The notes under the pieces are model-generated. The model was not told the origin of the DNA, did no database searches, and worked only from the letters and a program-made list of their open reading frames with translations. From positions 1 to 38,161 of the forward strand of contig JACFOH010000006.1 in the NCBI GenBank assembly GCA_019454405.1: 38,161 bases of DNA. The letters are read 5' to 3'. This DNA is from Promineifilum sp. (lineage in GTDB: Bacteria > Chloroflexota > Anaerolineae > Promineifilales > Promineifilaceae). Below are positions 1 to 38,161 of this stretch, piece after piece; within the stretch, counting starts at the first letter, position 1; each line of letters opens with the position of its first letter. Position numbers and translations under genes: made by a program.

Positions 1-398
1 GGTGACATTTTCGCTTTTTCCTTAAGGGGTGTCAGATTCGCTGAAGCATAACATGAGTACAATTACGTATTGACTCACTCTGCTGACCATGCTACGCTAT
101 TGGTAATCGCGAGCCTCATCTTTGAATAAAAGACGATGTTCAAGAGGCCGGGAAGCTCCGAGAAATTGGAAGGCCCTTATCAAGTTCAGACTTCTGATCA
201 CGCGAATTTCGGTTGCGGAAAGGGAACTGGAAGCAACGGGATTGTGACAAAGTCAGAACGCTCAAGGCAATAGAATCGAAGAAAGATACAGAAGGGAACT
301 TCTGTAACGGTCGGAGAGGAAAGCCGAGAGAGAACCCAACAAAATCCGATTTGTGATTAGAACGGAGAGAGTTGGGGAAAGGTAGGGTGACTGGAAGG
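1..398. other. Gene-free left edge, possible mobile-element remnant
   Basis: No open reading frame of convincing size or composition lies here. Two imperfect direct repeats, 1-15 and 28-42, share the pattern GGTGNCANNTTCGCT (12 of 15 identical). A perfect 8-bp hairpin with a GGAA loop occupies 287-306. The stretch from about 270 to 380 is strikingly purine-rich on the plus strand. The repeats recall the multiple terminal repeats of IS21-family elements as I remember them, but no transposase is present. It may equally be the 3' flank of the hpt operon or part of an unknown RNA. Nothing firmer can be said. Confidence 0.3.
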
Positions 399-998
399 TT
401 ACTTGGAGCTCCCTTCTTTTATGTCTTCCGGCCGAAAGACCTCCGCTTTCAGCAACCCCACGAACGGCAAATTTCGATATAACTCTCGATAATCCAGCCC
501 ATAACCCACGACGAATCGATCCGGCAGGTCGAACCCTTTATATCGAATGGGTAGCTTGATCAGGCGACGTGAGCCTTTGTCGAACATCGTGCAGACCTCA
601 AGGGAAGCCGGATCCCGGCTCTTTAACTGGTTCAGTATGTAATGGAGAGTCAGGCCGGTATCAACCACGTCTTCGATGAACAACACGTGCCGTCCCGCGA
701 TGGGCTGCTCCAAATCCTTTTGCAGACGCACCACGCCTCTTTTCCGCGTGTCCGGGCTGTAGCTGGCGATAGCCAGGAAATCGACCTCTATTGGAATGGT
801 GATCCAGCGGACCAGATCGGCTATGAAGGGGAAGACCCCTTTCAGCACGCCCACCAGCAACGGTCGAGTACCGTTATAATCGCGCGAGATTGCTTCTCCC
901 AACTCTGCCACACGATTTTCTATTTGCGCAACAGTGAACAAGATTTCACTGACGCCATCATATAGCCCATCGAAAGCTTGGGGTTCGGGAAAACTCAT
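399..998 (-). CDS. hpt: Hypoxanthine phosphoribosyltransferase
   Basis: Converts hypoxanthine (and usually guanine) plus PRPP to the nucleotide in cytoplasmic purine salvage. The 199-residue protein has the type I phosphoribosyltransferase fold. The PRPP loop reads VLFIEDVVDTGLTL near residues 105-118. The family-specific C-terminal segment FVVGYGLDYRELYRNLPFVG follows around 160-180. Length is slightly above the usual 180 because of a short N-terminal tail. The ATG overlaps the stop of the upstream gene as ATGA, with AGGATAAG as a plausible ribosome binding site, so translation is probably coupled to that gene. It ends the minus-strand run that begins with the DHOD-like protein and the XdhD-like hydroxylase, which suits purine metabolism. 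Identification is secure; preference for hypoxanthine over guanine is not visible. Confidence 0.95.
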   Translation of the reverse strand: MSFPEPQAFDGLYDGVSEILFTVAQIENRVAELGEAISRDYNGTRPLLVGVLKGVFPFIADLVRWITIPIEVDFLAIASYSPDTRKRGVVRLQKDLEQPIAGRHVLFIEDVVDTGLTLHYILNQLKSRDPASLEVCTMFDKGSRRLIKLPIRYKGFDLPDRFVVGYGLDYRELYRNLPFVGLLKAEVFRPEDIKEGSSK

Positions 999-1402
999 GG
1001 CGACTTATCCTGTGCGGCCGTCCCCATGATCCGCGACGCTTCGTCGTCCATCTGGAACCGGAGCATCAAATCGCGTAGATCGCTGCGTTTCCATAATTGG
1101 ATATTGATATCCGGATAGAGTTCGTTCATGCGCCGCAGCTTGCGATTCTTCTTCGTCACCAGCTTTGGCCGCATGGTCGTCAACTCGACGTACAAATCTT
1201 GTTCAGGTAGATAAAAATCGGGCGCAAACGCGACTGTCACCCGACCTTGCTCATCCCATTCCAGATCAAATGAACGCGGCTCATATTCCCAGTCTACGCC
1301 ATAGTAGTCGAGAATGGCGGCGAATTCCTCTTCGATAGGGTGTGAGAAATTTGGCGTTGGCTTTACCGGCTTGACCTCTTCCTGATTCGTGACTTCGCTC
1401 AT
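995..1402 (-). CDS. Small PD-(D/E)xK-nuclease-like protein of unknown role
   Basis: A 135-residue cytoplasmic protein that I cannot name. Residues 20-103 resemble a restriction-endonuclease-like core: HPIEEEFAAILDYYGVDWEYEP, then PDFYLPE at 61-67, YVELT at 71-75 and a lysine-rich helix TKKNRKLRR at 83-91. In a canonical PD-(D/E)xK site the motif after PD would be ExK; here it is E73-L-T75, so the lysine would have to come from K80, K84 or K85, or the protein is not catalytic. It overlaps hpt by four bases, implying co-translation. A strong GGAGGGG lies 16 bases before the ATG with a small hairpin between. Fold assignment is inference from pattern; function is unknown. Confidence 0.75.
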   Translation of the reverse strand: MSEVTNQEEVKPVKPTPNFSHPIEEEFAAILDYYGVDWEYEPRSFDLEWDEQGRVTVAFAPDFYLPEQDLYVELTTMRPKLVTKKNRKLRRMNELYPDINIQLWKRSDLRDLMLRFQMDDEASRIMGTAAQDKSP

Positions 1403-1425
1403 ATTGCGCTTTTCAGCGCCCCTCC
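1403..1425 (-). promoter_or_regulatory. Ribosome binding site separated from the start by a GNRA hairpin
   Basis: On the minus strand GGAGGGG (1419-1425) is too far from the ATG at 1402 in linear distance. The bases between form a GCGCT-GAAA-AGCGC hairpin (1406-1419), which would bring the two to within about three bases when folded. The SD and the hairpin share one base (1419). Confidence 0.4.
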
Positions 1426-1448
1426 AACCTTCATGCTCAATGAACTAT

Positions 1449-1496
1449 GGGCAGATTGACAGGTATTAATCGAATGGAAAACCTGTCAATCTGCCC
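1449..1496. terminator. 16-bp perfect inverted repeat between xdhD-like gene and nuclease-like gene
   Basis: Arms GGGCAGATTGACAGGT (1449-1464) and its exact complement (1481-1496) flank a 16-base loop. It begins 17 bases past the stop of the molybdenum hydroxylase on the minus strand and precedes the next gene. There is no U-tract on either side, so a classical intrinsic terminator is not obvious. It could be a transcript-end or mRNA-stabilising hairpin, or an operator. Confidence 0.5.
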
Positions 1497-1512
1497 TCTG
1501 TGTCGTAATGGC

Positions 1513-4479
1513 TTATTTAGCGGCTGCCAACACGTCGTAGACGCGTTGGGGCGTGGCTGGTATGCGTCGGAGGCGTACGCCGGTTGCGTCGAAGATGGCG
1601 TTAGCGACAGCTGGGGCAACGCCGTCCATCGGGATTTCGGCAATGGCCTTGGCTCCAAATGGACCGGTTGGCTCGTGGGTCTGCACCAGGATGGCCTTGA
1701 GCTCCGGCACTTCAGTAGCCCGATAGATATAGTAGGGGCCTAGCGCTGGATTAACCATACGCCCCTCGTTATCGTAGACCATTTCCTCGCAATGGCTGTA
1801 GCCTAGCGCCTGCACCATGCCGCCTTCGACTTGGCCCGTTGCCGTCATGGGATTAATAGGCATGCCTGCATCGACGGCCATAACTAATTTCTTTACGGTT
1901 ACCTGGCCTGTCTCCGTGTCTACTTCCACCTCGGCGAATTGCCCCGCGAATGGTGGCGGAGAGTCCAAGCTAACAAAGGAAGCGACGGCCATCATCTGTC
2001 GCTGATCTTGCTGATGCAACGAGTGTAGCGCGATGCGCTCCAGACTCACGGTCCGACCATCGGGTGCGATGGCCATCCGATTCTCCAGCCGGATGTCATG
2101 CCATTCATCCAACCCTAGAATCAAGGCCGCTCTTTCGCGGATCTGCTCCGCGATTTGTTCGGCCGCTTTCTTCACTGCCGTGCCTGAGATATAGGTCGTC
2201 GAGGAGGCGTATGCTCCAACGTCAAAGGGTGTCATGTCGGTATCGCTGGAGTACATCACGATACTGCTTAGCGGCACGCCCAATACCTCGGCCGCGATTT
2301 GCGCTAGGACTGTATCCGAGCCTGTGCCCAAATCAGTCGCACCGACATTGATGTTGAAAGAGCCGTCATCATTGATCTTGATGCTCGCGCTGCCCATGTC
2401 GAGGCCCGGGATAGCCGTTCCATGCATAGCCATTGCCGCGCCTATTCCACGCCGTATGTGCGGCTTGCCGGGAACGGTTCGCCATGACGGATCGTTCCTC
2501 CGTTCCCATTCGATCGCTGCCATACCCTGAACGAAGCATTCATCGAGGCCGCAGGATAAGATGACCGGCGGCTCGATATCTTCCTTCTTTTCGCCCTCTG
2601 CCAGATAGACTGCCATCGGCATTGTGTCGCCGGCCTGTACCCAGTTTTTGCGCCGGAACTCGATAGGATCCAGCCCCATTTCGTGGGCAATTTCATCCAT
2701 ATGCACTTCCAGCGGGAACAGCCCCTGTGGCGCACCATAGCCTCGAAACGCGCCAGGGACGGGCAGGTTGGTATAGACTACATTGCAGTCGAATTTGCGG
2801 TTATCGCAGTTGTAGTTGCTGAGGCCACGCAATCCGGTCACGGTCATCACTGTCAGGGCGTGGGTTCCATAAGCCCCGGTGTTACCGATTACTTTCATTT
2901 CCATGCTGCGCAGCGTTCCGTCGGCCATGACGCCCGTTTTGAAAGTGACTCGTGCGGGGTGGCGGGATCGGCTGCTGTAGAATTCCTCGGAGCGAGTCAA
3001 CTCCAGCCGTACCGGCCTACCGGTAGCGATAGTCAAATGGCCCACGATATCTTCGATGAGCATCTCCTGTTTTGCGCCGAACCCGCCGCCGATTCGCGGT
3101 TTGATCACGCGAATACGGCCGACTGGCAACCCCAGAAGCGGGGCAACCATACGCCTGGTATGGAACGGGACTTGGGTTGAGGTTCGAATCACCATCCGTT
3201 CATCGGAGTCCCACCAGCTGATGGCGATATGTGGCTCGAGGGGGACCTGTTGTACCTGATGCACGTAATAGGTATTCTCGAACACGCGATCCGCCTGCTC
3301 GAACCCTGCCTTGACATCACCGTATTCGGCCAGGATGTGATGGACGATATTATGCGAGGCATCGTGAATTCCAACGGTATCCTCTTCATCGTGGATGATT
3401 GGTGCACCGGACTGCAGTGCTTCGCGCTCGTCGAAGACGGCCGGCAGTACCTCATACTCCACTTTAATGAGCTTGATGGCTTCGTCGGCGATCTCCTGTG
3501 TATCGGCAGCAACGGCCGCCACCCGATCACCTACATATCGCACTTTGTTATCGAAGCTGACTTGATCATGCGGCGGCGGGTTAGGATATGACTGCCCGCC
3601 GGATGCATACTTGACGCGTTCGATATTTTGATAGTGGATGACGGCACGGACACCCGGCAGGGCGCGAGCTTCGCTATCATCTATGTTAAGGATCCGTGCG
3701 TGAGCATGCGGGCTGGTCAATAATCGAGCATATAGCATGCCGCGCATTTCAATATCGTCGACGAAGGCGGGGTTGCCCTTGGCCAGTTTCACTGCGTCGA
3801 CTTTCGTCTCCGGCTTGCCGACGACATTCATCTCTGTCGTGTGGCCTTTCAGGGTGATACCGGTCCGTGGTCGCACGCGCGTCTCAGTCATTGGGCCATC
3901 GGCTCCGCCCGCCAACTCAGGCCCACTGAAATCGGGATCATCTGTCCCAAATCCCCCATCGTCGTCGGCCATATAGGTCGCGTCAACCACTGTGACATCG
4001 CTTGCGGGGGGTTCCTGGCCGCGCAAGATCGCTGCCGCGCGTAATACTGCCTGCACTGGCTTCAAATAGCCCGTCTCGCGACACAGAATGCCCGATAACG
4101 CTTCGCGAACTTCTGCTTCGGTTGGATCGGGCTGTCGTTCCAGCAGCGCTTTCGTTGCCAGTAGCATGGCCGGCGTTGAGTACCCTGACTGGATCGCCCC
4201 CGCATCGATGAATGCTTGTTGGATTGGGTGTAATTCGCCGACCCGGTTGCTGAACCCTTCGACCGTCTCGATCTTGTGGCCAACTACCTGTCCTACTACC
4301 AGAGTATCGGCGCTCATGAGGCGGCCGTCGACCAGAATCGCAGCCGCCCCTGTCTCACCCGTATGACTACCGAACCGGACGCTCACGTAACCGGCCTTAC
4401 GTAGAGCGTCTCGAAGGTTGTCATTAGTCGCGGCCTGAATTTCTTCTTCCTGGCCGTTGATGAAAAGCGTAACAGACAT
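1513..4479 (-). CDS. XdhD-type molybdenum hydroxylase with degenerate [2Fe-2S] domain
   Basis: A 988-residue member of the xanthine dehydrogenase superfamily that fuses a ferredoxin-like N-terminal domain (1-155) directly to the molybdopterin subunit (about 215-988), with no FAD domain. Molybdopterin motifs are intact: IGGGFGAKQ, GAFRGYGAPQG, GAYASSTTYISG, and GPFGAKAIAE from 939 with the expected catalytic Glu948. In the N-terminal domain the first-cluster cysteines are replaced by S38, T43, A46 and A57. In the second, S98 and S101 replace two, C133 remains and E135 replaces the fourth. Neither cluster can be assembled normally. The same layout and substitutions match what I remember of E. 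coli XdhD (putative hypoxanthine oxidase/selenate-reductase-associated family). The substrate is not provable; a purine is suggested by hpt two genes downstream. The ATG has a GAGGAG ribosome binding site. Confidence 0.85.
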   Translation of the reverse strand: MSVTLFINGQEEEIQAATNDNLRDALRKAGYVSVRFGSHTGETGAAAILVDGRLMSADTLVVGQVVGHKIETVEGFSNRVGELHPIQQAFIDAGAIQSGYSTPAMLLATKALLERQPDPTEAEVREALSGILCRETGYLKPVQAVLRAAAILRGQEPPASDVTVVDATYMADDDGGFGTDDPDFSGPELAGGADGPMTETRVRPRTGITLKGHTTEMNVVGKPETKVDAVKLAKGNPAFVDDIEMRGMLYARLLTSPHAHARILNIDDSEARALPGVRAVIHYQNIERVKYASGGQSYPNPPPHDQVSFDNKVRYVGDRVAAVAADTQEIADEAIKLIKVEYEVLPAVFDEREALQSGAPIIHDEEDTVGIHDASHNIVHHILAEYGDVKAGFEQADRVFENTYYVHQVQQVPLEPHIAISWWDSDERMVIRTSTQVPFHTRRMVAPLLGLPVGRIRVIKPRIGGGFGAKQEMLIEDIVGHLTIATGRPVRLELTRSEEFYSSRSRHPARVTFKTGVMADGTLRSMEMKVIGNTGAYGTHALTVMTVTGLRGLSNYNCDNRKFDCNVVYTNLPVPGAFRGYGAPQGLFPLEVHMDEIAHEMGLDPIEFRRKNWVQAGDTMPMAVYLAEGEKKEDIEPPVILSCGLDECFVQGMAAIEWERRNDPSWRTVPGKPHIRRGIGAAMAMHGTAIPGLDMGSASIKINDDGSFNINVGATDLGTGSDTVLAQIAAEVLGVPLSSIVMYSSDTDMTPFDVGAYASSTTYISGTAVKKAAEQIAEQIRERAALILGLDEWHDIRLENRMAIAPDGRTVSLERIALHSLHQQDQRQMMAVASFVSLDSPPPFAGQFAEVEVDTETGQVTVKKLVMAVDAGMPINPMTATGQVEGGMVQALGYSHCEEMVYDNEGRMVNPALGPYYIYRATEVPELKAILVQTHEPTGPFGAKAIAEIPMDGVAPAVANAIFDATGVRLRRIPATPQRVYDVLAAAK

Positions 4480-4559
4480 GAATGGTGTCTCCTCTGACTG
4501 TGCTTCCAGGCTGTCACGGAGCCGGGAAGTTGCTAATGAATAGGCGCGGCAATCGATGT

Positions 4560-5561
4560 TCAGTCGTCTGAGCGTGCCGTCCTCAATACGTTCAAATAGT
4601 TGGCGCGCTCCAGCGCGGCCGAATCTCCGATTTGGGCACGGCTTAGCAATCCGCGAACCTCTTTCACCGATGTATAGGCGTTACTCTCGAGCCATTGGTC
4701 AAGCCCGTTGGTCAATGTGGTCAGATGTTTGATGCCGTTCTCCAGCAACGCAGAGGCCAATGTCACTACGGTTGCCCCGGCCATGAGGCTTTTAATGACA
4801 TCCTCGACCGAATGAACGCCGCCAGTGATAGCTAGATCCGCCTCTATCTGCCCTGTTAGCAGCGCCACCCAGCGCAGCCGTAAGCGCAACTCGCTGGATG
4901 TACTCAAGTCGAGGCTGGGAACGACGGCCCGATTGACAATATCGAAATCTGGCTGATAGAACCGGTTGAATAGAACCAGACCCCTGGCCCCCGAATTGAC
5001 TAATCGTTTCGATATGTTGGCCAGAGCGCTGAAGTAAGGGCTCAATTTGACGGCAACCGGGATCTGAACCGAAGATGTGACCTCGCGCACTAAATCGACA
5101 TACATCTGCTCTACTTCGGCGCCGGAAATATGCGCCTTGGTGGGCAAATAATAGATGTTCAATTCCAGCGCGTCAGCTCCGGCAGCTTCGATCAGGCGGG
5201 CGTAACGTGTCCACCCACTACTATAATAGCCGTTCAAGCTGGCGATGACGGGGATGGACAGGGCTTTTTTAGCTTGGTAGGTATGCGCCAGATAATTGCC
5301 GGCCCCCTGGTTATACTCCTTCATATCGGCGATATGTCGCAAGGGTTCGGGCATTTCTTCGCGATGTCGTTGGTAATAGTCCGCGAAACCCATCTCCGCT
5401 AATTCGATCTGTTCCTCGAATAGCGAGTAAAGAATTATCCCGGCTGCGCCGGCGTCCTCCATCTGACGGAGATTATCTAACTCATAGGTGAGCGGATTGG
5501 AAGACACGACTAATGGCGACTTTAGGGGAAGTCCTAGATAGTTCGTTTCAAGATCAACCAT
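4560..5561 (-). CDS. Dihydroorotate-dehydrogenase-like FMN protein
   Basis: A 333-residue TIM-barrel flavoprotein of the PyrD superfamily. FMN-site elements are recognisable: PVIASLNG (104-111), VAVKLSPY with Lys172, and ITGGVHSVEDVIKSLMAGA (245-263). In true dihydroorotate dehydrogenases the loop NISCPN or NxSSPN supplies the catalytic Cys or Ser. Here it reads N135-I-Y-Y-L-P140, so the base is missing and dihydroorotate oxidation is unlikely. Proteins labelled 'dihydroorotate dehydrogenase-like' of this type occur in many bacteria and have no settled reaction. It is the first gene of the minus-strand run leading to the XdhD-like hydroxylase 80 bases away, so a shared redox role is possible. 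No clear ribosome binding site precedes the ATG. Confidence 0.85.
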   Translation of the reverse strand: MVDLETNYLGLPLKSPLVVSSNPLTYELDNLRQMEDAGAAGIILYSLFEEQIELAEMGFADYYQRHREEMPEPLRHIADMKEYNQGAGNYLAHTYQAKKALSIPVIASLNGYYSSGWTRYARLIEAAGADALELNIYYLPTKAHISGAEVEQMYVDLVREVTSSVQIPVAVKLSPYFSALANISKRLVNSGARGLVLFNRFYQPDFDIVNRAVVPSLDLSTSSELRLRLRWVALLTGQIEADLAITGGVHSVEDVIKSLMAGATVVTLASALLENGIKHLTTLTNGLDQWLESNAYTSVKEVRGLLSRAQIGDSAALERANYLNVLRTARSDD

Positions 5562-5849
5562 AGGTTTGTATCCGTTTGTGTGGACAAGGGGCCAATGGCT
5601 AGGGTGTGTTGATCGTGGCCCCGGAAGATCAGTTAATGCTCAAGATCAAGGCATAATCTGCATGAATATCCTTCCTATTGTACCTAAAATTTCACGACAG
5701 GCCTAAAACAACGGAGGATGATTAGCAGCGAGCGGGGGTGGAGAACGCGGGAGCAGCGCCTTTGCAAGAAGAAAAGATGAATGAAGGGTGACTCGTTTTG
5801 GGCCATGATGCACGGGCGGTTATAATGCGAGGTCGGCAACAGATTGCTT
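5562..5849. other. Divergent intergenic region
   Basis: These 288 bases separate the only plus-strand gene from the minus-strand DHOD-like gene and must hold both promoters. For the plus strand a TATAAT lies at 5821-5826. For the minus strand the best -10-like hexamer is TACAAT (plus-strand 5677-5682), with no convincing -35 at the right distance. No other structure was found. Confidence 0.5.
5798..5826 (+). promoter_or_regulatory. Candidate sigma70-type promoter of the LysM gene
   Basis: A perfect TATAAT at 5821-5826 is preceded by TTGGGC (5798-5803) with a 17-base spacer. The predicted start near 5833 would give a leader of only about 11-17 bases. The -35 matches consensus at the first three positions only. 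Confidence 0.4.
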
Positions 5850-7208
5850 ATGAGTGAGAAAGATAAAAAGATAGAGTCGGACCCGATCGCCTATCGTTGT
5901 CCACGGTGCGACAGCATCGTACCCGAAGGGGCTGAGGGATGCGTCATGTGCGGGCTGCCTCGCGATGACATCCGGCCTGAACAGCAATCCGCCGGGGCTG
6001 CTGTCCTCCCTGCTGAAGATTCCGTGCAAGTCGGAGCCACGCAATCACAAGCTGTTGCCCCTGTTCCTATTGAGGAGCGGCAATCGTATGAAGAAAACCA
6101 TTTCCCGGCCGTTTTTGAGAGTCGTGTGCAAGAGAGCCGTTCGTCGATCGTTTTCTGGATCGTGGCCGCCCTGGTCGTAGCCGGTCTTGTCACTGGCTGG
6201 TCAGCGCTTCGCGATCAAGGCTCGGTAGTCATGGCTGCATTTATCCCCACAATGACACTGCTCCCTCCCACGACGACCAACACGCCAACGTGGACGCCAT
6301 TACCAACCGAAACCGCACCGCCGACGGAGACCCCGCCCCCGACGAACACACCGGAGCCGACCGCTACTCCCCGTGATCCACGCTATCATACGGTGTCTGC
6401 AGGAGAAACATTGTTCGGCCTGTCGCTTCTTTACCGTATCTCGGCTGAATCTATTGCACAAGCTAACGGATTTGATATGAGCGCCCCCATACAATCCGGA
6501 CAGAACCTTACCATTCCCTGGCCGACGGCAACTCCGCCGCTGGAATCTATGCTAATCGAGATCAACGGCGAGCCCGTCCTGGCTGATGCTACCCAGTGCG
6601 AGATCATTACCATTCAATCGGGCGATTCCGCTTATGGTATCTCGGCGTTGAAGGGCGTCCCTCTCGAGGCTATTATCGCTGTGAATCGCCAAACCCAGGA
6701 ATCGATTCAGCTGCTTCAACCGGGCGATACCCTGTGTATTCCTAAGCTGCTATACGGTGACACCATTCCACCGACGGCTGGTCCCTCACCAACGCCATCG
6801 CTTACGCCACCACCTGCCGGCCCGTCCCTGCTTTATCCGGTCGAGGGTGCTGTTATTGCTGTGCTCGATACACCGATCGTCTTCCAGTGGACGGCCGTGA
6901 AGGATCTTGACGAGGGTGAATGGTATATGGTGGAATTGCGTGACGCTGGCGAGCGTGATAGTTTGCCGAAACGCGGTTTTACGCGCGATCCATCTTTTCG
7001 CCTGCCGGTTGAGTGGCGGCCACAGATCGATGAGTTACGGCGTATGCAGTGGACGGTGAGTATCGTTCAAGTGACCGGCCGGCGTAGTGACGGCGGATTC
7101 ATCTATACATTCGGTGGCCAACCTAGTCAGTCAGCCACGTTCATGTGGCAGGGCGCGATCCCCACGGCCACGCCTACCCCGACGGCGACTCCCACTGTTG
7201 AACCTTAA
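5850..7208 (+). CDS. Zinc-ribbon, membrane-anchored protein with two LysM domains
   Basis: A 452-residue protein, the only gene on the plus strand. In order: a cytoplasmic zinc ribbon (C17-x2-C20, C31-x2-C34), one transmembrane helix (about 98-118), a Thr/Pro-rich linker (about 138-175), LysM 1 (about 178-225, beginning [14 protein letters not shown]), LysM 2 (about 250-298, with [11 protein letters not shown]), a second Pro/Thr linker, a beta-rich Ig-like segment (LYPVEGAVI onward) and a TPTATPT tail. LysM domains bind peptidoglycan or related glycans, so the C-terminal part is expected outside the membrane. The zinc ribbon inside suggests a link between envelope and a cytoplasmic partner (inference). 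An in-frame TTG at 5844 is an alternative start. The stop codon overlaps that of leuB on the other strand. Confidence 0.85.
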
Positions 7209-8290
7209 GCTGGAGACGATAGAACCTGAGCGACTCGTTCGCTCATCTCAATCGTCCCGATGAACGACTCTCCGGCCCTGGCGATGTCGGCCGTTCGCGC
7301 TCCATCTGCCAGTACCTGGGCCACCGCTGATTCAATAGCTATCGCTTCCTCTTCTAACCCCAGGCTTGAACGTAACATCATCGCTGTGCTCAAGATAGTC
7401 GCCAGTGGGTTGGCAATATCTTGGCCGGCGATATCCGGCGCGCTGCCGTGGATAGGTTCATATAGCCCGGGGCGGCCGGACTCGCCCAACGAAGCTGATG
7501 GTAGCATCCCCATTGAGCCGGCGATCATTGACGCTTCGTCAGACAGGATATCGCCAAACATGTTTTCGGTCACGATGACATCGAAATCAGCCGGCCGGTT
7601 TATCAAGTACATTGCGCAAGCGTCGACCAGAATATCTTCATGTTCCACGTCGGGATATTCGGCCGCTATTTCGTGTGTTACTTCGCGCCATAATCGTGAT
7701 GATGCCAGAACGTTGGCCTTATCCACTGAGGTCACTTTGCGGCGGCGACCGCGCGCCAGTTCGAATGCCAGGCGAACCACCCGCCGAATCTCACTCTCTC
7801 TATAGCGCATCGTATCGACGGCCGCCCGTTCGCCATCGATTGTCTCCTGACCTTGCGGGACACCAAAATACAGCCCCCCGGTCAATTCACGAATGATAAG
7901 CAGATCGACGCCCCGTACCCGTTCAGGTCGTAGTGGACTGGCTTCTATCAGCGCATCCAGTACGACCACCGGCCGTAAATTCGCAAAAACGCCCATCGCT
8001 TGCCGCATCTTTAATAGACCTTGCTCGGGCCGCACTGGTGCCTTGGGGTCACTCCACTTCGGGCCACCAACGGCTCCCAATAAGGCGGCATCGCTACTGA
8101 GGCATAAGCCGAGGGTTTCTTCGGGTAGCGCCTCGCCTGTGGCGTCGATGGCACAGCCGCCGATCATCCCTTCGCGATAACTAAATACATGTCCAAATCG
8201 GGCCGCAATCGCGTCCAGCACGCGCCGCGCCCCGCCCACAACCTCCGGGCCGATCCCGTCTCCGGGTAATAATGCAATTGTATAATTCAT
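7205..8290 (-). CDS. leuB: 3-isopropylmalate dehydrogenase
   Basis: Oxidatively decarboxylates 3-isopropylmalate to 2-oxoisocaproate with NAD+ in leucine synthesis; in a citramalate route the same enzyme handles 3-methylmalate. The 361-residue protein starts [11 protein letters not shown], contains the substrate arginine region [14 protein letters not shown], the metal-binding [10 protein letters not shown] and the NAD-site [15 protein letters not shown]. Length is normal. GAGAGG lies four bases before the ATG. It is the last gene of the branched-chain operon, 74 bases after the YbaK-like gene. Its TAA and the TAA of the convergent LysM gene overlap in the palindrome TTAA, leaving no room for a terminator between them. 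Confidence 0.96.
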
Positions 8291-8364
8291 GGGCCTCTCA
8301 ATGGATAACCGATTACGGTAAGGGCTAATAAATTATCATCCTGTCTACTTGCAGGGATTTGGTT

Positions 8365-8868
8365 TTACGTGCACTCGAGTTCTACTTTGAGGTTAGCTAG
8401 TTTGCCATTGGCTGCGCGGACAAGATCGTCAGGGCGAATGGAGAAGACAGTATTAGGTGTGCCTGCAGCTGCCCATATGACGTCATACAGCGCCAGGTCA
8501 CGGTCGATGTAGAGCGGCATTGGTGTCGTGTGCCCGAAAGGCGGCACGCCGCCGATGGCGTAACCTGTAGCCGCGCGGACGGTATCGGCGTCAGCGCGCT
8601 CAACTTGTTTCCGGCCCACTTCAAAAAGAGATGCCAACTTTCGTGTGTCGAGTTGATTCGCTCCCGAAACTAGCGTCATGACGGGGTCGCCTTTCACCGT
8701 GAAGACGAGACTCTTGACGATTTGGCCAACTTTGCAGCCGATGGCCGCCGCAGCTTCTTCGGCCGTCCGGGTCGAATGATCAAAGATGATGATGTTGATT
8801 GGCAAGCCCAGCGCTGCGGCTGCGTCCGCGAAGCGTTGCGCCGATGAAGGTAATTGTTTCTCGGTCAT
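8365..8868 (-). CDS. YbaK/EbsC-family aminoacyl-tRNA deacylase
   Basis: A 167-residue stand-alone editing-domain protein of the YbaK/ProX superfamily. These proteins hydrolyse mischarged tRNA (YbaK: Cys-tRNAPro; ProX: Ala-tRNAPro). The conserved lysine sits in IVKSLVF (Lys52), followed by MTLVSGANQLD (69-79) and the glycine-rich GGVPPFGH around 112-119. The exact misacylated substrate cannot be deduced. Placement inside a branched-chain amino acid operon, between cimA (39 bases upstream) and leuB, is unusual and could point to editing of a pathway by-product (speculative). No good ribosome binding site is visible before the ATG. Confidence 0.88.
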   Translation of the reverse strand: MTEKQLPSSAQRFADAAAALGLPINIIIFDHSTRTAEEAAAAIGCKVGQIVKSLVFTVKGDPVMTLVSGANQLDTRKLASLFEVGRKQVERADADTVRAATGYAIGGVPPFGHTTPMPLYIDRDLALYDVIWAAAGTPNTVFSIRPDDLVRAANGKLANLKVELECT

Positions 8869-8907
8869 AGGTCAATAATAGTTAAAGATGGGCGATCAGG
8901 CACGGTA

Positions 8908-10461
8908 TTATCGAATCAAGGCGTATTCCATGCTGTCGGATAGGGCGCGCCAACTGGCATCGATAATGTTGGGGCTGGCGCCGACTGTGCTCCATCGATG
9001 CATCCCTTGTCGGGTCTCAATGAGTACCCGTGTGGTAGCCGCCGTATTATTCTCTCCGTCGAGAATACGGACCTTGTAGTCAGCCAGCCTGACCCCGCTG
9101 ATTTGCGGGAACACCCCCGACAGTGCTTGCCGCAGAGCTGCGTCCAGGGCATTCACAGGCCCATTGCCCTCTGCCACCGTATGCATAATCTTTGGCCCGA
9201 CGCGTACCTTGACCGTCGCCTCGACGATAGGACCACGGCCGCGTCGCCGCTGCACCATCACCGAATAGTCCATCATTTCGAACGGGGGCACATAGGCGGG
9301 GTGCGTGCGTCGTAGCATCAGTTCTACCGACGCTTCCGCTCCCTCGAATGTGAAACCTTGCGCTTCCAGTTGCTTGATTTGGTCCAGTACTTTGGGAACG
9401 TCCAGGCTCTCTGGATTCAGATTGAACTGCTTGATCTTGTCGATCAGGTTGCCACGGCCTGAAAGCTCCGAGACAACGGAGCGCTGCCGGTTGCCTATTG
9501 TCTCCGGATCGATGTGTTGGTAACTGGCGGGGTGTTTCAACATGGCCGCCACATGGATACCGCCCTTGTGGGCGAAGGCGCTGGCCCCCACATAGGGGAG
9601 ATGGTCGTCGTGCGTCAGGTTGGCTAATTCGGCTATATAGCGCGATAGCTCGGTCAATCCCAATAGGCGTTCAGGCGACACGCAATCGTAGCCCATCTTA
9701 AGTTGCAGGTCGGGAATGATAGTGCATAAGTTGGCGTTAGCCACGCGCTCGCCATAGCCGTTCACTGTCCCCTGTACTTGTACAGCTCCGGCTCGTATGG
9801 CTGCCAGCGAGTTGGCTACACCACAGCCCCCATCGTCATGGGTGTGGATGCCTACGGGCGTGCTGCCCAAGCGTTGGACTACGCGCGTCACGATCTCTTC
9901 TACTTCCCAAGGGAGCGAACCGCCGTTTGTGTCGCAAATGACCACGCAATCAGCTCCACCTCGTGCTGCTGCCTCTACGGTGGCCAGTGCGTACTCGGCG
10001 TTGGCCTTATAGCCATCACAGAAATGCTCAGCGTCGTAGATAACTTCCTTGCCCTGGCTCTTGCAATAGGCGACGCTCTCCTCAATCATCGCCAGATTTT
10101 CTTCGGCCGTCGTCTCCAATACGTCTATGACGTGCAATTCCCAACTCTTGCCGACTACTGTCACTACCGGGGTTTCGGCCGAGAGCAATGCCTGAATGTT
10201 GGCGTCGTCAGCCGGGCGAATATTCTTGCGTCGTGTGCTGCCAAAGGCCGCCAACTTGGCATGTGACAGGCCCAGCGAGGGCGCGCGCCGGAAAAACTCG
10301 ACATCTTTTGGGTTTGAGCCGGGCCAGCCGCCTTCGATGTAATCCATCCCGAAGGTATCCAGGCGTGCCGCGATCTTTAGCTTGTCATCTAGCGAGAGCG
10401 ATATACCTTCCCGTTGCGTGCCATCGCGTAAGGTCGTGTCGTATAAATATATTTTTGTCAT
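8908..10461 (-). CDS. cimA: (R)-citramalate synthase
   Basis: Condenses pyruvate and acetyl-CoA to citramalate, the threonine-independent entry to isoleucine. The 517-residue protein has the DRE-TIM barrel start LYDTTLRDGTQREG (Arg12, Asp13), the metal site HTHDD, NGYGERVANANLC instead of the LeuA form, and a C-terminal LeuA-type regulatory dimer domain (about 390-517). Features such as FGMDYIEGGWPGSNPKD mark the CimA/TIGR00977-like group, not isopropylmalate synthase. The ATG overlaps the leuD stop as ATGA, so it is translationally coupled. The C-terminal domain implies feedback control by isoleucine in related enzymes. The window does contain thrB, but no threonine deaminase. Confidence 0.92.
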   Translation of the reverse strand: MTKIYLYDTTLRDGTQREGISLSLDDKLKIAARLDTFGMDYIEGGWPGSNPKDVEFFRRAPSLGLSHAKLAAFGSTRRKNIRPADDANIQALLSAETPVVTVVGKSWELHVIDVLETTAEENLAMIEESVAYCKSQGKEVIYDAEHFCDGYKANAEYALATVEAAARGGADCVVICDTNGGSLPWEVEEIVTRVVQRLGSTPVGIHTHDDGGCGVANSLAAIRAGAVQVQGTVNGYGERVANANLCTIIPDLQLKMGYDCVSPERLLGLTELSRYIAELANLTHDDHLPYVGASAFAHKGGIHVAAMLKHPASYQHIDPETIGNRQRSVVSELSGRGNLIDKIKQFNLNPESLDVPKVLDQIKQLEAQGFTFEGAEASVELMLRRTHPAYVPPFEMMDYSVMVQRRRGRGPIVEATVKVRVGPKIMHTVAEGNGPVNALDAALRQALSGVFPQISGVRLADYKVRILDGENNTAATTRVLIETRQGMHRWSTVGASPNIIDASWRALSDSMEYALIR

Positions 10462-11078
10462 GTCAGAGGATATGCCTCGGTATTGATCCGTGCCGGGTGA
10501 CTGCGCTCGTAGCCTTCAAGCTCCGATTCGTGTTTCAGGAGGTAGCCCATCTGATCAAGCCCTTCCATCATACAGATTTTATTGAAGGTGTCGATTGGGA
10601 AACGCGCTCGGCGACCATCTGGTAGCAGAAGTGATTGTGTGTCCATGTCGATCTTCAGCTCCATCTCGGGGTCTTCATTGACCAGACTGAGGAGCTGCTT
10701 ATGCGTTTCACTGTCGACGACTAGCGGCAGGAGTCCGTTTTTTAGAGCGTTGTTGCGGAAGATATCGGCGAATGATGTGCTGATGATGGCTCGAAAGCCG
10801 TAGTCGGTTAATGCCCACGGCGCATGTTCCCGGCTCGATCCACAGCCGAAATTGTCGCCCGCCAGCAGAATCCGAACGCCGTCGTTTTCGGGTCGGTTAA
10901 GCGGGAAATCTGGATTGGGATCCCCTTCATCATTATATCGCCAATCGGCAAACAGGTTCTGGCCAAGGCCGGCTTTGCTAATTGTTTTCAGAAAACGCGC
11001 CGGAATGATCTGATCCGTGTCGATATTATCGACGGGGATAGCGACCACCCTCGCGGTCAAAGTTGTGAATGGTTCCAT
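10458..11078 (-). CDS. leuD: Isopropylmalate isomerase small subunit
   Basis: Small subunit of the LeuCD hydro-lyase that interconverts 2- and 3-isopropylmalate (and citramalate/methylmalate). The 206 residues contain the swivel-domain signature DTDQIIPARFL (20-30) and FGCGSSREHAPWAL (77-90). Its length matches bacterial LeuD of the approximately 200-residue type. An AGGAC ribosome binding site lies upstream, 32 bases after leuC, and the stop overlaps the cimA start. It works only as a complex with LeuC. Confidence 0.95.
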   Translation of the reverse strand: MEPFTTLTARVVAIPVDNIDTDQIIPARFLKTISKAGLGQNLFADWRYNDEGDPNPDFPLNRPENDGVRILLAGDNFGCGSSREHAPWALTDYGFRAIISTSFADIFRNNALKNGLLPLVVDSETHKQLLSLVNEDPEMELKIDMDTQSLLLPDGRRARFPIDTFNKICMMEGLDQMGYLLKHESELEGYERSHPARINTEAYPLT

Positions 11079-11110
11079 AATTACGTCCTGCGGTCGGTTA
11101 CTATCGTCGC

Positions 11111-12535
11111 TCAGGCGATTTGCCCGACGAATTCTCGAACGTCGGTGATTTCACCCGTCACGGCTGCGGCCACGGCCGTCAGCGGACTGGCCAGGAATGT
11201 GCGGCCGCCTTTGCCTTGCCGTCCCTCGAAGTTACGATTGCTGGTACTCACTGCATATTGTCCGGGTTGAAGCTGGTCACCGTTCATTGCGATGCACATG
11301 CTGCAACCCGGCTCGCGCCATTCGGCGCCGGCAGATTTGAAAATACGATCGATGCCTTCGGCCTCGGCCTGCCGCTTCACCGCTTGTGAACCGGGCACGA
11401 CCATGACGCGTACGCCTTCTTTCACGGTATGCCCGTCCATGAGCTTTGCCGCTTGCCGCAGATCACTAATGCGCGAGTTAGTGCAGCTACCGATGAAAAC
11501 CACGTCCACCGGGTGCCCCAGTAACGGCCGTCCTGGTTCGATATCCATATATTCCAGAGAGCGTTGCAAAGTCATCCGTTGGGTCGGATCACTTATGACA
11601 GCCGGATCAGGCACGGAGGCCGAGATGGGGATTCCCATGCCGGGGTTAGTGCCAAAGGTGATCATCGGTTCCAGCAAAGAGGCATCGAGATCAACTGAAC
11701 GGTCGAAGACGGCTCCATCGTCGCTTGGTAATTGTCGCCACCGGGCTACGGCTTTGTCCCAATCCGCTCCCTGTGGCGCGAAAGGCTTACCCTTAATGTA
11801 AGCGAAAGTTGTTTCATCAGGTGCGATCAAACCCGCTCGCGCGCCACCTTCGATGCTCATGTTGCAGATGGTCATTCGTTCTTCCATCGACAACGCCCGA
11901 ATTGCGGACCCGCGATATTCGAACACGTGACCGGTCCCTCCGCCGACGCCGATCTTGGCCAACAATGCCAGGATGATGTCCTTCGCTGTCACCCCTGGTT
12001 TCAATTGTCCCTCGATATTGACAGCATAAGTTTTTGGTTTCACCTGGAGCAGGCACTGGCTGGCCAATACGTGCTCGACTTCGCTGGTGCCAATGCCAAA
12101 TGCCAGCGCCCCGAATGCGCCATGGGTAGCCGTGTGGCTATCACCACAGACGATAGTCATGCCCGGCTGCGTCAGCCCCAACTCCGGCCCGATGACATGG
12201 ACGATCCCGCGGTTCATGCTGTGCATTCCCAACAACTGGATGCCAAAATCACGTGCATTTGTCTCCATTTGGGCGATCTGGGCCGCCGCCATTAGATCTT
12301 GAATGGGGACGTCAAGTGGGGTAGTGGGTACGCTATGGTCGATGGTTGCCACAGTTTGCTGCGGCCGCCGCACCTTGAGACCACGCTGTCGTAACCCCGA
12401 GAAAGCTTGAGGAGAGGTGACTTCGTGAATCAGGTGTAGGTCAATGTAGAGTACTGCCGGACTGTCCGGCGCTTCGGATACGATATGATCGTCCCAGATT
12501 TTGTCTATGATTGTACGGGGTTTAGAAGAGGTCAT
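11111..12535 (-). CDS. leuC: Isopropylmalate isomerase large subunit
   Basis: Aconitase-family large subunit that carries the [4Fe-4S] cluster of LeuCD. The 474-residue protein shows [19 protein letters not shown], the cluster cysteines in IGSCTNSR and [11 protein letters not shown], and the usual N-terminus ending in [17 protein letters not shown]. Sharing of LeuCD between the leucine and citramalate branches is expected because both leuA and cimA flank it. The ribosome binding site before the ATG is weak. 83 bases separate it from leuA with no clear signal. Confidence 0.95.
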
Positions 12536-12618
12536 AAAAGATGTCCGTCAGTAAAGGGTTTCGTTACGCTGGTTGAATGCCGATCGCACCCAGTCGTGTG
12601 TTTGCCGATGTTCTCATC

Positions 12619-14262
12619 TCATACGGTTGCCGGGGTTGCCCGGCCAGGAGCCTTATCTCTTTCTGCGAGCATTTTATTTAAAGCGCTCAGATAGGCTCGT
12701 GCGCTAGCCACCACAATGTCAGTGCTGGCCCCGTGCCCGCTGTAAGTGCGATAGACCGGTTTGTCGGTTTGTGGATTGAGCGTGTATTCGGTTTCATCGC
12801 TGGGATGAATGCGGATCGTTGCCTCGGCGACGGCATCCAACCCTTCAGTTACAGCATTGATGCTAAATTCTGTCAGCCGGTTGGTGACGCCAATGATGCG
12901 ATTGATCGCTTGGTAGACTGCATCTACCGGGCCGCTGCCCAGCGCTGCGTCAGAGTAAGTCTCGCCGTCTGGCCCGGTCATCACCACACTGGCCGTTGGG
13001 ATGCTATGGTCGCCACATGACACCTGGATGTGATCGAGTTGCCAGATCACGGGAGGCTGGTAGATCTCATCAGCGATGATTGCCTCGATGTCGGCATCAG
13101 TAACGGCCTTTTTCTTATCAGCGATCGCCTTGAATCGCTTGAAAGCTGCGGCTACATCTTCATCATCCATGTTGTCGTAGCCCATCTCTTTCAGGCGGAC
13201 GCGGAACGCATGGCGGCCGGAATGCTTGCCGAGTACGAGCTTTGAGGTGTTTAACCCCACAGTCTCTGGCCGCATGATTTCATATGTCTGATGATTCTTT
13301 AGCATCCCGTCCTGATGAATGCCTGCTTCGTGGGCGAAGGCGTTGGCTCCGACGATCGCCTTATTGGCCTGGATGACCATGCCTGTGTACGTGCTTACCA
13401 TATGGCTGGTGCGCACGATCTGTGTCGTGTCGATATTGGTCTGTAGGTTGAAGTTCTGCGGCCGGGTAGTCAGGGCCATGACGACTTCTTCCAGGGCCGT
13501 ATTACCCGCCCGCTCGCCGATGCCGTTCAGGGTCACTTCAGCCTGTCGCGCGCCGGCCTTGATACCGGCCAGCGTATTGGCCGTCGCCAGCCCCAGGTCG
13601 TTGTGGCAATGCACTGACCAGATGACTCGATCTGAGCCGGGCGTGTTGGTGATGAGGTAATCGATGAGCCAACCGAATTCATCCGGCGTGGTATAACCAA
13701 CTGTATCGGGGATGTTCAGTGTAGTGGCCCCCGCTTTGATCGCCTCGCCCAATACCTGAACCAGGAATTCGGGATCGGATCGACCCGCATCTTCCGGAGA
13801 GAACTCTACGTCATCGCATAGTGATCGGGCATAGGACACGGCCCGAATAACCTGGTCTACACACTCTTCACGGTCGATCCGTAACTTGTGCTTCAGATGG
13901 ATGTCACTTGTCGCCAGAAAAGTATGAATGCGGTGACGCGGAGCGCTCCGGACCGCCTCATAGGCCCGACTGATGTCTGTCTCGTTAGCACGCGCCAATC
14001 CAGCGATGACCATTGGCTGTCCGTCTTTGCGCCCTTCGGTCAATGGCCCAACTTCCTCTGCGATCCGTCGTACCGCCTCAAAATCGCCGGGCGAAGCGAT
14101 TGGGAAACCCGCTTCGCAAATATCTACACCAAGCCGCGATAGTTGGCGTGCGATCTCCAGTTTTTCCTCGACGTTGAGCGTCGCGCCGGGCGATTGCTCC
14201 CCATCGCGCAGGGTGGTATCAAAAATCAGGACGGTATCGGGCGACGACATTGGATTACTCAT
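12619..14262 (-). CDS. leuA: 2-isopropylmalate synthase
   Basis: Condenses 2-oxoisovalerate with acetyl-CoA, the committed step of leucine synthesis. The 547-residue protein begins with [16 protein letters not shown], contains [13 protein letters not shown] (metal-binding His-x-His), [14 protein letters not shown], and a C-terminal LeuA dimer domain that normally binds leucine for feedback inhibition. I start at the ATG of 14262; a TTG one codon upstream lies only two bases from the AGGTG ribosome binding site, whereas the ATG has good spacing. It follows ilvC by 27 bases in the operon. Confidence 0.95.
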
Positions 14263-14289
14263 CAATTCACCTGCCTTGGAAATAACTAT

Positions 14290-15291
14290 CTAGACCACTT
14301 TGGGGTTTAGCCACGACATCATCTGTCGCAGGTCGCGCCCTACTTCTTCGACGCGAGTTTCGCGAGCTTCCGCTTGTTGTTTATTGAACCATGGCCGCCC
14401 CTGCGCGTTCTCGTCGATCCAGCCCTCAGCGAAGGCCCCGGATTGAATATCGGCCAGGAGCTGCTTCATAGCCTGTCGCGTTTGGTCAGTCACGATCTTG
14501 GGGCCGGCGGTGTAATCGCCATATTCGGCCGTGTCGCTGACGCTATAGCGCATATAATTCAGGCCTCCTTGATAGATCAAATCTACGATAAGCTTCAGCT
14601 CATGCAGACACTCGAAATAGGCGATCTCCGGCTGGTAGCCCGCGTCAACAAGCGTATTAAAGGCCGACTCGATCAGATGACTGACCCCGCCGCACAGGAT
14701 GGCTTGTTCACCGAACAGATCGGTCTCGGTTTCCTCGGTGAAAGTAGTGCGGATCACACCGGCGCGCGTGCAGCCTATTCCCTTGGCGTAGGCCAGCGCA
14801 ACCTCGGCCGCCTGGCCACTGGCGTCCTGGTGCACAGCCATCAGCCCCGGCGTTCCCATCCCTTCCACATACAATTCACGGACTCGGTGTCCGGGGGCCT
14901 TGGGGGCGACCATGCTGACGTCTACGCCGGCTGGAGGCACGATTTGCGCGTACCGGATATTAAACCCGTGGCTGAACATCAAGGTCTTACCCGGCGTGAG
15001 ATACGGTTGAATCCCCTCGCGGTAGATAGCGGCCTGCGAAGTGTCTGGAGCCAGGATCATGATGATATCCGCTTCATCGGACGCTTCGGCCGTCGTCTTC
15101 ACGGTCAAACCGTCCGCTTCAGCCTTGGCCCACGACTTGCTGCCAGGGTAAAGTCCAACGCGAACATCCATGCCTGAATCTCGCAAATTCAGTGCATGGG
15201 CATGTCCCTGACTGCCATAGCCGATGATCGCGATTTTCTTGCCGGCCAGCGCCGACAGATCTGCATCCTTGTCGTAAAAAACTGTAGCCAA
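14290..15291 (-). CDS. ilvC: Ketol-acid reductoisomerase
   Basis: Isomerises and reduces acetolactate or acetohydroxybutyrate in valine/leucine and isoleucine synthesis. The 333-residue class I (short) enzyme has the Rossmann motif [12 protein letters not shown] near 23-34. The cofactor loop [11 protein letters not shown] keeps the two serines commonly used to bind the NADPH 2'-phosphate. Metal/catalytic motifs are [13 protein letters not shown] and [12 protein letters not shown]. The start is TTG with GGGAG eight bases upstream; no in-frame ATG fits better. A perfect 12-bp hairpin lies just upstream, between ilvN and ilvC. Confidence 0.95.
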
Positions 15292-15322
15292 AATGAAATC
15301 TCCCTAATCTAAATATCTACAC

Positions 15323-15354
15323 GGAAACCGGGTTTTACTAATAACCCGGTTTCC
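15323..15354. repeat. 12-bp perfect hairpin between ilvN and ilvC
   Basis: GGAAACCGGGTT (15323-15334) and its exact complement (15343-15354) flank an 8-base loop. On the minus strand no U-run follows, so it is more likely an mRNA-processing or stabilising hairpin or a leaky terminator than a full stop. It would separate expression of ilvBN from ilvC and the downstream leu genes. Confidence 0.6.
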
Positions 15355-15366
15355 AGTTCCTATATG

Positions 15367-15942
15367 TTATGCTTGATGTCCATTCTTTTCGGTGACGACA
15401 GGTGCGACTTCCGTCCACTCCCTCGCCCCGTGGCGATGCCCGTGCGCTGATGATCCGCGGACCATTGCCACTCGTCCGGTGCGGACCATTTCCTCGATGC
15501 CGAAATTCTCCAGCAGCTTGATCAATGAATTCACCCGATCTTCGGGAGCAACTACCTGGATGATTAGCGAGCTTATATCCACGTCTACTACACTGGCGCG
15601 ATAGATGTCGACCAGTTGCATGATCTCGCCCCTCGTTTGGCTGGTAGCCGTTACCTTGATCAATGCCATCTCGCGCACCACAGATGGTTCATTGGTCACA
15701 TCGGCGATATGCACGACGTTGATCAATTTGTCCAGCTGCGTTGTCACTTGCCGCAGATCGCGCTCTGTGCCACGGGAGACGAAAGTCATCCGGCTGATGC
15801 CCGGCGTCTCGCTATGGCCCACATTCAGGCTTTCGATATTGAAATTGCGACGGCTGAACAAGCCAGTCACACGGTTTAGGACGCTGGGCTTGTCTTCCAG
15901 CCAGGCGATAATCGTATGTCGTCTGTATTCCGTATCGTACAT
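15367..15942 (-). CDS. ilvN: Acetolactate synthase small (regulatory) subunit
   Basis: Regulatory subunit that confers valine feedback on IlvB. The 191 residues start with an ACT domain (IIAWLEDKPSVLNRVTGLFSRRNFNIESL, described here by its ends, residues 11-39) and continue with the ALS-C domain around 85-160 (REMALIKV, then VVAPEDRV and GIEEMVRTGRVAM). The extra C-terminal tail with HGHRHGA is lineage-specific. It lies 11 bases after ilvB and is surely co-transcribed. The symbol ilvH would be equally valid; the sequence does not separate the two names. Confidence 0.94.
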   Translation of the reverse strand: MYDTEYRRHTIIAWLEDKPSVLNRVTGLFSRRNFNIESLNVGHSETPGISRMTFVSRGTERDLRQVTTQLDKLINVVHIADVTNEPSVVREMALIKVTATSQTRGEIMQLVDIYRASVVDVDISSLIIQVVAPEDRVNSLIKLLENFGIEEMVRTGRVAMVRGSSAHGHRHGAREWTEVAPVVTEKNGHQA

Positions 15943-15953
15943 TGTGGTGCTCC

Positions 15954-17660
15954 CTAATTTTCAACCGAACGCCCGCGTCGGATCATGTCGGCATTGCTTT
16001 TGCCCGGCGCGACCATCGGATAGACATTGGTAAATTCTTCTACCTGGAAATCAAGCAGGAACGGCCCATCGGTATTCTGGGCTTGGCGAAGAGCCTCAAA
16101 TACATCGTCCTTGCTGGTCACGGCGCGACCGGGTATCCCATAGGCCTCAGCTATCTTGACGAAGTCCGGATTGTATAGGGGCGTGCCCACATAGCGCTTG
16201 TTGTAGAAGACATCCTGCCACTGACGAACCATCCCCAAATAACCGTTATTGATAATGGCTATCTTGATTGGCAAACGTTCTTGCATGACTGTGGATAACT
16301 CCGGCATCGTCATCTGGAAACCGCCGTCGCCGGCGACAACCCAAATCTCTTCATCGGGTCGGCCCATTTGTGCGCCGATGGCCGCTGGGAGAGCATAACC
16401 CATCGTCCCTAACCCGCCGGAAGTCAGCAAGCTGCGAGGCTTGGTGTGGTTGAAATATTGCGCTTCCCACATCTGATGTTGCCCTACATCGGTGACGATC
16501 GTGGCATCTCCCTGGTTCGTCGCATACCATAGCTGTCGCATCACATAGGGGGCAACCAACTCGTCTGTTTCCTCAGTCAGGATGTCTCGCTCAACTGATT
16601 CACTGCGCCACTCGTTGATCTGTGCCAGCCATGCAGGATGCTCATTTGCCTCTACCTGTGGTAGCAGAGCGCGCAAGGTCAGCAGCGCGTCGGCTATCAC
16701 AGGCGTATCGATGGTCAGGTTCTTGCCCACTTCAGCGGGATCGAGATCGACATGGATGATCCGCGCTTTTGGAGCGAAGGTGCTGAAGGCGCCGGTTAGC
16801 CGGTCGTCGAGGCGGGCGCCAATAGCCAACATAACATCGCATTCTTGTAACGCGTAATTGCAATAAGCTTCGCCATGCATGCCACCCCAGCTGATCGATA
16901 GAGGGTGAGTGGCCGGGAATGTCCCGACACCGAGTAGGCTGGTAGCCACAGGGATATTGGCTTTTTCGGCCAGATGACGTAATTCCGCCTCCGCGTGCGC
17001 CATGGAGACGCCCTGGCCGGCGACGATTACCGGCCGTTGGGCTTCGTTGATAAGCCGGGCTACGCGCTGGATAACTTCTGCATCCGGAGCGAGGACATGC
17101 GGACGGTACCCCGGCAAGTAGACCTCGTTCGGATAGCTGAACTCCATCGTCATTTGCTGCACATCTTTGCAGATATCAACCAGGACAGGGCCTGGGCGAC
17201 CTGTTCGAGCGATATAAAAGGCTTCCTTTATAGCGGCAGGTAGGTCCCGGATATCTGTGATTAGATAATTGTGCTTCGTCACCGGCATGCTGATCGCCCG
17301 GATATCAGCCTCCTGAAAGCCGTCGCGGCCAAGGAGAGTGCGCGGGACTTGTCCGGTGATAGCTACGACAGGCGTCGAGTCCATATAGGCCGTCCCCAGG
17401 CCTGTGATCAGATTTGTCGCCCCTGGTCCGGATGTGGCGAGGCATACGCCGACCTTGCCCGTGGCCCGCGCATAACCATCTGCCATATGAGATGCCCCTT
17501 GCTCGTGTGTCACAAGTACATGGTGTACGGGATAATCATATTTGTAGAGATCGTCGTAAGTCGGGATGACGGCTCCGCCCGGCAGACCGAATACGACGTC
17601 GACCCCTTCATGGATCAGACTTTCCCATATGATTTGCCCACCTGTCTTCAACTCGCTCAT
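15954..17660 (-). CDS. ilvB: Acetolactate synthase large (catalytic) subunit
   Basis: Thiamine-diphosphate enzyme that makes acetolactate and acetohydroxybutyrate, the first common step of branched-chain synthesis. The 568-residue protein has the cofactor-activating Glu53 in [19 protein letters not shown], the FAD-binding central domain, and the ThDP motif [15 protein letters not shown] ending in NN. Length is typical. The ATG is preceded by AGGAG at good spacing, and 31 bases further upstream ends a transcription terminator of an attenuator. It is the first structural gene of the ilv-leu operon. Confidence 0.97.
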
Positions 17661-17691
17661 GCTTTCTCCTCAACTAATTATGGAATCAAAC

Positions 17692-17719
17692 AAAAAAACC
17701 GCCCTGTTGGGCGGTTTTT
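17692..17719 (-). terminator. Attenuator terminator in the ilvB leader
   Basis: On the minus strand the core stem CCGCCC/GGGCGG (17714-17709 with 17704-17699) closes an AACA loop and is followed by seven U residues (17698-17692), with A-U pairs extending the stem to 17719. It lies upstream of ilvB on the same transcript, so it must be an attenuator and not an operon end. Its 5' arm can alternatively pair with the leader's stop-codon region. Confidence 0.88.
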
Positions 17720-17768
17720 GTTAGCTCGATTCGTTTCCTTAATCTGTACTCCTCGTCCGTCACCCAAC
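17706..17768 (-). promoter_or_regulatory. Antiterminator pairing of the ilvB attenuator
   Basis: RNA from 17768-17757, GUUGGG-UGA-CGG, is complementary to CCG-CCCAAC (17714-17706), giving nine pairs with the leader stop codon UGA bulged out. This excludes the terminator. A competing stem pairs leader codons CCUCGUC (17823-17817) with GACGAGG (17757-17751). A ribosome stalled on the Leu/Val/Ile codons would break that stem and favour the antiterminator; a ribosome at the stop codon would cover it. Confidence 0.7.
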
Positions 17769-17843
17769 AGCTATTGTCTCCTTATCAATAATAAGGAGGA
17801 GGCTAAAGAGGACAATGACGAGGTCTTTCTGGTAAGGATTCAT
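17760..17843 (-). CDS. Branched-chain leader peptide of the ilv-leu operon
   Basis: A 27-residue open reading frame beginning MNPYQKD and continuing LVIVLFSLLLII, then DKETIAVG and a UGA stop. Ten of the twelve residues in the central run are Leu (5), Val (2) or Ile (3), exactly the products of the operon downstream. It ends 41 bases before the A-rich base of the attenuator terminator. This is the hallmark of ribosome-mediated attenuation, as in enteric ilvB and ilvG leaders. The ribosome binding site is weak (GTGGTAA). The frame is open further upstream to 17978, but the ATG at 17843 gives the sensible leader. An 8-bp hairpin CTCCTTAT/ATAAGGAG (17778-17798) lies within the coding sequence. 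Confidence 0.82.
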   Translation of the reverse strand: MNPYQKDLVIVLFSLLLIIDKETIAVG

Positions 17844-17873
17844 TAAATTACCACGGTCGGCGTGATGGTCGGA

Positions 17874-17915
17874 AGTATAGGGTCGTTCAATTGGAAGGGC
17901 TATATATAAATAGCC
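17874..17915 (-). promoter_or_regulatory. Tentative promoter and operator-like site of the ilv leader
   Basis: TATACT on the minus strand (plus 17874-17879) would start transcription about 24 bases before the leader ATG, but no good -35 hexamer sits 16-18 bases upstream. Just upstream lies the inverted repeat GGCTAT-N6-ATAGCC (17898-17915), a possible operator. Both are weak calls. Confidence 0.25.
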
Positions 17916-17976
17916 AAAAAGATCGACCTGATAATTGGTTATTATGCACAAATGGCCTGAGCTATGGGGGTAGACC

Positions 17977-18010
17977 AAAGAGGACGTGCCCGGTCGAGCA
18001 CGTCCTCTTT
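17977..18010. terminator. 13-bp hairpin, probable terminator of the PucR-family gene
   Basis: AAAGAGGACGTGC (17977-17989) and its exact complement (17998-18010) flank an 8-base loop. The A/U-rich outer end gives a short U-run at the end of the 3' arm in either direction. It lies 144 bases after the PucR-family stop and before the ilv leader, so it probably insulates the two units. Confidence 0.55.
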
Positions 18011-18153
18011 AGTTCCCACTATTTCCCACTGAACCGCGCACTCTAGCGCAAGCCTTAGAAGAGTATAGAGGATTCATATTCTGGAATATACGGACAATGT
18101 GGCAGATGAATAGGGGGTTGATTTGTTCAAATTTCACAATCAGGCAGCCTTTT
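18011..18153. other. Gap after the PucR-family gene
   Basis: A 143-base non-coding stretch. The only structure seen is a 14-base inverted repeat ATATTC-TG-GAATAT at 18076-18089, which might be an operator; no promoter could be assigned to it. Confidence 0.3.
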
Positions 18154-19893
18154 TCAGGCAACTGCGCTATCGCGCTCATCCTCAGGCCGTAATTGCCATA
18201 ACTTAAGCGCAAGATGCAACGCCAGCCGCATGTTAGTCTGGTCGAGGTGCAGGCCGGTTAATTCCTGGACCCGTTCCATTCGATAGAGCAGGGTGTTGCG
18301 GTGAACGAACAGCGATTCGGCTGTCTGACTGATATTGCCGTGATGGTCAAAATAAGCTTCGACAGTCCTCACTAAGCTTCCACGATTCTGGGCATCATAT
18401 TCAGTTAACGGCCGCATAATCTCGTCGGTGAACTTACGGACATTGTCGAGTCTCTCTAGATCGTAAAGCAAGCGATAGATACCCAGACTGCTAAACTCCA
18501 CAAATTGGTTGGTCAGGTTCAACCTTTCACCCAGTTCCATGGCTTGTAATGCTTCATCATACACTGTCGGCCACTCGGTAAGCGTCATGGCGGGGCCGCT
18601 GATGCCGCCGAGCAATGTCGCGTCGGGGAATTCCATCTCGGCTTGCTCACGAATGCGGCGGCCAAGCTGGTGTGCGCTGTCCATATCTTCGTCATTTTTC
18701 AATGCCTGAAAGATAACTAGGTGCCGATTACCGTAAATATGTACCAGGGCTGGACGGGGGTGATTCGACAGCACCCAATGGACTAGCGTCTCTAGCCTTC
18801 GCAGGCTTGGGCTAGCCGAGCCTAGCCATCCAACTACCATGACGGCATGTGGCTCTCGTGTATGGTGATCCAGTCGCCCCTCAAGGCGCTCGATCTCTCT
18901 TCTGGATAAGGAGCCGGCGAGGAGGCCTTCCAGGAAATCGCCGCGTAGCGATTTTTTGGCCTCATTGACTGCCTTGGTTTTGGCCATTTCCAGCGCACAG
19001 GCTGCTGCTCCATGTTCGACTGCCAGGCTGTCGAACATATCCAACTTGTCCGCTGGACCGATGACGGACAGATAACCTCGCGCTCGATCGCCAGAAATAA
19101 TGGGGCTTAATAATCGGCCGATCGGGGTGGGAGAATCTTCGGGCGTGAGAAGTTGTTGCCAATAACTTTGGCGTGCTTTAGCAGCCGCCTTTCGGTTACG
19201 TAGTACAGGAGGTAATGCGTCTCGCTGTTCCAATGCCTTGATGATCGCATCACGATCTACGGCCATATTATTGGGCCAGCTTGCTGCCTGGATTTCCATC
19301 CGTTTGTCCTGTACGACGACGGCGTTCCCGGTGAGTTTGCTGATCACCTCCGTCATCGCACCCAGCCCCTTGCCCTCACGAGACATGGCTGAAAGTTGAC
19401 GATAGAGTTGAATCGCGCGATCGCTGGTGGCCGCCTGGCGATCAAGGAGTAATGACGCGACAGATTGGTGAATCTCTCTGATGGAAGCCGAATCTGGAGC
19501 CACTAGCATGGTCAGATTGGATGCTTTAGCTAGTTGACTAAGCTCGTCGCCTGGTGAACCCATGCATAACAGTCCGGCTATCGGCAGGTTAGCCAGCGCA
19601 GTCAGGATGTCTGGTGTTGGAGACACTCCGCGATCGTTTATGAGGGAGTTCGGGATGATGACCAGGTCGTTTGGTTCTACCTGGCTTTCGATGTCGCTCC
19701 ATCCTGCCAGAATGGTCACCCAATTGACATTTCGCCGTGTGTCATCGCCATCGCTGATAAGCGTTGTGTTGAAAGGTAAGGCGAGACGCAAGATGTCGCC
19801 AATATTGACCTGGGTATGGGTATTGTTATCGTGGCTCATACTATCAATTCGGCCGGCGACTCTTGTGAGTTTGGGGAGCGTCGCTATGACCAA
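18154..19893 (-). CDS. PucR-family transcriptional regulator
   Basis: A 579-residue cytoplasmic regulator. An N-terminal PucR ligand-type domain begins near residue 30 (VNIGDILRLALPF). A GAF-like region lies around 180-300, and a CdaR GGDEF-like region around 330-470. The C-terminal PucR helix-turn-helix is clear at about 510-570: GNISQTAESLFVHRNTLLYRMERV, i.e. the HRNT(L)xYR signature. The family controls purine or amino-acid catabolism in other bacteria, with effectors mostly unknown. Its stop faces the ilv leader, so it could act on that operon, but nothing in the sequence proves it. The start is uncertain: 19893 is a TTG, while ATG at 19839 is also in frame; neither has a good ribosome binding site. 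Confidence 0.88.
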   Translation of the reverse strand: MVIATLPKLTRVAGRIDSMSHDNNTHTQVNIGDILRLALPFNTTLISDGDDTRRNVNWVTILAGWSDIESQVEPNDLVIIPNSLINDRGVSPTPDILTALANLPIAGLLCMGSPGDELSQLAKASNLTMLVAPDSASIREIHQSVASLLLDRQAATSDRAIQLYRQLSAMSREGKGLGAMTEVISKLTGNAVVVQDKRMEIQAASWPNNMAVDRDAIIKALEQRDALPPVLRNRKAAAKARQSYWQQLLTPEDSPTPIGRLLSPIISGDRARGYLSVIGPADKLDMFDSLAVEHGAAACALEMAKTKAVNEAKKSLRGDFLEGLLAGSLSRREIERLEGRLDHHTREPHAVMVVGWLGSASPSLRRLETLVHWVLSNHPRPALVHIYGNRHLVIFQALKNDEDMDSAHQLGRRIREQAEMEFPDATLLGGISGPAMTLTEWPTVYDEALQAMELGERLNLTNQFVEFSSLGIYRLLYDLERLDNVRKFTDEIMRPLTEYDAQNRGSLVRTVEAYFDHHGNISQTAESLFVHRNTLLYRMERVQELTGLHLDQTNMRLALHLALKLWQLRPEDERDSAVA

Positions 19894-19931
19894 ATGGACC
19901 CCAGGGTAGTTAAATAACCGGGCCAGCCCGC

Positions 19932-22040
19932 CTATTTCAGATATAGGCCTGACGCGTTTCCATCTGGGCCCTGGATCGGTAAGGAGACAATAAATGTTGT
20001 GCCCTCGCCCATTTTACTCGCAATCGATATCTCTCCGCCATGTTGTTCGATGATCCGGTGACACGTCGCCAGGCCAAGCCCGGTTCCCTGCCCTGGGCCT
20101 TTGGTTGTGTAGAATGGCTCGAAAACGTGTAATGTTTCGGCCGAGGTCATTCCTTTGCCGTTATCGTATAGAAGTACCTGGACTGATTGCCCGTCTTTGT
20201 CCAATCGGGCGGTAATATTCAGTTGCCGGTTATCGTTTATGTGTAGCAGCGCGTCACGTGCATTTAGCAACAAATTAAGCCAGACGCTTTTCATGTGCTC
20301 CCAACTGGCAATGACCTTGGGGAGCGAGCCGTCTATCTCTTTTGTAACATTGATCTTGGCCGACTGGAGTTGATAGTTGACCAGATCAAGCGCTTCCTGA
20401 AGTGATTCATCTACGCGACCTTCGGTGAAACTGTATTGTTCCTGTCGCGCAAAGTCGAGTAACCCTCGCACGACCTTGGCTGCACGCTCTCCGGCTCGGG
20501 CGATTAGATCGACAGACTCGAAATTTTCATCCTCCACCGGCATGATCATTTTCAGCATCTGGGCATTGGCGTTAATGGCTGTAAGTGGGTTATTAATTTC
20601 ATGGGCTACGCCGGCGGCCAATTGGCCGATAGCGGCCAATTTACCGGCCTGCATCAACGAACTCTCCAGCCGCCGCTCTTCAGTCTTGTTTTGCCATACT
20701 AGCACTGCACGAGCCGAGTTGGCTTGTTTTCCGGGTATGGGGTAGGCGCTGACTTCCCACTCGCGCGGTAGATGATCTTCCCCCGTCCATTTTACCGGCC
20801 AATGTTGCTCGGTTTTTTCCTTTAGTGTCAGGCCCACCTTGCAATGATCGCAGGGCTGCGTGCGATTATAGAAGGCGCGAAAACAGACGCGGCCGCTGAG
20901 CGCTTCCGGGGTTGTGCCCAGTTCGTCAGCCTTGCTTTTGTTCACGACGACTAATTTCCAGTCATCGGTGATGGTATAGATGGGATGGGCGATTCCATCT
21001 ATGAGGGCCTGGAGTGTGTCACGCCCTTCGGATAGTTCCTGATGGCGTATCCGGATGCGCTGAAACAGCCAGGCATTTTCAATTGCTTCACTGATCGAGC
21101 TGGCCAGCGAGGAGAACAGATCAACATCTACATCGGAGAACTGACCGACGCGTTTGTTGTAGGCGGCCAGCACACCGACCGGCTGACCTCGTACTGTTAG
21201 CGGCGTCGCCAGCATCGATCGTACACTATAACCTATCGGTGAGTCGCGTGACGGATCGTACCGTGGATCACCGGCGACTTGATTTAGGCATAACGTCTCT
21301 TGCCCACTCCACGCAGTTCCCAGAACACCTATGCCTTTGTCGGTCGATGGAAAAACATGGGCCGGGATGGCTCCCTTGTAATGCCGGACATGCTGGCAAT
21401 GCAGCTTGCCGCCCTCGACGATAAGGACAGCTGCCATTTCGACTTCGAGTATGGCATCTACGCCGCGAATGGCTGTCGTATAGACTTGGCTGGTTTCCAG
21501 GGTGGCGGCGACGGCCTGGCTAATGCGGTTCAAAGCTGCCAATTGGCGACTCTGCCGATGAAGTTGCTTCTCGAGTTGTTGGGTACGCAATATGGTTTTT
21601 ACCCGCGCCAACAACTCTTGCATGTAGTATGGTTTGGTGATGTAGTCATCCGCGCCGGCTGATAACGCCTGCACTTTTTCATCGTTGCTGGCTGCCGCGG
21701 TCAGGAGGACGACTCGGGTAAGATTCAAATCAGGGTGTTGCCGAATCCAGGCCAGAACGTCCAGCCCTGTCATTTCCGGCATTTTCATATCGAGCAAGAC
21801 GAGATCGATCTCTGTGGCATTGCCGATAGATTTTTCCAGGAAGGTAACTGCCTCTCGACCGTCATGAACGATCTCGACGCGGTAGCCCTCCTTCCTGATC
21901 AGAAATTCGGCCAACGAATCGGCGATCTCAACTTCGTCGTCGACGACCAGAATTCGGGCTGTATCCGATGATTCCGTGGGAGGAGGGGAGGTGATGCGTG
22001 GGGTCGTGATGGGCCGGCGGGAATGCTCATCTACAAGCAT
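19932..22040 (-). CDS. Hybrid sensor histidine kinase (receiver-GAF-PAS-kinase)
   Basis: A 702-residue soluble signalling protein. Order: receiver domain (about 30-151, ILVVDDE, phospho-Asp84 in LLDMKMPEMTG), GAF (168-326), PAS (343-458), HisKA with the phospho-acceptor His480 in AAGVAHEINNPL, and HATPase with N-box WLNLLLNARDAL and G-boxes DNGKGM and GQGTGLGLAT. No membrane segment is present, so it senses an internal signal. The PAS domain carries C386 and C397-x2-C400, a possible metal or redox site. The frame is open up to 22271, but those 77 codons overlap the response regulator out of frame and are Ser/Arg-rich shadow sequence, so I start at ATG 22040. It lies 88 bases after the response regulator and is likely in one operon with it. 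Confidence 0.9.
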   Translation of the reverse strand: MLVDEHSRRPITTPRITSPPPTESSDTARILVVDDEVEIADSLAEFLIRKEGYRVEIVHDGREAVTFLEKSIGNATEIDLVLLDMKMPEMTGLDVLAWIRQHPDLNLTRVVLLTAAASNDEKVQALSAGADDYITKPYYMQELLARVKTILRTQQLEKQLHRQSRQLAALNRISQAVAATLETSQVYTTAIRGVDAILEVEMAAVLIVEGGKLHCQHVRHYKGAIPAHVFPSTDKGIGVLGTAWSGQETLCLNQVAGDPRYDPSRDSPIGYSVRSMLATPLTVRGQPVGVLAAYNKRVGQFSDVDVDLFSSLASSISEAIENAWLFQRIRIRHQELSEGRDTLQALIDGIAHPIYTITDDWKLVVVNKSKADELGTTPEALSGRVCFRAFYNRTQPCDHCKVGLTLKEKTEQHWPVKWTGEDHLPREWEVSAYPIPGKQANSARAVLVWQNKTEERRLESSLMQAGKLAAIGQLAAGVAHEINNPLTAINANAQMLKMIMPVEDENFESVDLIARAGERAAKVVRGLLDFARQEQYSFTEGRVDESLQEALDLVNYQLQSAKINVTKEIDGSLPKVIASWEHMKSVWLNLLLNARDALLHINDNRQLNITARLDKDGQSVQVLLYDNGKGMTSAETLHVFEPFYTTKGPGQGTGLGLATCHRIIEQHGGEISIASKMGEGTTFIVSLPIQGPDGNASGLYLK

Positions 22041-22128
22041 TCCCGTGGCGGCCTCATCCGTATCTACGTCAGGCTTCGATTGACTGGAAAGCTCTTTTAA
22101 GCGCTTCCCATTTGAGCCATCGAGCGTT

Positions 22129-22842
22129 CTATCCAAGCGTCGCCTCAGATGAGAAGGAATACCCGTGGCCCTGGATCGTCTTGATATAGATCGGGTCCGT
22201 GGGTTGTGGCTCGATCTTTTCGCGCAGGTTTTTGATATGCGCCCTGACAAGCTCAGGACTACCCGTGTCACGTGGATAATCCCATACGTCTTGTAATAGC
22301 TGTTGGCTGTTAAATACTTGATCCGCGTGACTCATCAGATGATAGAGCAGATCAAATTGCACGTTGGTCAGCAAGATAGTCTGATTCGGTGTGGTCACTT
22401 TGAACGTACGACAATCCAGAACGACATTACCGACAACTACCTCATTGATCACCATCTCTTCAACTTTTTCGGGGCCGGCTCTCCGCAGGATAGCCTTGAC
22501 CCGTAATTCAAGCTCCTGCATGTTAAACGGTTTCACAAGGTAGTCGTCGCCACCGGCTCTGAAACCCTCGATCTTGTCTTCATCCTTGGCTTTCGCTGTC
22601 AAGAATAGAACCGGCACGTCTTGCAACAATGGATCGCCCCGAATCTGGCGGCATACTTGATACCCGTCTACGCCGGGCATCATGATATCCAGGATGAACA
22701 GGTCAGGTCGGTGCCTCCGGGCCAATTGCAGACCTTCAATGCCGCTATTAGCCGTCATTACCTGGTAATCGTAATGTTTCAGCGCTCTCTGTAATGTTCG
22801 TGAAACCAGATCATCATCGTCAATGACCAGAATCAGGGCCAT
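22129..22842 (-). CDS. OmpR/PhoB-family response regulator
   Basis: A 237-residue two-domain regulator. The receiver (1-122) has ILVIDDDD, phospho-Asp52 in LFILDIMMPGVDG, Thr in FLTAKA and Lys in YLVKPF. The C-terminal winged helix (about 132-232) has LLTNVQFDLLYHL and the recognition region VRAHIKNLREKIEP, ending in TIQGHGYSF. AAGGGG precedes the ATG. It is presumably partnered with the hybrid kinase encoded immediately downstream. An inverted repeat around a TATACT box in its promoter region may be its own binding site. Confidence 0.93.
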   Translation of the reverse strand: MALILVIDDDDLVSRTLQRALKHYDYQVMTANSGIEGLQLARRHRPDLFILDIMMPGVDGYQVCRQIRGDPLLQDVPVLFLTAKAKDEDKIEGFRAGGDDYLVKPFNMQELELRVKAILRRAGPEKVEEMVINEVVVGNVVLDCRTFKVTTPNQTILLTNVQFDLLYHLMSHADQVFNSQQLLQDVWDYPRDTGSPELVRAHIKNLREKIEPQPTDPIYIKTIQGHGYSFSSEATLG

Positions 22843-22866
22843 AGTACTTCTACCCCTTCAAGTTTT

Positions 22867-22924
22867 GTAACGAATTGGCTACCAGTATAACCTAACGACA
22901 CGGCCCCGGCAGTATATTCGTTAC
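22867..22924 (-). promoter_or_regulatory. Promoter region of the response regulator with 9-bp inverted repeat
   Basis: GTAACGAAT (22867-22875) and ATTCGTTAC (22916-22924) are exact complements 40 bases apart. Between them on the minus strand is TATACT (plus 22884-22889), a good -10 hexamer with no clear -35. Activator dependence or autoregulation would explain the poor -35 (inference). Confidence 0.4.
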
Positions 22925-22927
22925 TTT

Positions 22928-24205
22928 TTACACTAGCAGGCGGAGAGGGTTCTCTAGGAGTTCTTTGAGTCGCTGCATATATCTTGCCGCCTCGGCTCCA
23001 TCTGTTACACGATGGTCGGCCGATATAGTGGCTTTCATCCGCATGCCTACCGCTAATTGACCGTCTTTCACCACGGGGACTTCTCGCACTGACCCGATCG
23101 CCAGAATAGCTGCTTCCGGCGGATTAATGATCGCGATGAAGTGGTCGACGTCGAAGGCGCCCAGGTTGCTGACGGTGAATGTTCCTCCCTCGACGTCATC
23201 GGGACGGACCTTGCCCGAGCGGGCGCGCTCGATCATGGCTCGATTATCAGCCGCCACTTTTGAAAGCGTTGATACGTCTGTATCTTTCTGAACAATCGTC
23301 GTCAGACCGCCTTCCACGGCTACGGCCGAACCGATATTGATGCGCTTGTGAAGGACGATCTTGTCTCCGGCGAAGGAGGCATTTAAGTTCGAGAAGTCGC
23401 GCACTGCCAATGCCGCGGCCTTAACGATGATATCGTTCACTGAGATTTTCTGGTCTTCGGGCAGCGTGCCGTTGATCTCCTTGCGCAGCGTTAACGCCCG
23501 AGCCATATCGATCTCCGTTGTTACGTAGAAATGGGGGACGGTTGTTTTGCTTTCGACCATGCGGCGACTGATGGCTGAACGCAGGCGCGTGAGGGGGAGT
23601 TCCTCGCTATCTGGACCGACTGCTACTGGAGTGATGGCCACCTGGGGTGCTATAGCTTGAGCGGGTGCCGATTGTGGCTTTTCAGCATAGGCCTCAACGT
23701 CCGATTTGGTTATTCGACCGTCCGGACCACTGCCGGCCACGCGTAGTAAATCGATTCCGCGCTCCTCCGCCAGGCGCCTTGCCACGGGAGTCGCCTTGAC
23801 TCCGCCGGGGTATGTTTCATCCGGTTGGGCCGCTGACGGTGGCGCCACATGGGGGGCCACAGGAGATTCTTCAGTTTCGGTCGTCGCTGTGGGCTGGGCC
23901 TCAGTCGGCACGGCTTTGGTCGCCGGAGCCACACCGTTACCACCTATCATTCCGGAGATGTCCTCACCTTCTGAGCCAACGATGGCCATATTGGCGCCGA
24001 CGGGTACGATATCACCCGGCTCGTGTAGCAGTTTCAGCAGTGTGCCGCTGAGGTGAGATTCCAGTTCCAGCGTAGCTTTATCTGATTCGATCTCGGCAAC
24101 GACATCGCCCTTATCGACGGCGTCGCCAACCTGCTTCACCCAGGTATTCAACACGCCTTCGCGCATGTCAAAGCCTAATTTCGGCATAACGATGAAATCG
24201 GCCAT
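22928..24205 (-). CDS. pdhC: 2-oxoacid (pyruvate) dehydrogenase E2, dihydrolipoamide acyltransferase
   Basis: Core component of a 2-oxoacid dehydrogenase complex that transfers the acyl group from lipoate to CoA. The 425-residue protein has one lipoyl domain with the modified Lys43 in ESDKATLELES, an Ala/Pro-rich linker, the E1/E3-binding domain about 137-175 (ATPVARRLAEERGIDL), and a catalytic domain with the active-site DHRVTDG (His398, Asp402). Its start codon overlaps the E1beta stop by one base. Pyruvate is favoured by gene order and E1 type, but a branched-chain 2-oxoacid substrate cannot be excluded, notably because branched-chain genes lie nearby. No E3 gene is in the window. Confidence 0.9.
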   Translation of the reverse strand: MADFIVMPKLGFDMREGVLNTWVKQVGDAVDKGDVVAEIESDKATLELESHLSGTLLKLLHEPGDIVPVGANMAIVGSEGEDISGMIGGNGVAPATKAVPTEAQPTATTETEESPVAPHVAPPSAAQPDETYPGGVKATPVARRLAEERGIDLLRVAGSGPDGRITKSDVEAYAEKPQSAPAQAIAPQVAITPVAVGPDSEELPLTRLRSAISRRMVESKTTVPHFYVTTEIDMARALTLRKEINGTLPEDQKISVNDIIVKAAALAVRDFSNLNASFAGDKIVLHKRINIGSAVAVEGGLTTIVQKDTDVSTLSKVAADNRAMIERARSGKVRPDDVEGGTFTVSNLGAFDVDHFIAIINPPEAAILAIGSVREVPVVKDGQLAVGMRMKATISADHRVTDGAEAARYMQRLKELLENPLRLLV

Positions 24206-25176
24206 TAGACAATCTCCTTCACTGCGGCAACTACGCGATCCTTGTTAATCAGAGCTGCTTGTTCTAACTCTCGCGAGTACGGCAAGGGTGTCTCCAATTG
24301 TGCTACCCGCTTCACTGGAGCATCCATGAAATCAAACCCTTCTTCTTGCAGGCGAGCGGCAACCTCGGCTCCAATGCCGTATGAGCGCCAACCCTCCTCA
24401 ACAACAACGGCTCGGAAAGTCTTGCGGAACGAATCCAGTACCGGGCCCATATCCAGTGGTCGCAATGAGCGCAAATCGACAACCTCTGCCTCGATCCCTT
24501 CTTCCGCTAATTGTTTGGCCGCTTCTAGTGCAACCTGTAGCCCTTGAGCATAGGCTACGATTGTGACATCGTCGCCCTCTCGCTTTACGTCTGATTTTCC
24601 GATCGGAACAACGTAATCACCCTCTGGTACTTCGCCACGGACCTGGTAAAGCGCCTGATGCTCGATGAACAGGACCGGATCCTCAGTACGGATGGCTGAT
24701 TTTAGCAATCCTTTGGCGTCGTAGGGTGTGCCGGGTGAGACGACTTTAAGCCCCGGGAAGTGGGCGAAAATGACGTCGGGTGTGTGACTATGAGTGGCTC
24801 CCAACTGTCGACCGCTGCCGCCTGGAGCGCGGAAAACGGCTGGGCATTTAATTTGACCGCCGAACATATAATGAACTTTTGCGGCATGATTCACGAGTTG
24901 GTCAAGTGCCAGGAAAGCGAAGTTAATTGTCATAAACTCAGCCACTGGCCGAAGCCCGTTCATAGCCGCTCCGACGGCCACGCCGCCGATAGCCATCTCC
25001 GAGATCGGCGTGTCTCGTACGCGCTTGGCGCCAAACTCGTCGTAGAAGCCGCGGGTTACGGCGTAAGAGCCGCCCCACACGCCAACTTCTTCGCCCATAA
25101 TAAAGACGGTTTCGTCGCGCCGCATTTCCTCGCGCAGGGCGTCGGTAATTGCCTGTCGCATGGTGATAAGTGCCAT
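24205..25176 (-). CDS. pdhB: 2-oxoacid (pyruvate) dehydrogenase E1 beta subunit
   Basis: Beta subunit of the thiamine-diphosphate-dependent E1. The 323 residues begin MALITMRQAITDALREEM, include FIMGEEVGVWGG (the ThDP-activating Glu region), FRAPGGSGRQLGATHSHT, and the C-terminal transketolase domain DLRSLRPLDMGPVL with VVEEGWRSYGIGAE. Length is standard. AGGAG precedes the ATG, and the gene lies 37 bases after E1alpha. It forms a heterotetramer with PdhA. Confidence 0.93.
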   Translation of the reverse strand: MALITMRQAITDALREEMRRDETVFIMGEEVGVWGGSYAVTRGFYDEFGAKRVRDTPISEMAIGGVAVGAAMNGLRPVAEFMTINFAFLALDQLVNHAAKVHYMFGGQIKCPAVFRAPGGSGRQLGATHSHTPDVIFAHFPGLKVVSPGTPYDAKGLLKSAIRTEDPVLFIEHQALYQVRGEVPEGDYVVPIGKSDVKREGDDVTIVAYAQGLQVALEAAKQLAEEGIEAEVVDLRSLRPLDMGPVLDSFRKTFRAVVVEEGWRSYGIGAEVAARLQEEGFDFMDAPVKRVAQLETPLPYSRELEQAALINKDRVVAAVKEIV

Positions 25177-25213
25177 ACTAGCTCCTGTATAAACCTCAAG
25201 AACGTCAAGCTAT

Positions 25214-26173
25214 TCAGGCTTCGACGTAGATATTATCGAATAATGTATCAAGCGCGGGGAAGGGGGATTTCTCGGCAAAATCAACGGCCTGTTCGATAAC
25301 CTTTTCGACCTCCTGGTCGATATCTTCCAATGTTTCCTTGCCTGCGATTTTCTTTTCGAGGATGTAGCGTTCCAGAACACCTATTGGATCATCCTCACGC
25401 CATTTGGCGACTTCTTCCTTGGTTCGGTATCTCAACGGGTCACCCATGCTGTGCCCTTCATAGCGATAGGTTATTACGTCGAGGAATTGCGGACCTTTGC
25501 CATCATGGATAGCGGCAATCGCGTCTCTTGTCGCCTCATAGACTTCGATGACATTCATGCCGTCAACTTTCTTCGGCTCCATGCCATAGGCGAGGGCTTT
25601 GGTCGAAATATCCGGCACGGCCGAGGCTCGATCGACTGCCGTGCCCATCCCATACTGATTGTTTTCAACGATGTAGATGACGGGCAAATCCCAGACGCCG
25701 GCCAGGTTGAGGGATTCATGGAAATAGCCGATATTAGTCGAACCATCGCCCATATAGCACAGCACGACTGCATCTGTTCCGTTGTATTGTTCAGCCAGAG
25801 CGATCCCCGTTCCTAAAGGTACATGGCCACCGACGATACCATAGCCGCCCCAATAGTTATGAGCCACGTCGGCCATGTGCATCGAGCCGCCACGCCCCTT
25901 GCTGATGCCAGTTTCTTTTCCCAGCAATTCGGCCATCAGGGCGCCGGGATCCGTGCCGACGACGAGGGCGTGAGCGTGGTCACGATAGGCAGTGATAACA
26001 TGATCCTGCTTGCGGCGTGCCCCAATCGACCCGACAGCTACTGCTTCCTGACCAATATAGAGATGCAGGAATCCGCCAATTTTCCCTAATTGATAAAGCT
26101 CGGCGCTTCTTTGTTCAAATCGACGAACTAATACCATTTGTCGGTACCAGTCTAGTAACGTCGCCTTATCCAT
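25214..26173 (-). CDS. pdhA: 2-oxoacid (pyruvate) dehydrogenase E1 alpha subunit
   Basis: Alpha subunit of E1, which decarboxylates the 2-oxoacid and acylates the lipoyl group. The 319-residue protein contains GFLHLYIGQEAVAVG, GKGRGGSMHM-like KGRGGSMHM (92-100), the ThDP motif GDGS (142-145) ending at NN (171-172), and the mobile loop YRYEGHSMGDPLRYR. AAGGAG lies six bases before the ATG. It is the first gene of a three-gene operon with E1beta and E2. The acceptor could be a PDH or acetoin/branched-chain complex; PDH is the simplest reading. Confidence 0.92.
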   Translation of the reverse strand: MDKATLLDWYRQMVLVRRFEQRSAELYQLGKIGGFLHLYIGQEAVAVGSIGARRKQDHVITAYRDHAHALVVGTDPGALMAELLGKETGISKGRGGSMHMADVAHNYWGGYGIVGGHVPLGTGIALAEQYNGTDAVVLCYMGDGSTNIGYFHESLNLAGVWDLPVIYIVENNQYGMGTAVDRASAVPDISTKALAYGMEPKKVDGMNVIEVYEATRDAIAAIHDGKGPQFLDVITYRYEGHSMGDPLRYRTKEEVAKWREDDPIGVLERYILEKKIAGKETLEDIDQEVEKVIEQAVDFAEKSPFPALDTLFDNIYVEA

Positions 26174-26253
26174 TCATATCTCCTTCATTTGTGGTGGACG
26201 GAACTGAATCCGTTGAGCAAACAGTGGTAGTGAAGAAGTTTAGCAAATATCAC

Positions 26254-26267
26254 GGTCGCCGGCGACC
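26254..26267. promoter_or_regulatory. 14-bp perfect palindrome upstream of pdhA
   Basis: GGTCGCCGGCGACC lies in the 154-base gap between thrB and pdhA, about 80-94 bases before the pdhA ATG. Its position fits an operator, but no matching -10/-35 pair could be defined. Confidence 0.35.
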
Positions 26268-26327
26268 TGCATCTTATGCCGGCGTGACATGTGAAGATGC
26301 CGAAGCATATCGCTCGGGAGCGACATG

Positions 26328-27299
26328 CTAGCCAGGCAGAATCGACACATCGACCCCGAGGGCCGACGGATTCAGGATCCACGTTCGGCTTCCCAGGCCG
26401 GCGGCCGCGAAGGCGTCTCTCATCGACCGGCCGATCGCTTCTTCATTATCTGTCGCAAAAGCGATAAGACTGGGGCCGGCACCGCTAAGAGCTACACCGA
26501 TAGCTCCAGTCTGGTATGCTGCGTGGTGCGCGTCGAACGCCCCCGGAATGATCTTCATTCGATATGGTTGGTGAATCCGATCGCTCATCGCCACGCGCAA
26601 GTGATCGAATTCGCCCGTGGTCATGGCGTAGAGCAATAGCCCCAGACGACTCGAAGTGAATATTACGTCACTTCGGTCGGTTGCTGTGGGTAATGCAGCC
26701 CGCGCTTCGCTAGTCAAGAGATGAAAATCGGGCAGAACCACGATGGCTTTGAGTCGTGGCGGTTCCCAGCGATGAGTGATTAGTTGCGCTGGCCCGTGGA
26801 CTCCATCCGGCAGTACGCCCAATACCAGCCCCCCTAGCATAGCCGGCGCGACGTTATCCGGATGTCCTTCCATTTCAACCGCTATCTGCAAGAGATCCTC
26901 GGTTGTGAGATGTCCCCCTATCAAGGCGTTCCCTGCTACCAACCCGCCGATGATGGCCGACGAACTGCTGCCTAAGCCACTGCCTACCGGGATACGATTG
27001 TTTAACCGTACGACGATCTCGGCCGGTCGCCGGCCTACGAGTTCGAAGACTGTCTCGGCCGCGATAATAGCCAGGTTGCTCCTGTTGGTGGGGACCTTAC
27101 CGGCGTCGACCCCATTTACGGAGATAAGATATCGAGTTGACTCTCCAGCTTTTGCTAAAGTATCGTTAGTGGGTGAGAAGGCGATCTCATTGCGTAAATC
27201 GAGTGCAAGCCCGAGACAATCGAAGCCCGGCCCGAGGTTGGCGCTTGTGGCCGGAACCGTGACAGTCACGGTACGTGGGTAGTAGGCAGCAGATACCAT
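26328..27299 (-). CDS. thrB: Homoserine kinase
   Basis: GHMP-family kinase that phosphorylates homoserine in threonine synthesis. The 323 residues contain the N-terminal VPATSANLGPGFDCLGLAL (15-33), the ATP-binding glycine loop PVGSGLGSSSSAIIGG (about 106-121) and the C-terminal ALSGAGPSLIAFA. Length is typical. The ribosome binding site is poor. thrA and thrC are not adjacent. A small imperfect hairpin (about 26306-26329) overlaps its stop but has no U-tract. Confidence 0.94.
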   Translation of the reverse strand: MVSAAYYPRTVTVTVPATSANLGPGFDCLGLALDLRNEIAFSPTNDTLAKAGESTRYLISVNGVDAGKVPTNRSNLAIIAAETVFELVGRRPAEIVVRLNNRIPVGSGLGSSSSAIIGGLVAGNALIGGHLTTEDLLQIAVEMEGHPDNVAPAMLGGLVLGVLPDGVHGPAQLITHRWEPPRLKAIVVLPDFHLLTSEARAALPTATDRSDVIFTSSRLGLLLYAMTTGEFDHLRVAMSDRIHQPYRMKIIPGAFDAHHAAYQTGAIGVALSGAGPSLIAFATDNEEAIGRSMRDAFAAAGLGSRTWILNPSALGVDVSILPG

Positions 27300-27374
27300 A
27301 AACTCGTGTGGCGGGGGCCTCGGTCCATCTTGACGGCACTAGACTCCTCCGGCGATCCCTTGTCGCTACGTGGT

Positions 27375-28385
27375 CTAGACTTCGCTCGTGACTGGCACGC
27401 CAGGTAAGACGGAATCCTCTAATTGTACTTCCACCTGGCTCTTTTCGTATGCCAGCATATTCTCGAAGGCGGCGATCGCCACCGCCAGCATACCCATATC
27501 CGGCTCGCGGGTTGTCAACCGTTGCAGGGCCAGATTCGGTTTGGTGATCAGGCGGATGAAAGCGTTGCTTTGGTGTGCGGCAGTGAACTTCAAGAACTCA
27601 TAAGCGATACCGGCCACGATGGGCAGCAAGATCAGGCGCGACAAGATACGCAGCAGTAGATCTAATTGCGGCAACAAACTGTAGACTAATATCGATATGA
27701 TCACCACGCTCAGCAAGAAAGCCGTGCCGCAGCGGGGGTGTTCCAGGGGGAAGCGGGCGACCGACGTCGGGGTTAACTCCGCACCAGCCTCATAGGCGTT
27801 GATCGTCTTGTGTTCTGCCCCATGGTACCCGTACAATCGCTTGACATCAGCCATCAGGCCGATCGACCAGATATAGCCGATGAGTAGTACCAATCGGATC
27901 ATTCCCTCGATGAGATTGACCGCGAAAGGCATTCCCTTCAACCCGAGAGTCTTCTCAAAAAAATGAGCCAGGAAGGTGGGGAGTACGAAGAAGAGCAGAA
28001 TCGAAAGTGTCAGGGAAAAGGCGACCAAAGTCCATTGTACCGGGCCTTCGAACACCTTTTCAGGCTCGCCATTAGCGTCGGTATTGCCTTCTTCCTGTAG
28101 GGATACTTCGGCCGCAAATAACAGGCTCTTGATCCCCAGTCCAAGCGCGTCCCATAACAGCGTCAGCCCGCGCAAGAATGGAATCCGTGCCAGATGACCA
28201 CCATAGATACGTGAATCAAGCGGTTCGGTGTGGACGACGATGTCGCCTTGCGGATTGCGTACAGCGACGGACAAAGCTCGTGAGCCGCGCATCATCACAC
28301 CTTCAATAACGGCCTGCCCGCCATAGTTGGCTGATGTGAGCTGGATTGGGGAATCTCCGTTGGGGGAATGCTGAATATTCGACAT
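27375..28385 (-). CDS. DUF1385 family membrane protein
   Basis: A 336-residue protein of the DUF1385/YqhQ family, known only as a predicted metal-dependent or membrane protein of unknown function. The family opening is NYGGQAVIEGVMMRGSRALS (about 20-39). Hydrophobic segments around 118-140, 155-178 and 228-262 predict several membrane helices, with the conserved YGYHGAEHKTINAYEAGAE (about 184-202) and HPRCGTAFLLSVV between them; the His and Glu residues there could bind metal. It stands in the same orientation as the zinc-ribbon gene 63 bases upstream. I do not know its substrate. Confidence 0.88.
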   Translation of the reverse strand: MSNIQHSPNGDSPIQLTSANYGGQAVIEGVMMRGSRALSVAVRNPQGDIVVHTEPLDSRIYGGHLARIPFLRGLTLLWDALGLGIKSLLFAAEVSLQEEGNTDANGEPEKVFEGPVQWTLVAFSLTLSILLFFVLPTFLAHFFEKTLGLKGMPFAVNLIEGMIRLVLLIGYIWSIGLMADVKRLYGYHGAEHKTINAYEAGAELTPTSVARFPLEHPRCGTAFLLSVVIISILVYSLLPQLDLLLRILSRLILLPIVAGIAYEFLKFTAAHQSNAFIRLITKPNLALQRLTTREPDMGMLAVAIAAFENMLAYEKSQVEVQLEDSVLPGVPVTSEV

Positions 28386-28448
28386 CGAGTTGATTCTACA
28401 TGAACAAATAGCGCTTGCCTATTATGGCTGTGGCAGATAGGGGTTGTC

Positions 28449-29516
28449 TCATAACAAGGAGATGATGATGAGCAATATCCAGCCGATGCTCAGATAGATC
28501 GCCAGCCATCCTAATGCGCCGCCGATCCCTGCCTTACCTCGGCCGCTATGCTCCAGGACAGCCGGTAAATTGAGGTACCATGATGCTCGCTGGCCCTGGC
28601 GAAGTGCGGCGTAGCCCACCAATATCGCCGGCAGGATGCCTATCACAGCCGCTAATGTGATCGTTAAGGGTGTCAATGTTGCGCGTATCCGGTCCAACAG
28701 ACTGATATCTGCCGGGTTCAATAGAGCGGGGAGTACGAGGAGCAAGAGCGGGATCGCGTTTAGCGCTAATCCGATCAGCCCATAAGTCATGCTGGAGTTG
28801 GCTGACTTCGTAGCCTTTTCACGCATCTCCGGCTGAACCGCTTCCAGGGTAAGGGGGCGTCCGCAATTGGGACAGAACGCGCTGCCCCGTAATGTTGGGG
28901 AATAACAGACGCTGCACATCGTCACGAACCCTGACCGATCGGTGAATACTTCGGGATCGACTTTCAGTTCCAGCAACATGTTTTGTCGATTCTTGACCAG
29001 AACGCCAGGATTGTCCGGGATCGCGATTGGCGCATCCATCGATGGGCCAACGGGCTGAGCAGGATCGCCGGCCTCCACGAGCGCCGTCGGTTGTTCATCT
29101 ACAACGGCCGGCAAGTTTGATTGACCACTGCCCAACAAACTTCGCACCTTATTGGTCAGTTCTTGTTGTCTGGCTTTACTGGCTTGCTGGCGCTGCAGAT
29201 CCACCCATTGTATTGTTGCGTTCGCCTGGACACGACCGCCATCTCTTGTGTACGTAGCGATAAGCTGCAGCAATTCTCGCGCTTTGTCGAAATCGGGCGC
29301 ATCCAGCTCAAGCTGGCATGTGCCCTCGAAAGAGCGTATGCGCGCCACGACCTCTTGCTTTTGCAGCCCTAGCCATTTGGAGACGGTAGCTACGATAACC
29401 CCGTTCTCCTCGTTGTAGGTTTGCAGGGTTGCGCCCATATTCGCGAGTGCGAACAATGTACTGCGCATAACGACTGTTGAGTTAACCGGGAAGGCCCTGA
29501 TTTCAGTGACGATCAT
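28449..29516 (-). CDS. Zinc-ribbon membrane protein of unknown function
   Basis: A 355-residue protein I do not recognise. The N-terminal 100 residues form a mixed alpha/beta domain beginning MIVTEIRAFPVNSTVVMRSTL. A charged Gln/Lys linker follows. A zinc ribbon reads CSVC and CPNC around 199-217, and the C-terminal third has about three transmembrane helices (about 240-265, 280-305, 330-355) ending in IISLL. I place the start at ATG 29516, where AGGTGA within the end of the preceding gene gives good spacing; a GTG at 29528 would overlap that gene by eight bases. Close coupling to the sugar dehydrogenase gene suggests co-expression. Role unknown. Confidence 0.8.
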   Translation of the reverse strand: MIVTEIRAFPVNSTVVMRSTLFALANMGATLQTYNEENGVIVATVSKWLGLQKQEVVARIRSFEGTCQLELDAPDFDKARELLQLIATYTRDGGRVQANATIQWVDLQRQQASKARQQELTNKVRSLLGSGQSNLPAVVDEQPTALVEAGDPAQPVGPSMDAPIAIPDNPGVLVKNRQNMLLELKVDPEVFTDRSGFVTMCSVCYSPTLRGSAFCPNCGRPLTLEAVQPEMREKATKSANSSMTYGLIGLALNAIPLLLLVLPALLNPADISLLDRIRATLTPLTITLAAVIGILPAILVGYAALRQGQRASWYLNLPAVLEHSGRGKAGIGGALGWLAIYLSIGWILLIIISLL

Positions 29517-29520
29517 AATT

Positions 29521-30882
29521 TCATTCACCTGGCGTGAGTCGGTAGATTTCGCCGTACCAGTAATTCAGTACGTATAATTCTCCATGCACGTCTTCACCGA
29601 AAGACGAGATGATTAGGCCGCTGTTCCCCAATGGATCGCCTACCCAGGTGTCTCCGTCGTCGAACAATCGCCAGATAGTTCCTGAGCAATAGTCGGAAAA
29701 AAAGTAATTGCCCGCCATCTCTGGATATTGCTCACCACGGTAGACATATCCTCCGCTGATCGAGCAACCCTGGGAATGATCATACTCGAAGATCGGAAGA
29801 ATCAACCCGGTTTTATTGCAGTTGCTGCCCGACAGACAATGCAACCCTTCCATGATCGACCAGCCGTAATTTTCGCCGCCCTTGCTTCCAGCCAGCTGAA
29901 AGTTTACCTCTTCATAGGTATTCTGGCCTACATCGGCGATGTAGAGATCTCCGGTCGCGCGATCAAATGACATTCGCCATGGATTACGGAGGCCGTAAGC
30001 CCAGATCTCGGGCCGAGAATCTCCTTGCCCCACAAAAGGGTTATCCGTGGGGACGGTATATCGGCCATCTTCAGAGTCGACGTCGAGCCGTAAAACCTTG
30101 CCTAACAAAGTAGATAAATTCTGGCCGTTCCCTTGTGGGTCATTTTGGCTACCCCCATCCCCGAGTCCGGCGTAGAGATAGCCATCTGGCCCGAAGGCCA
30201 GGCTACCGCCGTTGTGATTCCCATAGGGCTGTTTGACGGTCAGGTAATTAACTTCGCTGTTCGGATCTGCTCGATACGGATCATCCCTGGATACTAAGAA
30301 CCGCGAGATGTGGGTGTTCCCGCTGTAATCTGTGTAGTTTACGAAGAAATACCCTTCATACCTGGCCCCCGGTGTCGCGTAGTCAGGATGGAATGCTAAC
30401 CCCAATAAGCCTTGTTCGCTATCGGCCGAGCCTACTCTGTCTCGGATATCGAGGAAAGGGGTCGGCAGTAATTCGTTGTTCTCTATGATCCTGATCCGGC
30501 CGACCTGTTCCAACACAAACAGACGCTCGTCAAACGCATGAGTAAGCCCGGTCAGCTTCTCTAGCCCCTGGACGGGCAGTGGTATCAGGCTGATGGATTG
30601 GATGGGTGCTTCAGGGACAGGAGTTGGTTCGGCCGTAGGTTCAGCAGTCGGTGTACTCATCGGGATGCTGGCGGTCGGAGATATCGGCTCTTCAGCTTCG
30701 ATAGTAGGGGATGGGGCGCCGGCGTTCTCAATGGATTCGGCCGTTACAACCGGCGCGGGCAGAGTATTGACGACGATGGCTATCGTGGGTTGCGGCTCTG
30801 GCGGTTGTTGGGCCTTGCCATTGTTACAGGCGCTCAGAAGTACAACACCAAAAGTGATCAGAAGAAGATGGAGTCGTCGCAT
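29521..30882 (-). CDS. PQQ-type (glucose/sorbosone-like) sugar dehydrogenase lipoprotein
   Basis: A 453-residue exported lipoprotein. The start at ATG 30882 gives MRRLHLLLITFGVVLLSAC, a signal peptide with lipobox LSAC; a GTG at 30978 would bury this signal. A Pro/Thr/Glu linker (PTAEPTAEPTPVPEAP) tethers a six-bladed propeller of the soluble glucose dehydrogenase type. Family motifs: GLLGLAFHPDY, NHNGGSLAFGPDGYLYAGLGDGG with the likely catalytic His, and WAYGLRNPWRMSFD with the conserved Arg. It probably oxidises an aldose or related compound at the cell surface, using PQQ or acting as a related aldose dehydrogenase. The real substrate is unknown, and no PQQ genes are in the window. Confidence 0.85.
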   Translation of the reverse strand: MRRLHLLLITFGVVLLSACNNGKAQQPPEPQPTIAIVVNTLPAPVVTAESIENAGAPSPTIEAEEPISPTASIPMSTPTAEPTAEPTPVPEAPIQSISLIPLPVQGLEKLTGLTHAFDERLFVLEQVGRIRIIENNELLPTPFLDIRDRVGSADSEQGLLGLAFHPDYATPGARYEGYFFVNYTDYSGNTHISRFLVSRDDPYRADPNSEVNYLTVKQPYGNHNGGSLAFGPDGYLYAGLGDGGSQNDPQGNGQNLSTLLGKVLRLDVDSEDGRYTVPTDNPFVGQGDSRPEIWAYGLRNPWRMSFDRATGDLYIADVGQNTYEEVNFQLAGSKGGENYGWSIMEGLHCLSGSNCNKTGLILPIFEYDHSQGCSISGGYVYRGEQYPEMAGNYFFSDYCSGTIWRLFDDGDTWVGDPLGNSGLIISSFGEDVHGELYVLNYWYGEIYRLTPGE

Positions 30883-30895
30883 GACATAATTATAA

Positions 30896-30935
30896 AGAGC
30901 CAACCGGGAATAAAACCATTTCACCAGTTGGCTCT
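30896..30935 (-). terminator. Hairpin after citrate synthase, overlapping a TATAAT box
   Basis: AGAGCCAAC (30896-30904) pairs exactly with GTTGGCTCT (30927-30935), loop 22 bases. On the minus strand it lies after the citrate synthase stop and is followed by UUUAUAAUUAUG, so it may be a weak terminator. The same stretch holds TATAAT (plus 30889-30894) seven bases before the lipoprotein ATG at 30882. Confidence 0.35.
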
Positions 30936-30982
30936 CATAACTCGTTGAAAGTCGTCGCCTAGAGAGGTTCGGATTCACCCCA

Positions 30983-32107
30983 CTAGCGCTTTTCCAATGG
31001 TACGTAAACTCGATCGCGCTGGCCTACGTAACTCTCTTGCGGTCGGATAAGACGGTTGTCTGCTAGTTGCTCCATCACCTGAGAGCACCAGCCGGCGATA
31101 CGGCTCATGGTGAACAGGCAAGTGAACTGATCAACAGGTAGCCCGATCGTGTAGAGCACGACGGCTGAATAGTAATCTACGTTGGCGTAAAGGTCGCGTT
31201 CGATGAAGTAGTCATCGGCACGCGCAAGCGCCTCGATTTGTTGGGCGATATTGAACCATTCGCTTGTGCCGCTGCTCTTCGCTAGTTTTTCCGCCAGGGG
31301 GCGCAGGATTCGAGCGCGAGGGTCTTCAACCTTGTAGATTCGGTGGCCAATGCCCATGATGCGTCTGCCAGACTCCCGAGCCTCAGTGAACCAGGCTGAA
31401 ACATCTCCACGCTGCGCGGCATCGATAAATTGCTCCATCGCGCGCTGGGTGGCGCCACCGTGGGCCGGTCCTTTCAGCGTGCCGATGGCGCTGGTGATTG
31501 CCGAATAAACGTCCGTACCTGTGCTGGTTGTCACGCGTGCGGAGAAGGTCGAGGCATTAAAGCCGTGGTCGGCCAACAGCACCAGATAAGAATCAAGCGC
31601 CTTCACGGCATCGGGGTTCGGCTCATTGCCATCGAGCATGTAGAGAAAATTAGCCGCTTGAGACAGACCTCTGCGCGGTGGAATTGGCTCACTACCGTTG
31701 CGGATACGCTCCCAGGCGGCGACGATAGTCGGCATGATAGCTGTCAAATAGAGCACTTTGCCGCGAACGCCTTCAGGCGTCAGGTCATCGGCGTCGCGAT
31801 CAAGCAAACCCAGGGCACTGACCGTTGTGCGTAATACCGCCATAGGATGGCTGTTGGCCGGGAACTGCTTCATGATGCTGAGCAGCTGGTCGGGTAGCGC
31901 TCTCTTTGACTCTAGCGCAGCCTTGAATGACTCTAATTCGCCCGCGTTGGGGAGGTCGCCATTCCAGAGCAAGTAAATCACTTCCTCAAACGTTGCGTTG
32001 GCGCCGAGGTCGCGGATATCGTAACCGCGATAAATAAGTATCCCTTTCGTCCCATCTACGAAGCTCGATGAGGTTGCCATCCGGTCTTCTTTTTTGGTTT
32101 CGGACAT
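30983..32107 (-). CDS. gltA: Citrate synthase (or 2-methylcitrate synthase)
   Basis: Condenses oxaloacetate with acetyl-CoA. The 374-residue protein is of the short bacterial/archaeal type. Catalytic residues are visible: His216 in GPAHGGATQRAM, His255 in GIGHRIYKVEDPRA, and Asp311 in NVDYYSAVVLY. ADHGFNASTFSARV (180-191) is the usual substrate loop. An AGGAG ribosome binding site sits eight bases before the ATG, 34 bases after rfbB. Short citrate synthases often also accept propionyl-CoA, and no prp genes are present to decide. The symbol is given for the main activity. Confidence 0.92.
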   Translation of the reverse strand: MSETKKEDRMATSSSFVDGTKGILIYRGYDIRDLGANATFEEVIYLLWNGDLPNAGELESFKAALESKRALPDQLLSIMKQFPANSHPMAVLRTTVSALGLLDRDADDLTPEGVRGKVLYLTAIMPTIVAAWERIRNGSEPIPPRRGLSQAANFLYMLDGNEPNPDAVKALDSYLVLLADHGFNASTFSARVTTSTGTDVYSAITSAIGTLKGPAHGGATQRAMEQFIDAAQRGDVSAWFTEARESGRRIMGIGHRIYKVEDPRARILRPLAEKLAKSSGTSEWFNIAQQIEALARADDYFIERDLYANVDYYSAVVLYTIGLPVDQFTCLFTMSRIAGWCSQVMEQLADNRLIRPQESYVGQRDRVYVPLEKR

Positions 32108-32141
32108 GTTTATCTACTCCTGTAGGATAACTAGACAATGA

Positions 32142-33173
32142 CTATTGTGGCGCGGCCGCTCTCAACCGCTCGCCATATTGGGCTTCATAATACTTGCGGA
32201 ATTCACCGCTCTTGATTTTCCGCCACCACCATTCATTATCTCGATACCATTTTACGGTCTCGATGATGGCTTCTTCCGGGGAGTGCCCAGGCTCCCACCC
32301 CAGTGCTGTGATCTTCGCGATATCGAGACTATACCGGCGATCATGGCCGGGACGATCGGCCACGTGGCGGATAAGGCTCCGCGGTCGGTCGAGTGTATCG
32401 AGCAATATCTCGATCATGCTCAGGTTTTCAACCTCGATCCCGGTGCCGATATTATAGGCTTCTCCGATGGTGCCTCGATGTAACACAAGGTCGATAGCTT
32501 CGCAATGATCCATCACATGTTGATACTCACGCATCTGCCGGCCATCACCATAAACCGGAAGAGGCAGATTGTCGATCGCGTTGGTCGTAAACAACGGGAC
32601 GGCCTTTTCCGGATATTGGTAGGGGCCGATGTTGTTCGACCCGCGTGAGATAGTGACGGGTAAGTCATAGGTGATGAAATAGGCGTTGACCAATAGATCG
32701 GCGCTGGCCTTGCTCGCGGCATAGGGGCTGCGAGGATCAACCTTATCGGTCTCCTTACTGGACTGTCCCATGGGTATATGCCCGTAGACTTCATCGGTTG
32801 AGATTTGATGGTATCGTTCGAGGCCGAGACTCCGGGCAACTTCCAGCAGAATATATGTTCCGTAGACGCTCGTCTGGATGAAGGCATCCGGATCCATGAT
32901 CGACCGGTCGACGTGGGTTTCGGCCGCGAAGTTTATGATAGTGTCGATATCGTATGTTCGTACGGCGCTTTCCACGTCCTCACGATTACAGATGTCGCCT
33001 TGGACGAAAGCGTAACGAGGATCATTCTGGACGGCGATGAGATTATCGAGGTTGCCCGCATATGTCAGCTTGTCATACACGACGATACGGTAATCCTCGT
33101 GGTGTGCCAACATATAATGGACGAAATTCGACCCGATGAAGCCTGCTCCGCCAGTGACCAGTATATTCTTCAA
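32142..33173 (-). CDS. rfbB: dTDP-glucose 4,6-dehydratase
   Basis: Extended short-chain dehydrogenase that makes dTDP-4-keto-6-deoxyglucose for rhamnose and other deoxysugars. Motifs: NAD loop TGGAGFIGSNFVHYML, STDEVYGHIP, and YAASKASADLLV with the Tyr-x3-Lys pair. SRGSNNIGPYQYPEKAVPLF and RxYQHVxDHC follow. Two TTG codons stand in tandem at the 5' end; I use the second (33173), which is five bases from a perfect AGGAGG and gives MKNILVTGG. It is an orphan here: rfbA, rfbC and rfbD are absent, and citrate synthase follows 34 bases downstream. Confidence 0.93.
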   Translation of the reverse strand: MKNILVTGGAGFIGSNFVHYMLAHHEDYRIVVYDKLTYAGNLDNLIAVQNDPRYAFVQGDICNREDVESAVRTYDIDTIINFAAETHVDRSIMDPDAFIQTSVYGTYILLEVARSLGLERYHQISTDEVYGHIPMGQSSKETDKVDPRSPYAASKASADLLVNAYFITYDLPVTISRGSNNIGPYQYPEKAVPLFTTNAIDNLPLPVYGDGRQMREYQHVMDHCEAIDLVLHRGTIGEAYNIGTGIEVENLSMIEILLDTLDRPRSLIRHVADRPGHDRRYSLDIAKITALGWEPGHSPEEAIIETVKWYRDNEWWWRKIKSGEFRKYYEAQYGERLRAAAPQ

Positions 33174-33411
33174 CAAAACCTCCTAAATCATTTCACTCAG
33201 ATCAGTCAATCTCGCCAAATAATCGACAATGAGCAGGGTAGCTTCAGGGCGCTCCATTCCGAGAGAGATTTGACTTTGGCGACGATTCCAGCGTCTCCAA
33301 CTCAAATCTGAATGTCAAAGATTGTAGCCGATGCGCCCCGTTTGGTAAATGATAATCTATCCACATCATGGAGTTGTCTTTCTTTTTGAATGATGATGCT
33401 CACACAAAATA
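33174..33411. other. Intergenic region between nudC and rfbB
   Basis: Contains the rfbB ribosome binding site AGGAGG. A perfect TTGACA occurs on the minus strand (plus 33313-33318) but has no -10 at 16-18 bases. An imperfect inverted repeat AGATTTGA/TCAAATCT (33266-33273 and 33302-33309) might be a nudC-operon terminator or an operator. No gene is seen. Confidence 0.4.
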
Positions 33412-34284
33412 TCATTGGGATGGTTCTACCGAATCTCCCATGTAGTTTTCCCGAGCCCAGGAAGTGATTAGACGGTTGGCGATGCTGGGTGGCGGGGGGA
33501 TATTGGGCAATGCGTCAGGTGAGAACCAACCGGCTTCCGCGAGTTCGGTCGAATCAACGCTTAATTCTCCACCATCATAGTCAGCAGTAAACGCGACCAT
33601 CAGGGAATGAGGAAATGGCCAGGGTTGGCTGCCGAAGTACTGGATATTATGGACTGTGATGCCGACTTCTTCCCCGATCTCGCGTTCCACGCATTCCTCC
33701 AGCGTTTCGCCCGGCTCGACAAACCCTGCCAGGACGCTGAACATCGGGGTTGGGAATCGTTTGGCACGAGCCAACAATATCTTCGACCCGCCGGGAGATC
33801 GTTTTTGGACGCGCACGATAATAGCCGGATCTAATCGTGGGAAACTGACCAAGCCACACTGGGGACATTCCTTGGCCCGATCTTTCTTGTGGTTTACGGT
33901 TGCCTGGCCGCAGCGGCCGCAGTATTGATGCGTTCGATCCCAGTCGACGATTTGAATCGCGACCCCCGCCAACCAGAATAACCTTTCGTCGAGCAGAGGG
34001 TAGAGTGGCCGAAGTGACTCCCAACTGTATCCGGACGGCGGCAAGGTATCCTTCTCGATCTCACCACAAAAACAATGGATTCGTTGTCCATTGTCATCCC
34101 AATAACCGAGATATTGTTCACGAACGGGATGTAGCCCGAGGTTGTCTGCCGATATACTAAGTGGAATCTGTAACCCTTCATCGGCAGTGCTGACCAGCAA
34201 ACGATATCCTTGAAACAAGAACCAAAGGGCAGGTTGATCCAGGTCACTCGGTGGGGTGACGGCAGTCTTGAACGTTGATAGCAT
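33412..34284 (-). CDS. nudC: NAD+/NADH pyrophosphatase (NudC family)
   Basis: Hydrolyses NAD(H) to NMN(H) and AMP and, in studied members, removes NAD caps from RNA. The 290-residue protein has a zinc ribbon (C122-x2-C125, C140-x2-C143), the Nudix box GFVEPGETLEECVEREIGEE (from 187) followed by VGI, and the NudC-specific SQPWPFPHS (219-227), which separates it from other Nudix enzymes. It is the last gene of the MoxR/DUF58/VWA operon, 11 bases after the unknown anchored protein, with AAGG as a modest ribosome binding site. The N-terminal domain is diverged, as usual. Confidence 0.93.
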   Translation of the reverse strand: MLSTFKTAVTPPSDLDQPALWFLFQGYRLLVSTADEGLQIPLSISADNLGLHPVREQYLGYWDDNGQRIHCFCGEIEKDTLPPSGYSWESLRPLYPLLDERLFWLAGVAIQIVDWDRTHQYCGRCGQATVNHKKDRAKECPQCGLVSFPRLDPAIIVRVQKRSPGGSKILLARAKRFPTPMFSVLAGFVEPGETLEECVEREIGEEVGITVHNIQYFGSQPWPFPHSLMVAFTADYDGGELSVDSTELAEAGWFSPDALPNIPPPPSIANRLITSWARENYMGDSVEPSQ

Positions 34285-34295
34285 GTGTGCGAGCC

Positions 34296-35267
34296 TTATG
34301 GATATCCGGTAGAAGTGGGCGAGGCGGGAGGGTAGCCGGTTCCCGAGGGCGTACTGGTAGGGATGGTGGGCGGGTTGGTCGCTCCTGCCCCCGGCGTTCC
34401 CGTTGCTCCAGCAATTGTTGCCGTTGGTGTGGCCATCGGATTGGGTGTCCCCGGGCCAACGGGTGTACCGATTGGAATCAGCGGGGTGACCGGCAAGGTG
34501 TTGGTGGGTGTTGGCGTGAGAGGCGAGGGTTGGCCAATGTCGATTGTGACGGTGGGTGTGAAGATGTTGGTGTTGTCCGGTGTCGAGTCCGCTTCGATTT
34601 CAGCGTCGAGACCAGGTTCGGATTCGGTAAATTCGGGAACCGATGTGCTGAGGGCGGGGAATTCAGGTGAACCCACGACGACGGTCAACGCTGGGTCAAT
34701 CTTGACCTGCAGCGGATTAGGTTCCAGGATGCGGTCGACTTCCAGATACCATATAGCTTTGTCAGCCGGCTCTTTACCACAACCCAATGGTCCCCGATAT
34801 AGGCGCCATGTCCCGATGACGGTCATCTTGATACCCTCATCAACCAGTCTTAACAGATCTTCAAACCCTGTTGCGTTAAGCTGCAACCCTTCAGCCACGA
34901 GACCCCATCGGATTATCGGGCCTGTGTGGTCCAGACATTTGAGCGCCGGCATCGGTGTGTAAATACCTGATATTTGTAAGCGCTGATTTCGGAAAGAAGC
35001 TGGATCATTGTTGAGTTCAGTGAAGCTGATCACGCGAACCTGAAAATCAGTCGTTCCCGGCGGTGTGAAGGTTGGCAAAGCAGGATAAAGAGGGTGATTG
35101 CTGCCTCCAGCAAGGGAGTATGCGAGCAGCCCTGATCCTGCCACGACCAATATAATGATCGCGATCAAAGCAAGTAACGACTGCCCGCCAAGCGCCCGTG
35201 CGCGTTCGGTTGCACCGGCCGGAGAGGCATCATTTTTTGTTTTATCGTCTTGCTCTAACTCGCTCAT
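34296..35267 (-). CDS. Membrane-anchored protein with OB-fold-like domain and Thr/Pro tail
   Basis: A 323-residue protein of unknown function. A charged N-terminus is followed by one transmembrane helix (about 30-53, LLALIAIIILVVAGSGLLAY). An external domain at about 73-185 begins VRVISFTELNNDPASFRNQ and has a beta-rich pattern reminiscent of OB folds, with two cysteines (Cys110, Cys162 approximately) that could pair. From about 210 the chain is a long, low-complexity Pro/Thr/Gly tail. The start overlaps the stop of the VWA gene as ATGA and nudC follows 11 bases later, so it belongs to that operon. The fold guess is weak; no enzyme motif is seen. Confidence 0.75.
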   Translation of the reverse strand: MSELEQDDKTKNDASPAGATERARALGGQSLLALIAIIILVVAGSGLLAYSLAGGSNHPLYPALPTFTPPGTTDFQVRVISFTELNNDPASFRNQRLQISGIYTPMPALKCLDHTGPIIRWGLVAEGLQLNATGFEDLLRLVDEGIKMTVIGTWRLYRGPLGCGKEPADKAIWYLEVDRILEPNPLQVKIDPALTVVVGSPEFPALSTSVPEFTESEPGLDAEIEADSTPDNTNIFTPTVTIDIGQPSPLTPTPTNTLPVTPLIPIGTPVGPGTPNPMATPTATIAGATGTPGAGATNPPTIPTSTPSGTGYPPASPTSTGYP

Positions 35268-37174
35268 TTGAACTTAAGGAACGGTGGCCGCCTTATTCCC
35301 CTCTGATAAGTGGCCCACCATTCGATCATTAATATACATAACCCCGCCAGCAGCAGATAGGGCCATAACTCCCATCGTCTTATAAATCCATCGCTATCGG
35401 ACACTATCTCGCTCGACCCGATATAAACTGAATCGGAAGGCTTGATACGCGATTCCTCGGGGTTGAAAAAATTTATCGCAAATTGTTCCGAACGAATCTC
35501 TCCTGAATTGATGCGATAGGACACCGTATACACCCCAATTTGCTGGGTGTCGTTAAACAGTATGGGAGCCCCTGATTCCTGGCGGGAGATCTCTGTTACT
35601 GTGCCGTCCGGATGAGTGATGGCGATAGATTCAGCGCGGGCATTCGGGATTAAGGTGACAACCGCTCCCGGCTGTGGGCTCTCCTCGGCCGCTACCACTC
35701 GCCCTGGATTTAACCAATCAACGATGTTAGCCATTATAACGGGAAATGCAATTTGCAACGGTAAATCGGAGCGGTGGAGGTCAAACGTTAACAATGCCAC
35801 ACGCCTTCCGTCAATTTCGCCGGCCAGTACGAGTGGGCCTGTCTCGCTGGCTACCAGGGTGGCTAGCCCGGGTGCGCTGACGAATTGTGCCTCGGCGATG
35901 TTGATCGCTTGCCAATCTACATTAGTTAGCAAGGGATCATCGGCCAGACGCGTGATGGCGGTCTCTGTAAAGCTCCCGGTTACCTGGATAGCCGGATGTG
36001 GCCCTTCGGTTCCTGTCCCAGGTTGCGGGTTGATGATCAAAATGCTCCCGGTGGGTAGCTGCTCGGGTATTGTGACGCCGTCGAAAATATAGAGGTCAAA
36101 CTCTCCTCCAGCTTCGGGCCATTGCTCTATATCACTTTTAGGAACCCGGACGAGTTCATAGCCCGGCATGATCGCGAAAAAACGCTCCAGGAAAAGGTTC
36201 TCCTCGCTGACAAGTAATACTCTGTGGGTGGCTTGCCCCCCGCTTATCGCCCATGCTTGGTTATCAATAGCCAGATGATCGATCGTTCCCGTCATTGCCT
36301 CTAACCTGCCCTCGATCATGTTTGCCTTGGCCGGCACCGACCATGATAAATGGCTGGCCTGGTCTGCGCCGATTCCAATCCGTTGCGAATCGAACAGCAC
36401 GTTATCGATGTAGAGACTTAATACTGCTTGTCCAGGTGATTGCCCCTTGTTTGCGACGCTAACGAGTAAATCACGTGCTTCACCGGCAGGCCGTGTTGCC
36501 ATGGCCGTTATCGCCAGATTTTCATCGCTTCTGCCTACGGGTATAAAGGCGACCTCGCCCGGTAGGGCAGGCAATGTCTCCGGCAACCCCCCATCAGAGA
36601 TAATGACGATACGTGGGTCAATCAATCCTTGAGATGTGGTCGCAGCCAGAATAAATGCGGACGCCCAATCCGCAGAGCCATTCTCCGGCTCCGCTTGTTT
36701 CAGTGCTTGTCGTAGCAACGGCCGATCGTTCGTCATAGCTATTGGCACGGACGGCGTACGCCCAACCAGGACGAGCGTCATCTGATCGCCAATGTTCAAG
36801 CCATCGATCAGTCGTTCAACTTCGGCTTTGGCATCGACGAAACGTGACGCTCCTGCCTCGCCGTCTGTTGCTTGCATGGAAGCTGAGCTGTCCAGGAGAA
36901 CGATCAGATTGCCATTTGCTCCTCGGCTGGATTGCCAGTAAGGGCGAGCTAATGCCAATACCAGCATAGCTAAGATAAGCAGTTGCAAGAGCAGGAGCAA
37001 ATTACGGCGCAACCGTTGCCAGGGGGCGTTGGCCGTGCGATCTTTGACAAGCTCTTGCCATAGTAGCGTGCTGCTGACGACCTGGTCGCGCCGCCGCAGC
37101 TTCAGCATGTACAGCAAAATGATAGGCGCAGCCAGCAGTCCAAGGATTAGCGCGCCCGGGACTAGCAAGGACAT
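35264..37174 (-). CDS. BatA-like membrane protein with von Willebrand factor A domain
   Basis: A 636-residue membrane protein. The N-terminus is the BatA/aerotolerance domain: helix 1 (about 4-24), a cytoplasmic WQRLRRNLL segment and helix 2 (about 59-77). A VWA domain follows with an intact MIDAS start, D95-S-S97-A-S99, inside LIVLLDSSASM. After about 270 come beta-rich and glutamine-amidotransferase-like segments, and a C-terminal helix ends in WWATYQRGIRRP. In related operons MoxR ATPase, DUF58 and VWA proteins act together, probably in metal insertion, protein maturation or envelope quality control. The ATG abuts the DUF58 stop directly. Confidence 0.88.
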   Translation of the reverse strand: MSLLVPGALILGLLAAPIILLYMLKLRRRDQVVSSTLLWQELVKDRTANAPWQRLRRNLLLLLQLLILAMLVLALARPYWQSSRGANGNLIVLLDSSASMQATDGEAGASRFVDAKAEVERLIDGLNIGDQMTLVLVGRTPSVPIAMTNDRPLLRQALKQAEPENGSADWASAFILAATTSQGLIDPRIVIISDGGLPETLPALPGEVAFIPVGRSDENLAITAMATRPAGEARDLLVSVANKGQSPGQAVLSLYIDNVLFDSQRIGIGADQASHLSWSVPAKANMIEGRLEAMTGTIDHLAIDNQAWAISGGQATHRVLLVSEENLFLERFFAIMPGYELVRVPKSDIEQWPEAGGEFDLYIFDGVTIPEQLPTGSILIINPQPGTGTEGPHPAIQVTGSFTETAITRLADDPLLTNVDWQAINIAEAQFVSAPGLATLVASETGPLVLAGEIDGRRVALLTFDLHRSDLPLQIAFPVIMANIVDWLNPGRVVAAEESPQPGAVVTLIPNARAESIAITHPDGTVTEISRQESGAPILFNDTQQIGVYTVSYRINSGEIRSEQFAINFFNPEESRIKPSDSVYIGSSEIVSDSDGFIRRWELWPYLLLAGLCILMIEWWATYQRGIRRPPFLKFK

Positions 37175-38092
37175 CTATCGAACGACTCCTTGCTGTCGTA
37201 AGGCTTGCAAAATGAGTTGTTCCCATGACGTATCGCTGGCGGCGAGTGAATAATGGATGCCGCGCGCGCCGCAGAAGGTGCTGATTCCTTGTTGCCACGT
37301 CGCCAGATGAGTGGCGTATTCGTCCAAGGCAAGGGCGTCGAGGGTAACTTCGGCTGCCTCCCCGGTTTCTACATCTAGCAATCTCAGGTCGCCTGCTAGC
37401 TCAGGCGATAGCTCGCCGGGACTCAAAACATGGAGCAGGACGACCTCGTATCCTCGGGAGAGGAGCGCATTCAGTCCCTCACGAACATCACCGGAGGTGA
37501 GCAGGTCGCTAATGAGGAACAGTAGCCCCGGTCGACGGGAACGCAGTGCATAATCTCTCAGCGACAGATCAAGAGCCGTTTGCCGTGTCCCGCCATTTGT
37601 CAGGTTTTGATTGTTAGCTTCGAGAAACTGAATCAAAGGCCATCCATTCGACCGGCCACGAAACGGCCCCCAATCACGGCGACCGGCGCTGTCGAACAAC
37701 GTCACGGAGACGAGATCTCCGGATAGCAGACCGATATATCCCAATACCCCAGCGAGCTGCAGCCCGAATCGCAGTTTGTGGTCAGGCGCGATCTCTCCGT
37801 CCGCACCGGGAGGCCAGCTCATGCTGTCGCTGGTATCGACGAGGATGTGAACGGCGAGGTCTTCTTCCTCTTGGGTCAATTTAATAAATGGCCGCTCAAG
37901 CCGGGCGAAAACGTTCCAATCCAACCGCCGCAGATCATCTCCTTGCGCATAGTCACGATAATCAGCAAATTCAACTGAAGCTCCTCGTTTGCGGCTACGC
38001 CGGTTGCCTTTCATGACGCCGACGCGCACCGAATCGGCCGTGAGCGTTAATTGCTCCAGTTTGTGTAATGCGGCTTCGTCGAATAATCGCAT
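37175..38092 (-). CDS. DUF58 domain protein
   Basis: A 305-residue cytoplasmic protein of the DUF58 family, VWA-like, usually encoded next to MoxR ATPases. The family core RDYAQGDDLRRLDWNVFARLE (46-66 region) is followed by a MIDAS-like D86-T-S88-D-S90-M. The rest matches a VWA fold (LLFLISDLLTSGDVREGL, ending in VVLLHVLSP). It presumably works with the MoxR-type ATPase just upstream and the BatA-like protein just downstream as one complex (family knowledge). Length is normal. Confidence 0.93.
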   Translation of the reverse strand: MRLFDEAALHKLEQLTLTADSVRVGVMKGNRRSRKRGASVEFADYRDYAQGDDLRRLDWNVFARLERPFIKLTQEEEDLAVHILVDTSDSMSWPPGADGEIAPDHKLRFGLQLAGVLGYIGLLSGDLVSVTLFDSAGRRDWGPFRGRSNGWPLIQFLEANNQNLTNGGTRQTALDLSLRDYALRSRRPGLLFLISDLLTSGDVREGLNALLSRGYEVVLLHVLSPGELSPELAGDLRLLDVETGEAAEVTLDALALDEYATHLATWQQGISTFCGARGIHYSLAASDTSWEQLILQALRQQGVVR

Positions 38093-38104
38093 GAGATTTG
38101 TTCG

Positions 38105-38161
38105 CTAGGGCAGAGCAGGCTCGCGTGGGACGGCCTGCGTGAGGTCTGCGATGATATCCTC
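38105..38161 (-). CDS. C-terminal end of a probable MoxR-family AAA ATPase (partial)
   Basis: The window edge cuts this gene; only its last 18 codons and a TAG stop are present, reading EDIIADLTQAVPREPALP. This looks like the C-terminus of MoxR-type ATPases, which often end shortly after an 'EDIL..V.R.VPVP' segment, and MoxR genes typically precede DUF58 genes. It ends 12 bases before the DUF58 ATG. The call rests on context and a short match. Confidence 0.55.
   Translation of the reverse strand, partial: EDIIADLTQAVPREPALP

Follow-up and report, generated by a model that had tools for sequence, protein, structure and literature searches.

A predicted ribosome-mediated transcription attenuator upstream of the ilv-leu-cimA gene cluster of Promineifilum sp. 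and its distribution in Chloroflexota

The conserved leader upstream of ilvB in Promineifilum sp. (contig JACFOH010000006.1; the window is the whole stretch of 38,161 nt that was analysed) is predicted, with a probability of about 0.9, to be a ribosome-mediated transcription attenuator of the ilvBN-ilvC-leuACD-cimA-leuB genes that likely senses charged Leu, Val and Ile tRNAs. The elements of an attenuator are all present on the minus strand, namely a leader ORF, alternative pairings and an intrinsic terminator, and the pairing arms co-evolve in related genomes. The term translational attenuation, applied to this region in an earlier sequence-only reading, is incorrect; the process meant is attenuation of transcription by a translating ribosome. 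The leader sits between a gene for a PucR-like regulator and ilvB, and the features in this region are as follows.

18154-19893, minus strand: PucR-like regulator gene, the upstream neighbour
17874..17879, minus strand: predicted -10 element TATACT, recognised by eye; implied start ~17867, ~24 nt 5' of the leader ATG
17760..17843, minus strand: leader ORF MNPYQKDLVIVLFSLLLIIDKETIAVG, ATG at 17843 and TGA at 17762-17760; 27 codons plus TGA, without a clear Shine-Dalgarno sequence
17802..17823, minus strand: segment 1, 5' arm of the protector stem P, codons 7-14; from the fold and the own-versus-swapped tests
17787..17822, minus strand: control codons 8-19 LVIVLFSLLLII, 10 Leu/Val/Ile in 12; codons CUC/CUU, AUU and GUC
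17778..17798, minus strand: hairpin H1 CUCCUUAUUAUUGAUAAGGAG in the late control codons; from the fold, possible pause hairpin
17751..17771, minus strand: segment 2, 3' arm of P; includes the stop codon (17762-17760) and, at 17770-17761, the 5' arm of the antiterminator, CUGUUGGGUG
17704..17714, minus strand: segment 3 CCGCCCAACAG, partner of segment 2 (antiterminator) or segment 4 (terminator)
17692..17719, minus strand: intrinsic terminator, 11-pair stem 17719-17694 with loop AACA; segment 4 is 17704-17694 and U7 is 17698-17692
17665..17671, minus strand: Shine-Dalgarno-like GAGGAGA of ilvB, from sequence
15954..17660, minus strand: ilvB, acetolactate synthase large subunit, first gene; TIGR00118, 732.7 bits, cut-off 538.35
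7205..15942, minus strand: ilvN, ilvC, leuA, leuC, leuD, cimA, a gene with a YbaK-like editing domain, and leuB; Pfam, and NCBIfam for ilvC, leuA, leuC, cimA and leuB

The nine genes of the ilv-leu-cimA cluster are all on the minus strand, with intergenic gaps of -4 to 83 nt. NCBIfam matches were considered at E ≤ 1e-80, and the identity of ilvN and leuD comes from Pfam only. The cluster had been read as covering the synthesis of all three branched-chain amino acids together with citramalate synthase. The assignment of cimA stands (TIGR00977, 728.3 bits, cut-off 450), but neither ilvD nor a branched-chain transaminase gene is among the nine genes.

The leader ORF has 27 codons, with ten Leu, Val or Ile codons in a run of twelve, as claimed before. 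It is the sole ORF with at least ten L, I or V in 12 codons among the 234 ATG ORFs of 20–60 codons in the window, and none of 5,873 ORFs from mononucleotide shuffles of the window (n = 20) reached that content. Altogether, 12 of the 27 residues are L, I or V, ten of them inside codons 8–19. The Leu and Ile codons of the leader (CUC/CUU and AUU) are minority codons of the neighbouring genes, ten of which have codon frequencies of 0.36 for CUG, 0.15 for CUC and 0.09 for CUU, and 0.69 for AUC and 0.21 for AUU. When the related leaders were grouped into 63 clusters linked at 80% identity, CUU and AUU were the top codons for Leu and Ile. This codon choice suggests that particular isoacceptors may be the sensors. 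A Shine-Dalgarno-like site precedes the leader ATG in only 16 of the 63 clusters; the leader of Corynebacterium reportedly also lacks a ribosome binding site, going by the title of a paper by Morbach from 2000.

The leader of the window folds stably. Stem P is predicted to consist of 18 pairs (17823-17802 with 17771-17751) and covers the antiterminator arm. The pairing CCUCGUC/GACGAGG recognised previously (17823-17817 with 17757-17751) is present but forms merely the outer seven pairs of this stem, and among relatives the pairing is conserved while that exact sequence is not. The antiterminator, formerly written as CUGUUGGG-UGA-CGG with CCGCCCAACAG, is likewise present and its arms co-evolve, but the additional CGG/CCG pairs are poorly retained: in the family alignment (A2) pairing amounts to 91% in the main helix but to only 56% in the three pairs that follow the stop codon. 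The antiterminator is better drawn as an uninterrupted helix of ten pairs, CUGUUGGGUG/CGCCCAACAG, in which the U and G of the stop codon take part. The CCGCCC/GGGCGG terminator with its U7 tract was confirmed, as a terminator scan of 17640-18160 found exactly this one hairpin (17719-17694; 0.4 expected) and its pairs covary. Hairpin H1, inside the control codons, was absent from the sequence-only reading and recurs in relatives; its local fold has a mean z of -2.5 and is below -2 in 42 of the 63 clusters.

On the proposed mechanism, RNA polymerase would start near 17867 and a ribosome would start on the leader. When branched-chain aminoacyl-tRNAs are short, the ribosome would stall on codons 8–19, opening P and leaving segment 2 free; once segment 3 emerges, segments 2 and 3 would pair as the antiterminator, and the polymerase would read into ilvB. 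When aminoacyl-tRNAs are plentiful, the ribosome would reach the UGA inside segment 2 and mask this segment, whereupon segment 3 would pair with segment 4 and the terminator would halt transcription. With no ribosome, P would occupy segment 2 and the terminator would form too. H1 probably pauses the polymerase until the ribosome arrives.

The nascent window RNA up to segment 3 was folded with a ribosome footprint of assumed size kept open. With the ribosome at Val9 or Ile18, the antiterminator CUGUUGGGUG/CGCCCAACAG forms in this constrained fold; with the ribosome at the UGA it does not, and without a ribosome P and H1 form and the antiterminator does not. When segment 4 is included, the terminator prevails at equilibrium for each of the ribosome states tested, and hence timing (kinetics) must decide readthrough. 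In attenuators generally, the outcome is decided by timing.

An antiterminator built on the leader's own stop codon, as had been proposed, is found in the window and its nearest relatives but is not general. Among the 63 clusters, the position of the stop codon relative to the first base of the antiterminator arm ranges from -6 to +43 nt (negative values being upstream), and stops located within the antiterminator characterise the own family and not the whole set. In 37 of the 63 clusters, the stop is 15–43 nt beyond the arm start, and masking at the stop cannot therefore be the whole story there.

A search for IlvB in 59 genomes (the own genome included) gave 30 loci, at 23 of which a leader and a terminator lie directly upstream of ilvB. 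The 23 extracted leaders come from the own genus and family and from two further families of the class; the remaining seven loci (L023, L024 and L027–L031) were left out, either because the match starts within the gene or because another gene precedes ilvB. The peptides diverge, with endings that are alike (for example, ...LIIDKDTITVG-stop and ...LIIVVKDPYTVG-stop). The arms change together, giving GCUGGG/CCCAGC in L021, CUGGGAGG/CCUCCCAG in L022, CCGUUUGG/CCAAACGG in L025 and ACGGGCG/CGCCCGU in L020. In L009, L014 and L022 the antiterminator arm is kept despite a different reading frame, which argues for its conservation as RNA. The comparison with relatives that had been suggested as a check thus revealed a conserved ORF and conserved pairings with compensatory changes, favouring an attenuator.

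RNAalifold recovered the terminator alone from the family alignment A1. The leader arms shift register, which accounts for this result, and pairing-energy swap tests were used for that reason. In these tests, the pairing of an arm with its own partner is compared with its pairing with partners taken from other places. In the own family (22 sequences), the energies for own and swapped partners were -17.0 and -13.9, respectively, for P and -18.0 and -15.9, respectively, for the antiterminator, with 0 of 20,000 permutations reaching the own value in either case.

The same relationships hold across all clusters. The antiterminator test was run on whole windows, as an arm chosen with its own partner would bias the result. 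For the 63 clusters, own partners gave -18.39 kcal/mol as compared with -14.21 kcal/mol (sd 0.32) for swapped partners (0 of 20,000 permutations), and for the 51 clusters outside the own family the values were -19.19 and -14.94, respectively (0 of 20,000); on average, 14% of foreign arms paired better than the own antiterminator arm. The protector test, in which the leader codons were paired with the region around the antiterminator arm, covered 57 of the 63 clusters, six being too short. Own partners gave -22.91 kcal/mol versus -17.41 kcal/mol (sd 0.44) for swapped ones (0 of 20,000), and in 56 of the 57 clusters the energy of P was better than the average for mononucleotide-shuffled arms. 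Individual protector sequences differ between clusters, and the pairing is kept.

Covariation in the alignments was assessed against 500 shuffles. For the terminator, both sides have changed in 4 of 9 pairs of alignment A2; four shuffles reached this count and none the covariation score. In alignment A3, changes on both sides were found in 6 of 9 pairs (50 such cells), and neither this count nor the score was reached by any shuffle; at least as many further types of pair were seen in 190 shuffles. For the antiterminator, 3 of 11 pairs in A2 had both sides changed; 13 shuffles reached this count and none the score. One position was identical across the three arms in 15 of 20 clusters, these 20 of the 63 being those that permitted the count.

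Two covariance models served for wider searches, R1 built from 21 sequences and R2 from 40 diverse members; the pairs of H1 were omitted from both, because the register of H1 varies. At E ≤ 0.01, R1 had matches in 128 of the 396 class genomes. A set of 112 places was assembled from 60 further R1 places taken by falling score (G217, at a contig end, and G333, with an opposite-strand overlap, were skipped), 20 more of lower score or outside the class, 29 of the 30 R1 loci (L047 is the place of L009 and was left out) and three tandem pairs, each contributing both copies. At 105 of the 112 places, a leader with seven or more L, I or V in 12 codons accompanies an antiterminator of -11 kcal/mol or lower (the others are L143, L144, L149, L150, L151, L153 and L157), where the L/I/V content is partly selected, since R1 holds about 34 nt of control codons. 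Gene adjacency is not so selected: a branched-chain gene lies within 1.5 kb downstream at 99 places, and at the other 13 none of the ten proteins searched was found. The nearest downstream gene is ilvB at 58 places, ilvD at 38, a LivK-type gene at two and cimA at one, with tandem copies counted twice and family identities checked on samples. L107 and L109 are among the few places with about 1 kb before the branched-chain gene.

A scan independent of the RNA model covered 78 of 80 ilvB-bearing contigs found by protein in named genomes, L197 and L198 being excluded for truncated genes. A leader (at least 8 of 12) followed by a terminator was found at 35 of 52 Chloroflexota loci, three of 26 other loci and none of 390 block shuffles. 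The scan misses some leaders, such as that of L188, apparently the same locus as L025, which shows one. The three loci outside Chloroflexota are L210, L224 and L200, all from Acidobacteria; L210 and L224 have a common leader ending, VLLRVLVLRSIRPPGGSGI.

At E ≤ 0.001, R2 matched 237 of the 396 class genomes and 150 of 222 genera, including genomes that supplied the model, and had no match in the remaining 159 genomes. At E ≤ 0.0001 it matched 71 of 400 genomes of the phylum, 32 of them outside the class, of which three (G556, G625 and G713) supplied model sequences. Another of the 32, G658 (L132), appears to be a fortuitous match to an ORF for a small membrane protein; a different L/I-rich ORF lies there between the matched site and an ilvB-like gene. 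Among 20 places inspected after the phylum search (19 outside the class), all have a leader-like ORF (7–12 of 12, the weakest at L257), and ilvB or ilvD follows within ~400 nt at 14. At L256 ilvB is 1.0 kb on, and L255 has only a weak match (22%), 1.1 kb away; L253, L254, L257 and L258 have no ilvB or ilvD match downstream. L240–L243 are presumably Chloroflexus aurantiacus J-10-fl, C. aggregans, Herpetosiphon aurantiacus and Roseiflexus sp. RS-1.

The window contains a single attenuator. Two attenuators in series, each with an L/I/V-rich leader and a terminator, were seen at L051, L056, L060, L061, L076, L085, L088 and L089, an observation made without a shuffle control. A rule that the first tandem leader is devoid of valine was considered and dropped, being true of L061 and L088 only. 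At L063 and L064, the same leader and terminator design precedes a putative transporter gene, that of L063 matching a high-affinity branched-chain amino acid ABC transporter binding protein (157.8 bits, below the cut-off of the model); thus, uptake as well as synthesis may be attenuated. At L090, the ORF downstream of an intact-looking attenuator resembles ilvD at its start but has a weak match to the model of the iron exporter MbfA, and the same genome has another attenuator copy before ilvD (L101).

A different terminator, AGCAGAAAAC...GTTTTCTGCT-T, was noticed by eye between the attenuator and ilvB in L009–L013, L015–L017 and L019. L034, L036, L037, L040, L043, L046 and L052 have it also, several of these being the same genomes as in the former set. 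It is often preceded by an ATG ORF poor in L, I and V and rich in Q, S and T (in L034, two L/I/V in 56 codons). This second terminator, found in several genera of the own family and absent from the window, is possibly part of another attenuator with different sensing.

Two further elements lie upstream of the leader. At 17965-18065 of the window (minus strand) there are TATACT, GGCTTGCGCTAGAGTGCGCGG, a repeat AGTGGGAAATAGTGGGA and a hairpin AAAGAGGACGTGC/GCACGTCCTCTTT, which are also found just upstream of the leader in relatives from the genus; this element may be a small RNA, a regulator site or a bidirectional terminator. The AGTGGGA repeat was considered as a genome-wide regulatory box and dropped, as one exact copy is present in the own genome and in each of five relatives from the genus, and none in two others. 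At ~17935-17955 (minus strand), upstream of the leader promoter, there is a recurring TTGTGCA-like inverted repeat, seen by eye also in L014, L018 (where it reads TTGTGCAATCTGCACAA) and L021. It is possibly an operator, and a gene for a PucR-type regulator adjoins.

The position of the promoter bears on the interpretation. A transcription start downstream of 17760, by which the leader would escape transcription, had been named as evidence against an attenuator. Judged by sequence, TATACT lies upstream of the leader, but a sigma-70 promoter scan of the region left this site (17879-17874) unflagged and gave a single match at 17815-17788, inside the leader and at chance level. By eye, members of the genus have TATACT at a similar distance upstream of the leader, and L242 and L243 have TTGACA/TATACT-type promoters followed by the leader ~30 nt on. 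In 27 of the 63 clusters, the 70 nt preceding the leader ATG contain a TATA-like element, as compared with 15% in dinucleotide shuffles.

The silence of the promoter scan would suit a constitutive terminator that ends an upstream small RNA or the PucR-like transcript, the leader ORF being incidental and the ilvB promoter located downstream. The PucR-like gene is on the same strand, and a terminator and a short ORF can arise by chance. This explanation is considered very unlikely in view of the co-evolution of the arms, the L/I/V-rich leaders and the adjacency of branched-chain genes in many families, and the 31 nt between the U-tract and the ilvB ATG offer little room for a promoter. Least probable is control of the leader by a protein or by a metabolite- or tRNA-binding RNA (riboswitch or T-box) in place of a translating ribosome. 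It would accord with the stable fold of the leader, and T-box motifs have been reported in Chloroflexi (PMC3766115). However, neither the window nor any of 20 related loci gave a match at gathering score to a family of Rfam 15, the T-box and such ilv leaders as Rfam 15 may contain included, and the in-frame run of L/I/V codons and the short stems recur while the peptides differ.

A functional leader that mainly senses one amino acid (leucine) or general translation, and not all three amino acids, is a more serious contender, though an unlikely one. Leu is the commonest residue of the leaders in the 63 clusters (380 of 2014, with 272 I and 270 V), and the leucine codons of the window leader are all the minority CUC/CUU. 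Set against this, Leu, Val and Ile all occur in the control run of the window, and the cluster serves all three pathways.

A broader view is put at even odds: leader-peptide attenuation may be ancestral for branched-chain amino acid synthesis in Chloroflexota. One RNA design with three co-changing arms would then control LivK-type uptake genes as well as ilvB, ilvD and cimA, in lineages ranging from Anaerolineae to Chloroflexus, Roseiflexus and Herpetosiphon, and would be doubled in series in several of them, so that there would be two amino-acid-gated terminators to pass. The attenuator set would extend the known range of ribosome-mediated attenuation to a deep-branching phylum in which many members are uncultured. 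For hundreds of genomes, it predicts the genes that answer to a lack of branched-chain amino acids. It would also provide a natural series of co-varying attenuators in which the stop position, the protector and tandem copies can be compared, including in the apparently cultured Chloroflexus and Herpetosiphon, and bears on the question whether such attenuators arose repeatedly or are old.

Genomes of Chloroflexus and Herpetosiphon existed by 2010. No description of a branched-chain amino acid attenuator in Chloroflexota was found in the literature searched; a survey of bacterial attenuation, Lopatovskaya 2010 (Mol Biol 44:128), may mention Chloroflexi. Amino acid operons under leader-peptide attenuation are known in Proteobacteria and Actinobacteria, and a 2010 survey states that none had been shown outside these phyla before its own case in Firmicutes (PMC2965389). 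Motifs with uORFs rich in branched-chain codons upstream of ilvB are described for Corynebacterium and Leptospira and as candidates in various phyla (PMC10272879). Hence, this kind of attenuator is already known, and its phylum-wide spread in Chloroflexota seems undescribed.

A permissive Rfam scan of 17640-18160 gave 25 matches, all below gathering score, among them Phe_leader (28.8 versus 55) and Leu_leader RF00512 (24.8 bits versus 50). Membership of these leader families was rejected, and the matches are read as reflecting a shared terminator form. The ilv and leu operons of enterobacteria are controlled by leader-peptide attenuators. Those of ilvGMEDA, ilvBN and leuABCD resemble the Chloroflexota set in the L/I/V-rich ORF, the protector, the antiterminator, the terminator and the pathway controlled. 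As compared with Leu_leader RF00512, the Chloroflexota set is marked by a CCGCCC/GGGCGG or CCTCCC/GGGAGG terminator core and by H1 in the control codons. The mgtCBR attenuators of Salmonella respond to signals other than branched-chain amino acids. As described in PMC3641672, mgtCBR has two leader ORFs on one transcript, as do the eight tandem loci, while the genes controlled differ. The ilvB-II motif/ilvBNC attenuator of Corynebacterium likewise combines a uORF of branched-chain codons upstream of ilvB with a terminator (P2) and attenuation, but according to PMC10272879 its uORF usually has 15–17 codons, versus a median of 30 for the leaders at the related Chloroflexota places. The ilvB-OMG motif (various phyla) and the Leptospira ilvB motif also have candidate uORFs with branched-chain codons upstream of ilvB; unlike the Chloroflexota leaders, these are also rich in threonine codons (PMC10272879).
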